This document shows positions 1 to 64,000 of a stretch of 64,000 nt of DNA, piece by piece; position 1 is the first letter of the stretch; every line of letters starts with the position of its first letter. The notes beneath the pieces are model-generated. The model did not search any database. It saw only the letters and a list, made by a program, of their open reading frames with translations, and was not told where the DNA came from. The translations under genes and the position numbers were made by a program. Source of the DNA: Diabrotica undecimpunctata. Taxonomy: Eukaryota > Arthropoda > Insecta > Coleoptera > Chrysomelidae. The stretch lies in contig NC_092812.1 of assembly GCF_040954645.1 (NCBI RefSeq), forward strand, positions 1,054,001 through 1,118,000, written 5' to 3'.

Positions 1-803
1 AACTCATTTACTTTTCACAAAGAGACTCCATATTAACTATACTTATTACTATGCAAATCTGATTCGAAATATCGTCGAAAAGTAACAGTGTGTAAAATTA
101 TTTTTAATGAAAAGTTAATTAGCCATTTCTTATGGGGTTCAAAAGAAAAGCCTTTACGAAAATTTGAGTACAAATAAGACCACCGTAATCAGTTGTACCC
201 TGGGTAATGAATAATTAATTAATCGGCTAATTAGAATCACCCGGTCAATATGATTTTTGTCAAATCGGTCCTTTTTAGGATCAATTATTCTAATAATGTC
301 TATAAATATTAAGGGCATATCTAGAGATAAAGACACTTTACTTTACTTAACCTTATCAGACATATGCGCTTAGCACAAATGTGACGTATTTCTAGTGCAG
401 AAAATACATAGAGGGCAAAAAATAGTGTATTTGGTATTAAGCTGATCGCTGAAAATCACATAATAAATGTAAAAGTGCTATCTCTGCCGGCAAAGAAGCA
501 AAGAAAAACTTAAAATGGGAGAGGACAAAACCAGTCAGCTGAAGGAACCTTTTAACGATGTTGAGCTTGGATCCACTATCTACGTATATAATGAAGAATA
601 GTACGGCACTGACTGAAGATCTAAGCACAAAGCTTATTATAAAATTTGGACCAAAAATACAACAGTTACTGATATCCAAAGTCTTCAGACAAACAAAGCA
701 AAGACAAAGTTGTACACAATTGCTTAAACCTGGCAAAAACTCCAACGACCACAAAAGCTATCGGTCAATATATTTATTTTGTCATTTCAATAGGGTCGGT
801 TAG
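1..803 (+). mobile_element. Decayed Jockey-like LINE, copy 1 (partial)
   Basis: This stretch recurs in direct orientation, with many differences, from about 2560. Near 700-770 it encodes the N-terminal finger of a reverse transcriptase (RT); residues read LLKPGKNSNDHKSYR, the usual fingers motif upstream of the palm in Jockey-type LINEs. The frame is otherwise broken and the catalytic palm is absent, so the copy is non-functional. Short ORFs here are remnants. The element call rests on this motif and on the longer second copy, which continues into a recognisable palm. Confidence 0.6.
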
Positions 804-1227
804 TTATTCTTCTACTTTAACTTTAATTATGTTGTTTTGGTATATATTTTCGATTGTTTTGATTATTCAAAGAAATTGACATTAATTTGATAGTTTCCAT
901 TTTATTAGTACTGATGGTATATAACTAGCATCTGTTGGTATTATATATCAATTTGAACATGTGGAAGTGAGAGCACTCTCTTGTTAGTAATTTCAGTGTA
1001 AATTATGACGAAACCAGAAATAACCCATAATATTCTCCCCGTGTGATCTTAGTATTTCCGTTGATTCAATAGTATAGGGTATCCAATATTTTAATCAACG
1101 GTATGCCAGAGTTTTATTAGTTTTCATATATATATATATATATTTGCAAAATGAAGAAGAAAGTTCAGTACAGGCAGTTAAACAGCTGATCTGTCAATTT
1201 AGAAGTAAGAGCAAGTACCAACTTGCT
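804..1227. other. Unassigned AT-rich stretch
   Basis: No gene is recognisable. It holds a possible hairpin with 9-base arms (CCGTTGATT at 1058-1066, its complement at 1093-1101) and a short TA run near 1126-1143. It lies between two LINE remnants and is probably further decayed repeat. Confidence 0.4.
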
Positions 1228-1506
1228 AAAAAGCATCTTCTTCTTCTTCTTAGCCTTGTGTCGTCCACGTTTGGACATAGCCTTTCCCAACTCCTTCCAT
1301 CGGTCTCTATCCTGAGCAACATATTTCCAATTCGTTCCGGCTATTTTTTTAATATCATCAATTCATCTGATCTGTAGTCTTCCTCTTGGTAGTTTACTTT
1401 CGTAAGGTCTCCAATGTTGTATTGTAGTATTCCAACGTTGGTCTTTTTGTCTAGCAGTCTGACCCGCGAAGCTCCATTTTAGTTTGGCAATTTTAATCCA
1501 GAAGTG
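1228..1506 (-). pseudogene. LINE RT C-terminal fragment with AAG-repeat tail
   Basis: Read on the minus strand, this encodes the C-terminus of an endonuclease-RT ORF, including KIAKLKWSFAGQTARQKD and DRDRWKELGKAMSKRG, typical of the end of RTE-like LINE proteins. One in-frame stop interrupts it. The element ends at the left in an (AAG)n run, seen on the plus strand as repeated TTC, as expected for a LINE 3' end. It is a 5'-truncated insertion. I found no clear target-site duplication (TSD). Confidence 0.65.
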
Positions 1507-2559
1507 TAATTCGAATCTCTAAAATCAGAATATATAAAATAGTGATCAAACCAGTGCTAATGTGTGGATACGTGACGAGAAAGTATTAATTAGACCAGGA
1601 TTGCTGGAAAAGCCAGCAGAGGTATTTTCCGACTTACAGAGGTCCGAGTACTAACCAATACCGAACAGAACTAATTCCAAGGTCAAACACATATATAAAG
1701 ATAGCAACGTCGTACAAGAAACTAAATCTCAATGCTAAAGTTGCGCTGGCTTTATCCAAAGACTCTATAATAACTGCATTGCCAAGTTAAATTGGGAGTA
1801 TGCCCCACAAATGAAGGGGGAGGTAACATACGGTCAGATTTAGGAATAACGGGACTATCTATCGACCCATCATATTTATCAACACCTGCTATCCTACCTA
1901 CAATCAATACTTATCTGTTGTGGACTATAAAATCAATTACATGTAATCAAACGAACTAGGCTTAAATAATTATCCTAGGAAAGGCATTTCAGAAATATTG
2001 ACATAACTTTTATAAACGGAATTTACGTGGCTTTATTTTCAATAGGAATGAGGAGAAAAAAAAACAAGAAAAGGCAATAGAATCTTGTTGCGTTCGGACT
2101 ATACGATGACGATGATCTTTATATAAGGTATAGGGAGAAAGAGAGAATAATGTTTATGTTCAATTTAGAACTCGCTGATTTTCACCCTTTTGAATTGGGT
2201 ATGTATATGTATTACCATAGAAAATAAAAGCAAGAAAACTATAATTATGTAATGAAAAGAGTACGAAATGAAAAGATTATATAAATCCCTTATATTTACA
2301 CAGACTGCTTTACAAAAGGTGAACGAATGAGCATTAAAACACAGCTGTTTTAAAAACTTAATATTATTAGACGAATTGAGGATCAATTTCACTCAAAATA
2401 TGATATGCTAAAATATGATACGACAGGAAAAAAGGCAATGACTTTTACAGCTGATAGCTTATGAATATTGTCTCGTACTGTTATATAGCAGTTTGTTGTC
2501 ACATTTTAACCTGTTTATTTCCTTATTATCCATATATAAGTTGTAAACCGATATTACAA
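1507..2559. other. Mostly unassigned; tiny plus-strand RT remnant
   Basis: Bases 1515-1570 on the plus strand read like the RT thumb (KIRIYKIVIKPVLMCG), the segment before the usual C-terminal LINE region. Nothing beyond it is recognisable. The short minus-strand ORF at 2165-2392 resembles no family I know and is probably chance. Confidence 0.4.
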
Positions 2560-4620
2560 GCTCATTTACTTTTCACAAAGAGACTATATATTAAGTACAG
2601 TTATTACTAAACAAATCTGACTCGAAATATCGTCTAAAAGTAACAGTATGTAAAATTTAAATTTTTATTGAAAAGTAAAAGATTAGTCATTTTATGAAGT
2701 TCATCGTGGAAGCCTTCACGAAATTTGAAGTAACAATAAGACCACCGCAATCGAGCGTACTCTGGGTAATGAATAATTGTTAAATCGGTTAATTCTTCAA
2801 TCACCCGTTCAATATGATTTTTGTCAATTCGGTCCTTTTCAGGACCAACTATTCAAATTATGTATATAAATATTAGGACATATCTACAGATAAAGACACT
2901 CTAGTTTACTTAAGCTTATCAGACATATGCGCTTAACACAAATGCGACGTATTTCTACTGCAGGAAGCAAAGAGAGGGCTAAACCTAGGGTATTTGGTAT
3001 TAAGCTGATCGCTGAAAATAACGAAATAAACATAATAAATGCCGGCAAAGAAAAACATAAAATAAGAGAGGACAAACAAGTCAGCTGAGGAAACCTTTCA
3101 ACGATGTTGAGTTTGGATCCTTCTTCTTCTTATGGTGCCGTGCACCTATAGTGCGTTGGCGAATTATCTTAAGGTCAGACGTCTGTCTTTTGCGGCATGC
3201 AAAAGTTCGCCAGTGTTAGTTACGCCTGACCAGTTCTTTATATTTCGCAGCCACGACATTTTTTTGCGACCTACTCCTCTCTTGCCCTCAATCTTTCCTT
3301 GGATAATTAGTTGAGGGATTGCGTATTTTTCCCCTCTCATGATGTGGCCCAGGTATCCAATCTTTCGTGCCTTGATCAAGCTGAGCAAGTTTGGATCCAC
3401 TATCCACGTATATTATGAACAATATTACGGCTCCTGACTGAGGATCTAAGCTCAAAACTAATTATAAAATTTGGACAAAAAAATACAACAATGGCTAATA
3501 TACAAAGTGTGTAGACAAGCAAAGCAAAGACAAAGTTGTGGCCTTGCTTAAACCTGACAAAAACCCCAACGACCACAAAAGCTATCGACCAATATATTAT
3601 CTATTTATTTTTTCAGCTATACAAAATACTTCTGCATATGATCCTTAATATAAACCGATATTAGAAGAAAAACTTCAATTTAAAGATTAAAGTGGCTATA
3701 TATGACAGGATAGATCATGTTCGTTACACATACTAAATCGTGCCCAACACAGAGAAGACGCATATGAAAAATATCAGACATGAGGAGTGGTATTTGTCAA
3801 TCTAAATTCTGCTTACGACACCTTAAATTAAAGCACATTTTTCCAAAATCTATGTGATATCCCCTTAGGTAATAAACTCACTTGTATTATCCGCGTATGC
3901 CTACACAACAGAAGATTTTCCGTATCACTCAATGATAAGAATAGAAGATGAAGATGGAGAACGTAGTAGAACGGTCTCCTTTGGGGTACCGTAATGGCAC
4001 CTACACTGTATAATATTTACACAACCCATACCAGTAAATACTAGGACTTTTATTTTGTAGACGATACATCTATTGTTGCACAACCAAAAAATTTTGTTGC
4101 TGAAGTGGAGAAAAATCTAAATATCATATCTTAAACACAATAAAAATAGATTATAAATTAATTTTAAGCCAAACCCTGGAAAAAGTCAGTCGGGCTCCTT
4201 CAATGTCCCTAACAGAGACGCTTTCACAAATTTGAACATATACCTAAACCAATAGTGTCATGAAATCCTTAAACACACTTTGTAATTCACAGAACTTTGT
4301 TTAAACCTAAATGGAAAACTAGAACCAGAAAAATAATATTCTTCGCGAACTTGTCAGCTAAAAATGGGAAGCACATCCTTCCACTCTTAAAACGTAGACG
4401 CTTGAACTCTATGCTTCTGCTGCCGAATATACCTTGCTTGTATGGGTGATATCAATACATACTTAACACGTAGATTTAGCTATAAATTAGTCAGCCAAAT
4501 TCAGCGGATATTAAGACTCACATCCATACATAAGCTCTACAATATCGTAGTTATCAATCCACATAATATCCGAAGATAAGTAGCTAGAGAACAAAAGAAA
4601 CAAAGTCTAGATTCGTAACA
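2560..4620 (+). pseudogene. Decayed Jockey-like LINE RT, copy 2
   Basis: This second copy of the 1-803 sequence continues into a degraded RT. In order: fingers (VVALLKPDKNPNDHKSYR near 3535-3600), palm A (VVFVNLNSAYDTLN near 3790-3830), CLHNRRFSVSLND near 3900-3935, the MAPTLYNIYT segment near 3990-4030, the catalytic box as FVDD near 4055, and a post-palm KPNPGKSQ segment near 4170-4200. A remnant of the thumb/C-terminal region follows to about 4600. Many stops and frameshifts show it is old. It is interrupted by the LINE tail at 3121-3387. Confidence 0.72.
3121..3387 (-). mobile_element. 5'-truncated LINE tail with 11-bp target-site duplication
   Basis: AGTTTGGATCC occurs at 3110-3120 and 3388-3398 and brackets the insert; copy 1 (558-620) shows the uninterrupted site. 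On the minus strand the insert encodes the LINE C-terminal motif KARKIGYLGHIMRGEKYA followed by GKRGVGRKKMSWLRNI, and ends in AGAAGAAGAA. Protein and tail match the LINEs at 38924-39927 and 50094-51724. Only the last ~270 bases were copied, typical of target-primed reverse transcription. The ORF that appears to begin MDPN uses target DNA for its first codons. Confidence 0.85.
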
Positions 4621-5855
4621 TCCACTCCACGAATAACAACCCATTTTATGACTAGAATCGAGGAAAAACTAGCTAGACCAACACATCTGCAAGACCTACA
4701 AAAAAAAAATAAGCTGCTTCTCGCCATCTGAACCCTCGAAAGGAACTTCCTTATAGTAGTTATCTTCCTTAAATCTGCAATGAGGACTCTTGCCTTCAAA
4801 CACCGGTTAACCTGTGTGAATCTGGGGTGATACAAGATTCATTACACTTTCTTAGTTGACTTTGCCATTCCAATCGCTCTTTTCTGAAGGGACAAGGTTT
4901 ATTTATTTGAACTAAACATGTAAAGTACAGTCAGTAAGCTATTACTTATATTGATCATTGCAAATTTGACACTAATTACACTTATATTGACTACTTTTTC
5001 CCCCAAAATATTAGATAAAACATTCAGTATGTAATATGGGTGTAAGTATGTAATATGGGTGAAGTGGTATAATTGTTGTTAGATAAATTAAGCATTCTTC
5101 TTTTTTTTTGTGCACTACTATCCATTTTTACACAAAAATATTTATTTTAGCACTTCAATATTTATTTTGAGATAACCTTCTATCCAGAATTATCTGTAGT
5201 AGGTACACAGATAAAACAAGAAATAAAATAATAAAAAATCTGTATAAAAGATATCATAAAACAATGGATAAAATAAAAGAAGTTCTTATCTATCGAATTC
5301 TTAAATAAAACGTATGAAGATATACTCACGTTAACAAAATACATTACGAAATTTCCGCATGTGAAAAAAATTCAATTTGGTAACAAAATCCTTTTGTATC
5401 TATAAAGCTATTTTTAGAAAAGCACGTACCTACCAAAAACAGGTAGTTAATAGTATTCATATCTGTTACACAATGTAATGCGTTTGAATGATAACAAAAA
5501 TAAGGAGTCCATATAAACCGTTCAGACTATACGCGAGAAGTATACAGCTTAATGGCAGAGTTGCCAAACTATCAGAGCTTACTTAAACCGATATACCTAT
5601 GGTTCCAATATACAATGAAAAAGATCTGAACGACCCCTATAAGATATACACGTGAACTAAGCAATATACATTCATGATACAGGGGTACTTAAGGGCTCCA
5701 CAAAATTATTAAAAATTATGAAACTATACATGTTGACGAATCGACAGAGCCAATATTATGGAATGGTCAAGTGAGCTCCGTATATCGGTGTCGACTTGAC
5801 CACGGAGCTCACTTGAACCTGAATTTTAACATGGGCGGAGTCCACTTTATGCCGT

Positions 5856-5856
<1 letters not shown>
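4621..5856. other. No recognisable gene
   Basis: AT-rich DNA with no ORF resembling a known family; the minus-strand ORF at 4584-4835 is probably chance. The only clear structure is the hairpin at 5767-5816. Confidence 0.4.
5767..5816. repeat. Inverted repeat, 15-base perfect arms
   Basis: The arm TCAAGTGAGCTCCGT at 5767-5781 is exactly complementary to 5802-5816, with a 20-base loop. It lies just upstream of a (TA)n tract. It may be the end of a MITE or a structured UTR; nothing else identifies it. Confidence 0.6.

Positions 5857-5920
<64 letters not shown>
5857..5920. repeat. (TA)n microsatellite
   Basis: About 64 bases of pure alternating TA, immediately left of gypsy element A. Confidence 0.95.
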
Positions 5921-5923
<3 letters not shown>

Positions 5924-7363
5924 TGATATGATATAGGAGAAAGAAAAATAGTGATTAAAAATAATTTACAAGTTATATATTAGATATTAAAAGTAGTTGG
6001 TTATTTTAATAAGTTATATACTAGAAAATTTTATAAAAATATATTTATGTGGGGGCATTTTTAAGAAGTTAGCATATAATAATTGTAAACAGTTGTATTT
6101 TAGTAATTATGATTTTGTAGATATATTTAAGTGAGCCATGTGACTAGGCAACCAAAAATACTCTTTAAATTGACAGACAGGAATTAATAAATTACGAATA
6201 TAAAGTGGGGTTATAATAATAATGTTAGTTTAAAATGTTTAATTTATATATATTTAATGATTTAAGTGTATATTCTGATCTGAAAAGCCTAAATGTAAAC
6301 AAAATTATCAATAGAACATTAACGAATTCTCCAGAATGCAGAATTTGACCTTTGTTTATGTTGGAACATTCTGGAATAATGATTATGTCGGTGGATCGAA
6401 TGGATACTTTTTTTCGAGAACATCCATATAGAAGAAATAGAACTAAATCGAACATGATTTCTTACCAGATGGTTCTGGAAGATTGAAAAGATATAAATAC
6501 CCGTGATTTGGATTCAAGATGGCCAGTTTATTATGAAAGTTAGTAGAAGATAGACACATTTAGTTAGTGAAGTCAATTGTTCAGAGTTTTTAGTAAGTCA
6601 GTCAGGCAGTTTAGTAAGAAATATGAAAGTTAGTTGGAGTCAGTGAATCAGTTACAAATAGTCCAATTGTTTAATATAGTGAGTTAAATGAAGATTAAAA
6701 ATTATGCATATTTATAATTATACACAAATAATTATTGAAGATTAAAAAAGTATATTAGAAGAATATTGGAAGAAATTAAAATTATATTATGATTGGAGAT
6801 TAGTATAAATCAACTTATAATAATTGGATATTGGTATATTGAAAAGAAGAATAAATATAAATGCTGTTTTGCTGGTTTGCTTGGTGGTTTATAAATGCTG
6901 GTGAAGAAAAATATATCTTAAATTGGTAGAAGCTGATAATTGGAAAAAGTAATTTCACAAAAACAAGGATAACCGAAGTACGAAGACATTCAGTGGTGAT
7001 TAGAATCTATATAGTGGAAAACAGCTCATTTAGGCATTCAGTGAAAGAAAGGTACAAAATTTTGTTAATATAATTTAGTTAGTGTCATAACAGTTTCAAT
7101 TTTGAAGATAGTTTGTTTAAATTTTACATTGTCTATAGAATTTAATTAGTTTTATAAGAATATTAATTTAAAGATAGTTTATTTTAAATTTACATTGGCT
7201 AGGTTAGATATATATATATATGTGTGTTTCATAATAGTTATAATAAAGATAATTTAAAAAAAAAATACTTACAAACTAATTCTTTGAGAACCGCGATAAA
7301 AACCCTATATTATTAAAAATACTCATTGCTCATCATTCAAACAAACAACACATCATAACAATT

Positions 7364-7378
7364 TGGCACCCAACGCGG
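7364..7378 (+). other. Primer-binding site of element A
   Basis: TGGCACCCAACGCGG follows the AACA end of the putative LTR by three bases. It resembles the TGGCGCCCAACG primer-binding sites of insect gypsy elements, where a tRNA 3' end primes minus-strand synthesis. Confidence 0.7.
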
Positions 7379-7504
7379 TGGCTCTCTATTTAAAAGAATT
7401 AGTTTGGGAAGATAAGTGCTCTCATATAATTAAATTAATTATCAGTAGAAAGAAAAAATTATAGATTTTATTTTTAATTATATTTGAACAAGTAAAGTCT
7501 CAAA

Positions 7505-8818
7505 ATGTCTCAAGGAAAGAAAGGTACAAGAAGCAAAAAGAATGAAGAAGATGTGGAAGTAGAAACACAACCTATACAAGAGGAGAGTTTAGTTCAAGCT
7601 CCACAAGATACTGCAGAAATGAATCCAGAAAGAGAGGAAAATGTCAATATGGCAGCTTTGATGTCATTAATGATGCAGATGAACAAGACAATAGAAGAGA
7701 ATACGAAAAAAATGGAAGAGAATTCAAAAGAAGTCAAAGAAGACATGAAAAAAATGGAACAAAAATTGGAAGAGAATTATAGAAAATTAGAAAAGAAAAT
7801 AGAAGATAATAATAATAAAATTGTAAAACAAATGGAAAAACAAATGGATAAAAAACTTGAAGCTGCAGAGAAGAAAGTAGCAAATGAAATAAAAAATATA
7901 CAGCATGACTACAAGAAAAGGATAAAAAATGAGAGGACAGAAGTAAAGAGGATTATTCAAGATAATAAGATAGATATAGAACAGAAAATAGAGTTGCAGA
8001 AATGTAACTTAGAAGTAAAAATTAACGAAGACAGGAGAAACACAGAAGAAAAATTAGACGATATACAACAAAATATCCAAATAAATAGTAATCAAATAAG
8101 AAATGTGGAACAGAGAATAGATGATATTTCACAAATGAGAGACATAGGGAGACCCTACTTAAATTTAACAAATGAGACTGGGATTAAATTCTCTGGTAAT
8201 ATAAAAAATTTGCATCCTAGAGTATACATAAATAGTTTAAAACATAAATTAAGATTTGTGAATAATATTAATGATATTAAAGATTATATTAGAGTGACAT
8301 TAAATGACAATGCAGCAACTTGGTTTGCTAGTATTGAAAATGATTTAGATAATTTTCAAACATTTGAAAATAAATTTTTAAATTATTATTGGGGTGAATT
8401 AGAGCAAGCCAAGTTTAGAGAAATTCTATATTTTGGAAAGTATAATCACAATTTAAAATCAAATATGGTAGATTATGCATTGAAACTGATAACAGTTGCA
8501 AAATATTTAGAACCACCACTTAGAGAGGAAGAAACAGTCTTAAATGTATCTAGACATTTTGATGCTGATGTTGTCCAAACAGTAACTGTACAAAATATTC
8601 AAACAATAGATAGTTTTATTAATTTTATTCAAAGAATACAAAGAGGCAATATGACAAGTAATAATAACAACAGAAAAAACAATAATAACTTTCAATATAA
8701 TAAAAATGATAATCAACAATATAGACAATCATATAATAATTATAGATATGGTAATAATTTACAAAATTTTAATAATAATAACAGTAATTATAATAGACAA
8801 CATTATAACTTATACTAG
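7505..8818 (+). CDS. gag: Gag of element A, coiled-coil and Asn-rich
   Basis: 437 residues. Residues ~1-50 are acidic and polar. Residues ~60-215 are a long Lys/Glu-rich coiled coil. Residues ~216-380 look like a retrotransposon capsid (LHPRVYINSLKHKLRFV, then NDNAATWFASIENDL, the place of the usual ALxGxAxxW motif). The tail from ~383 is dominated by Asn, Gln and Tyr. No CCHC zinc knuckle is present, which is unusual for a gypsy Gag; nucleic-acid binding may rest with the basic coiled coil or the Asn-rich tail (inference). The ATG lies 127 bases past the primer-binding site. The frame is fully open, unlike the region that should encode Pol. Confidence 0.75.
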   Translation: MSQGKKGTRSKKNEEDVEVETQPIQEESLVQAPQDTAEMNPEREENVNMAALMSLMMQMNKTIEENTKKMEENSKEVKEDMKKMEQKLEENYRKLEKKIEDNNNKIVKQMEKQMDKKLEAAEKKVANEIKNIQHDYKKRIKNERTEVKRIIQDNKIDIEQKIELQKCNLEVKINEDRRNTEEKLDDIQQNIQINSNQIRNVEQRIDDISQMRDIGRPYLNLTNETGIKFSGNIKNLHPRVYINSLKHKLRFVNNINDIKDYIRVTLNDNAATWFASIENDLDNFQTFENKFLNYYWGELEQAKFREILYFGKYNHNLKSNMVDYALKLITVAKYLEPPLREEETVLNVSRHFDADVVQTVTVQNIQTIDSFINFIQRIQRGNMTSNNNNRKNNNNFQYNKNDNQQYRQSYNNYRYGNNLQNFNNNNSNYNRQHYNLY

Positions 8819-9126
8819 GTCAATAATTTTGACTAAGAAAAAGAATTCTTAATTGAATATGTACAAAAAATTCATCCTTTGACGAACTATCAATAAAGAT
8901 TTGAAATCGAAAATGCAGATCAATCGTAAATCGAAAGTCATTCATTAATCCGAATACCTAGTTATAAAAAACAAAAGAAAGAGTTAAGAAGCTAGTTACT
9001 TCTATAAAAAAAGAAAAAGAAGATTGTACTAGTGAAAATCAACCAGTACAAGAAAAAGAAACTGATAAAGATGACTTAAGTCTAAACATACACCTGTATC
9101 TAGAGATATAAAAGAAGTCGACATGT

Positions 9127-9442
9127 TGTTACAAAAATATTCTATTTTTATAAATTAAAGGTAGTATAGTCGGACCAGCTCTTTAAGATTTGGTTTAAAT
9201 CCAATACATACCCGGAGAGTGGGGTGGGTAAAATGTTATGGCCCAATTTTATCGAATAATGCCGCGTATCAGACCATTAGCCATAACCCAGCGGAGGTGT
9301 TGTTGTCACCTATCTATGGTTGTCACCTGTCAAGAACTACACTTTATGTTTTTACTTTAAATTTTTATTAAATAGTGAAGTTAATTGTAAGAATGCTTAG
9401 AGCAAATAATATGGATGGTTACAAAGATTTGAATATCCCCAG

Positions 9443-9500
<58 letters not shown>

Positions 9501-10795
9501 AGGTGTACACTACTTTATCAACGGTAAGTTTCTAAATTAATATTATATCACACCGTTTGTATTTTGTGGTAATTTATTCCTACTAAGTTTCTAACACTAA
9601 GTTAACTAAATTAAATAAACCTTGTAATCTATACCCCTAATTAGTAACTAAATATCTACCTTTACTTATGATCTAACTTAATCTAATTATACTTTAAACT
9701 ACTAATTATAATTTAAGGTTACTTTTATTTTAGATATCAATAGTTTCAATTATCTAAACGTCTGGTGGAAGAGAAGGTTATTATAAATACATCAGTTGTA
9801 TGTAACCACAGATAAACTATTTGAATATGTGACTAGTATTATCCCAAATATGATAAGGTAGACAAGATGGATGAAGGGAAGGTAAAATGGTTCATTCTCA
9901 CCAAGTTTATTGTTCACTTTCCTTCTTAGGGTCTATAGCTTGGTCTTCTTTATATCCAATAACCCTACAATCAGCTTCTGGAAGTTGTAGATCCAAACGA
10001 CGAACAGCTTGTATGGAAGCCAATAAAAAGTAAACACCAGATAGAAGATTTGAAGGAGGAGACGAATATAAAATAAAAGTATAAGGTCTGAAAGTAAAAG
10101 AATAGTCTTAGAAAGTGTTTAAGTTGTGATTGATGGAATAATAGGTCTTAGATAGGACTTACCGTTGATGTAAGGTGACCTTAATGTAAAATATATCTCA
10201 ATCAAGAATTTAATCCGCTATAAGCGCCTATTTTACAAATAGAATTGATTCCTGATCCTGTTGAGGTGAAATTGAGTTTAAAATCCAGAAATTTCCTGTA
10301 TATTCAGTACCCTTGGCACATGTGAACCCAAAAATCTCAACTTTTTTCCTCAAAAAAAAACAACTCAAAAAACCCACAAATCCAACTTTTAAACGAACTG
10401 ATGACAAGATATCCTGTCTCCAACCTATTAGGACCAACAATTCAAAGTACAACTTTTAGTTCTATGAACCAATAAATTGACCTTTAGAAGTTGATGTTAA
10501 ATAACCTGTAAGAAGAGGCTAAATGTCATGTCACTCAAGATAAGCATACCCTGCCATTAACCTAACAGGTGACAGTTTTGATAAAGAAAACATTTGATAA
10601 GAAAACAATAACCTAAAGAAGAACAATTTGAAAGATACATGAAGATACTACCAGAAGAAAAATCAAGCCCTTTATGAAATTATAATTAAGTAAGTTTTTA
10701 TAAAATAAATTCAAAGGCAATTTATTGTCTATTTTATTTCTAGTTTCATTGACCACATAAGGAAAATAAACAAAGGAAATATTAAACCTGTAACA
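9127..10795 (-). repeat. 3' LTR of element B (intact copy)
   Basis: 1669 bases, nearly the same as 20746-26736 after removing element C. Differences are scattered substitutions (for example C/T near 9207) and a longer TA run at 9445-9496. It preserves the empty target site ATACCCTGCC near 10547-10556, where the other LTR carries element C. The polypurine tract (minus strand TTAGGGGAGAGT) lies just outside at about 10796-10807. Confidence 0.93.
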
Positions 10796-10891
10796 ACTCT
10801 CCCCTAACTACAAAAAAGGTTTTCCTCAAGAAACCGTAATGGAGCCATTAAAATAATTAAAATTTGTATAAATATAAGAAGATCATTAATG

Positions 10892-12838
10892 CTATTCTAA
10901 GTCTGAATCGTCAGTTTTATCGGCATCTGGTGGGTGACTTTTTAAATCTTTCGCATGCCATACTCCTAAGTTTCGTCCTTTATCGTCTTTCAGTTCATAG
11001 GACCATGGAGATAGGATCCTGGTAATGTGATAAGGTCCTTCAAATTTTGGGGCTAATCCCGATGTTATTCCTTGAGCTTTATTTGACAAGGTGTATACTC
11101 GTTTCCAGACTCGTTGGTTGAGTGTGAACTTATCATCTCTTCTTCTAAGATTATAGCGAGTTCGACTCTTCTTAAAAGCAGTTTGAATTCGTTCAGCTAC
11201 ATCCTGAAATACCTCCAGAAGTGCTTTTGATCGAGATAAGGGATCATAGATATCGTCGAGAATTTCCAAGGCTGTGTTGTCTGAACCTCGAAGGTTTAGC
11301 TCTCGGGAAAACATAATAAAATTTGGGGTCATTTGGGTGACCTCATGGCGGCCGGACCGCATAGCACAAGCAACCTTTTGCAAGTATGTATCCCAAAGGC
11401 GATGGTTCTTTTCCACATAGGCACTCAATATGGTCTTGAGTACTCGATGATATCTCTCAACAGTGTTTCCCTGAGGGGAATAGTTTGAAAGGTAACGTTT
11501 TTCTACACCATACTTGTTCAAAATCGTATTGACCTGATGACTATGAAACTGTTTCCCATTGTCCATAATAATCTTTTCAGGTACCCCAAATAGTAGAAAT
11601 ACGTTATCTTCTATATGATCTGCGATTTTTGAAGAGGTGGCGTTTCGAAGAGGAAAGAACAAAACAAATTTGCTAAATACATCACAGACCGTGAATATGA
11701 AGGTGTATCCTGCTGACGATCGGGGAAGAGGTCCAACTAGATCTAAGCTCAAAATTTGCCATGGACGTGAGGTAGTCGGAGTCATACTTAGCATCAGCCC
11801 TCGTGGTGCTTTCTGTTCGGGTTTAGTTTTGAGGCAAGTTTCACAGCGACGAATATAACGGGCAATATCTGCTTTCATTTTTGGCCAATAATATTTTTGA
11901 TTTATCCTACCCAAGGTTTTATATACACCCTGATGTCCACAAGTGACGGGTGCATGATGATCATGAATGAGAGAAGTGCGATTTTCTTTGGGAATTACTA
12001 ATTTCCATTCTTAAATTCGGCTGATAAGGTTCGGATACGGAACCTTGGCTAGTTTATAAAGTTGTTCATTCTCAATTCTCCAATCAGGATACTTATCTGG
12101 AGTCTTCTTTATTTTTCCTAGTTGACGGATGTACCAAGAATCTTTTATCGGAGGATTAAACGGAGTGGTTTGTATGGTTTCGACGTAAGGAACTGATCGG
12201 GAAAGAGTGTCTGGTACTACATGTTCTGCTCCTTTCCTATGTATAATCTCAAAATCATACTGTTGTAGACGTACTGCCCATCTGGCTACACGACCGGCCT
12301 GGTCCTTAAAGTTGTACAGCCATTTGAGGCTGTAATGATCGGTAATTACCTGAAATCGCGTTCCTTCCACATAGGGTCTGAATTTCTCTACGGCATGCAA
12401 TACCGCTAGGCATTCCTTTTCGGTGGTTGTATACCTACGTTCTGCCTTACTAAGAGATCGGCTTAGGTAGGCGATTACTTTCTCTCCGTCCTCGAATTTC
12501 TGAGATAATGTTGCTCCGATACCATAATCACTCGCATCTGCTTGGATTATAAAGGGCAGATCGAAATTAGGACAGGTAAGTATTGGAGCTGATATCAGAT
12601 GTTCTTTGATTTTCTGTAAGGCAGCCGTGCATGAATCGTCCCAACAAAATTTAACATTTTTATGAAGTAACGCTGTCAACGGGGCGATAAGGGTGGCGAA
12701 ATTCGGTATAAAGCGGCGATACCAGGATGCCAGTCCAATAACTCTACGAACCTCTGAGGTGGTTTGGGGGTTTGGGATGCCAACAATTGCTTCAACCTTT
12801 TCTGGGTCCACAAGTAAACCAGATTCATTAACTATATA
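10892..12838 (-). pseudogene. pol: Element B Pol: end of RT, RNase H and integrase
   Basis: On the minus strand this continues RT directly after the LINE insertion (YIVNESGLLVDPEKVEAI). Next come the RT connection (VIGLASWYRRFIPNFA) and RNase H with DASDYGIGATLSQ, TEKECLAVL, TDHYSLKWL and the final DTLSR. Integrase has a zinc region with paired His and CETCLKTK, and a core with Asp in LDLVGPL, Asp in MDNGKQF and Glu in GNTVERYHR. The tail holds EGPYHITRILSPWSYEL, the GPY/F module. One in-frame stop near 12011 separates RNase H from integrase; the frame resumes unchanged. The protein would copy and integrate the element if intact. Confidence 0.88.
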
Positions 12839-12991
12839 GGGGAGGATAGATGGCGCTGAACGAGTAAGAGTGTGTGTTTAAGTCTAGCTCCGAGAAAACC
12901 TAAGTTATTTACGGTAAATTGCATTAATTTCAATAGTTTTTCAGTACTAATTAGTGTAGTGTTACGTATAGATATTACAAGTTTAAAGAAA

Positions 12992-13666
12992 ATGCCATCA
13001 ACAAGAAATACTCCTGAAACAATCAATAAAAATGTTGTAGCACGTGTTGAGAAACTTGAAGAAGCTTTACAACAAGGTATGAAGGATCTAAGATCTCAAG
13101 TAACCAGTAATATCTCAGGTACCCAAATAGATTTTATAAATAATTTTGAGAAAAATATCTTAGAATTAATTAATTCCGTCAAAGAAGAATTAAATAAAGT
13201 GCAAAAACTTGTAATTCAGAACCAAAATAGCATTGAATATTTAAAACAAGACAAACGGCTTAAATGCCTTATTATCAATGGTGTCGATGAGAAAGAGAAA
13301 GAAGACCTTCCTGATGTCATTACAAATATAATCAACAATAAACTTAATATACCTATCTTGTCAACCAATTTAGTTGATTGCTATCGACTAGGTAAAAAAC
13401 GAAATTATGATAAGAGGCCAAGACCGGTAGCCGTTGTGTTTGTAAACAGATGGTTGAAAACAAAAGTGTTTAATCAGAAGAAAAATCTTAAAGGTTGCAG
13501 TGTCGTGATTAGTGAAATGCTTTCTCCTGATTGTCAGGAATTATTAAAAAAAGTGAGGACATCTGTGGGTACCAAAAACTGCTGGACATATCAAGGTAAA
13601 ATATATGTATCGCAAAATGGGTCAAAGAAGCTTATATTATCTGAAAACGACCTTGCTTTAGTATAA
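12992..13666 (+). CDS. LINE ORF1 protein (coiled coil, RNA-binding)
   Basis: 224 residues from the ATG in good context at 12992; an earlier in-frame ATG at 12872 would add 40 residues of UTR-like sequence and is less likely. Residues ~12-95 form an amphipathic coiled coil (VARVEKLEEALQQGMKDL and on). Residues ~98-190 have RRM-like ORF1p character: LKCLIINGVDEKEKEDLP, then RPRPVAVVFVNRWLKTK. The C-terminus resembles the domain that helps bind RNA. No zinc knuckle is seen. Such proteins coat the LINE transcript as a trimeric chaperone (family knowledge). The frame is intact. Confidence 0.78.
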   Translation: MPSTRNTPETINKNVVARVEKLEEALQQGMKDLRSQVTSNISGTQIDFINNFEKNILELINSVKEELNKVQKLVIQNQNSIEYLKQDKRLKCLIINGVDEKEKEDLPDVITNIINNKLNIPILSTNLVDCYRLGKKRNYDKRPRPVAVVFVNRWLKTKVFNQKKNLKGCSVVISEMLSPDCQELLKKVRTSVGTKNCWTYQGKIYVSQNGSKKLILSENDLALV

Positions 13667-14102
13667 TTTAAATTTATTTTCATATATGTTGGTTTGCAAT
13701 TAGAGTTAATATTATTATTAGTTATAATGGTATATCTCGGGGATAGATTTTGGCATATAGGTACTTACTTTATTTTCATTTTTCTTTGAACATTTTATTT
13801 TTGTTTCTTTTTAATAGTTGCTTTAATTATCTGAACTTAGGCGAATTAAATTTATTTACTGTTAGATTATTTTCTTTACGCTTCAATTAAAATTTAACTG
13901 TACATCTTGAGTTATTTAGTAAAAAATCCTTAGTTTATACCGTGTTTTGAATTAAAGAGTAATATCTATTTATTTTTTACATTGTTAATACATCACCATG
14001 TGAATTACTGTTTATGCAAATAATAATCACCTACAAATTTTGCTTAAATTATTTACATAATCGTTTGTACAAATTTATTAAAAGATCTAATCTAAGCTTA
14101 AC

Positions 14103-16904
14103 ATGAGTAGTTTAAAGTGTGCTCATATAAACTCTAGATCGCTAGTTGCGCATTTTATTGATGTAAAAGAACTTATTTTAAAAAATGATTTAGATATTTT
14201 GGGTATAAGTGAAACATGGTTAAAGGAATCAATATCCAGTAAGAACATTAATATACCTGGCTATAACTTTGAGCGAGTCGACAGGAATAAAAATGACACA
14301 GGTGGAGGTGTAGGTATTTACATAAAATGTAATATAAATTATGTGCTGATTGAGTCATCAAATGAAATTGAACAGATATGGTTAAAACTCTCTCTTCGTT
14401 ATGAAACACTAGCTATTGGTGTTTTATATAATCCTTATGGGGCATTTTATAAAACTTTCTTTGGAGTTTTGGAAACAACTTTATCATCAGTACTGCCAAG
14501 TGTAGATCATTTACTTTGTTTGGGCGATTTTAATGTTGATCTGTTAAATACCAATAATTATTCCACACAGTTCATTACAGATGTATTAGACGGTCTTGGC
14601 CTAAAGCAGATGGTAAATCAAGCAACTAGAATCACCCAGTTCACATCGACTCTGCTTGATTATGTAATCACATCTACTGAGGATAAAATCTTGTCTATTG
14701 AAGTAAAACATATCCCAGAAATAAGCGATCATGAATTGGTTGTTTTAAAATTTGGTTGTGATGTCAAATCTAATACAAATAAATTTATTACTACTCGGAA
14801 TTTCAAAAATTTAAATTACAGTCAATTTAAATCTGATCTGGAATCTATACCATGGAGAATAATATATGAATTGCCAGATATAGACAGTAAAGTCGATTTT
14901 CTTTCTAATAATATCATTACTTTACTTGACATACATGTTCCATATCAGACTTTTAGAATCTCAAAGAAATATGCTCCATGGTTAACTAATACCATCAGGC
15001 AATTGATGTTAGATAGGGATAAAGCACTTACTGCTTACAAGTTAACTAAAAATATAAATCAATGGAATGACTACAAAGTATTGCGTAACTTAGTAACAGC
15101 CATGACTATAAGGGAGAAAAAATCATATTTTAAAAACATACATGATCAATCTTCCAAAGATATGTGGAATAATTTAAAATATTTGGTAAATAATTGCAAA
15201 ACCAAAAATAAATTTGAAATTAAAAACGTGTGGGATGCAAATGAGATAAATAAACACTTTATTGAAATTATACCAAACATGAAAGCAGACATTGATACAC
15301 AAATATTCTATGAAAATAACTTTAAGTATTCCCTCAGTTCTTCTCTTACCTTTAAAACAGTATCTGAAATTAATATTTTACATATTATTAATAATATTAA
15401 AAGTAAAGCTATTGGTGATGATGGTATTAACATATTAACGCTTCAACTATGTATTCCCTTTCTTCTACCGTATATCACACATATCATTAACTTTTGCTTA
15501 ACAAATTCAATTTTTCCCACTAAATGGAAACGGGCACATGTTATTCCGTTACCGAAGACTAAAAATACAGAAAGCATGAATGAATTAAGACCAGTAAGTG
15601 TACTGCCTACATTATCTAAAATTTTGGAAAAGGTGATTGATATTCAGTTACAAACGCATTTAAAAAATAACAACATAATCCCTATGATGCAGTCCGGTTT
15701 TAGGTCCAGATATAGCTGTCTTTCTGCTTTATTAAATATTACAGATGATATTTTTAGAGCCTATGACCAAAACAAAATATCAATTCTAATTCTTCTAGAC
15801 TACTCAAAAGCTTTTGATACAATTAACCATAATTTGTTATTCTCTATTTTAAAATATATTGGTCTAGAAGCGAGAGCAGTTGATCTAATGAAATCCTATC
15901 TTTCTAACAGATGTCAAGCAGTAAAACTTAATCAAAATATTTCTTCATTTCTAGATCTTAATACTGGTGTGCCTCAAGGATCTATATTAGGTCCAATTTT
16001 ATTCTCTATATACACATCTAATTTTCCTTCTGTGTTTTTGTCCTGTTCACAACATTATTATGCAGACGATACCCAACTCTATATGTCATTTTATCCAAAT
16101 TAGTGTGATCAAGCGGTAAATGCAATAAATCATGACCTTCTTCAGCTGCAGATTTTTTCTCAAAATCATTGTTTAAAATTGAATACATCAAAAACTCAGG
16201 GTATCATTTTTGGGAGGAATCTCCATAGGAAAATATTTTTAGAGAATTATGCCAATCGAATTATCTTAGGAAATGACAATTTAATTTTTAGCAAAAAGAT
16301 TAAAAGCCTTGGGGTTTGGTTCGACGAAGATTTAAGGTTTACATATCATGTAAGTATTTGTTTACAACGAGCTTACGCCGTTTTAAAATTACTGTATCAA
16401 AGCCGCAATTTATTAAGTAGGGCCACAAAGTCATTATTATGTAATGCTCTGGTATTATCAAAATTAAATTATTGTGACGTGCTCTACAATGCGTGTCTCA
16501 CTGAATTTGATTCATGGAGAATACAGAAATTGCAAAATTCTTGTTTGCGTTTGATTTTTGGCATCAGGAAATTTCAAAGGATAAGTCATATTTTCACTGT
16601 AGTCAAGTGGTTAAATATGAAAAATCGTCGGAAACTCCATGCTTTATGTTTTTACCATAAAATCATTCAAGAGAGAGTTCCACCATACCTGTACAATCGA
16701 ATAACTTATAGGACGGACGTTCATAATCTTAATCTTAGACACAAGAATACCCTCACTTTACCTAAACATACAACATCCTTTTTTAAACGTTCATTTTCAT
16801 ATTCAATTGCTTGCAATATTAACAGTTTGTCCTACAATATTAAAAATCTGTCTAGAGTCAAGTTCAAGAGATTAATTTATGAGCAGTTGTTAGCTGAACA
16901 GTAA
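14103..16904 (+). pseudogene. LINE ORF2: endonuclease and reverse transcriptase, one stop codon
   Basis: The endonuclease (residues ~3-225) shows KCAHINSRSL, ISETWL (catalytic Glu), GGGVGIYIK, GDFNVDLL and ISDHELVV. RT (~430-720) shows the palm Asp in LLDYSKAFDTINH, GVPQGSILGPILFS and the catalytic YYADDTQLY. The thumb and C-terminal region follow to 16904. One in-frame TAG at 16101-16103, just after YADD, splits the ORF; the same frame is then open to 16904. Apart from that stop the protein is complete (~930 codons), so the copy is recent but disabled unless the stop is read through or is a base error. Confidence 0.88.
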
Positions 16905-17176
16905 TTTAAAAATTTAAGAATTAAAAAAAAATAAATAGTTTATAATTTATAAATTTAATATGTACTTAATATTTTTATGTTTTATTATAAATACAATTTC
17001 ATTATTTAGATATAGTCTATCTATCCTATTTTCGGGGGGTTAGGTGGAAGAGCAGTTGTGTGCCGCTGTTGCACAGTGGTACACAAACTGAATCTCGCCC
17101 TACTGATATTATATTTCATTGTAAAGAAAATTTAATCTGTTGTTAATAAAGACATTTATTATTATTATTATTATTA

Positions 17177-18452
17177 TATATATCCCAAATATTTAAGTTC
17201 TGGTTTACAAAAATGGCATTTCTCTCGATTGAGCGTCAAACCCGCATCTTTAAGTTTCCGAAAAACTTTAGCCAGTACATCCAGGTGTTGTTCAAAGGTT
17301 GGAGTACAAATGATGATGTCGTCTAGATAGACGAATACGAATTGTTCCAGTTCATATCCTATGACACGATCAATAAATCGTTGCCAAGTCGCGGGGGCTG
17401 AATGCAGCCCAAAAGGCATTCTCTTAAATTGAAATAGTCCTCGCGTGGGGACAACAAAAGCCGTTAGAGGTCTGCTAGCCTTAGCCACTTTTATCTGCCA
17501 ATAAGCTGACTTGATATCTAGTGTCGAAAGATATCTTGCATCCCGTAATTTGTCCAGGGTGGATGAGACAAAAGGTATAGGATATGCGTCCTTTTCACTA
17601 ACTTCGTTAAGTTTTTTGTAATTGACACAAAATCGGTAGGATCCATCAGGTTTTCTGACCAAAACAATAGGAGAAGCCCAAGGGGAAGTCGATGGTTCTA
17701 TTATGTCTTCTTTTAACATCTTATCTAGTTCAGTATTCACATGTTTTTGCAAAGCCGGTGAAAGAGGGTAATGTCTTTGTTTTATAGGTTGAGCAGTGGT
17801 TCTTATCTCATGTTCGACTAAATTAGTACATCCTATTTGCACGGAAAGTGGTCTCGATCAATTCGTCCAAATGCATCTTTTGTGTCGTAGATAGACTCTC
17901 GACGAAATGGATGGCCATTATGTGATTTAGTGGTAAATCATTGTCTGTCCGAAAAGACCATTGTCCGGAGTATAAGTCAGGAACGATGTTCATGGAAATC
18001 CAAAAATCTATGACCAGGATAGCGGTGTGTGGAAGGCTAGGTACCACCATTACCTCCATAATTTTCACCCTATCTTGTAGTTGGATGGGTATAGTGATGG
18101 AACCAAGAATAGGACACCTTACACCGTTGGCGACAGTACATTCCCTAGGTTGTCCCGAAGGTTTCAGTGTACACACTCTTTTAAGTCGTTCCCAACCAAG
18201 ACTACCGATAACTGTCTTAGAACATCCACTGTCTAACAAAGCTAAAAATTGATTACCTAAAATCGTGATGGACAAATAAGGTCGAGTGTCATGCTTTGCA
18301 TGAGCTAATACAAAATCTAGTAGTACGGACATAGAAGAAATTTTGGAAGTCGGATTTTCAATAGCTGATCCCGACCGACTTACTGTGGACCGGCCCGGAA
18401 GTTTTCTGTGCAGGTAGGACAATTCTTTACCATTACTCCGGCATAACCACAC
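17177..18452 (-). pseudogene. pol: Element B Pol: protease and first part of RT
   Basis: The minus-strand frame starts inside the end of Gag (overlap 18380-18452), as usual when Pol is made by ribosomal frameshifting. Protease has its active site as LLDSGCSKTVI. RT follows with CVNYKKLNEVSEKDAYPIP, STLDIKSAYWQIKV, MPFGLHSAPATWQRF and the catalytic VYLDDIIICT. A frame break near 17823-17842 separates protease from RT. RT is cut after LKYLGYI by the LINE and continues at 12838. Together with 10892-12838 this is one broken pol gene. Confidence 0.87.
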
Positions 18453-20209
18453 TTAAAGCAGAATTTTTTACGCGGATCAGGACAATTTCGGAATTTATGC
18501 GTATCTTTGTGGCAGTTCCAACACTGTGGTTGTCGGCTAGTAGTGGTGGAGTGAGAAGTAGAAGAAGAGGTAGGAGGGTCTCCTAAAGTACTGGTCCTAC
18601 TATCAGTGTGGTCGGAAAAGTTTCCTTGTTGGCCAGTGCTTCCTAAGGAGGTCCGTATCGCGGAGATGTGTGGTGGTTGAGATGGACGATGGTATGCCAG
18701 TTCCGGTTCAAGTAAGTTTCTATAGGAGGTAGAAGGTGGGGTGAAATTCTTCACTCTTTCTTCTGTCTCCTCAACGGCTCTACATAACCGTATTAACTCC
18801 TGAACTGTCCTAACCTGATGGAGGGCTAATTGACTCTGGATATATGGTAAAAGGTTTCTTCGTAAGATGTTTACTCGGTACTCTTCGGATGGCTGATGGT
18901 CTAATCGGCGAAATAAGTTCTCCACTGCGGTTATGTAAGTCAGAACTTTCTCTTGGCTACCTTGAGTCCTACGGCGAATTTCGTCCCATAAACTGTACTC
19001 GTAGTCATATGGTCTAAACGCATCCCGTAACTGAGTCACTAGGTCATCCCAAGAATGAAAATTTCCTGTCCTGAACCAATACAACGCCTCTTTTTCGAAG
19101 AGTTCCGGGGCAGATAGAAGAAGTTGGGCTTTACTTATGCCACGTGAGAGCCGGAGTTCTTTAACTCGTTCCAAAAATTCGTTAACGCTAGAACGCCCGT
19201 TGAATCTGAGATTCCATCGATAAACGAGTGGATTTGAAGAATATGTCCCCTCTCCGTAACCAGGTACAGAAGTAGTATTAGGTCCCAGACGAAGGTTACC
19301 AAACTGCGGGGCAAGGGATCCTGCGGTATCCACAAATCTACGGGAACAACTAGGTTCTTCTAGCGTTGTCATATTACGGGGATATTCCATTTCATCAATA
19401 GCCACTATCCGTGAAATATCAGAAGTGAAGTGAACTTTGGAATTGGATGAACTAGGAAGCTCCTCGTGTGTTTTATTTAGTCCTCGTGGAAAAGGTGCTC
19501 GGGCTGAATCCAGGTACGAACTAGATTGCCTAGTCAAAAATTTGCTCGTATATGGAGGAGGGCGGTTTAAATTGTTCTCCGGATGGTCTACAATGTCTCC
19601 TATGATGTTTAGGCTTCTTGAGATATTGGGTAAACATGGGGGGTTCAAGGTATCCAGAAGGGATTCTTCGGTTTCCCTACTAACCACTGGATTCCGTTGA
19701 CCATTTGGTTCTGTTCCGATAGCGGCAGCCGGATCCTCACGTGAGAGTAGATATCGGTTTATCTCTCGTGTTACATCACCACGGTTTCTTCGCATTGGGC
19801 TAACCATTTCATATGCCATATTTAAGTTGGTAAATAATTGGTTACATTGCGTAGTAAGTTTGCATCGTTCTTGCTCATCTTCACGGTTATCGCCTTTAAA
19901 CCTTTCCAATCGATGAGATAAGTGTATCAGTCGTGCACATATTCTACGAAAATCATTTTCATAGTTATCTGGATCAATTTCATTTATCATTTCAGCTAAC
20001 TCTTCTACTTTATCTCGACAAACTGCATATTCTTCAGCGAAAGTCAATGAAATGCAAGATGTAGCTATTTCTTGATTTCCTGTTTCCTTTTCAGATCGAA
20101 GTACCTGTCGTAATTTTGCTCGCTTTTCTTCTACTGTAGCGCCAACCGGTATGCCTCTGATCCGTAGTTCATATGTTAATTCCTCATTCTTTAATCTGTT
20201 TCCTTCCAT
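18380..20209 (-). CDS. gag: Gag of element B, SAP-like N-terminus and zinc knuckles
   Basis: I take the ATG at 20209; an upstream in-frame ATG at 20290 would add a hydrophobic stretch that is probably leader. The first ~40 residues (EELTYELRIRGIPVG and on) resemble a SAP helix-turn-helix. A disordered middle follows, then the capsid (YRWNLRFNGRSSVNEFLERV through EALYWFRTGNFHSWDDL). The C-terminus has a canonical CX2CX4HX4C knuckle (CWNCHKDTHKFRNC) and a second (CFKCGYAGVMVKNC) in which His is replaced by Val. Gag would form the particle around the RNA. The frame is open over 600 codons. Confidence 0.87.
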   Translation of the reverse strand: MEGNRLKNEELTYELRIRGIPVGATVEEKRAKLRQVLRSEKETGNQEIATSCISLTFAEEYAVCRDKVEELAEMINEIDPDNYENDFRRICARLIHLSHRLERFKGDNREDEQERCKLTTQCNQLFTNLNMAYEMVSPMRRNRGDVTREINRYLLSREDPAAAIGTEPNGQRNPVVSRETEESLLDTLNPPCLPNISRSLNIIGDIVDHPENNLNRPPPYTSKFLTRQSSSYLDSARAPFPRGLNKTHEELPSSSNSKVHFTSDISRIVAIDEMEYPRNMTTLEEPSCSRRFVDTAGSLAPQFGNLRLGPNTTSVPGYGEGTYSSNPLVYRWNLRFNGRSSVNEFLERVKELRLSRGISKAQLLLSAPELFEKEALYWFRTGNFHSWDDLVTQLRDAFRPYDYEYSLWDEIRRRTQGSQEKVLTYITAVENLFRRLDHQPSEEYRVNILRRNLLPYIQSQLALHQVRTVQELIRLCRAVEETEERVKNFTPPSTSYRNLLEPELAYHRPSQPPHISAIRTSLGSTGQQGNFSDHTDSRTSTLGDPPTSSSTSHSTTTSRQPQCWNCHKDTHKFRNCPDPRKKFCFKCGYAGVMVKNCPTCTENFRAGPQ

Positions 20210-20745
20210 GATAATTAATATTAAATATCCAGTTCTTAATACATTCAATGAAAATATAAAACAGTTTTTCGAACTTACAACTAACAACAAAAAGAATGGT
20301 ACTATCTAAATACCGAATAAAGTGTCTATTTCTATAATAATTTAGAGTTCGCAAAAAAATTTATATAACAAATGAAAGAGTATACACAAAAATATAGTCA
20401 TGTAAACACACAATTTCCCCTCCTTCCAGGAAGAAAAGAAATTTAAAAGAAAGTCACTCCTAAAATGTGAAATTTTTTTTTTTGTTACAAAAAAAATTTT
20501 TTTATAAATAATATAAAGATTTAATTAGAAAGTTGTATATAAATAAATATGATAATTTTGTTGTGTTGATGTTTTATATATATGTTTATTAAAGATTAAG
20601 GTGTAGGTAGGTTTAAGTACAATATAGCACTAGTATTATTATTTTATTTATTTATTTTTTTATAATAACCTTCCGTTTTTTAACTACAAAATGTAAACCA
20701 CAAAAAATAACAATAGAAAAGCCTTTAAACCACGTAGGGCGCCAC
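20210..20745 (-). other. Element B 5' leader and primer-binding site
   Basis: About 536 bases between the LTR and Gag start. On the minus strand, immediately inside the LTR (20744-20730), is TGGCGCCCTACGTGG, a typical gypsy primer-binding site. The rest is AT-rich with no ORF. Confidence 0.75.
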
Positions 20746-22129
20746 TGTTACAAAAATATTCTATTTTTATAAATTAAAGGTAGTATAGTCGGACCAGCTC
20801 TTTAAGATTTGGTTTAAATCCAATATATACCCGGAGAGTGGGGTGGGTAAAATGTTATGGCCCAATTTTATCGAATAATGCCGCGTATCAGACCATTAGC
20901 CATAACCCAGCGGAGGTGTTGTTGTCACCTATCTATGGTTGTCACCTGTCAAGAACTACACTTTATGTTTTTACTTTAAATTTTTATTAAATAGTGAAGT
21001 TAATTGTAAGAATGCTTAGAGCAAATAATATGGATGGTTACAAAGATTTGAATATCCCCAGCGTATATATATATACCTTGGGTGTACACTACTTTATCAA
21101 CGGTAAGTTTCTAAATTAATATTATATCACACCGTTTGTATTTTGTGGTAATTTATTCCTACTAAGTTTCTAACACTAAGTTAACTAAATTAAATAAACC
21201 TTGTAATCTATACCCCTAATTAGTAACTAAATATCTACCTTTACTTATGATCTAACTTAATCTAATTATACTTTAAACTACTAATTATAATTTAAGGTTA
21301 CTTTTATTTCAGATATCAATAGTTTCAATTATCTAAACGTCTGGTGGAAGAGAAGGTTATTATAAATACATCAGTTGTATGTAACCACAGATAAACTATT
21401 TGAATATGTGACTAGTATTATCCCAAATATGATAAGGTAGACAAGATGGATGAAGGGAAGGTAAAATGGTTCATTCTCACCAAGTTTATTGTTCACTTTC
21501 CTTCTTAGGGTCTATAGCTTGGTCTTCTTTATATTCAATAACCCTACAATCAGCTTCTGGAAGTTGTAGATCCAAACGACGAACAGCTTGTATGGAAGCC
21601 AATAAAAAGTAAACACCAGATAGAAGATTTGAAGGAGGAGACGAATATAAAATAAAAGTATAAGGTCTGAAAGTAAAAGAATAGTCTTAGAAAGTGTTTA
21701 AGTCGTGATTGATGGAATAATAGGTCTTAGATAGGACTTACCGTTGATGTAAGGTGACCTTAATGTAAAATATATCTCAATCAAGAATTTAATCCGCTAT
21801 AAGCGCCTATTTTACAAATAGAATTGATTCCTGATCCTGTTGAGGTGAAATTGAGTTTAAAATCCAGAAATTTCCTGTATATTCAGTACCCTTGGCACAT
21901 GTGAACCCAAAAATCTCAACTTTTTTCCTCAAAAAAAAAACAACTCAAAAAACCCACAAATCCAACTTTTAAACGAACTGATGACAAGATATCCTGTCTC
22001 CAACCTATTAGGACCAACAATTCAAAGTACAACTTTTAGTTCTATGAACCAATAAATTGACCTTTAGAAGTTGATGTCAAATAACCTGTAAGAAGAGGCT
22101 AAATGTCATGTCACTCAAGATAAGCATAC

Positions 22130-22383
22130 TGTGGCAGATTGACAGTTAACCGCCAGCCACACATGGGTTGACTGTGCTATTGAAGTGAGGGAACGTCGAC
22201 GGAGAAAAGAAGAGGAGATCAGAGCAGCTGATGGCTGTCAGAACACGATCACACGACGAGGTGACAACGAAAAGAACTCTTACAGTTTTCTTACTTGTTT
22301 TTAGTATGTAGTTTATTGCTAATAAATCAATAAAACAGTTTAAAGTGTGCCCCGACTACTTTGCTTCCCGCAAACAGGCCACA
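22130..22383 (+). repeat. 5' LTR of element C
   Basis: 254 bases, TGTGGC to CCACA. An AATAAATCAATAAAAC polyadenylation-like stretch lies near 22321-22336. Confidence 0.95.
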
Positions 22384-22433
22384 TTGGTGACCCCAAGAAA
22401 AAAAACTGTAAGTACAACGATTTATACACAACT

Positions 22434-23342
22434 ATGACAAACACCGACCAAACAATGCCAAACAATATGAATATTACACCGTGCGAAGGCGATAATCACT
22501 CATTAATTGCACGGGTAGGCATTAAAGCGCCAGAGTTTTGGCGCACTGAACCAGAACTATGGTTTCTCCGGCTAGAAGCGCAGTTTCGACAAGCCAAAAT
22601 CACAACTGACAACTGTAAATTCGACCATACTGTTGCTAGTTTAAACAGCGAAGTACTTATAGAAGTAGCAGACATAGTAAAGAATCCCACTGCTGGCAAT
22701 GCCTATATACAACTAAAAACTCGACTTCTCGACAGGTATGGCACCAGCTCAGATGAAAAGATCCACAAGTTGATGGAACTCACTCTGGGTGACCTAAAAC
22801 CCACTCAACTACTCCATCGAATGCAAGCTTTGGCCATGGATAGCATTAGTACGCAAGTTCTCAAAAATTTTTGGTTGGACCGCCTACCACCTTCAGTTCG
22901 AAGCGTTATATCTATTCTTGATGAAGACCTAGAAGAACTTGCTAAGAAAGCCGATACGTACCTACGGTGTTCCAGTTTTCCAGTCATGGTTGTTACCGAA
23001 AGCTCTACCTTAGACAAAACAGTGGCTGCATTGAGTAACCAAGTGAATGCTTTATCCAACAGATTAACTGTAGCTGAAGAAGGGCAACAGATTCAAATGA
23101 CCAAGAGTACCAAGTCATCATCAGACGAACAGTGTTACTACCATCGAAGATTTGGTGCACAAGCAAAGAAATGTAGACCACCCTGCAAAAAAATGTTTTT
23201 TTACAAAAAACGATCAAAGGGCGCAGTAATGGCGGCAACCGCAGCCCCTTACATACCACGCCGCCTCTTCATTACCGATAGTGCTCTCCAACTTCAATTT
23301 CTTATTGATACAGGGGGCAGACCTAAGTGTGCTTCCACGTAA
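22434..23342 (+). CDS. gag: Gag of element C, with atypical zinc finger
   Basis: I choose the ATG at 22434, ~50 bases past the LTR; the frame is open further back into the LTR without a better start. The capsid includes FWRTEPELWFLRLEAQF, then NAYIQLKTRLLDRYG and LPPSVRSVISILDEDLEEL. The finger is CYYHRRFGAQAKKCRPPC, the Cys-His-Cys-Cys type seen in CsRn1-like Gags rather than CX2CX4HX4C. The frame runs into protease (LIDTGG) but shifts at a run of five G at 23313-23317, after which residues to the stop at 23342 are out of frame. Confidence 0.82.
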   Translation: MTNTDQTMPNNMNITPCEGDNHSLIARVGIKAPEFWRTEPELWFLRLEAQFRQAKITTDNCKFDHTVASLNSEVLIEVADIVKNPTAGNAYIQLKTRLLDRYGTSSDEKIHKLMELTLGDLKPTQLLHRMQALAMDSISTQVLKNFWLDRLPPSVRSVISILDEDLEELAKKADTYLRCSSFPVMVVTESSTLDKTVAALSNQVNALSNRLTVAEEGQQIQMTKSTKSSSDEQCYYHRRFGAQAKKCRPPCKKMFFYKKRSKGAVMAATAAPYIPRRLFITDSALQLQFLIDTGGRPKCAST

Positions 23343-24930
23343 AATCTGCACTGCGACTCAGCCCAGCACTGTACGCCTGTATTCTGCCACCGGATCGTGC
23401 ATCCAAACATATGGTCAGAAACAGCTCACACTAAACCTTGGTCTAGGCCAACCTGTAACATGGACATTTGTAGTCGCAGATGTCACCACACCCATACTAG
23501 GAGCCGATTTTCTGACGTACCATGGCATTAGTGTAGACATGAGAAACAAACGACTAGTAAGTCCAAGTATGTCAAGCAGTATTACCTGTGTGTCTCGTCG
23601 TGTTAGGGTGCCAGAAGTAGGCTTATCCACTGCTCATCCCTATGATCGTCCAACTGTTGCTATACCAGAGGATACTGAAAGAGTTCAGCACTATATTGAG
23701 ACTTGAGGTACACCAGTTTTCTCTAAACCACGAAGACTTCCACCAGACCGTCTTCAAGCTGCACGAGCAGAATTCAACGAGCTGATGCAGGCAGGCATTA
23801 TCCGACCATCAAAGTCATCTTGGGCCAGTCCGCTTCACTTAGTTCAGAAGTCCAATGGACGATGGCGTGCCTGTGGAGACTTCCGCCGTTTAAATGCCAT
23901 GACAAAACCAGATCGCTACCCTATACCGCACATCCAGGATTTTGCTAACCAGCTACATGGTAAGAAAATTTTTTCTCTTGCATCGACTTGGTACGTGCTT
24001 TTTACCAAATTCCAGTCCACCCGAAGGATGTCCAAAAGACGGCTGTAATAACCCCCTTTGGGCTGTACGAGTTCCTCCGAATGCCGTTCGGTTTGCGAAA
24101 TGCTGCCCAGACGTTCCAGAGATACCTCGATCACCTTTTTCGAGAATGCTCATATGTGTATGTATACATTGACGATATCTTGATTGCCTCGGATACTGAG
24201 ACTGAGCATGAGCAAGACCTGGCATCAGTACTTCGGATTCTGGAAGCAAATGGACTCCAAATAAACAAGGATAAATCAAAATTCCGTAAACGTGAAGTAA
24301 ACTTCCTGGGTGCCACGGTATCCCCAACTGGCGTTCGTCCATTACCGGCTAAAGTTAGCGCGATTCGTAAGTTTCCACAACCTACGACCTATCGACAGCT
24401 ACGACGATTTATGGGTATGTTCAATTTCTACAGACGTTGGTTACCTAATGCTGCCAATGAGCTAATGCCACTAACGGAGTTATTGTCTCAGCAAAAGAAA
24501 AAGCAGCAAGAACTAACATTAACATCAGCAGCTGCAGCAGCTTTCACCAAGGTAAAAGAACTCTTGGCCGCGTCGACTGAATTGGTCTTTCCAGCACCAA
24601 ATGCCCAATTGAACATGTCAGTTGATGCCTGAGATGCTGCCATCGGCGGTGTTTTGCAACAGCTTATAGGTGAACATCTACAGCCCATCGCTTTCTTCTC
24701 TCGAAAGCTTTCTAAGACGGAGCGAAACTACAGCACTTATGACCGAGAGTTGCTTGCCATATTCAGTGGCATACATCACTTCCGCCATTTTCTTGAGGGT
24801 ATGCCATTTACCATTTATACTGATCACAAGCCTTTAACGTTTGCCTTCCAACAGCGACATGAGCGGCAGTCTCCACGACAGATACGTCAACTAGAATTTA
24901 TTGGCTAATTCTCCATATCGTTGCCGATTG
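23281..24930 (+). pseudogene. pol: Element C Pol: protease, RT and RNase H, multiply broken
   Basis: Protease begins around the shifted five-G run (DTG, then ADLSVLPRKI in the next frame) and includes TTPILGADFLTYHGI. A TGA at 23704-23706 interrupts the protease-RT linker. RT shows SSWASPLHLVQKSNGRWR, a frame break near 23975-23990, FYQIPVHPKDVQKTAVI, PFGLRNAAQTFQRYL and the catalytic VYIDDILIA. A TGA at 24630-24632 starts RNase H (DAAIGGVLQQ, YDRELLAIF, YTDHKPL). Near 24905 bases are missing, with loss of the RNase H end and another shift. At least five lesions make this inactive. Confidence 0.88.
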
Positions 24931-26245
24931 TCTCTCACGACCTGAAGTAGACGCTATCACAACACCCATTACTATTGACTATGACCGGCTATCCGAAGCT
25001 CAGACTACAGATGAGGGTCTTTAACAGACCCTGAACGATCCTGCCAGTTCCTTACAACTTCAACGCATAGTTCTACCAGATAGCCAGCGGCCTATTTATT
25101 GTTCAGTCCAAGATGGTCGTATACGAGTTTATGTGCCAGCTGTGTTTCAAAGAGATGTTTTCCTGAAGTTCCACACGCAGTCCCACCCAGGGCATGCTGC
25201 TACATTACGAATGATTGCTGAACGTTTTGTGTGGCATAACATGAATCGCCAAGTCAAGCAGTGGTCACGAGAGTGCATCCAATGTCAACGTGCCAAAATC
25301 GGACGTCACACTGTTACACCTGTGACACCTCTAGGAATGCCAGACGATCGATTCGCACACATACATGTCGACATCGTTGGCCCACTTCCAGCAAATCAGA
25401 ACTTTCGATACCTGCTCACAATCATCGACCGTTTCACAAGATGGCCAGAGGCCATACCTATCTCGGAGATTACAACCGAAGTTGTCGCGCAGAAGCTCCT
25501 TGAGGGATGGATATCCCGGTTTGGCGTGCCAGCAACCATAACAACGGACCGAGGTAGGCAATTTGAGAGCCAGTTGTTTCGCCAGCTCAATGGATTTCTA
25601 GGTGTACAACATATTAAAACCACTGCCTACCACCCACAATCAAACGGATGTATTGAACGTTTCCACCGAACGCTCAAGGCTGCTCTAATCGCCGCGGACA
25701 CAGTATTGTGGGTTGAAGCCCTACCTCTGGTCATGCTAAGCCTTCGAAACACTTTCAAACAAGACATTGCATGTACAGCCTCCGAGTTAGTGTATGGTAC
25801 CCCAGTGAGTCTCCCTGGACAGCTGCTTGTCCCTAGTGTTGTTACACCCGACGAGCATAGTTTTGTCCAACGACTACGTGAGACTATGGGAGCATTGCGT
25901 CCTGTACCGACGAGCAACCACTCAGCCCGTACTGCCTTTGTCCATCCGGATCTACAGACTACGAGTCATGTGTTTGTGCGAACCGATAAAGTGAAGCCTC
26001 CTCTTACACCTCCCTATACCGGCCCGTTTAGAGTGTTAGAACGAAGTGATGAGTTTGTAACTGTGGATGTCCAAAATGTTCGTCAGCGAATTTCCATGGA
26101 CCGACTCAAACCAGCATATATTCCAGCGGCCCAACAGGTGCAGGAAGAACATGCATATGCCAACCGTCTGATGAGAAACACAAGTCAACATAGCCGTTCG
26201 AAACCAGCAGGTTCCTCACTGGAGGGGAGCCCTGTGGCAGATTGA
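24931..26245 (+). CDS. pol: Element C integrase
   Basis: The frame resumes before 25133 ([11 protein letters not shown] near 24923-24957) and has a stop TAA at 25021-25023; from 25133 it is open. The zinc region has HTQSHPGHA and CIQCQRAK. The core has Asp in [10 protein letters not shown], Asp in [10 protein letters not shown] and Glu in NGCIERFHR; the last two are about 35 residues apart. The tail holds [17 protein letters not shown] (GPY/F-type) and ends in RLKPAY. It is the best preserved domain of element C and would insert the cDNA. It ends 13 bases inside the 3' LTR. Confidence 0.85.
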
Positions 26246-26486
26246 CAGTTAACCGCCAGCCACACATGGGTTGACTGTGCTATTGAAGTGAGGGAACGTC
26301 GACGGAGAAAAGAAGAGGAGATCAGAGCAGCTGATGGCTGTCAGAACACGATCACACGACGAGGTGACAACGAAAAGAACTCTTACAGTTTTCTTACTTG
26401 TTTTTAGTATGTAGTTTATTGCTAATAAATCAATAAAACAGTTTAAAGTGTGCCCCGACTACTTTGCTTCCCGCAAACAGGCCACA
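26233..26486 (+). repeat. 3' LTR of element C
   Basis: 254 bases that appear identical to 22130-22383. The integrase frame ends 13 bases inside it. Confidence 0.95.
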
Positions 26487-26740
26487 ATACCCTGCCATTA
26501 ACCTAACAGGTGACAGTTTTGATAAAGAAAACATTTGATAAGAAAACAATAACCTAAAGAAGAACAATTTGAAAGATACATGAAGATACTACCAGAAGAA
26601 AAATCAAGCCCTTTATGAAATTATAACTAAGTAAGTTTTTATAAAATAAATTCAAAGCCAATTTATTGTCTATTTTATTTCTAGTTTTATTGACCACATA
26701 AGGAAAATAAACAAAGGAAATATTAAACCTATAACAATGT

Positions 26741-27436
26741 ATTTGTCTGATGATATTACCCACAAAAAATTTCGAACGGAGATTGGAACTGTCCATTACA
26801 GTGGTGGAAAAACCATCGCCATGTATATCTTAACTTAACCACTATATTCATAAAATATTGTAGTATTGTAACAAAATCTGTTCCTTGTGAACACATGTTC
26901 AAAATCTGGTTTAATTTTAAACAAAAGAAGAAACAACAAGAAAAGTGGAAAAACGTATGTTTTTAAATGTCAATTTAGACGATTCGCGATTTAGTAATTT
27001 GTCATGTAAATGTAAGTACTATTTGTATTGTTTAATTTATTTTTTAAGTTATAATAAATATATCCTTCGTTAGTTTCTTTCAATATAATAGCCAATATGT
27101 TTTTTGTGTTCTCGCTTATTTGAAACTACTGATAAACAATCAACTAGTTACAGTTTACGAAAAACGGTTCCGATAAAAATGTCAACGACCCACCTCTAGT
27201 TTCTTGGGATCGGAACCAGAGACATGTATATCTTAGATCGGAACTAATCGGATCTAATCGAAACTAATCGGGACTAATCGTCTTACTACTGGGCAATGGG
27301 CAGCAATAAGAAATATGGAGGGGAGACCAAGGGGAAATATGTATGTTATCTTTGTCTATTCGCTGAAAATATGATTTTATATCTGTGTTAGATATCCTGT
27401 TAAATTTTACCATACCGACCATAAACTTTTACCTAT
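26741..27436 (+). other. Right-hand continuation of element A, then unassigned
   Basis: The sequence right of element B joins that left of it; with one ATGT copy removed, the reading frame from about 9080 continues for ~30 codons to a stop near 26838. This shows both flanks belonged to one coding remnant of element A. The rest is AT-rich with no identified domain. A short tandem repeat lies at 27237-27282. Confidence 0.55.
27237..27282. repeat. Short tandem repeat, ~10-12-base unit
   Basis: Four to five imperfect copies of CGGAACTAAT (variants CGGATCTAAT, CGAAACTAAT, CGGGACTAAT). No function is evident. Confidence 0.7.
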
Positions 27437-28009
<573 letters not shown>

Positions 28010-31000
28010 TTGCCCCCCTCTCAAAAGATGGTTCCTCCTGGAACCTTGTCGGGACTAGAACTGGAACGGTATGCTGGTATCGGCAACTGGGCCCTCTTTT
28101 ACAACTTCCAGTTGTATAAAAATGACAAGGGACGGTTTTCTCTCCGCACCAGTAACTATGCGGATTGCAACAGACTAACACCTGGACTTCGGTGTCTTTA
28201 AAGATCTCCTCCACCATATTTCGTATAACCCTCCAATCTAATTGGCGGCACTCCAACTTTGGCATGGCTAACTTTTGCACGTCGGACTCTAGTACGTGCT
28301 TTCTCAATTGAAGTAAGGCTTCCCATACATCTCGGTAGGTAGGTTGGTCACGGGCAGTGTCTTTTGTTACCAGGTAGAAAAGGTAACGTGATGCATCTTG
28401 GAGTTTCAAGGTTTTACCGGGAGCTGGCACTTGGCATTGAAGTTCTGCAACTCGACCAAACTTCCTTCGAAAGACGGATGCCAACCCTGGTGCGTCTTTG
28501 ATACTGGCCGGGATGGTAAGGGCCAGCGAGTGGTCATCGGGGAGCGCGAGTAGATCTTGCTTTTCTTCAGTGGTAACACCATGTCTTGCTTTACCGGTAC
28601 CTCCATAGGCACCCATGAATTCCTCAAACCTGAGGTCAGACACATCTTGGACTTGGTTTACTTCCACTTCTTCATCTACGTCGTGGTCACCTTCGAAAGA
28701 TGCCAACCGGTTATGGTGTACTATCATCGGCTTTCCCCTCGGAATCTTGCTTATTCGGTAAATGACATCGTTGATCTTCTCCATGATGAGGTATGGACCT
28801 TCCCAAGACTGCTGCAATTTGGGAGAACAACCTTTTCGCTTCTTGGGATTATACAGCCATACTTTGTCGTTCTTCTTAAAGCAACCCTTTTCGGCTTGTG
28901 TATCGTACCGTTTCTTCATTCGGTCGCTAGCGATCTGAAGGTGGGAACGGACCAACTCATGTACATCGTCCATTCTTCTTCGTAATTCGATCACATAATC
29001 TTCACCTGCTACATCTTCTCCAGGTCGACACCCAAATTCTAGATCACAAGGTAGTCGCATTTCGCGTCCGAATAGGACTCTGGCTGGTGTCTGGCCCGTT
29101 GATTCGTTAACAGCAGATCTGTAGGCCATTGTGAAGAACGGAAGGTATTGGTCCCAGTCTCGCTGATGATCGGACACCATCTTTGTCAAATACTTGGCAA
29201 CTGTCCTATTCATTCGTTCTACCATACCATCCGATTGCGGATGATACGCGGTAGTTCTTGTTTTCTTCATGCCTAGTCTATCACATATTCCTTGGAATAG
29301 ATCACTTTCGAAGTTCCTGCCTTGGTCACTATGGATCTCCAAAGGCACTCCAAATCGGCTGATATATTCTTGGATCAACTTATCTGCAACGGTGGCGGCC
29401 TTCTGGTCGGGAAGTGCGTAAATCTCGACCCACTTAGTAAAGTAATCCATTACTACCAGCATGTACTTGCCTCCATTTTCACTTTCTGGAAATGGCCCAG
29501 CGATGTCCAAAGCTATTCTTTCAAACGGGCTTCCAACATTATATTGTCTCATAGGAGCTCTCCTTTTTCGGTAAGGCCCGTTACTCGTGGCACAAATAGT
29601 ACATTTCTTACACCAGTCTTTTACATCGTCGGAACTGTTCATCCAATAAAACCGTTCCCGAATTCGCTGAAGGGTTTTCCTTACACCAAAATGCCCTCCC
29701 GATGGACTGTCGTGTAACTGACGAAGTACTTCGGCTATTCTGCTCTTTGGGATCACCAACTGTCTTCTCTTCTCCGAACCGTCATCATTTTCCAGGACTC
29801 GTTTGAGCAAGCCATCTTCGATGATAAATGAGTCCCACTGGACCCAATACGTCTTAACTACTGAGCATAGGTTTGATATTTCCTGCCAAGGTGGTCGACG
29901 GTTTTCCTCTTTCCATTTTCGGATTTTCTGTATAACTGGATCTCTCTCTTGTTCTTCCCTTATCTTAGTAGGCGTCCAGTCGTCGTTGACAATCGTCGTT
30001 CTTAGCACTGCTGCTTCCTTGGATTCCGTTTTGTTGCAGTGGGAACACTCTGCTGGGCATGGCCTTCTGGAAAGAGAATCAGCGTTTCTATGGCTAACTC
30101 CGGCCCGGTGCTCAATCTTAAAATCGTATTCTTGGAGTCGTTCGATCCACCTGGCTATCTGACCCTCTGGATTCTTAAACTGCATCAACCACTTAAGGGC
30201 GGCATGGTCGGTTCGGATTAGAAACTTTCTGCCATAGAGGTATTGATAGAAGTGCTCTACTGATTTCACTACTGCCAGAAGTTCTCTTCTCGTGACGCAA
30301 TAATTCCGTTCAGGTTTTGAAAGAACTTTACTAAAATATCCGAGAACTCGTTCCTGTCCTCCTTGAATCTGAGACAGCACTCCTCCAATTCCCACATTAC
30401 TTGCATCCGTATCTAAGATGAACTCTCCCTCTGGCAGTGGATACCCTAAAATTGGTGCTGTTATTAAATGCTTTTTCAACGTTTCAAAGGCATTTTGGCA
30501 GTCTATATCCCAGCGGTATTCTCTTGCTTCCTCTGTAAGTCGCGTTAATGGCTTAGCGATATCTGCAAACTTCTTAATAAACCTTCGGTAGTAAGTACAT
30601 AGTCCAAGAAAACTTCTCACTTGGTGTTTGTCAGTTGGTTTTGGCCATTCCTTAATGGAATCGATTTTTCCCTTATCCACGGCCACTCCTTCTTTACTGA
30701 CTATATGACCCAGATAATTGACTCTACCTTGAAATAGCTGGCACTTCTTGGGGTTTAGCATCAATTGGGCAGCTTTAAGTCGATTAAAAACGTTTTCTAA
30801 ATTCCTCAAATGATCTTCGAATGTCTCCCCCAAGACGATTATGTCATCTAAATAAACCAGGCATGTTTTCCAAGATAACCCTCTCAACACATTTTCCATA
30901 AGCCTCTCAAATGTGGCAGGAGCATTACAGAGTCCAAATGGCATAACGTTGAATTGCCACAATCCAGATCCTGTGGTGAAGGCTGTCTTTTCTTTATCTA

Positions 31001-32227
31001 CTGGGTCCATTTCTACCTGCCAGTATCCAGACTTCAAATCCAAAGTAGAAAACAATTTACTTTCAGCCAATGTGTCCAATGTGTCATCGATCCGAGGCAG
31101 AGGATAACTATCTTTCTTGGTAACGTTGTTCAGCAAACGGTAATCCACACAGAACCTCGTCGTTCCGTCTTTCTTCTTAACCAGGACCACCGGAGAGACC
31201 CATGGGCTCGTAGAAGGTTCTATCACCCCGTCTTTCTTCATTTCCTGAACAATCGTTTCAGCTTCCTCTCTTTTCGCCTGTGGTAATCGTCGCGCTGTTT
31301 GACGAATTGGCTTAGCATTACCAGTATCTATTTTATGCTTAACAACCGTAGTTCTTCCCGTCTTTCCTACTTTTGGTACGAAAATATCACGATACTGCCG
31401 AAGAAATTCCCTTAATTTCCTTTTCTCCATCTGATTTAGAGACTGTCCTGCAACTGCAACCATTTGGTCGAATTTGTCGTTGGAATTATCAGATGTTGTC
31501 GCCTGACGGATTATGGATGTCACAGGTACACAAGTTCCTACTTTTGTCTCTTTCTTTATGGTCACTGGGTAGTAGTTGACATTGATAAGTCTCACAGGAA
31601 TTTCTTTAGCCGAAGTCACCAATTCCTTTCCAATTATGATTCCACGGCCAACCTCATCGTCGTGGTTCCAAGGCTCCATCATAACAGGTCTCCCTTCGTC
31701 TACAATTCCCTGTAGTCGCGCTACTATGATCGTTTCGCTTCTCGCAGGCACGACTGTATCTTCTGTAATGGCTGCTTGCACAGTGTTGTCATTATGTGGA
31801 TGGAGAAATACCTCCTCGTTGCCAACTTTGATTACCTTATTCTTAAAATCCAATTGGAATCCATGCATATTCATTACGTCCATTCCTAATATAACATCCT
31901 CTTCGATGTCAGCAACTATAACAGTATGGACAAACTTTTCTGCCCCAATTCCCAATTGTACCTGGATTTCTCCATGAATGTTGGCATTTTCACCTGTAGC
32001 GGTCCGAAGTCGCAACCTCGTTGGTAACAGTTTCTTACGGCTGTTTATAACTGTCGGGCGTATAATGGTTCTGGTCGCTCCGGTATCCACCAACAACGTA
32101 TGCTTTTTACCATTTATGTCTCCATCTACATATACACTATCTTCACGACATTTCAAAGAAGCTATTAGTATGAGAGGGTCTTTGAAAAAGTTCTGGGTCG
32201 AGGCTGCCCCCCTAAGGCTGACCCGTT

Positions 32228-33511
32228 CTAGTTTTCCTGATGGTGAGTTTCTTGATTTGCGTCGTACCTAGGGTGCTTACAGGAGCTTCGTACGTGTCCT
32301 ATTTCGCCACAATTCCAGCATCTGATGGTCTTCGTTTTCTTGTATGCCATGCTTTTCATCATATTAACAAGCTGGTAAAGTTTATCTTCATCTCCTGCTT
32401 CTTTTACAGTTCTAACTTTACTGTACCCGCCAGAGGCCTGCGTAGCTGACTCGTATTCGAGGGCGGCGGATAAGACATCAACCAGCGTTTTGTGACGAGC
32501 TAATCGCAGTGTTCTCTGCATTTCATGATCACGAAGACCATCAATAAACGTCTGAACGGCCAATTTTTCCATCATGTCTTCGGGAGCTGTTGGATAAGCA
32601 TATCGTACTAATCTGGCAATATCTACCTCATATTCTTGAAGAGCCTCATATTTCTTCTGTCTACGATTTTTAAGCTGCGACTGATATACATGCTCCAAAT
32701 GTTCGTGGCCATATCGCATATTTAACCTCTTCTTCAGTTGTTCGAAATCATCGGTCTCCTCTACGGCTATGGTCTGAAGCACATCTAAGGCATCTCCTCG
32801 AAGAGCGATAGTCAGGTTTACAGCCTTTTCTTTTTCAGACCATCCATTCGCTCTTGCGGCTGATTCGAACTGTTTCATGTAGTTGTTCCATGATGATTTT
32901 CCGTCGAAAGTTGGGACTTTAACATGAATAGAACCTCCACTTCCTTCAAATTTCGGCCGTGTCTCCAACTTACATTTCGTCTCGTCTTCTTTTATCTCCA
33001 CTGTAATCGGATTGTTACCTCTCTCTGCTGTCCCTGTTTCCTCCATCTTCCTTTCCATCTCTTTCCATATCTTTTCTTCGAAGGCCAACATATCGGCAGC
33101 AACTTGGTTTTTTAACGAAGAGACTCTATCGTCAAGAGCAGATATCTCTGAAGTGACTTTAGAGATGTTAGCAGAAACTTTGCTTTCCAGAGAAGAAATC
33201 TCGTTAGAAACTTTGCTTTCTAAAGAAGCGATGTCGCCGGATACTTTGTTCTCCAATGATGCGATGTCGCCGGAAACTTTGGCTACATCAGAAGAAACTT
33301 TCGAAATATCGTCAGAGACTTTGTTCTCCAATTTCGAAATCGACGAGATGACAGCATCTTCAAATATATAAGTCTCTGGATCTAGACCTTCTTCTAGCAA
33401 AGCGTTCTTTAGTCGTTGGACTAACTCAGCCTTTTTTCCGGTAGAAGCTAATTCTCTGTCTTCGAGATGTCTTCTTAAATTCGTCACTGTGAGCTCATAA
33501 ATCGTAGCCAT
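32228..33511 (-). CDS. gag: Gag of element D: SAP-like start, repeated coiled coil, zinc knuckle
   Basis: 427-429 residues; ATGs at 33517 and 33511, the second (MATIYEL) having the better context. Residues ~5-42 resemble a SAP motif (TVTNLRRHLEDRELAS, then KAELVQRLKNALLEEG). Residues ~60-140 are a coiled coil of 11-residue repeats, such as IASLENKVSGD and IASLESKVSNE. The capsid spans ~195-345 (VPTFDGKSSWNNYMKQFE, LTIALRGDALDVLQTI). One canonical knuckle, CWNCGEIGHVRSSC, lies at ~400-413. The frame ends 72 bases before the first TTG of Pol, and the Pol frame overlaps it in -1 register. Confidence 0.9.
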   Translation of the reverse strand: MATIYELTVTNLRRHLEDRELASTGKKAELVQRLKNALLEEGLDPETYIFEDAVISSISKLENKVSDDISKVSSDVAKVSGDIASLENKVSGDIASLESKVSNEISSLESKVSANISKVTSEISALDDRVSSLKNQVAADMLAFEEKIWKEMERKMEETGTAERGNNPITVEIKEDETKCKLETRPKFEGSGGSIHVKVPTFDGKSSWNNYMKQFESAARANGWSEKEKAVNLTIALRGDALDVLQTIAVEETDDFEQLKKRLNMRYGHEHLEHVYQSQLKNRRQKKYEALQEYEVDIARLVRYAYPTAPEDMMEKLAVQTFIDGLRDHEMQRTLRLARHKTLVDVLSAALEYESATQASGGYSKVRTVKEAGDEDKLYQLVNMMKSMAYKKTKTIRCWNCGEIGHVRSSCKHPRYDANQETHHQEN

Positions 33512-33552
33512 TTTCACAATTTATTTTACGTATTCCACTATTCCGACACCAA

Positions 33553-33968
33553 TGTTATGTTATTTATTTCAATGTCTATTTAATTTATAATGTCTTGTTC
33601 TAAAGGTTCTTATCTAAATTTATTAAAAAGCACAATAACTGATACTAATTTATTTATCACTAAATATACATAATTTATTAGTAGGCGAGCGTAACAACAA
33701 TATCGCGAGCGCGAATCTTCTTTATTAACTGTTTTCAAAATAAAAGTTCCCTCATATTTATACGAAAACAGCTGCTCTAGAACTGCATGGATGTTGACCT
33801 CAATTGACCTGGTTTCGCCTCGAATGGACAGGCCTAATTCCGGAAGATTCGAATGGAACCAGTTTTTTATTACTTGGGGTTTATGGTCGAAAGGTCTCGT
33901 ATAATCTAAAACATATTAGTGAATAAAAACATGTTTACAGGTTAAAACTATGACTCATATTTTTACGT

Positions 33969-33972
<4 letters not shown>
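33553..33972 (-). repeat. 5' LTR of element D
   Basis: 420 bases, apparently identical to the other LTR. Just inside it on the minus strand (33551-33535) is TGGTGTCGGAATAGTGG, the primer-binding site. Confidence 0.95.

Positions 33973-34031
<59 letters not shown>
33973..34031. repeat. (TA)n microsatellite
   Basis: Pure TA tract right of element D, the other half of the target at 27437-27589. Confidence 0.95.
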
Positions 34032-34035
<4 letters not shown>

Positions 34036-34044
34036 TAGTGGATT

Positions 34045-34671
34045 TTCTTGGGCTTAGGTTCATAACAAAAAATTTTTAATTTGATACTAAGACATTTTCA
34101 TATATTTTTTCGACGTTTCGACAGGAAAGCCATACCTTTTTCAAGAAGTAATATTGACTAAAAAAACATTTTATGACATACATAATACGGTTTAAAAGTT
34201 AAACTTTTGACTTACCAAGCATGTAAAAATTCGGTACTAACAAGTCGACGTCACAATTAAAATAATATTAAAAACATAGGACATACCCACTAAGTCACTA
34301 CATGTAAAATGTATTTTAAATCTAATGTGTTGTTTATTGATGTTAGTTTATCGTTTAAACAATCAGTTATTTTAACATCATAGGCGTTCTGAGATTGTCT
34401 TTTTATGTGTTTTTAAATTAAGTTAAAATATATTTTGTTCAAATTTTTGACATCTTTTTTATCATTTTTTTTTATTTTTATAGACTCTAGAAGCTCTCCC
34501 TTCTTCCTGTTGGGTTCACTTCCCAGGATCTTGGTTTTCTCAAAATCAAATTTATGTTTCTTTCGTTTTCATGTTTTGTGAGGGCGGTTGAGTTTTTTTG
34601 TCATATTTGTGGGAACGTATTCTTGAGTTAAGTAGCTGACTGGTTTGTCCAATATAAACTCCATCACAATA

Positions 34672-34673
<2 letters not shown>
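34045..34673 (-). pseudogene. Penelope-like element remnant with GIY-YIG endonuclease
   Basis: On the minus strand near 34665-34600 it encodes CDGVYIGQTSQLL followed by NSRIRSHKYD, the GIY-YIG nuclease core with its Arg and His. After a frameshift come KHKFDFEKTKILGSEPNRKK and LLESIKIK, the usual end of Penelope-like proteins. The rest (34045-34440) is 3' UTR with GTCGAAACGTCG near 34110-34122, typical of these elements. The RT portion is missing. It lies between two TA tracts. Confidence 0.82.

Positions 34674-34732
<59 letters not shown>
34674..34732. repeat. (TA)n microsatellite
   Basis: About 58 bases of TA between the Penelope-like remnant and the RTE-like LINE. Confidence 0.95.
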
Positions 34733-34734
<2 letters not shown>

Positions 34735-34897
34735 GGTTGTTATATAGGGTAGTATATAGGGTTAATATAAAATCAGTAGCGTCTGATCCAGAGTGGACGG
34801 CTACGAACAGCGTCTGACCCAGAGTGGGCAGCTGAATATATACTCACCAACCCGTCTGACCAGCGTGATGTTTTATGGTTAACACCTCCCTTCTCAA

Positions 34898-36534
34898 ATG
34901 GCGAATACAAACCCGAACGGAACTGGTCCCCAGGTAGGTGGTTCACATTGTGGCAAATCCTACACCTTATCTAATAAGGTCAGTCTCATCGGATCTGAGG
35001 GAGACAATAGTTCGTCAATACAGACAACAAAAATGTATATCTCAACTTTCAATGTAAGATCTTTGTCTAAAGACGAGAAACTCTATGAATTAGAGGAAGA
35101 AGTTAAACGCCTGCAATGAGACATAATCGGAATATCGGAGGTAAAAAGAAAAGGTGAAAACTGCATCTCGCTAAAGTCCGGAAACATATTGTATTTTAAA
35201 GGTAGAGAAAACGGAAGTTTAGATGTAGTTGGTTTTCTGATTTCGAAAAAATACGCTCATAAAATTGAGGAATACGTAGAAATAACAGAAAGAATCGCTT
35301 TATTAATCATAAATATCAGCGAAAAGGTCACTTTAAAAATAATTCAGATTTATGCGCCAACATCTACATACACACAGACGAAAAAATGGAAGAATTCTAT
35401 GAACACCTCACAGAGTCCATGACGTATCGAAACACTACCTACACGATTATAATGGGCGATTTCAATATGAAAATGAGCAAAAAACTAGAAGAAAACGAAA
35501 ACAGTATTGGAAAATTTGGACATGGAGTAAGAAATGAAAGAGGAGATCTATTGGTTAACTATCTAGAAAACAACAAATTATTTGCCATGAACTCTTTCTT
35601 CCAGAAAAAACCACATAGGAAATGGACGTGGATGTCGTTAGATGGGAAAACTAAAAATGAATTTGACTACATACTAACAACCAAAAAGAACATTTTCGAA
35701 GACGTCACAGTAATAAACTCAATCTCTACTGGTAGTGATCACAAATTAATACGGGCTAAAATAAGTATTAAACACAAAAAAGATCGAAGACAATATGTGC
35801 ACTCTAAGAAAGTCCACCCAGAAAAATTAAAGGAGAATAAAGAACAATACCAAAACAAATTAAGAACAGCTAAAGAACTAAAGCTAACAGACCTAAATCT
35901 AGATCAACTAAACAAAGCCATCACTGAAGAACTTCTAAAGACTAGCTTAGAAATAGCACCAGCAAAATCAGACAAAAAATCAAAACTAAGTGCCATATCT
36001 TTAGACATGCTACAACAACGGAGAAGCCTACTACAAGAAAATAAAAGAAATACAACTAAATAAAAAACCCTTAATACAGAAATAAGAAGACATATAAAAC
36101 AAGATCTCAAACGACATCAAGAAGAACGAATCGAGAAGATTATAGAAGAAAACAGAAACTTAAGATCTATCAAGTTCCACCTAGGAAGAAATAAAATCGT
36201 AGAGATGGAAAATAAACAAGGTGTAACAGAAAAAAGCAGAACCCAAATATCTAAGATAACAAAGGAATATTATAGTGACCTTCACAGATCTAAAAACAGT
36301 CCACCTGATACAACTCAACAAAACCTGAAAAAGAAAATAATGAATATAAATTCTAATTGAAATGTTAAAAGAAGGAGGGGAAAAGATAAAAGACTACCTA
36401 AAGATACTTTTCAATAAATGTTTGTTTGAAGAACAAATACCGCAAGAGTGGAACAAGCCAAATACAATTCTGATATATAAGAAAGGAAATAGATCAAAAT
36501 TAGCTAACTATAGACCAATATCTCTCTTGTCACA
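34898..36534 (+). pseudogene. RTE-like LINE: endonuclease and start of RT
   Basis: The ATG at 34898 begins MANTNPNGTG. Endonuclease signatures are MYISTFNVRSLSKDEKL, IIGISEVKRKGE (catalytic Glu), IIQIYAPTSTYT, IIMGDFNMKMSK and STGSDHKLIRAKI. A TGA at 35117-35119 and a frame change near 35386 disable it. A basic linker (35760-36300) follows. RT starts with IPQEWNKPNTILIYKKGNR and NYRPISLLSQIYK, where the I-like LINE interrupts it. Confidence 0.83.
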
Positions 36535-36856
36535 AATCTATAAAAGATTCCACTTCGGTGCCTGAACGAGTAAACATCTTTTTTGTCGTTCTCGTAATTT
36601 ACAGTATTTATAATAGTTTTTAAACTTGTTTTGCGATTTATACTTGTTCCAGACAATAACAAAGTGCAGTGTAACTATATACGTGTACTTTCGCGGGTGC
36701 ATATAATCGCTAAACTTGTATAAGCAATATATCATTAAGTGCATTATAACCTTACAAGAAAATAACAACATTTTGGACATTACACTAGTTGCTCCATATC
36801 TAGGCAACTTCCATCACTATGGTGTATGATAAGTTGCCGCCTTCTGACACTCAACA

Positions 36857-38209
36857 ATGAATACAAACAAATTGCAAGAAGCTGTCTTTGACTACGAGGA
36901 TGCTTCAAATCCAACAATGTCAACAAACCAAATTGTAACCAACACAAACCCAACCACCAACAGTAACATATCTTACACGGCTGCAGTAAAATCAGCACCT
37001 AGACCAACGTTCCCAAAAAAGGATCAGACCGTGGTTCTTCATGCCGAGAATAGTTTAAAGCTGTACGATTATGTACATGCAATCGGAACTATCATTGGGG
37101 CCAAGAACATTTGCTTCGCGTCCAGGATATCGAATAATAGGGTATATATTTACTTATCTAATTCTGAACTTGTCGAAAAATTGATAAAGTCTCATCCATT
37201 CATTCAAATTAATACATTTTCACTAAATATTCGGAGACTTATATCTCCAACCAAAAGAATTGTTATTTCAAATATATCACCTTTTATTCCTCATGATCTA
37301 GCTGAAAATGCTATAAGAAGTCTTGGCTTACAACTAGCATCCCCCATATCGTTTCTCAAAGCAGGTATCCCTGGAGATGAATACAGTCATGTTTTAAGCT
37401 TCAGGCGCCAAGTTTATATATTTCCCCCTTCTGATAACTACGAACTACAAACATCAATAACTATTCCATATGATGGTCATGAACATAGAATTTTTCTTTC
37501 TACAGATAGAATGGAATGTTTTATCTGCAAGCAAACAGGACATATTGCAAATAACTGCATTAATCCCCCATCGGTCATTATTGCTATACAGTCAGAAACC
37601 CGAGCTCCCATTTCTAACAATGAACCTAGCACGAATATAAATGAAAGCGTCCAATCATCTCAAGACATTCCAGTAATAGGCCAAAAAAGACCTCCTTCGG
37701 AATCACTTAATGACGAATCTAGTCTTGCTACAACTCCGTTAGCTGAAACCTCTGCAATGCAACTGCCTTATATCCCTAATGAATTAACTAAAAGAAAATC
37801 CAAAAAGAAAAAGCGAAAACCGGATGATACCAGTATCTCTGATATTACTAAACTTGACATTACCGAATATTACAACAAAAATCCACAAAACAATATACTC
37901 TCCTTAAAAAATCTTTTTGCGTTTTTAGAAAATACTAAAGGCAGCAGTGACCCCTATCATGAGGCCCTAAAGTTTACAAACGACATCAATACACTCCTTA
38001 CCAGTTTGATTTCTATCTACCCGCATCTTTCTCAAAGAACAATAAAAAACAGATTTACACGATTAATGAAAAAAATCAGACATCAATACAATGTTAAATC
38101 TGCAGAAAATAACGATATAATAACATTACCATCTCTTTCACAAACAGATCCCAGTGACGATGAATCTTACTCTGATACTTCCCTTGCCTCCCAAAACTCT
38201 TTAAAATAA
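36857..38209 (+). CDS. I-like LINE ORF1 (Gag-like, CCHC knuckle)
   Basis: 450 residues, intact. The N-terminus is Asn/Thr-rich. Residues ~55-165 look like an RNA-binding fold (TVVLHAENSLKLYDYV, FASRISNNRVYIYLS, RIVISNISPFIPHDLAENA). A CX2CX4HX4C knuckle, CFICKQTGHIANNC, lies at ~223-236. A Ser-rich region and a basic stretch (TKRKSKKKKRKP, ~316) that could act as a nuclear localisation signal follow. The protein would package the element's RNA. The surviving ORF contrasts with the ruined ORF2. Confidence 0.86.
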   Translation: MNTNKLQEAVFDYEDASNPTMSTNQIVTNTNPTTNSNISYTAAVKSAPRPTFPKKDQTVVLHAENSLKLYDYVHAIGTIIGAKNICFASRISNNRVYIYLSNSELVEKLIKSHPFIQINTFSLNIRRLISPTKRIVISNISPFIPHDLAENAIRSLGLQLASPISFLKAGIPGDEYSHVLSFRRQVYIFPPSDNYELQTSITIPYDGHEHRIFLSTDRMECFICKQTGHIANNCINPPSVIIAIQSETRAPISNNEPSTNINESVQSSQDIPVIGQKRPPSESLNDESSLATTPLAETSAMQLPYIPNELTKRKSKKKKRKPDDTSISDITKLDITEYYNKNPQNNILSLKNLFAFLENTKGSSDPYHEALKFTNDINTLLTSLISIYPHLSQRTIKNRFTRLMKKIRHQYNVKSAENNDIITLPSLSQTDPSDDESYSDTSLASQNSLK

Positions 38210-38214
38210 TCTTT

Positions 38215-38923
38215 ATCTTTAATACAATGGAATTGTGATGGGTTTTACGCCCGTTTAGAACGCATCCAACAACTTATCCAAGAGACCGATCCAGATATTC
38301 TTTGTCTACAAGAAACAAGTTTAAAGGAAACCCAAAATCCGTACCTAAAAAATTACATAGGCTATCATCAGATTAGATCCACACCCCTACGTGCAAGTGG
38401 CGGACTATTTTTGTATCGTCAGATATATATTCCGAAAAATTTAACATCAGTTCTAATTTAGAGGTAGTAGCTGTTTCATTCTGGTGTCCTCATAAAATCA
38501 CTATTTGCAATATATATTTACCACCTAATAAGGGGATTCATCCTCGTAGGAGATTTTAATGCTCACAGCACAATGTGGGGATCTAACAGCACATTCGGCA
38601 GAGGAAAAATTATAGAAAACATAATTAGCAATAAAGATATATTTGTACTCTACTAATACTGGTTGTAGCACCCACTTCAATATATCTTCAGTAACTTTCT
38701 CAAATATCGATCTCAGTCTTTGTGATCCAAAACTAGGTCCATCTCTAACATGGTGTCCACTAGATAGTCTGTTCGATAGTGATCATTTCCCTATATTAAT
38801 CTCAGACAATAAACCCAAATCGTACAAACCAATAAGTAAATGGCGTATTGCACAAGCGGACTGGATGAATTTCAGTCAAAACGTCCGAGATCAAGTCGAT
38901 TCAATTAAATATGAATATAACAT
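38215..38923 (+). pseudogene. I-like LINE ORF2 endonuclease, frameshifted
   Basis: Signatures: LIQWNCDGFYARLERIQQL, ILCLQETSLKE (catalytic Glu), LVGDFNAHSTMWGS and DSDHFPILI. Stops near 38460 and missing bases around 38520-38540 break the frame. The end (WMNFSQNVRDQVDSIKYEYN) runs into the inserted LINE, making a chance fusion ORF from 38643 to 39332 that is not a real protein. Confidence 0.82.
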
Positions 38924-39927
38924 TATTATTAAGGCTATATACTGGAACCAGAAAGCAGTAGTAAAGGTGAACGATATAGAAACAAATAATATACCGATTG
39001 CGAGAGAGGTTAGGCAAGGATGCGTCTTGTCTCCGACGCTTTTCAACGTGTACTCACAGGTTATATTCAGAAAAGCCTTATGGGAAAGAAAAGAGGGAAT
39101 AAGAATTGGTGGAGAAATCATAAACACCATGAGATTTGCAGATGACACGGTAATTATGGCTGAGAGTATAGAAGAACTACAAACTTTACTAGATGCAATA
39201 AATAGTGAATGCATTCAAATGGGACTTGACATCAACACAGATAAGACCAAATTTATGATAGTATCAAGGAGTCCAATAAATAATGAACAACTAACTCTTC
39301 GTGGACAGCAAATAGAGAGTGACAAAATATAAATATCTGGGAGCTTACATCAACACAGAATTAGATCCAGACCAAGAGATCCGGGTACGAATAGAACTGG
39401 CAAGGGCAGCGTTCTTAAAATTCAAACAATTGTTCTGTGACAAAAATCTGAATACTGCGCTGAGACTGAGGTTTGTTGAATGTTACGTCTGGAATGTTAC
39501 GTCCGCAACTATTGTACGGGGTAGAAACATGGACACTAAAAGCGCAAATAGTTAAAAAGATTGAAGCCTTTGAACTTTGGATATACCGGAGAATGTTGAG
39601 AATTCCATGGACTGCCAGGGTCACCAAAGAGGAAGTGCTGAGAAGGATGGGTCAAGACAAAAAATTGTTGAGAACGATAAAAGTACGCAAGACTGCATAT
39701 CTTGTACACATACTAAGAAATAATAAATATAGTCTTCTGCAGGTCATCATGCAGGGTAGAGTCGATGGCAAAAAGGGAATAGGTAGAAAGAGGAAGTCAT
39801 GGCTGCGAAATATTCGAGACTGGACAAACATGACTGTAGACGAATTATTCCACGTTGCAAAAGACAGAGAAGCTTTTAAAAATGAGTCGCCAACCTCCGT
39901 TAATGGGGACGGCATAGCAAGAAGAAG
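38924..39927 (+). mobile_element. 5'-truncated AAG-tailed LINE with 7-bp duplication
   Basis: ATAACAT at 38917-38923 and 39928-39934 flanks it; removing it restores the I-like frame. It encodes an RT from before the B motif: AREVRQGCVLSPTLFNVYS, catalytic FADDTVIM, GLDINTDKTKFMIVS, KYLGAYINTELDPDQEI, VETWTLKAQIVKKIEAFEL, then KKGIGRKRKSWLRNIRDW. Frameshifts lie near 39325 and 39485. The tail is AAGAAGAAG. It is the same family as 3121-3387 and 48711-51724. Confidence 0.88.
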
Positions 39928-39934
39928 ATAACAT

Positions 39935-42730
39935 AGACCACTTAGTTGATCAGTTCACTAATTGCATAATTAACTCCGCTCAAAAATATATATAGGAAAA
40001 TATTCTGTTAAACCTACACGAAAATCAGTTCCTTGGTGGAATAACTCCTGTGCTGTAGCAGTTCGTGTATGCAAGAAAGCTCTGAATAAATATAGACGAA
40101 CAAAAACTCATGAAAATCTTATCAAGTTTAAATTAGCTAAAGCTAAATCAAAACGTATCATAAAGGAAAGCAAAAAGACTTCATGGAACCTTTATATCAA
40201 TTCTATTTCTTCCGACACACCTCCAAGCCAAGTTTGGAACAAAATTAAACATATGAAAGGTCAAAGCACCGCCTACAAAATCCCCGCCTTAATTCATCAC
40301 AACAAAATAGTGACTCAAAGTCAAAGTATTGCCAAGATCTTTGCGCATCACTTTCAATCCAAAACGCTAAACCAAAATAAGTCTCCTTTACACTCTTTTA
40401 ACATCGCAAGTGGTAAAACTAACGATATTTCCAACCCAATAAACCTACTCTTTTCTAAACAAGAATTGACTCTAGCCCTATCTGGTCCCGACAAGAATTT
40501 CCTTCCAAATGGAGGGAATCCATTATATTTCCTATCAAAAAAAGTAGCTCTCTTCCCAACTCTCCAAACTCGTTTAGGCCAATCTCCCTAACATGTACCC
40601 TTTGTAAATTATTGGAAAAAATGATCAGCAAGCGATTAATCTGGTATCTAGAAAAAAACAATATCCTTAACCCTGCACAATCAGGTTTTAGACCTAATAG
40701 AAGCACCACTGATAATTTAGTGATTCTACAAACAGATATAGCAAATGCTATGGCCTCCAAGCAAGACGTAATTGCAGTAATTTTTGATATAGAAAGTGCT
40801 TTCGATACAACATGTAAGTCGGTTATCCTTAAAAAACTGGTAGAAAATAATCTTACGGGCAACATATTTTGCTTTATAAATAACTTTTTAAATAACAGAA
40901 ATTTCAGAATCACAGTTAACGGAGTATTATCCGACAAATATTTCACTGAAAATGGTGTACCTCAAGGTTCTACTTTGAGTTCTACCCTCTTTCTGCTAGC
41001 CATCAATAATATTTGCTCTCATATAAAATCTCCTGTTAAATTTGCCCTATACGCAGACGACCTTATTGTATACTGCCAAGGAAAATCCACAGCTGCAACC
41101 TCATCTTTATTACAAAATTCTGTCGAGTCCCTTACTACATGGTCCGAGAAAACTGGCTTCAGGTTCTCTTCCAATAAATCCAAAATAATTAAATTCACCA
41201 GGAGATACAACAGCACAGAAATACCCAAAATAACACTAAACGGAGTAAGTTTAGAGTCAATTGATCATTACGAGTTTTTAGGACTAACTGTCGATAACAA
41301 ACTCACCTGGCGACGTCATATCGATGAAATAAAAGGCATCTGTTTAAGCAGAATGAATTTGTTAAAGACATTGTCCCACCATCAATGGGGTGCCGATGAA
41401 AGTGTACTACTCAAAATATATCAAGCTATAATCCGATCCAAATTAGACTATGGTTGTATAGTTTACTTGTCTGCATCCAATAATTTATTACAATCTTTAA
41501 ACTCTGTTCACAACACTGCTCTCCGAATTTGCTTAGGAGCTTTTCGATTCAGTCCCGCTGAAAGTCTCTATTGTGAATCTCATGAACTCCCCCTTTACCT
41601 CCGGAGGCAGCAACTATTCCTATCTTATGCTAGCAGAATTTCGTCGAATCCGACTAACCCTGTATTTAATCTTCTGACTTCGCCAAGACCTGGACTCGTA
41701 ATCTCGCCCAGATGTATACTTTCAATCTCACAGATCCTACAACCCACCCTTGTGCCAAGACACAAAATTATCTCAAACAATTGCATCTATAAAATCAGAA
41801 TCCCCACCATGGTCTAGAACACCTCCTTTTATAAACACTTCTCTCTGTAAATTTAATAAGCAACAAACAAATAATATCTTTTTTCGACAAGCTTTCAAAG
41901 ATATTGTGAATACATCCCACTATGATAAGGTGCTTTATACCGATGCATCCCGAAACGCAGATGGAGTTGGCTGTTCTGTCACTACAGTTGATACAGTGCT
42001 GCGACAATACCGAATATCAAACAAATGTAGCGTATTTTCAGGAGAACTCTTTAGTATTTCAAAAGCTCTCGAGTTCCCTTTTGACAATCATCAAAGTGTA
42101 GCTCTGTGTACCGATTCCTTATCCGCAATTCATTCGTTAAAAAATATTTACAATCATCATTTAGTACAAAAAATATTTGAATCGATCCATCTCCTCACTT
42201 CCCGAGGGACTTCAATAACAATAATATGGGTGCCTTCTAATATCGGCATCCAAGGAAATGAGATGGCTGACAGCGCTGCAAAAGAAGCATCTACATCCAA
42301 CTTACCTGTCTACAACATACAGCTCCAAGAAGATTTAAAATCAAAATTCAAAAGGAATATCCAAGATAAGTGGCAGAAACTATGGATCACCAAAAACACA
42401 AAGCTCAGAGAAATACAACCTAATGTTTACAGCTATTTATCCCTAGCATCTCTGAACAGAAAAGAAAAGATAGCAATACGAAGATTGAGAATAGGACACA
42501 CACGTTTGACACACGGTCATCTTATGTCCTCTACAGACCAACAGTTATGCTCTCACTGCAACGATATTCCTATCACCGTCAAACACATCCTCACAGAATG
42601 TCAGCACTACCAGGCCACCCGCATTGCCAACAATATAACCCATAGTCTAGAAAAACTTCTAAACTGTTCAAGCCGACTCAAGAGCCTAATAGACTTTTTA
42701 AAGACTTCTCAATTGTTTAACAAAATATAA
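39935..42730 (+). pseudogene. I-like LINE ORF2: RT, RNase H and CCHC tail
   Basis: The linker (IDHLVDQFTNCIINSAQKY) is followed by frame breaks to about 40250. Part of the RT fingers is missing between about 40490 and 40555. RT then reads FRPISLTCTLCKLLEKMIS, QSGFRPNRSTTDNLV, VIFDIESAFDTT, NGVPQGSTLSSTLFLLAIN and catalytic LYADDLIVY. A frame change near 41750-41817 precedes RNase H, which keeps all four acidic positions: Asp in YTDASRNADG, Glu in SGELFSISKAL, Asp in CTDSLSAIHSL and Asp in GNEMADSAAKEA. The end holds CSHCNDIPITVKHILTEC (CCHC). Confidence 0.87.
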
Positions 42731-42830
42731 TTTACATAATATTTTTATTCTTCACAATTGTAAATTTTGTATCATAACTTTGTAAGTACTATTGTAAACC
42801 TTTGCTCCCGTGTCACCGTGTCAATGACCT

Positions 42831-45439
42831 TTTTTTTTTTGGACTGAGGTGGAAAGGTTCTAAACCGACTAGGGAAGATGTCCCTAGTACTGTTGGATTC
42901 GATCCGGAAAGGATCACATGCTAGGACATAGCACAAAGTATGGATTATATGCGCCACATGCACCCCTGACCAGTCGCCTACCAACTAAAAACCACCCCTT
43001 CTTCGGACAAGGCACCCCCGGACGAGTTCAATCGGTGAACGAAACATTGAAATGCCTTGTGCAGTCTGAAAATTTGGGAGAAAATTGTAAAAGTATTCTT
43101 ACCTAACAACGATAAGAACCACTTAAAATGATATGCAGAGACAGTATTGTGGGGAAACAAAATATGGGTTAATAAAAAGTGCAGGTGTGTTCAGCCTGAC
43201 AAGGAAGGAATGTGAATTAAAAGAGGCATGAGGTCGTGAAAAAAACGTACGTAATATAATTACAGATCTGGCTGTAAAGGTGCCGTCTATTCCGTCGTGC
43301 AGCCGAGCTGTAAAGAACTCATGACAGCGTATTATGTAATTTGTTACCTCAACCACCTTGTTCCTGTCTCGCTCTTTCTAGCGTCTTCTTTTTCTTTATA
43401 ATTTGCGTAATTATGTCGATAGCAACATCGTAGGATTCTTTGTTTTGCGTCGCTTTCTGTATCAGATTGTTGGGCGTTATCGCTCCTAGCCTTGATATTA
43501 GATTAATCCGTTCTCTTTGGAAAGCAGTGCAAGCAAAAATGCAGTGTTCTGCGTCGTCTATGACACCACAATCTATACACAAATCATTTATTGTCTTCTT
43601 CATTCTATACGTGTACGACCTAAAGGAGCCATGGCCGGTGAGAAATTGTGTAAAAAAATAATTTAACCTTCTGAACCTACATTTAGACTAAGTTACCACA
43701 TCAGGGATTAACATTTTGGTCCATTGTGCCTTCTCCGTTTGTGCCTCCCATTCATTTCGCCATATTTGGAGCATATGTGATCTTACTTCGGATTTTATTT
43801 CCGGTAAATGACCGTTTTCTCTGTTATATAAAGTGTCTCTTTCTTTAGCTAGGAGGTGGATGGGGAGCGTACCTGTTATAACCTGTAGGGCAATCGTAGA
43901 AGTAGTCTGGTATGCGCTTGCTACCTTTAGTAGAGGCCTCCTTTGTGCCTTTGCAAGCAGTTCTTTATACTTAGCCATTCTCAAGGCTTCGTACCATACG
44001 GGAGCGCCATATAAGAGGATAGAATGCACAATCTGAAGGTACATTCTTCTTTTGAGGGCACTTGGACCGCCGATATTTGGCATAATTTTTATTAATGCCG
44101 CGGTTCTCTCTTCTGCTCTTTGAACTACTTTCATCAGGTGCTTTGTAAATCTTAGACCTGTGTCTAGTTGGATGCCCAGATATTTAGCACAGTACGTAGG
44201 CTCTATACTTGTACTACCTACTACGAAAGCCAGGTTTGGGCGGGCTCTAGGGCCTTTCAAGATCAGAGTTTCTGTTTTTTCTGTTGCCAACTCTAGATCT
44301 TGTTTCACCATCCATCTTTTGACTTTTCTACAGCTTCTGTTGACTAACATTTCTAACTCCAAGTTATTGTTACACTGAATGAGTAGAGCTAAATCGTCTG
44401 CGTATGCAATAGCTTTGGTCTCTGCTCCATAGTCGATTTCTAGGATTTCATTATATAAAATGTTCCAAAGCATTGGTCCTAGTACGGATCCTTGCGGTAC
44501 ACCTACTGATGTTTTCAGGTCTTTAGGTTTTGCCACTTGGACATACCTTTCATTGAGGTAGTCCTTAATTATATTGATCAAATATTCTGACACATTTGCT
44601 TTTTCCAGTGAGGTGATAATGTGACCCCAGTTGGCTGAGTTGAAAGCGTTTCTCACATCAAACATCACGAGGGCGGCCCATTTCTTCCTCGTCCTTTTTA
44701 CAGTGTCAACTATTTCTTTTACCGCATCGATGGATGATCTAGATTTCCTGAATCCGTACTGTTTGTCAGATATACTTCCATTTATCTGTAATTCGTCTTC
44801 TAGGCGATTTTTAATAAGATTTTCATAAAATTTCCCCAGACTGTCTAGAAGGCAGATCGGCCTGTATGAGTTGGCAATCTCGGGATCCCTGCCCGGTTTA
44901 AGTATTAACGTCAGTCTTGCCTGTTTAATCATTATGGGAAACATTTGCTTCTGGAGGAGTTCATTGAAGATCCTCCGAACCATCTCAGGATTTTTCTCTA
45001 TGATGATCTTTATCGCCTCAGGAGGCACACCATCAGGACCAGCTGCTTTTCCTAATTTAATACTTTTTGTCGCTATTGCTATTTCTTCAGCCGAAAAATC
45101 AACAGATCGAACGTTGACATTATTTTGAGTGAACTGCTGTGGGGGCTTAACAGGAAATAAGGTATTAGCTATTTCCTTCCGTTTTTTTGCACAAAGGCTG
45201 TATGGGGTCTCTGTTCTTAATGTTTTTGTGGCAATTCTATAGGCTTCGCCCCATACATCATCTTCTAGTGCTGTGCATAGGTTATGCCAGCAAGAGTGCT
45301 TCGCCCGTTTAATTTCTCTACCCAATTCTTTTTTAGCTCGCTTGTAATTTTCAGTGTGGTGTGGAGTCCTATACCTTTGTGCCGTACGCCTGAGTCTAAA
45401 ACATTCGGCTCTCTTGCTTTGGATCTCATCATTCCACCA
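42831..45439 (-). mobile_element. R1-like LINE, 5'-truncated, 13-bp target-site duplication
   Basis: GTGTCAATGACCT at 42818-42830 and 45440-45452 flanks it. The 3' end on the minus strand is a poly-A (T run at 42831-42841). A 3' UTR of ~500 bases (42842-43348) has no gene. The 5' end stops within the WWNDEI segment between endonuclease and RT, so the endonuclease is absent. It sits in the 3' UTR of the I-like LINE and not in rDNA. Confidence 0.9.
43349..45437 (-). pseudogene. R1-like ORF2: RT and C-terminal CCHC, one stop codon
   Basis: Minus strand, from WWNDEIQSKRAECF through KAAGPDGVPPEAIKII, ARLTLILKPGRDPE, SYRPICLLDSLGKFYE, QYGFRKSRSSIDAVKE, ALVMFDVRNAFNSANW, VGVPQGSVLGPMLWNILYN and catalytic AYADDLALL. 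The C-terminus has CIDCGVIDDAEHCIFAC (CCHC). One in-frame stop near 43688 divides an otherwise open frame. With no endonuclease it could not move by itself. Confidence 0.88.
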
Positions 45440-45494
45440 GTGTCAATGACCTAAGATATTGAGACACGTTAATTTGAAAAAAAAATCTATAAAA

Positions 45495-46735
45495 CTTTCA
45501 CTAAGGTGATCACAACTAGACTAGACAACAATTTGATGCATACCAACCAGTTGAACAGGCAGGATTTAGAAAGCGGTAAGTACAGCACAACCGACCACCT
45601 TCACACCCTTAAAATATTGATAGAAAAGACCAATGAATACAACCTTCCAATATACCTAGCGTTTGTTGACTATGAAAAAGCGTTTGACAGCATAGAACTA
45701 TGAGCAGTGGAAGAAGCGCTAGTTAATTGCCGAATAGATTCACGGTACAGAATGTTAATCCACAATATATATCAAAACGCCACTATGAGAATTCAGCTAG
45801 ACAGATTTGCAAACTCCATTAATTATAATTTGTAGAGGTGTCAGACAAGGGGATACAATCTCACCCAAACTATTTACTCTCGCATTGGAAGACATTTTTA
45901 AATCTATAGACTGGGACAATAACGGGATTTGTATAAACGGGAAATATTTAAATCATCTAAGATTCGCCGATGATGTACTCCTGATAGCAACAACTATGGA
46001 ACAACAAACAATAATGATTTCAGACCTAGAAAAAACATCTCTTGAGAAAGGACTAAAAATGAATCTAAAGAAAACTAAAATAATGACTAATACAGAAGAC
46101 AGATCAGTAATTACCATAGGTGTAACAAACGTAGAACACATCCAAGAATATATTTACTTAGGACAAGCTATCAGAGCAGACAAAAGTAACCAGACTAAAG
46201 AAATAACCAGAAGAATAAGAATGGAGTGGGCTGCATTCTGCATTCGGAAAACTCTCATATACTATCAAAAACCAAAAAATACCTTTAAAATTAAGAACGC
46301 AGGTATTTAATGCATGCGTCCTACCTGTTCTGACATATGGTGCCCAGACGTGGACGTGTACCAAGAGCAACTTAGATAGAATAAAGAAAACTCAAAGAGC
46401 TATGGAAAGACAAATGTTGGGAATATCGTTGAGAGATAAAAAGAGGAACGAGTGGATAAGATGCAAAACCGAAACAACAGACGCTGTCGAACATGCATTG
46501 AAATTAAAATGGAAATGGGCTGGGCATAACGAAAGATATCAGGATGGAAGATGGAATAAAGAAATTGGCCGCTGGAGATCATATACTGCAAAAAGGTCAA
46601 GAGGTCGACCGCAAATGAGATGTAAAGATGACATTGAGCAAAGCGCAAGTCCAATGTGGAAAAGACAAACAGAAGACAGAGACAAATGGAGACAAATGGG
46701 AGAGGCCTATATTCAACACATGAATAAATTTTGGG
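45495..46735 (+). pseudogene. RTE-like LINE: RT palm and C-terminus
   Basis: Continues the RT of 34898-36534: LFTKVITTRLDNNLM, LAFVDYEKAFDSIEL (palm Asp), a stop at about 45701, RGVRQGDTISPKLFTLALE, catalytic HLRFADDVLLIA, YIYLGQAIRADKSNQ, YGAQTWTCTKSNL, WKWAGHNERYQDGRW and RDKWRQMGEAYIQHM near the end. Frameshifts lie near 45810 and 46310. The following TA tract is read in frame as Ile-Tyr repeats, which is not real coding. Confidence 0.86.
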
Positions 46736-46739
46736 CTAT

Positions 46740-46740
<1 letters not shown>

Positions 46741-46803
<63 letters not shown>
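46741..46803. repeat. (TA)n microsatellite
   Basis: About 62 bases of TA at the 3' end of the RTE-like LINE. Confidence 0.95.
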
Positions 46804-46807
<4 letters not shown>

Positions 46808-46997
46808 CACAGAGCTAAGGTTAATACTATTATAAAAATTAATATTAAACTCACCAGTCTTCTGGGTTAAACCGCGTTGATTCCCATTGCGCCGAGCTTT
46901 CGACATCCTCTCTGATGTCTTCTTCAAGGCTTCCGAGATCTTAGTTTCCCGAGCCCCCATACGCTACTACACTGATCACTATTCACTTCACTACTAC
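46804..46997 (-). other. Possible Penelope-type terminal sequence
   Basis: The minus strand contains TTGAAGAAGACATCAGAGAG followed by GATGTCGAAAGCTCG, resembling the structured ends of Penelope-like elements (a CTGA/GAAG box, short stem, CGAAA). No coding part is attached. The ORF here is not convincing. Confidence 0.35.
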
Positions 46998-47420
46998 TGT
47001 GATAGATGCCGGAAGTCAAACTTCCTTCATAACCCAAGATCTATCTAGTAAATTAAATATTGAAATTTCTCGCAATAATTTACGGATTCATAGAGTTTTG
47101 TAAGACACTTATACTTCGCATTCAAAAGTGAAGACTATGCTCTATACGCCCAGTTACAAATGTAACTTCAATTTGAATTGTGCAGTCGTCCCAAGAATAG
47201 ATTTTCCGCTCCCACAATTCAATATCAATCCCAATGTACTTAACATCCCCAACAATCTCAATCTAGCTGAGAAAGATTTTTATTAAAAATCAAACATCGA
47301 AATCTTAATAGGAGTTGATAATTATTATGAATTTCTTTAAACAGGTCTTATAAAATTAGACCACAATCTCCCCACTCTCTTTAATACACTCTTTGAATGG
47401 GTAAAGTTGAGCCGCTAAAA
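46998..47420 (+). pseudogene. BEL/Pao protease-region fragment
   Basis: Reads VIDAGSQTSFITQDLSSKL (active-site region as DAG), then about 70 residues including VPRIDFPLPQFN, NVLNIPNNLNLAEKDFY, IEILIGVDNYYEFL and LFNTLFEWV, the order found just downstream of protease in BEL/Pao Pol. Single stops occur near 47100 and 47285. No LTR or Gag lies next to it. Confidence 0.75.
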
Positions 47421-48430
47421 AGATGGAATGATCATGTGAATGGCACGCACTCTTAAATATTCCTCTTCCTATGTTATCACTTTTCCCACGTTTACACCGC
47501 TCAACAAAAACGAACTAACAATGTCGCTATAATATATTTATACCGTTTTTTAGAGGTTATTGATTTACATTAATTTTAAACATTTTCACAAAATTCACCA
47601 GCCGGCGAAAGTGAAACATAAATCATGATACATAAAACATTTAAGTTATAGTATCATAACACAAATAATGACGGTGTAAACAGTTTCCCATAAGGTCTAG
47701 TTTCGAGCGCCTGTCGATGCTTGCATTGAGTGATCATGCGACCTTGGATTCCATGTTTTCAGCGGCCAGGGTATAGTATAGTAGCAGGTAAAGTTGCAAC
47801 AAATATCCACTCCAAAAAAAAAACAGTTTGCTATTTTGCCCACTCTACAAAATATAATTCTAATTCTCACTATCTACCTTATACTCGATCATCACATCGT
47901 TCCAATTTTAGTAAACCAGTTCCCGTCGTTAAAACTCAACAGAGGTCTTATAACAAATTAACAAATAATATGATTATGTCTCGAAAAAGTAGTTATAGTC
48001 TATTGACCTCCACTCCACGCTCTGAACTTGAACTTGAATATATTCATTTCACTTTTTAACTGGTTTCCTACTGACCCATATAAAAACAACCCATCAACAA
48101 ATCTCAAAAATAAAATATTACATTTCGCTCTTTTTTATGCACCTATTGCAGCTACAATACAGGACCGGAATTTGAATTTATTTTAAAAATATTTTTCTTT
48201 CTAAGTAAAATAAATTTAATCGCTTATTTATGGCCTTATGGCTAATAAAATTCTAGATTTTCATATGTGATGAAACGTCTACCAATTTTGCTCAAGAGGA
48301 CTTGAAACTCATAATTTGGTAGGCTCTGATGGTCTGAGGGTACAACTCATAACATAAATTGGTACCCCTATCTAGTTTAGTGAGTTATAGCTTCTAAAAG
48401 AAAGATATCATCTTCACTCACAACTTCAAG
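47421..48430. other. No recognisable gene
   Basis: AT-rich. The ORF at 47730-48059 is Ser/Lys-rich and matches no family I know; it has no supporting context. Confidence 0.4.
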
Positions 48431-50093
48431 AGTTGTTATAACATTGATCAGAAATGGGAAAATATAATAGTAGCAATAATTAAAACAGCAAATGAAAACT
48501 TAAAACCAAAGAAAAGAAAACAAATACTGGACGACTGAAGAATTACTACTATTAATGAATGAAAGAAAATCATTCAAAACAAAAAATCCAATTAAATATA
48601 ATGAAACTGATCGATTAACTAAAAAGAGAATATAAGAAGCTAAGGAGAGAATATTACATTAGCAGTACCAATAACTAGAAGAATTTGAGAAAAAATATGA
48701 CTTTTTTAACATGCATAAAAGAATTAGAGAATTAACAGGAATGAGAAAAACACTTCAAACTAGGCAACTAAGAGATGAAAGTGGTGCGCTTATAACAGAT
48801 ATAAACAAAAAAATGCAGAGATGGACACAATATATAGCACAACTTTTTGAAGACAAAGAGAGAGCAGAAGCACCAAAAGAATTTAAGGATGATACTGGGC
48901 CTGCCATTATACGAGAAGAAATTGAATATGCAATGAAACAAGCTAAATGTGGTAAATCTCCCGGGCCTGGTGACGTTTCTATCGAATTACTCAAAATTGT
49001 GAATACTGAATCTATTGATCTTCTTTTGGATCTATTCAATAAGATATATAGAACAGGTATAATACCTAAAGAATGGCTCCAATCAACACTGCTACCCAAC
49101 AAAGCCAATGCAAAGGAGTGCAATGAACATCGCAACATAGCCTTAATGAGTCATGTCTTGAAATTGTTTTTAAAAGTAATTCACAAAAGAATACATAAGA
49201 AATTAAATGAAGGCATAAGTAATACACAAATGGGATTTAGGAAAGGACTGGGAACACGAGATTTAGGAAAGGACTCGCAGAGATGCTTAGATATAAATCA
49301 GGAAGTATATGCCTGTTTCATTGATTTTGAGAAGGCATTTGACAGAGTGCAGCATAATCGGCTTAAAGAAATTTTATTAAATAAAAACATAGACAGTAGA
49401 GACATTAGAATCATATATAACCTCTATTGGAACCAAATAGCAAAAGTAAAAGTTGAAAATGAACAAACCGAGGATTTCCAGATTCGCCGTGGGGTCCGCC
49501 AAGGGTGTATTTTATCACCCTTGTTATTCAATTTATACAGTGAAGCCATCTCAGAATTAGCGCTTGCCGAAGTCAGTGAGGGCCTTATAATAAATGGTGA
49601 TCCACTTAATAACATAAGATATGCTGACGACACCGTCCTTATGACAGGAACACTAGAAGTGCATGACATCAAAGTGAAGCTCAAAAAAGTCCAAGAAAGC
49701 CCCAAAAAACCAAAATTAAATATCTCAATATCCAACAAAACGTTAATAGAAAAGGATTTAAACAATGAGCTAAAGGAACCAATCAATGAAAACAACACAG
49801 AAATATGGAACACATTTAAAGATCTTACCTTGAAAGTAATAGAAAAATATTCAACAACGTTACACAGACACAAAAAACAACAATGGATAACTGATGAAAT
49901 TCTGGAATTAATGGAGCAAAGAAGGAAACTGAAAGGTAACAAGACAGAATATAAGGAAAAACAGAAACTAATTAAACAAAAAATAAAGGTGGCTAAAGAA
50001 AAATGGATGGAGGATAAATGCAAGGAAGTAGAAAAGTTGAATGAAAAACATGATACGTTTAATATGTTTAAAACAGTCAAAGAAGTAACGTAG
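48431..50093 (+). pseudogene. AAG-type LINE RT fused to the linker of a second copy
   Basis: Bases 48431-48710 are broken endonuclease-RT linker. From 48711: CGKSPGPGDVSIELLKI, ALMSHVLKLFLKVI, NTQMGFRKGLGTRD, ACFIDFEKAFDRVQHNRL (palm), GVRQGCILSPLLFNLYS and catalytic IRYADDTVLM (~302-311). After about residue 344 (near 49740) the frame passes without a stop into the pre-RT linker of a related element (IEKDLNNELKEPINEN, WITDEILELMEQRRK). So the ORF ends with a region that belongs before an RT. The usual RT thumb is missing. Confidence 0.8.
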
Positions 50094-51724
50094 TAAGTAA
50101 GTTAGACGAACATGAAATTCGAACAACCTGGTGTAATTATATAAGTGAACTGTATAATGATGATACACCCGAAGAACTGGAGACTTTAGTTGAAGGTGAA
50201 GGACGAGAAATACTAAAATCAGAAATACTGCATGCTATAAAGTTAGCAAAGAACAAGAAAGCCGTTGGCCTTGATAACATACCGACAGAGGTGTTAAAGC
50301 TTATAAATGAGGAAAACATTGGAATACTGGTCAAGCTTTTCAATGATGTTTATTCGACTGGTGATATCCCTGAAGATTGTTTAAAGTCCGAATTCATAAT
50401 ACTACTAAAAAAACAACGTCCGAAAAACTGTAGCCATTATAGAATGATAAGCCTTATGAGCCACACTTTAAAAATATTTCTACGCATCATCCACAGTAGA
50501 ATCAGAGATAAATGTGAAGAAGATTGGCTTCATTTGGCTTCAGAAATGGACTGGGAACTCGGGACGCCCTCTTTACACTAAATGTATTACTGCAGAAATG
50601 TCGAGATCAAAGAAAAGACGTCTTTGCTGTATTTATTGACTATGAAAAGGCCTTTGATCCAGTACAGCATTACAAATTAATTACAGTATTAAAAGATAAA
50701 GGAGTTGATAGTCAAGACATACGCTTCATAGAAAAGTTATACTGGCTTCAAACAGCGACAGCTCGCATAAACGGAAAATCAACAGAAATATGTAAAATAC
50801 AAAGAGGTGTCAGACAGGGTTGTATACTATCCCCACTGCTATTTAATTTACATTCAGATAGAATATTTAAAGAAGCGCTGAATAACTTGGAATGGGGCGT
50901 GAAAGTTAATGGAATCCTGATAAATACAATCAGATATGCAGACGATACAGTTATTTTAAATGATGACATGAATGTATTACAATGCCTTTTAAATGCCATT
51001 GATACAGTGGGAAGAGAGTTTGGCCTAAACATAAACTGTTCAAAAACAAAACACATGGTGTTTAGCCGTTTAGCACATCAAGATGCACGATTATATGTTG
51101 ATGGAGATATAATTCAAAGAGTGTCCAGTTTTAATTATCTTGGTTGTCATAGTACTAAACAACTAGATCCAGATCAAGAGATAAAACGTAGAATCGAGAT
51201 AGCCGGCACGCCATTTTTAAAAATGAAGTCATTCTTCTGTAATGATAACTTGCAACTTCAACTTCGAAAGCGCATGGTTAAATGCTACATTTGGTCAGTC
51301 CTCTTATACGGTGTCGAAGCATGGACATTAAAAATATCCACTATTAATCGTCTGGAGGCCTTTGAAATGTGGCTGTACAGACGTATACTAAAAATTCCAT
51401 GGACGGCTATGCTGACAAATGTGGCAGTCCTTGAGAGAGCAAATGCTGCTCGCGAGCTGCTTGATAACATCAAATGTAGAAAGATGGCCTATTTTGGACA
51501 CGTAGTAAGGGGAGACCGATATAATATTCTTCAACTTATTATGATGGGTAAAATCGAAGAACGCAGAGGAATTGGTAGAAAGCAGGCCTCGTGGTTGAAG
51601 ATTATCAGGGAGTGGACAGGAATGAGGAAAGCTGAGTAACTCTTTAGAATAGCTCAAGACAGAGACAGTTTCGCCATGTTAATCGCCAACGTCAAGGGGA
51701 CTTGATAGGGCACGTTAAGAAGAA
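50094..51724 (+). pseudogene. AAG-type LINE RT, second copy
   Basis: Follows the linker at 49740-50093: KAVGLDNIPTEVLKL, GFRNGLGTRDALFTL, AVFIDYEKAFDPVQHYKL (palm), GVRQGCILSPLLFNL, catalytic IRYADDTVIL, FNYLGCHSTKQLDPDQE, LYGVEAWTLKISTINRLEA, MAYFGHVVRGDRYNILQL and RRGIGRKQASWLKIIREW. A frame change near 50530-50580 and a stop at 51637-51639 are the main lesions. It ends GGGCACGTTAAGAAGAAG at about 51724. Confidence 0.85.
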
Positions 51725-52436
51725 GCCGATGCAATATTAATTTAATTAAGTCCTAGACTCCTAAATTATCTTTAATTGCCTTAAATTATTTTTCTCAGGC
51801 ACCTACAAGCTGTCTTAAAATACGTTAATATGCTAATTTGTTGATAATAGGGCATTAGCTTTAGATATTTAACAAATTAGTAAACATTAAGATTTTGAAT
51901 TAACCAGAGGTTTACCTATGTTTATTACGTATATTAAATTTATAATTTTATATTGAATGTATAATCACAATTTTAATTTCCTTTAATTAAATAACTCAAA
52001 TTATATTTTTTAGCAATTAAATTGTTGGGTACGTTATTTTTAACCCACTGCGCCTGGGCTGTGATACGGAACCATAAATGTGTCGGACTTTTTCAGTTTT
52101 TGCTTTTCCAGTGCATCGTTGCCAGTTACATGTACGCAACTATTTACAACATCATAGCTCTTTAAAAAATCCATTACCGTTATAATATTAACGAAAAACT
52201 TAAATATCTGGCTATTGGGATGTCCTGAACGCTGTTAAATTTTGCTTATTATCCTGTACTATAATCTGTTATCTTTTATTAGATTTTGTCATTACTGTTT
52301 TATTAATATCATCACTACTTAAAAATTCTACAATTTTTTAAGTAACAGCTATTTGTAGTATTACTCCATAAGCATTTATATAATAACAAATTATCTAAAT
52401 TTTTTTCAATACCTGAATTTATATTTATTTTTTTAG
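51725..52436 (+). other. Unassigned; possible intron end
   Basis: No TE domain is found. The last ~40 bases are pyrimidine-rich and end in TTTTTTTAG, a good splice acceptor for the candidate exon that follows. Another pyrimidine-AG lies near 51797. Confidence 0.4.
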
Positions 52437-52607
52437 GCAGATCAAATAGACGATATAGATAACTTGCTCCCTATGGCCACAGACGAGAGGACGCCGTCAG
52501 AAGATGTTATGATGGATCCCACAGTACCATCAACTAGTGGTGTCACCACTAGAGGAGCTAAGAAGAAAGATAACCTGAATAGATCATCTCCTTCTAAAAA
52601 GAAATAA
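52437..52607 (+). CDS. Candidate last coding exon of a host gene
   Basis: After the acceptor AG at 52435-52436, a phase-0 frame reads 56 codons to TAA at 52605-52607. It starts ADQIDDIDNLLPMATDER, is rich in Asp, Ser, Thr and Pro, and ends with Lys-rich stretches (RGAKKKDN, SPSKKK), like the tail of a nuclear protein. Codon use is less AT-skewed than the flanks, and no element end lies between 51725 and 52905. I do not recognise the gene. There is no initiator ATG for the whole segment, so it would need upstream exons outside the recognised repeats. It could instead be a TE-borne exon. Confidence 0.5.
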   Translation, partial: ADQIDDIDNLLPMATDERTPSEDVMMDPTVPSTSGVTTRGAKKKDNLNRSSPSKKK

Positions 52608-52905
52608 GATCAATTTTATTCAGCAGAATAATTGTAAGTTATTATTTATTCTAATATTTTTCATAAGAAGTTCTACAAGGACTAAAACCCACAACGCAAC
52701 CAAATTGTTCTCAAATTGTTTCAATCTTCTACAGGGTTTTTCAAAAAAAAATCTTGCTCAAGGGTAAATTACTTTTAACAATATCGCAAATTATTATTTC
52801 AAAAAGTTTATCTGATTTTTTTGTATCAAAACACTCCTCTTAATACTGCAATCAGAAAGATTAATGAACAGTTTTGTTCCATCCTACATTAATACTAACA
52901 TATAC
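52608..52905. other. Possible 3' UTR, otherwise nothing
   Basis: AT-rich. ATTGTAAGT near 52629-52637 would be a good splice donor. No clear AATAAA is seen. Confidence 0.35.
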
Positions 52906-53109
52906 TTAACCCGCGATCACTGTCGATGTTAGAAAAAATCTAACAAATTCGAATTTACCCTTATATTTTTGATTTTCGGGTAGTTATGATTTAAAGCTTC
53001 TAGATATGCCTGGTGATGCTTTGGATATATCGCATTTTAAAGCGAAACAATGGGTTGGAGTGGGAGGTGCGGACTGTGCGGTGCACGTTGGATAAAATCT
53101 AACACGACG

Positions 53110-54227
53110 CAGTGTTCCCAAACCTACCGATAAATCGGTAGATCTACCGATTTCGACGTATTTCTACCGATCTACCGACACAGGCTTAAATTCTACCGAT
53201 TTTTATATTCAGATAGAAATTTTTACTTATTCTTAAATTTAAGAAGAAATATGTAAGAGACAAAACAATTTTTCTTCCGATACGTGTAATTTGCATTGAG
53301 CATTTTTGTGTATTCACGAAAACGTGTGAAAACATTCAAAAATTTATTCTTAAATGATACCTAAGCGGTACTTTACAAAGTACACGATGTCATAAAAGCT
53401 AATAATGCAATAAATGAATCCAAATCCATTGTGATCCCGACCGCTTGGTTCTGGGAATTTGTCAAGTTAGGAACAGAACAACGCATAGTTAATCTAAGCT
53501 TCCGAGTGCATCTCACATAAAAACTCGGTAGTTTGTTTGTTGAATATTTCCTTGTAAAAAGGTTTTATACTTGAGTTTTCGTTTCTCGGATAAGTATTCG
53601 ATTCCTAGTCACAGACTCATTTAAAGATTTAAATTTCAGTCAGTTGAGGTTTGTGAAGTCGTAACTCGTAACGTCGTGTTATTGTATTAGTAGCGTAATT
53701 TTTTATTGTACGCGTAACAATAATTTAATAGTTATGTCGTCAAGTTCTGAAAGTGATTCAAACCCAGGTGAAACAAGTAGCAGGTGTCTATTTCAATATT
53801 TCATTTAGTTTGAGATTATATTATATGGTTTAAAATAAACATGACAAATAAAGTTTTTTATGTCCTCTTTTTTTTTTCTCTCGTCTACTTAGTAGAATCC
53901 AGACCTTAACATTTATGTAGTATATGTACCCAATATAAATGTGACAACTTCGTATTTCCCACTCGTTACTGTTGGATGTTACTGCCAGCCAAGTGCCAAC
54001 GTGCCAACCTTCTCGTTTTAAGTTTAGTATCTCGGTTCTCATTTTTTTATTTTATTAGATTTAGATGAATAAACATATTTTATTTTTTCTTAAATAAACG
54101 AATTGCAAAACACTATGAAATTTAAACAAAATAGTATATTTTGAAAAATCTACCGATTTTACACCACAATCTACCGATTTTTTTAACAAATTCTACCGAT
54201 TTTATTTTTTTAAGTTTGGGGACACTG
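53110..54227. mobile_element. hAT-like non-autonomous element
   Basis: Ends CAGTGTTCCCAAAC and GTTTGGGGACACTG (inverted, one mismatch) with duplication CACGACAG at right and CACGACG, one base shorter, at left. Both ends carry many copies of CTACCGAT (for example 53126-53205 and 54151-54200), as hAT transposases bind repeated subterminal motifs (family knowledge). It is 1118 bases and has no transposase. A short start MSSSSESDSNPGETSS near 53735 followed by GTGTCT could be a leftover first exon of the parent transposase (inference). Confidence 0.85.
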
Positions 54228-54300
54228 CACGACAGTGATCGCGTACTCGCTGTCGAGTAAGGTTGTTGTTTATTTCGTGTAGTCTGTCGAGATTATTTAC

Positions 54301-56212
54301 GCTCGTCTTTTACACTTATTATCTAAAATTGATGAGAAAACACAAGAAAAATTGATAAAATGGTTCGAGGAGTGTGAGAGTGATGTGGAAATGGATAATA
54401 ACTCGGATTCAGATGCTCCATCTGGGCATAGTGAACACTGTTCCGATACAGAACAATCTGGATTGAGTGAGAGTGAGGAAATAATTGAAAGTGAGCCGGT
54501 TCCATCCACAAGTGCTTCAAATATAACTGTTTTGCCAATTGATGTGCCAATCTCTAGAGGAAAAGACAAAACAGAGTGGCTTCATCACAAAAGAACTGAT
54601 CTCAGAAATAAAACTTCCCGGCAATATATAATTACGAAGTTGCCAGGCGTAAAAAATGTAGCGAAACGATATAAAACAGCTCTAGATTGTTGGAAATTGT
54701 TTTTCCCCGATGAGATAATTTCTTATATTGTTGATTGCACCAATCAAAAATTAGATAAAATGAGACCATCATACAATAATTCAAAAAACTGCGCGCCAAC
54801 CGATTTTATAGAAATTAGTGCATTCTTGGGTTTGCTTTATCTGGCCGGAGTCAAAAAAGCTCAGCATTTGAATACCGCAGAGTTATGGAGCACCGATGGA
54901 ACTGCACCGGACTTTTTTGCGGCTACAATATCAAAATATCGGTATCATATTCTGGTCCAAGCTATAAGATTTAACGACAGCAATTCAAGGAAGGAATGAG
55001 CAAAATTTGACAATTTAGCCCCTATACGTCACATTTTTGATGCCTTTGTTCAACAATGCTTGAATAATTACACAATTAGTGAATACGCAACAATTGATGA
55101 AATGTTGGAAGCATTTCGGGGTAGATGCAAATTTAGACAGTATATTGCTAATAAACCGGCAAAATACGGGATTAAAGTATATGGTTGGTATAAAAGAGAT
55201 GGTTGGAGAAGCCTGTTGAAGGAGGCCAAGGCCCGATTTGGGCTGTAGCGCCATTGGATGGATGGATGGATGGAAAATATATGCGCTTTGTGATGCTAGA
55301 ATGTTCTATACATCTAATATGGAAATTTATGCTGGCAGACAACCCGATGGGCCTTTCCAAAAGCCCAATGATGCGAGTAGTGTAGTAAAACGACTTATTC
55401 AACCAATTAATAACTCAGGAAGAAATGTTACTATGGACAACTATTTTACATAGGTTCCTCTAGCCAATGATTTATACGAAAACCACAGATTAACTATAGT
55501 AGGTACAATATGAAAAAATAAAGCCCAAATTCGTCCAATGCTACTGGATGTTAAAAATCGGCCAATAAAAAGTTCCATATTTTTGTATGGTGACAAAGAA
55601 GGAAATACGAAAAACCATTGTATATTAGCTTCTTACGTACCAAAAAAGAACAAAAACGTACTAATGTTATCAACATTGCATGACGATGATTCCATACATT
55701 CTTCATCCCAAGATCTGAAACCTGAGGTCATTACCTTTTACAACAGTACGAAGGGAGGTGTAGATGTCGTTGATCGGCTAAAAACAGAGTATTCTGTGAG
55801 CAGAATAAGTAACCGTTGGCCCCTTACTGTCTTTTGTACTCTGCTCAATATTGCCACTGTAAATAGCCAGATAATTTTTAGAAGCAATACTAATGTAATT
55901 TTAAAACGAAGAGCTTTCATTACTGATTTAGCAAAACAACTTGCACTACCCCATGTAACTCGTCGAGCATCTATACCAAGGTTATCTACAAGTCTTCGTC
56001 AAAAAATACATAACGTAGCTGGAATCAAACCTCAACCGGCACCGTCAACAGCAAATAATGAAAAACCAAGATGCCTTTAATGCCCAGTAAGAAAAAACCG
56101 CTTTACCCAACATCGTTGCAATATTTGCACAAGCCCAATTTGTAAAGAACACACGCAGAGAACAAGTTATACATGCACGGAATGCACAGATGACGATAAT
56201 GATGAAAATTAA
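54301..56212 (+). pseudogene. piggyBac transposase (DDE, DDE_Tnp_1_7 type)
   Basis: The frame is open from about 54301; the first ATG is at 54352. The acidic N-terminus is usual for the family, followed by WLHHKRTDLRNKTSRQY. The three catalytic Asp are present: IDEMLEAFRGRCKF (~55095), TMDNYFT (~55435) and GGVDVVDRLKTEYSVSR (~55760). The C-terminal Cys-rich finger (CPVRKNRF, CNICTSPICKEH, CTEC) lies at 56080-56190. Lesions: TGA at 54997-54999, the 85-base insert, TAG near 55451, TGA near 55511 and TAA at 56078-56080. It would cut and paste at TTAA if intact. Confidence 0.9.
55189..55273 (+). mobile_element. 85-base LINE 3' tail inside the transposase
   Basis: The insert reads [18 protein letters not shown] then a stop, the typical end of an RTE-like ORF2, followed by (GGAT)n. 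TGG on both sides (55186-55188, 55271-55273) may be a minimal duplication. It shifts the transposase frame. Only the last ~25 codons of the LINE were copied. Confidence 0.8.
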
Positions 56213-56565
56213 ATCATTGTAAGTTTTTTGTTTACTTACCTTTTTAGCTTACTTATTCCCTTTTTGTGTTTTTTTAGGCAGTGAGACAGAATAACGTTAA
56301 GCAATTGTTCGCAGAGTCTAAGCGAAACAGGGAATACTTTGCTTACCAAAACTTACTTTTTCTTATCTTTTAACTTACCCTTTTCGGTTTTGTTGCCATA
56401 ATTATGTTAAGTTTGAATGTGTTAAATAATTTAGTTTCAGTTTTTGCTTATTAAAATGAGTTATTGGGAAACTAAAATTGTTTTATTGAAAAAACACTAA
56501 TGTTAGATAAAATCTAACACGACAGTGATGGTGTAATAAAATTAACGACATTGATGCTGGGTTAA

Positions 56566-56699
56566 AACTATAGTTACATTCAATAGTGTTTCTACACTGT
56601 ATTTCCTACTCACAGTAATTATTTACACAAACACTCGTGTACACTAAGCCCCACTATATTCTGCTTTTGACTATTTATCTATTAATAAATAATGAATAT
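56566..56699. other. Unassigned short stretch
   Basis: Nothing recognisable between the piggyBac end and the Jockey-like remnant. Confidence 0.4.
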
Positions 56700-57180
56700 G
56701 TTGCTATTCACTGCAATAACTCGAAGGGCCTCACCTTCTTCATTCTTCTTACTATCTCTGTGTTATCCAAGAGTTGAAGAGCCTCGATATTCGCATGTTG
56801 ATGCAATATTTGTTCTTTATTGTTGGCACATTTACTTATGATTTCTTCAAGAATCTCCAGCTATAAATCTCAGGGCTTTAACGTCGGCGACGGCCATCCG
56901 TACATTGTTCTGCAAGTATCTTTAAAATACCGTTCGTGCTGATGTATCCCCAGAGCTGAACACCATATACTAAATAACTATACCGGCCGGAGTATTTATT
57001 TGTAGATCAAAAGTTCATTATTTATGGAAAGTTTTCTCTTTATATGGGCCTTCCAACACAATATTGCCTCAAAAGACATACCGAGGTATAGTAGGCACGT
57101 AATTTCGTAGGAAAATTTACGGGAACAAGAGTCTATTTTTTTTCTGGAACCACTTCAGGATGTACCTTGTAGCAATAGTC
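56700..57180 (-). pseudogene. Jockey-like LINE C-terminal remnant
   Basis: Minus strand: LSINNELLIYK, then ILRPV followed by a QLWGYIS-like segment, ALRFIAGDS, and across stops EEIISKCANNKEQILH and LLDNTEIVRRMKKVRP. This is the post-RT region of Jockey-type proteins. Stops and shifts every 10-30 codons show strong decay. Confidence 0.7.
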
Positions 57181-57484
57181 GCGATATGCGTAAGTTTTGC
57201 GATTTTTTTTAAAGTTGTCAGTTTCTAAAATAATGAATTTATTCCATACGTTCGCATCATACTATATAAATCATGAGTTAATTGCATATTCTACTATTTT
57301 CCTCATACAATATTTAGAATAAATCCAATTTTGAGGCTACAAGAGTTAAAGTTTTTAAAGATAATTTCTTTTTCTTTAAGTGCAGTCTCATGAAGGTTGG
57401 CTATCATTATGAATATTGTTCTGAAGCTATTTTCTTGTGGCAATTTAAAGTTATTACTATTTAAATGGAAATAAGCCACAATTA
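57181..57484. other. No recognisable gene
   Basis: AT-rich, no ORF or motif assigned. Confidence 0.4.
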
Positions 57485-57545
57485 AGGGTTAAAGTACGTT
57501 CATTGACGTTTCAATTTCCACTTGGGAAATTGTTCTTAAAATACA
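57485..57545 (-). repeat. Penelope-type terminal repeat fragment
   Basis: GTTCATTGACGTTTCAATTT then CCACTTGGGAAATTG is a compact inverted structure (CAATTTCC pairs with GGAAATTG) with GACGTTTC beside it, as at Penelope-like ends. It cuts into the R2-like fragment. Confidence 0.5.
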
Positions 57546-57690
57546 AAGTTTGTGCATATCATTTTCACCCATTGCGTCGATGTTTTGGCCATCTTGCATA
57601 TAGAAACCTCCGGGCTGAACCTTTCCTCTGACTATATTTAGTATACGGCACTTGTCCAGTCCAAAATTCATATCATTTGAGATTTTTTGA
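57546..57690 (-). pseudogene. R2/NeSL-type RT fragment
   Basis: Minus strand reads MNFGLDKCRILNIVRGKVQ then FYMQDGQNIDAMGENDMHKL. The FGLDKC block just after the palm is characteristic of R2-related LINE proteins in insects. About 45 residues survive. Confidence 0.65.
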
Positions 57691-57758
57691 GAGTTTTTAG
57701 CATCTGATTTAAGTTTTTTTATTTAAGACACTTATACCACATCAACCACACAGGGTTA

Positions 57759-58130
57759 TTAGTGGGATGAAAAACACAATAGTTTTAATACGATTTTGTA
57801 CAATAAATAGTATAATACAATTTTATAAATATCTCTTAAATAATTTAGTACATTTAAATTTTTATCTGTCAGGATGGATTTGAGGTCGTCTGAAATTCTA
57901 TGCATTCTTCTTTGATTTTGGAAACATGGGCAGTCAAGCAGGAAGTGTTTCACTTACAATGAAGTGGATCGGTTAGTGCAAATTGGTGGTGGATCTTTAC
58001 TGATTAAAAAATTGTGTGTGACAGCAGTATGACTAATTCTTAAACGGTTTATAATTACTTAATCTCGTCTACTTGTGAGGTTATTCAAAGAGCTGTTCAC
58101 CTTTGGACATATTGGGTTTAATTTGGTTAG
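57759..58130 (-). pseudogene. LINE C-terminus after RNase H
   Basis: Reads VIINRLRISHTAVTHNFLIS, then PPICTNRSTSL, stop, VKHFLLDCPCFQNQRR and ISDDLKSILTDKNLNVLNYL. The RLRI.H..VTH and C.....VKH.L..C elements form the CCHC tail of I-group and some Jockey-group proteins. It has two stops. Confidence 0.75.
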
Positions 58131-58140
58131 TGAATGTAAC

Positions 58141-58915
58141 GACCCACGATTAGTAGTTTATCGTGAGATATATTTGCTATAAAATATTATTTTATTAAAT
58201 TACATATTTTATTTTATTTTATTACATAATGCTCACCTTCACAAAAAATACAACTATTTTGTGAAGTAGTTGCAGTATACGTTTGATGATTTCGTGAATG
58301 CAGAGTCATCTTCGATGATTTTGATTTATTTGGTGGAGGATTTTTGATAGTAGCTTGCTGAGATCGCGTGTTTTTAAGTTGAGCTTTTTTATTTAAAAAC
58401 GACATCATTTGTTTCATTGTTGGATTACGCGATTCGCTAGTACTATCCTCCCATCGTTCGCGGAGACTATTTGTGAATTTGTCTTTAAATAAAATGACGA
58501 TAAACGAATTCCACGAGTCTATGGATTCACCAAGATTTTTTAATGCTCTCAATGTTTTTGAATATGACCCAAGAATGCGCGAGTTGAAAATTCTTTTGAC
58601 ATGCACGGTGTGTCAATTAGCGATTTGATGTAACTATCTCGAATGGATTTTCTATCGTCATAGCGTTTTTGTAACAAATTCCACGCGACATCATAATTTT
58701 GAGCAGACGATTCGATAGAAGATATTATGTCAGCAGCTTCTCCTTCTAAACAATTTTTGAAATAAAATAGTTTTCTCACGGGAGAAATGCTATTATCTTT
58801 ATGAACTAATAAATTCATAAATCAAAAAAGCCTAACCACGTGTCTATAGCCCCAGTAAACCTAGGTAGAGAAATACTTGGAAGTGATGCTGATAATTTTG
58901 AGTCTATTTAAGCTA
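58141..58915 (-). pseudogene. gag: BEL/Pao Gag fragment (DUF1759 type)
   Basis: Minus strand: SLPRFTGAIDTWLGFFD, shift, LLVHKDNSISPVRKLFYFKN, CLEGEAADIISSIESSAQNY, AWNLLQKRYDDRKSIRDSYI, a shift near 58600, then LRALKNLGESIDSWNSFIV and LRERWEDSTSESRNPTMKQM, ending with the start of a knuckle (CIFCEGEH). This is the N-terminal part of a BEL Gag. No LTR is attached and no clear duplication was found. Confidence 0.82.
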
Positions 58916-59292
58916 GATTGACAGGAATGTTGTAGATTATCGATATGCAAGTTCCAATTAAGGGTTCTGGTAAAAGTTAAACCTAGGAAATTAACTTCTG
59001 ATTGTTTTAATGCTAAATTATTTAAAGTTAGTTAAAGTTAGGTAAGTTGAATACCGAGATCTGTTTTTATTAAAAATTATGTAATGTGTTTTTTTCTGTA
59101 GAGAAGTTAAACCCAGTTTTTAACGTCCAATTTTCAATTCGACTTAAAAAACTTTTAAAAAAATTTTAGTTGCCGATTCTATATTGTTTGATTTAGTATA
59201 AACGACGATGTCGTCTGTATAAAGACTGACTTTAATTGGTGCTCCAATTTCATGAATAACGCTATTGATAGCAATTAAGAATAATATTGGAC
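58916..59292 (-). pseudogene. LINE RT palm and thumb
   Basis: Minus strand: SPILFLIAINSVIHEIGAPI, VSLYTDDIVVYTKSNNIE with the catalytic box as YTDD, and after stops LNWNLHIDNLQ-like thumb residues. The fingers and palm A lie beyond the foldback element. Confidence 0.75.
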
Positions 59293-60770
59293 TTAAAAAT
59301 TTTTTTAATAAAATCCTTTATAAAGAGGTATACAAAAACCCAGTCGGGCTATGTTAAATAGACAAAACGTTTTCGGAATAAATATTCCATCATCAGTGTC
59401 CTAAAAAAGTATTTAACCACTTAATTAAAAAGAACATGAAATAATTTAAATTTTGACCAAGGTTAATGTAAAATGTGGTTAATGCTTACGGGTTAATACA
59501 TGAATGTAGCCACTAAATATGGAGGTAAAAACCCTTTAAAAATTACTACCTAATTGAAATTTAGTTTACATTATTTCTTGTATAAAATTAAGATGGTAAA
59601 GTTACCGTTGGATTGGTAACATGGCGACATATGACTCTACATTAAGTTGCAAGTCCTGAGACGGTATGTCTACGAGGACTTTATGAAAGCAACTGATTGA
59701 AATGACAATCTTGACAGGTTATGACGGAAGTTGTAACAGAGCAGTCAGTGTAACTGTATGTGTCTATTAAGGACAGAAGCCAACGTTATTTAAAATTGTG
59801 AAAGTTAAAATAAAAATAACAAAATTATAACAGTATCAACCATCAATGTTGTTGTTTTAAATTGTGTATGTGAGATGAAATTGTGGTGAGAAAATTATGT
59901 GATTGCAGTTAGGCAACCAACTATACAAGTGTCAAGTGGTGTGGTGAAAAAGATTCTAATATAAGGCCCTTTATGTTTCATTAATATTTGGTACCTGGAA
60001 AATGAAAACTAGACACAGGTGGAAAGTTGGGTTCTTGAAAAAGTATAGGAATTAATATATTTAATATGTGAGAATGTTTTTGAGTGAATGAATTAAAACT
60101 TTTGTAATATAAAGTTCATGTAAAATTTGACTTATAACTCAATTATATAAGGCCCTGTATGTCAAAAAGCAACATTTGGTACCTGGTAAATGTAAAACTT
60201 CTAGACTTACAAGTTCATGAATATAAATATCTGATTAAGTGTTAACGGACTGAGTGATGTAGTTATATTTTGTGTGTTAACAAATATATGAAATGGACAA
60301 AATTTGATGGTTGGAAGTGGTTTTGTAATATATTGATCGTAAAGTACTCAACTTATAACTTGAGAAAAGGCCTTATCTGTTATAAAGCAACATCTTGCTT
60401 GTTGCTTTATATTGCCATGTCATGGCGACATAATATATGTCGCCATGTTACCAATCCAACGGTAACTTTACCATCTTAATTTTATACAAGAAATAATGTA
60501 AACTAAATTTCAATTAGTAATTTTTAAAGGGTTTTAACCCCCATATATAGTGGCTACATTCATGTATTAACCTGTAAGTATTAACCACATTTTACATTAA
60601 CCTTGGTCAAAATTAAAATTATTTCATGTTCTTTTTAATTAAGTGGTTAAATACTTTTTAAGGACACTGATGATGGAATATTTATTCCGAAAACGTTTTG
60701 TCTATTTAACATAGCCAGACTGGGTTTTTATATACCTTTCTATAAAGGATTTTATTAAAAAAATTTTTAA
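59293..60770. mobile_element. Foldback element with ~335-base inverted arms
   Basis: The arm 59293-59631 is the near-exact inverse of 60434-60770. Outer ends (AAATTTTTTTAATAAAATCC) are flanked by TTAA, possibly a duplication. The ~800-base centre codes for nothing recognisable; it holds two diverged direct repeats (ATAAGGCCCT..TTTGGTACCTGG near 59961 and 60148) and a 12-base perfect hairpin at 60421-60447. Each arm contains a hammerhead-like CTGATGA / stem / GAAA / GTC block (60667-60702; inverse at 59361-59396). It splits a LINE RT. Penelope-type elements are the likely parents (inference). Confidence 0.82.
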
Positions 60771-61768
60771 TATATGGTGATTGAGTGATTCCATTATCTA
60801 ATGTTCTTGTTGAGCTTTTAAGGCCATTTATCCTAATTTCTATTGATCGATTATTTAAAAAAATTGTTTAAAAATGCTAGTATGTTACCTTGAATCCTGT
60901 TATCGCTTAGATTTTTCAAAATGTAGTGTCTCCAAGTTCTCTCAAAAGCTTGGCTTATGTCAAAAAAAAATAGCAATCAGTTTTTGGTTGTTTGCAAAAG
61001 CTTCATTAATTGAGGTTTGTAAAGTAACATGATTATCTGACGTAGATCTACCTCTTCGAAAGCCAGTTTGATATGGGGAAAGAAGATTATTATTTTCCAG
61101 GTGCCATACTAGATGAAGGTTTAATAATTTTTCCAAGATTTTACACATACTACAGGTAAGCGAGATGGGGCGGTAAGAAGTGGGCTTATCTTTAGGTTTA
61201 TTTGGCTTGACGATGTGAATTATTACTGCCTGGCACCAAAGATCAGGAAATTTATGTTTTAGAAAACAAATATTAAATAAACCTCGTAAAACTAGTTTAG
61301 CTGTAAATGGCAAGTTTTTTATAAAATTTGGTGGTATGTCATCTGGTCCAGCCGAGGCGTTTTTTAAATCAGAAATAGCAAATTCTAATTCTTAAAGAGT
61401 TATAGCGATGTTTAAAGGATCATTGGTATCGTTTATGGTGATAATAGAGGATTCTATAGTTTCCTTGTGCGTTAACATTTCCTGAGGTATATCATTATTG
61501 CTAGGATTTTGTTGATAAATATCATTAAATGTTTCTGCAATAGCTTTGTTACAAGTAATTAGTGTTTGACCAAGAGTTAAGGAGTTTATTTATCTAAAAG
61601 AGTTGAAACTTTTAAGTTTACGAATTTTAGACCAAATGACAGCTGGTCGATGGGGTCGATGAATTTATAGAAGAGACATAATTTCCCCATGTGTCAGAGA
61701 CACTCAGTAGATTATTTTTTATAATTTATGGCTTAAGTCGAGTATTATTGCTTATTGCACTCAAAAGA
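60771..61768 (-). pseudogene. LINE RT fingers and pre-RT linker
   Basis: Minus strand: SKIRKLKSFNSFR, CNKAIAETFNDIYQQNPSNN, ASAGPDDIPPNFIKNL, HKFPDLWCQAVIIHIVKPNK, TSYRPISLTCSMCKILEKL, YQTGFRRGRSTSDNHV and KLIAIFF, then DISQAFERTW (palm A with Asp) after a frame change near 60960. Stops occur near 61400 and 61590. It is cut by the foldback element just after the NGITQ motif. Confidence 0.8.
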
Positions 61769-62079
61769 TGTTTATTTTAAATATTAGGGCGACGTAGTTT
61801 TTATGTTTATGTCTCGCGTCGAGAATGTGTAATTAAATTTAACGACTTCCCGCTTTGATTATGTTTTTATTTCGGAGAAGCCGTGGCATGTTGATATTAA
61901 TTTAGAAGATTGTAAAATCAGTACCTTTTTGAACTTACCACCGATATATTCTTTAGAATTATTTCATTTTAAAACCGCCTGTAATTTTTGAATAGAAGTT
62001 ATTGTTGATAATTTTGGACTTTTATTCCATCGAACGATATTGATGTAGAACGGGTAGATTTACATTGATACAACCAACA
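61769..62079 (+). repeat. 5' LTR of the BEL/Pao element (probable)
   Basis: 311 bases starting TGTT and ending AACA, directly followed by the primer-binding site, which sets the right end. The left end is inferred from the TGTT start and the end of LINE homology; no second LTR is in view. Confidence 0.75.
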
Positions 62080-62081
62080 TT

Positions 62082-62097
62082 TGGCGACCGTGACAGG
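62082..62097 (+). other. Primer-binding site of the BEL/Pao element
   Basis: TGGCGACCGTGACAGG, two bases past the LTR, a form typical of BEL/Pao elements. Confidence 0.85.
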
Positions 62098-62242
62098 ACG
62101 GGCAGTTTACGGGAATAATCGTTTTTGAGTATACCGGGTGTGCCGAAAGTGTAGTGATCTAACCGGATACCCTTGACCGCACGTTTAATTTGTTGTTGTT
62201 CCGATAAACGTGTGTAGTTTGTTCAAGTGTGCATTGTGAATC

Positions 62243-64000
62243 ATGGATCAAAACAAAAAGCACCGTAAAGTACTCCGTACCACCTTTACTAAATCGGCGA
62301 AAGAGTTGGAAGAGCTGTTGTCGGCGCCGGAAGGAAAGGTACGTTTAATCGTGGTGACCTTAGAAATTTTGAAACAAAAATATGAGGATCTAAGGAAAGT
62401 TGACAGCGATATATACCAGTGTCTGTTGGAAAGTGATGAAAGTGAAGCAGACTTGTTGGCAGAGATAGATGGCAGCGAAGTTTATCTAAGGAAATTTACC
62501 GACCTGAACACACAGGCTGAGGATTTTCTACAGAAGCCGCGGGACGAGCCAGGTGAAGAGGTAGACTCCATGGCCTCGGAAAGTAGTGTAGGCAGCAGAT
62601 CAGGTAGGCGTAAATTTAAATTACCTACTCTAGAACTTAAGAAGTTTGATGGAAATATCAGAAACTGGTTGCCCTTCTGGTCCCAGTTTCAAAAGATACA
62701 TAATGATCCGGATATAGATTTAAATGATAAAGTGGAATATCTGGTCCAATGTACGTTAATGGGTAGTCGGGCAAGACAGTTAGTTGATAGTTTTTCAGCC
62801 ACTGGGGACAATTATGGTAAAATGGTAGACTGTCTTCTTTCGCGATTCGGGCGGGATGATTTGCAAATAGAGGTATACGTGCGGGAGTTGCTAAAATTAG
62901 TAATTAATAACACCTCTTCTGGCAATAAAAGGGATCTATCTTTGTTGTACGACAATCTCGAAACTCAATTACGGGCGTTAGAGACACTTGGGATAAAATC
63001 AGATAATTACGCGGCGATGCTGTTTCCGTTAGTAGAATCGTGTTTACCATCGGAACTATTGAGAGTTTGGCAACGTATTCCCGAGGGACCCGAGGTCGCT
63101 GGATCACAAGCTTTTATAAATACGGTGGGCGTTTCTACTATAGAAAATCGACTTAACAATCTCATGCACTTTTTGAAAAGGGAAGTCGATAATGAACAGC
63201 ACATTTCTTTAGCGGTGGAAGGCTTTGATCTACCTAGTGCAGCAAATAGAGATGTTAAACGGCCTAGTCAGAAATCGCGGATACCACAAGAAAACTTTTC
63301 TACGGCAATGGGTCTAATAAATTCAGAAGTGACAACGAAGTGCCTTTTTTGCCAAAATTCACACGACAGTACTGGCTGCTTTAAAGCTCAGAAGTTGACC
63401 TACGAGCAAAAAAGAAATATTTTGGCACAAAAGGGTGCATGCTTTCGATGCTTAAAAATTGGCCATCAAGCTCGAAAATGTCGAGGTCATTTAAGTTGCT
63501 TAGTTTGTAGTAGATCACATGTTTCTCTAATGTGTCCGACACTTTCATTTAATAGAACAAAGGCAAATAATTTGGAGCAAAAACAACAAGATGATACGGT
63601 AGCGAAAGTCGATCAGGCACTTGCGAATAGTTCTAATATGAACACACAGGTTTTTTTGCAGACGCTGCGCGTAAAAATGACTCATTTAGGTAAATCGAGA
63701 CATGTGCGAGCATTGATTGATACTGGATCGCAGAAATCATATATTTTGAAGGCGACAGCTAAATTTTTGGGATATCAGTCAAAAGGAAAAATTAGTCTCG
63801 TTCATGGGTTATTCGGAGGAAGTAATTTGATGCAAAATCATGATTGCTATGACGTGGAATTAAATCACGATACTTATAGTTGTACCTTTGAAGCACTGGA
63901 TCAAGCTGTTATTTTCAATAGTGTATCTTCCATATTCGATGGGCCCTGGACGGAAGAGCTTCGTAAATTAAATATTGAAATATCTGACTCATATGATTCT
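62243..64000 (+). CDS. BEL/Pao Gag-protease polyprotein, open to the window edge
   Basis: 586 codons from the ATG at 62243 without a stop. Residues 1-130 are a helical, acidic N-terminus. Residues ~133-330 are a DUF1759-type Gag: KLPTLELKKFDGNIRNWLPF, CTLMGSRARQLVDSF, MVDCLLSRFG. Three knuckles follow near 365-445 (CLFCQNSHDSTGC, CFRCLKIGHQARKC, CLVCSRSHVSLMC), the arrangement usual in BEL. Protease begins with ALIDTGSQKSYI at ~490-501 and continues to the edge. Gag and protease are in one frame. The protein looks intact over all that is visible, so the element may be young. Confidence 0.9.
   Translation, partial: MDQNKKHRKVLRTTFTKSAKELEELLSAPEGKVRLIVVTLEILKQKYEDLRKVDSDIYQCLLESDESEADLLAEIDGSEVYLRKFTDLNTQAEDFLQKPRDEPGEEVDSMASESSVGSRSGRRKFKLPTLELKKFDGNIRNWLPFWSQFQKIHNDPDIDLNDKVEYLVQCTLMGSRARQLVDSFSATGDNYGKMVDCLLSRFGRDDLQIEVYVRELLKLVINNTSSGNKRDLSLLYDNLETQLRALETLGIKSDNYAAMLFPLVESCLPSELLRVWQRIPEGPEVAGSQAFINTVGVSTIENRLNNLMHFLKREVDNEQHISLAVEGFDLPSAANRDVKRPSQKSRIPQENFSTAMGLINSEVTTKCLFCQNSHDSTGCFKAQKLTYEQKRNILAQKGACFRCLKIGHQARKCRGHLSCLVCSRSHVSLMCPTLSFNRTKANNLEQKQQDDTVAKVDQALANSSNMNTQVFLQTLRVKMTHLGKSRHVRALIDTGSQKSYILKATAKFLGYQSKGKISLVHGLFGGSNLMQNHDCYDVELNHDTYSCTFEALDQAVIFNSVSSIFDGPWTEELRKLNIEISDSYDS

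What the first reader, a model, noticed from the sequence alone, without database searches (positions are those of the whole stretch)
28071..28544. Gypsy Pol carrying a TARG1/OARD1-like macro domain and a CCCH zinc finger
Seen: in element D the integrase is followed by ~125 residues matching the ADP-ribose-hydrolase macro fold of the TARG1/OARD1 group (DAPGLASVFRRKFG; YLFYLVTKDTARDQPTY; KLAMPKLEC; VIRNMVEEIF), then a CX7CX5CX3H finger at Pol residues 1344-1362. The Lys in LVTK aligns with the catalytic Lys of TARG1. The loop with the catalytic Asp (GCGLD in TARG1) is about two residues shorter (ECRQLD). Known: macro domains remove or read ADP-ribose, and some viruses use them against PARP-based defence. 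Inference: a retrotransposon captured a cellular macro gene, perhaps to reverse ADP-ribosylation or bind RNA. I know of no description of this layout but cannot search.
Basis: partly seen in the sequence, partly recalled or inferred. Interest (0 to 1): 0.9.

Follow-up and report, generated by a model that had tools for sequence, protein, structure and literature searches.

The report
Gypsy retrotransposon with ADP-ribose macro domain
An apparently recent insect jumping gene ends its main enzyme protein with a copy of the cellular ADP-ribose-removing domain TARG1 plus an RNA-type zinc finger, and related elements in several beetle families and probably plant bugs keep the ADP-ribose domain, most of those compared with both catalytic residues.

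The parts
27590..33972 (-). Whole LTR retrotransposon (element D), inserted in a TA microsatellite
   Evidence: Two identical 420-bp LTRs 27590-28009 and 33553-33972, starting TG and ending CA on the minus strand; TA runs on both sides
33553..33972 (-). 5' LTR
   Evidence: 420 bases, 100% identical to the other LTR
27590..28009 (-). 3' LTR; the last residues of Pol are read into it
   Evidence: (last 12 residues of the tail also match at the start of the other LTR)
32228..33520 (-). Gag ORF with SAP domain, Gag core and zinc knuckle
   Evidence: Pfam PF02037, PF03732, PF00098, each above its cut-off
27972..32267 (-). Pol ORF, 1431 codons stop to stop: protease, RT, RNase H, integrase, macro domain, CCCH finger
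   Evidence: protease PF13975; RT piece 91% and RNase H-integrase piece 84% identical to relative P0001, which carries PF00078 and PF00665
28701..28799 (-). End of integrase (Integrase_p58_C)
   Evidence: Pfam PF22938, 50.5 bits, cut-off 27
28614..28628 (-). FEEFM linker motif between integrase and macro, shared with relatives
28173..28571 (-). TARG1/OARD1-type macro domain
28554..28556 (-). Asp aligned with TARG1 Asp20, kept in 21 of 22 element copies
28362..28364 (-). Lys aligned with TARG1 catalytic Lys84, kept in 22 of 22 element copies
28233..28253 (-). Shortened loop ECRQLDW where TARG1 has GCGLDRLQW; Asp125 position lost
   Evidence: two-residue gap in 5 of 22 copies, Asp125 present in the other 17
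28071..28127 (-). CCCH zinc finger CX7CX5CX3H, nearest in the PDB by sequence to CPSF30 (CPSF4) fingers
   Evidence: Pfam PF00642 28.7 bits; CPSF4 E 1.8e-13 summed over its five fingers, single fingers 4 to 20 bits; a CX6-9CX4-6CX3H pattern in 11 of 22 copies
28010..28022 (-). Purine-rich run just before the 3' LTR, taken as the polypurine tract, read within Pol as ERGA
   Evidence: sequence; the name is inference
33535..33551 (-). Probable primer-binding site one base after the 5' LTR (TGGTGTCGGAATAGTGG)
   Evidence: sequence; the name is inference, tRNA identity not tested

Best explanation
A Ty3/gypsy-like element captured a TARG1/OARD1-type ADP-ribose hydrolase and fused it to the C-terminus of Pol; beetle lineages also carry a CCCH finger after it. 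As the last part of Pol it should be packaged with RT and integrase into the particle and travel with the cDNA. Most likely it recognises ADP-ribose that host PARPs put on element proteins (Glu/Asp) or on nucleic-acid ends, and in lineages with Lys and Asp it removes it, sparing replication or integration from PARP-linked repression; the finger would tether it to element RNA or cDNA. In the window's sublineage the Asp is lost while the fold and Lys stay, so this copy is probably a binder or a Lys-only hydrolase in the manner of DarG. Shown: element integrity, predicted fold, fusion, spread over several insects, residue pattern. Inferred: packaging, substrate, anti-PARP role, RNA binding.
For: Fold and homology (for the Aromia copy). 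Integrase end, linker, macro in this order in relatives; linker plus macro match P0001 without gaps over 170 residues at 68%, against 84% for RNase H-integrase and 91% for RT. Integrase-end and macro identities rise and fall together over the 21 pairs of 7 chosen elements, r = 0.85. Lys84 in 22 of 22 copies, Asp125 in 17 of 22, the other 5 forming one group with split support 100. At 27 positions shared by at least 15 of 17 Asp-bearing copies and 14 of 15 cellular OARD1, the five deletion copies keep 107 of 135 cells, with Asp20, Thr83 and Lys84 in all five. TARG1 removes ADP-ribose from acidic residues, from thymidine in DNA and from phosphate ends of nucleic acids, and DarG keeps only the Lys (PMC9411070, abstract and passages). 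In Drosophila without PARP-1, 5 of 8 significantly changed mobile elements went up, and ten more rose without passing the thresholds, nine of them gypsy-superfamily LTR elements (PMC7712786, passages).
Against: No activity, binding or expression data. The window copy lacks Asp125 and the loop Gly, and has Leu for His32. The tail evolves faster than RT and integrase. The finger pattern is seen in only 11 of 22 copies; some of the rest are cut short, but P0021, P0076 and P0123 read past the macro without it and in P0060 its first Cys is Ser, so it is not essential to the macro's role. 3 of the 8 mobile elements in Drosophila went down, and the authors say the rise may be indirect. Only protein, no DNA, of the insect relatives was available, so dN/dS was not measured.
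Confidence: 0.55

Rival explanations
1. In the window's sublineage the macro is a pure reader: it binds ADP-ribosylated chromatin or proteins and steers integration, like a chromodomain, without hydrolysis.
For: Asp125 lost in a supported group of 5 while fold, Asp20 and Lys84 stay; chromodomains sit at the C-terminus of chromovirus integrase (abstract start of PMC3605345 in the listing).
Against: The loop that TARG1 uses around Asp125 is shortened, which could weaken ADP-ribose binding; 17 of 22 copies keep the full catalytic pair.
Confidence: 0.3
2. The captured domain has become a structural or nucleic-acid-binding module unrelated to ADP-ribose, or in this sublineage a decaying passenger.
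For: Faster divergence than RT and integrase; of 28 lost cells at widely shared positions 19 fall on positions 33, 44, 123, 125; finger nearest to CPSF30 RNA-binding fingers.
Against: Open frame without gaps over linker and macro between elements at 68% identity; Lys84 in 22 of 22; identical LTRs suggest that the element moved recently with this tail (gene conversion of LTRs is not excluded).
Confidence: 0.2
3. A host OARD1 gene lies next to or was mis-joined with a retrotransposon, so the fusion is an artefact of one locus.
For: Some insect gene models named OARD1-like lack a visible integrase end (P0004, P0006, P0082).
Against: The domain lies between two identical LTRs in frame with Pol; other contigs and genomes show integrase end plus macro; 11 of 21 relatives run on into a peptide like the one encoded at the purine run in the window (pattern chosen by eye).
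Confidence: 0.03
4. Two or more independent captures (beetle type with finger, bug type without).
For: P0006, P0021, P0076 and P0082 form a separate group (support 99) and no finger pattern was found in them.
Against: All element copies in the tree group apart from the sampled vertebrate OARD1 (split support 100); the FEEFM linker is shared by beetle copies and by P0021 and P0076, and the SRG signature by the 17 Asp-bearing copies of both types.
Confidence: 0.15

Closest known systems
TARG1/OARD1/C6orf130 (human terminal ADP-ribose glycohydrolase)
   Same: Predicted fold, 35% identity over 136 aligned residues in the window copy, catalytic Lys84, Asp20
   Different: Fused to a retroelement Pol; window copy lacks Asp125 and two loop residues
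DarG macro domain (antitoxin that removes ADP-ribose from thymidine in DNA)
   Different: Bacterial, paired with a DNA-modifying toxin; 18-25% identity
Retrotransposons with captured enzymatic or reader domains: DNMT in dinoflagellate and charophyte elements (PMC5890265, abstract and outline), AlkB-like m6A demethylase ORF in orchid Ty3/gypsy (PMC9289625, abstract passage), chromodomain and DnaQ-like exonuclease (PMC6338049, passages)
   Same: A host-type enzyme or reader added to an LTR element
   Different: What I saw of these papers names no macro domain or ADP-ribose chemistry
Viral macro domains (alphavirus nsP3 and others)
   Different: Far lower identity, 11-13% in the structural alignments

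Membership tests
TARG1/OARD1 macro-domain family | Macro fold closest to TARG1 | tested here: met
TARG1/OARD1 macro-domain family | Significant sequence homology | tested here: met
   phmmer E 1.1e-22
TARG1/OARD1 macro-domain family | Catalytic Lys84 | tested here: met
   22 of 22 element copies
TARG1/OARD1 macro-domain family | Catalytic Asp125 in GCGLD loop | tested here: not met
   Absent in the window and 4 relatives, present in 17 of 22. The window copy is therefore filed as a TARG1-derived macro fold, not as a TARG1-type Lys/Asp hydrolase
TARG1/OARD1 macro-domain family | ADP-ribose binding or hydrolysis | not testable with these tools
   needs protein assays
Ty3/gypsy-type LTR retrotransposon | LTRs, Gag, Pol with RT before integrase | tested here: met
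   RT piece (Pol 300-640) and RNase H-integrase piece (640-1180) match P0001 in order
Ty3/gypsy-type LTR retrotransposon | Which clade (Mag, CsRN1 or other) | not tested
   no RT tree was made
CCCH zinc finger | C-X7-8-C-X5-C-X3-H above Pfam cut-off | tested here: met
   PF00642 28.7 bits, cut-off 20.5
CPSF30 (CPSF4) fingers | Origin from CPSF30 and poly(A)-signal binding | tested here: inconclusive
   Best PDB matches are CPSF4, but its five single fingers score 4 to 20 bits; binding not testable
DarG | Action on ADP-ribosylated DNA | not testable with these tools
   only fold and the Lys compared

The most novel reading that the evidence does not exclude
Insect gypsy-type elements carry their own ADP-ribose eraser as a Pol domain that shields particles, cDNA ends or integration sites from host PARPs; a sublineage seen in a leaf beetle then dropped the Asp but kept the attacking Lys, turning an eraser into a reader or a covalent ADP-ribose trap. 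This would imply a PARP-based arms race against transposons in insects.
Probability: 0.3. Interest if true: 0.9.

Novelty: new variant of a known kind. Interest (0 to 1): 0.77.

Why it matters
Captured enzymes show which host processes hurt or help a transposon. A conserved ADP-ribose domain in LTR elements of several beetle families, and apparently of plant bugs, would point to ADP-ribosylation as a control layer on transposons in animals and make it testable, with natural variants with and without the catalytic Asp. It also warns annotators: several insect genes named OARD1-like appear to be transposon pieces.

Tried and rejected

Literature: of ten text searches, seven were aimed at a macro domain in a retrotransposon and three at TARG1 residues or PARP. 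No listed title or abstract start describes such a fusion. I did not open the papers found, and of the 303 papers only 25 were listed. The library lacks most subscription papers and holds no bioRxiv preprints, so absence is weak.

Open: host donor of the domain (no insect cellular OARD1 knowingly in the sample; the 1343 hits were listed only to the best 120, mostly vertebrates).

Rows dropped: P0007, P0008 and P0009 (chimeric gene models without the catalytic region) were left out of the residue counts; P0010 (fish OARD1) was not used; P0011, P0077 and P0087 (near copies) were left out of the tree (34 sequences: 19 element, 15 cellular). The 21 relatives were picked by hand. The 15 cellular rows are human plus 14 vertebrate OARD1, picked by hand. 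The 7 elements of the identity comparison were picked from the 13 of 24 with an integrase-end motif.

Full report
What is there. The finding lies on the minus strand of an LTR retrotransposon at 27590-33972. Its LTRs (27590-28009 and 33553-33972) are identical over 420 bases, which suggests a recent insertion. Gag (33520-32228) has a SAP domain, a Gag core and a zinc knuckle. Pol (32267-27972) is one open frame of 1431 codons, stop to stop, with a protease (PF13975), RT and RNase H-integrase pieces 91% and 84% identical to relative P0001, and the Integrase_p58_C end (50.5 bits). After that come a linker, the macro segment and a CCCH finger. The frame ends inside the 3' LTR, and a purine run that I take as the polypurine tract is read as part of Pol.

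Is it conserved in sister elements? Yes. A search scored on the tail alone found one protein, P0001, a 1339-residue Pol with the same tail, ending at the finger: linker plus macro 68% identical over 170 residues without gaps, finger 70% over 23, RT 91%, RNase H-integrase 84%. A tail search found eight more proteins, among them Diabrotica, Aromia, Nilaparvata and Psylliodes gene models. A profile search returned 1343 proteins, of which 120 were listed; these include element-type proteins from Aromia, Molorchus, Brassicogethes, Gonioctena, Pyrocoelia and Macrosteles, and unnamed contigs with integrase ends. That these are leaf, longhorn, pollen and firefly beetles and plant-sucking bugs is recalled. 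In 13 of 24 sequences checked an integrase-end motif is visible; many of the others are short gene models. A finger pattern is present in 11 of 22. In 11 of 21 relatives the protein runs on into a short peptide like the one that the purine run encodes in the window (pattern chosen by eye), which suggests that there too the macro or finger is the last part of Pol; this is an inference from protein letters. Integrase-end and macro identities correlate over the 21 pairs of 7 chosen elements (r = 0.85), as expected if they were inherited together; the pairs are not independent.

Catalytic state. In 22 element copies (the window and 21 relatives) the Lys84 position is Lys in all 22, Asp20 is Asp in 21, and Asp125 is Asp in 17. 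The other five (window, P0001, P0002, P0003, P0004 of Diabrotica) share a two-residue deletion and have Arg, Asn, Ser, His and Arg there. These five form one group (split support 100). The Asp in the window's 'QLD' is Lys in P0001 and Asn in P0003, so it is no conserved substitute. At 27 positions shared by at least 15 of the 17 Asp-bearing copies and 14 of the 15 cellular OARD1, the five keep 107 of 135 cells; 19 of the 28 losses fall on positions 33, 44 (Ile to Leu), 123 and 125. Several of the 17 are near copies from one species (Aromia 4, Molorchus 3).

Origin. Element copies form a group apart from 15 sampled vertebrate OARD1 (split support 100, branch 0.94), and the 17 Asp-bearing copies share an SRG signature in the ligand loop that none of the other proteins among the 128 held shows. 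No insect cellular OARD1 was knowingly sampled, so the donor and the number of captures stay open. The bug proteins P0006 and P0082 show no integrase end; they group with P0021 and P0076, which do, but they could be host genes.

How it may work. TARG1 removes ADP-ribose from acidic residues, from thymidine in DNA and from phosphate ends of nucleic acids; Lys84 and Asp125 are its proposed catalytic pair, and DarG has the Lys but not that pair (PMC9411070, abstract and passages). SCO6735, which has neither residue, still hydrolyses (same source). So loss of Asp125 does not by itself prove loss of activity. In Drosophila without PARP-1, 5 of 8 significantly changed mobile elements rose and 3 fell; ten more rose without passing the thresholds, nine of them of the gypsy superfamily; the authors note that this may be indirect (PMC7712786, passages). 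I therefore think that the domain acts on ADP-ribose made by host PARPs, on element proteins or nucleic-acid ends, after being packaged as part of Pol. The Asp-bearing lineages would be erasers; the window's lineage a reader or a Lys-only hydrolase. Recalled, not from a call (the search found no paper on it): an Asp125 mutant of TARG1 was reported to stay covalently joined to ADP-ribose, which would make a covalent trap thinkable here.

Known or new? LTR elements with captured domains are known: DNMT (PMC5890265, abstract and outline), AlkB-like demethylase ORF (PMC9289625, abstract passage), chromodomain and exonuclease (PMC6338049, passages). Seven text searches aimed at a macro domain in a retrotransposon listed no title or abstract describing one; most papers found were not opened. 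I rate it a new variant of a known kind: a new captured chemistry in a known class of element.

Limits. 

Noticed in passing
L001:512-1033: IMG/VR contig IMGVR_UViG_3300010233_000005 (78.8 kb) encodes a stand-alone 173-residue TARG1-like protein with a GCGLDKLQW loop, so a contig classed as viral also carries this macro type.
   Followed up: partly
22129-26486: A second LTR element on the plus strand with identical 255-base repeats (22129-22383, 26232-26486) whose Gag-Pol-like reading is split over several overlapping frames; no macro tail by tblastn.
   Followed up: no
18380-20305: Minus-strand ORF of 641 aa that by eye looks like a different Gag with zinc knuckles.
   Followed up: no
27441-27589 and 33973-34030: Element D sits inside a long TA microsatellite, with TA runs on both sides; another TA run lies near 34665-34730. 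Possible target preference.
   Followed up: no
9127-10549 and 20746-22129; 59293-59632 and 60435-60770: A 1.4-kb direct repeat (96.6%) and a 340-base inverted repeat (95.6%) elsewhere in the window.
   Followed up: no
proteins P0004, P0006, P0007, P0009, P0082: Public insect gene models seem to contain pieces of this element family: 'OARD1-like' genes in Diabrotica, Nilaparvata and Macrosteles, a Diabrotica tachykinin-receptor model with a macro piece, and a Diabrotica model joined to a transposase-like part.
   Followed up: partly
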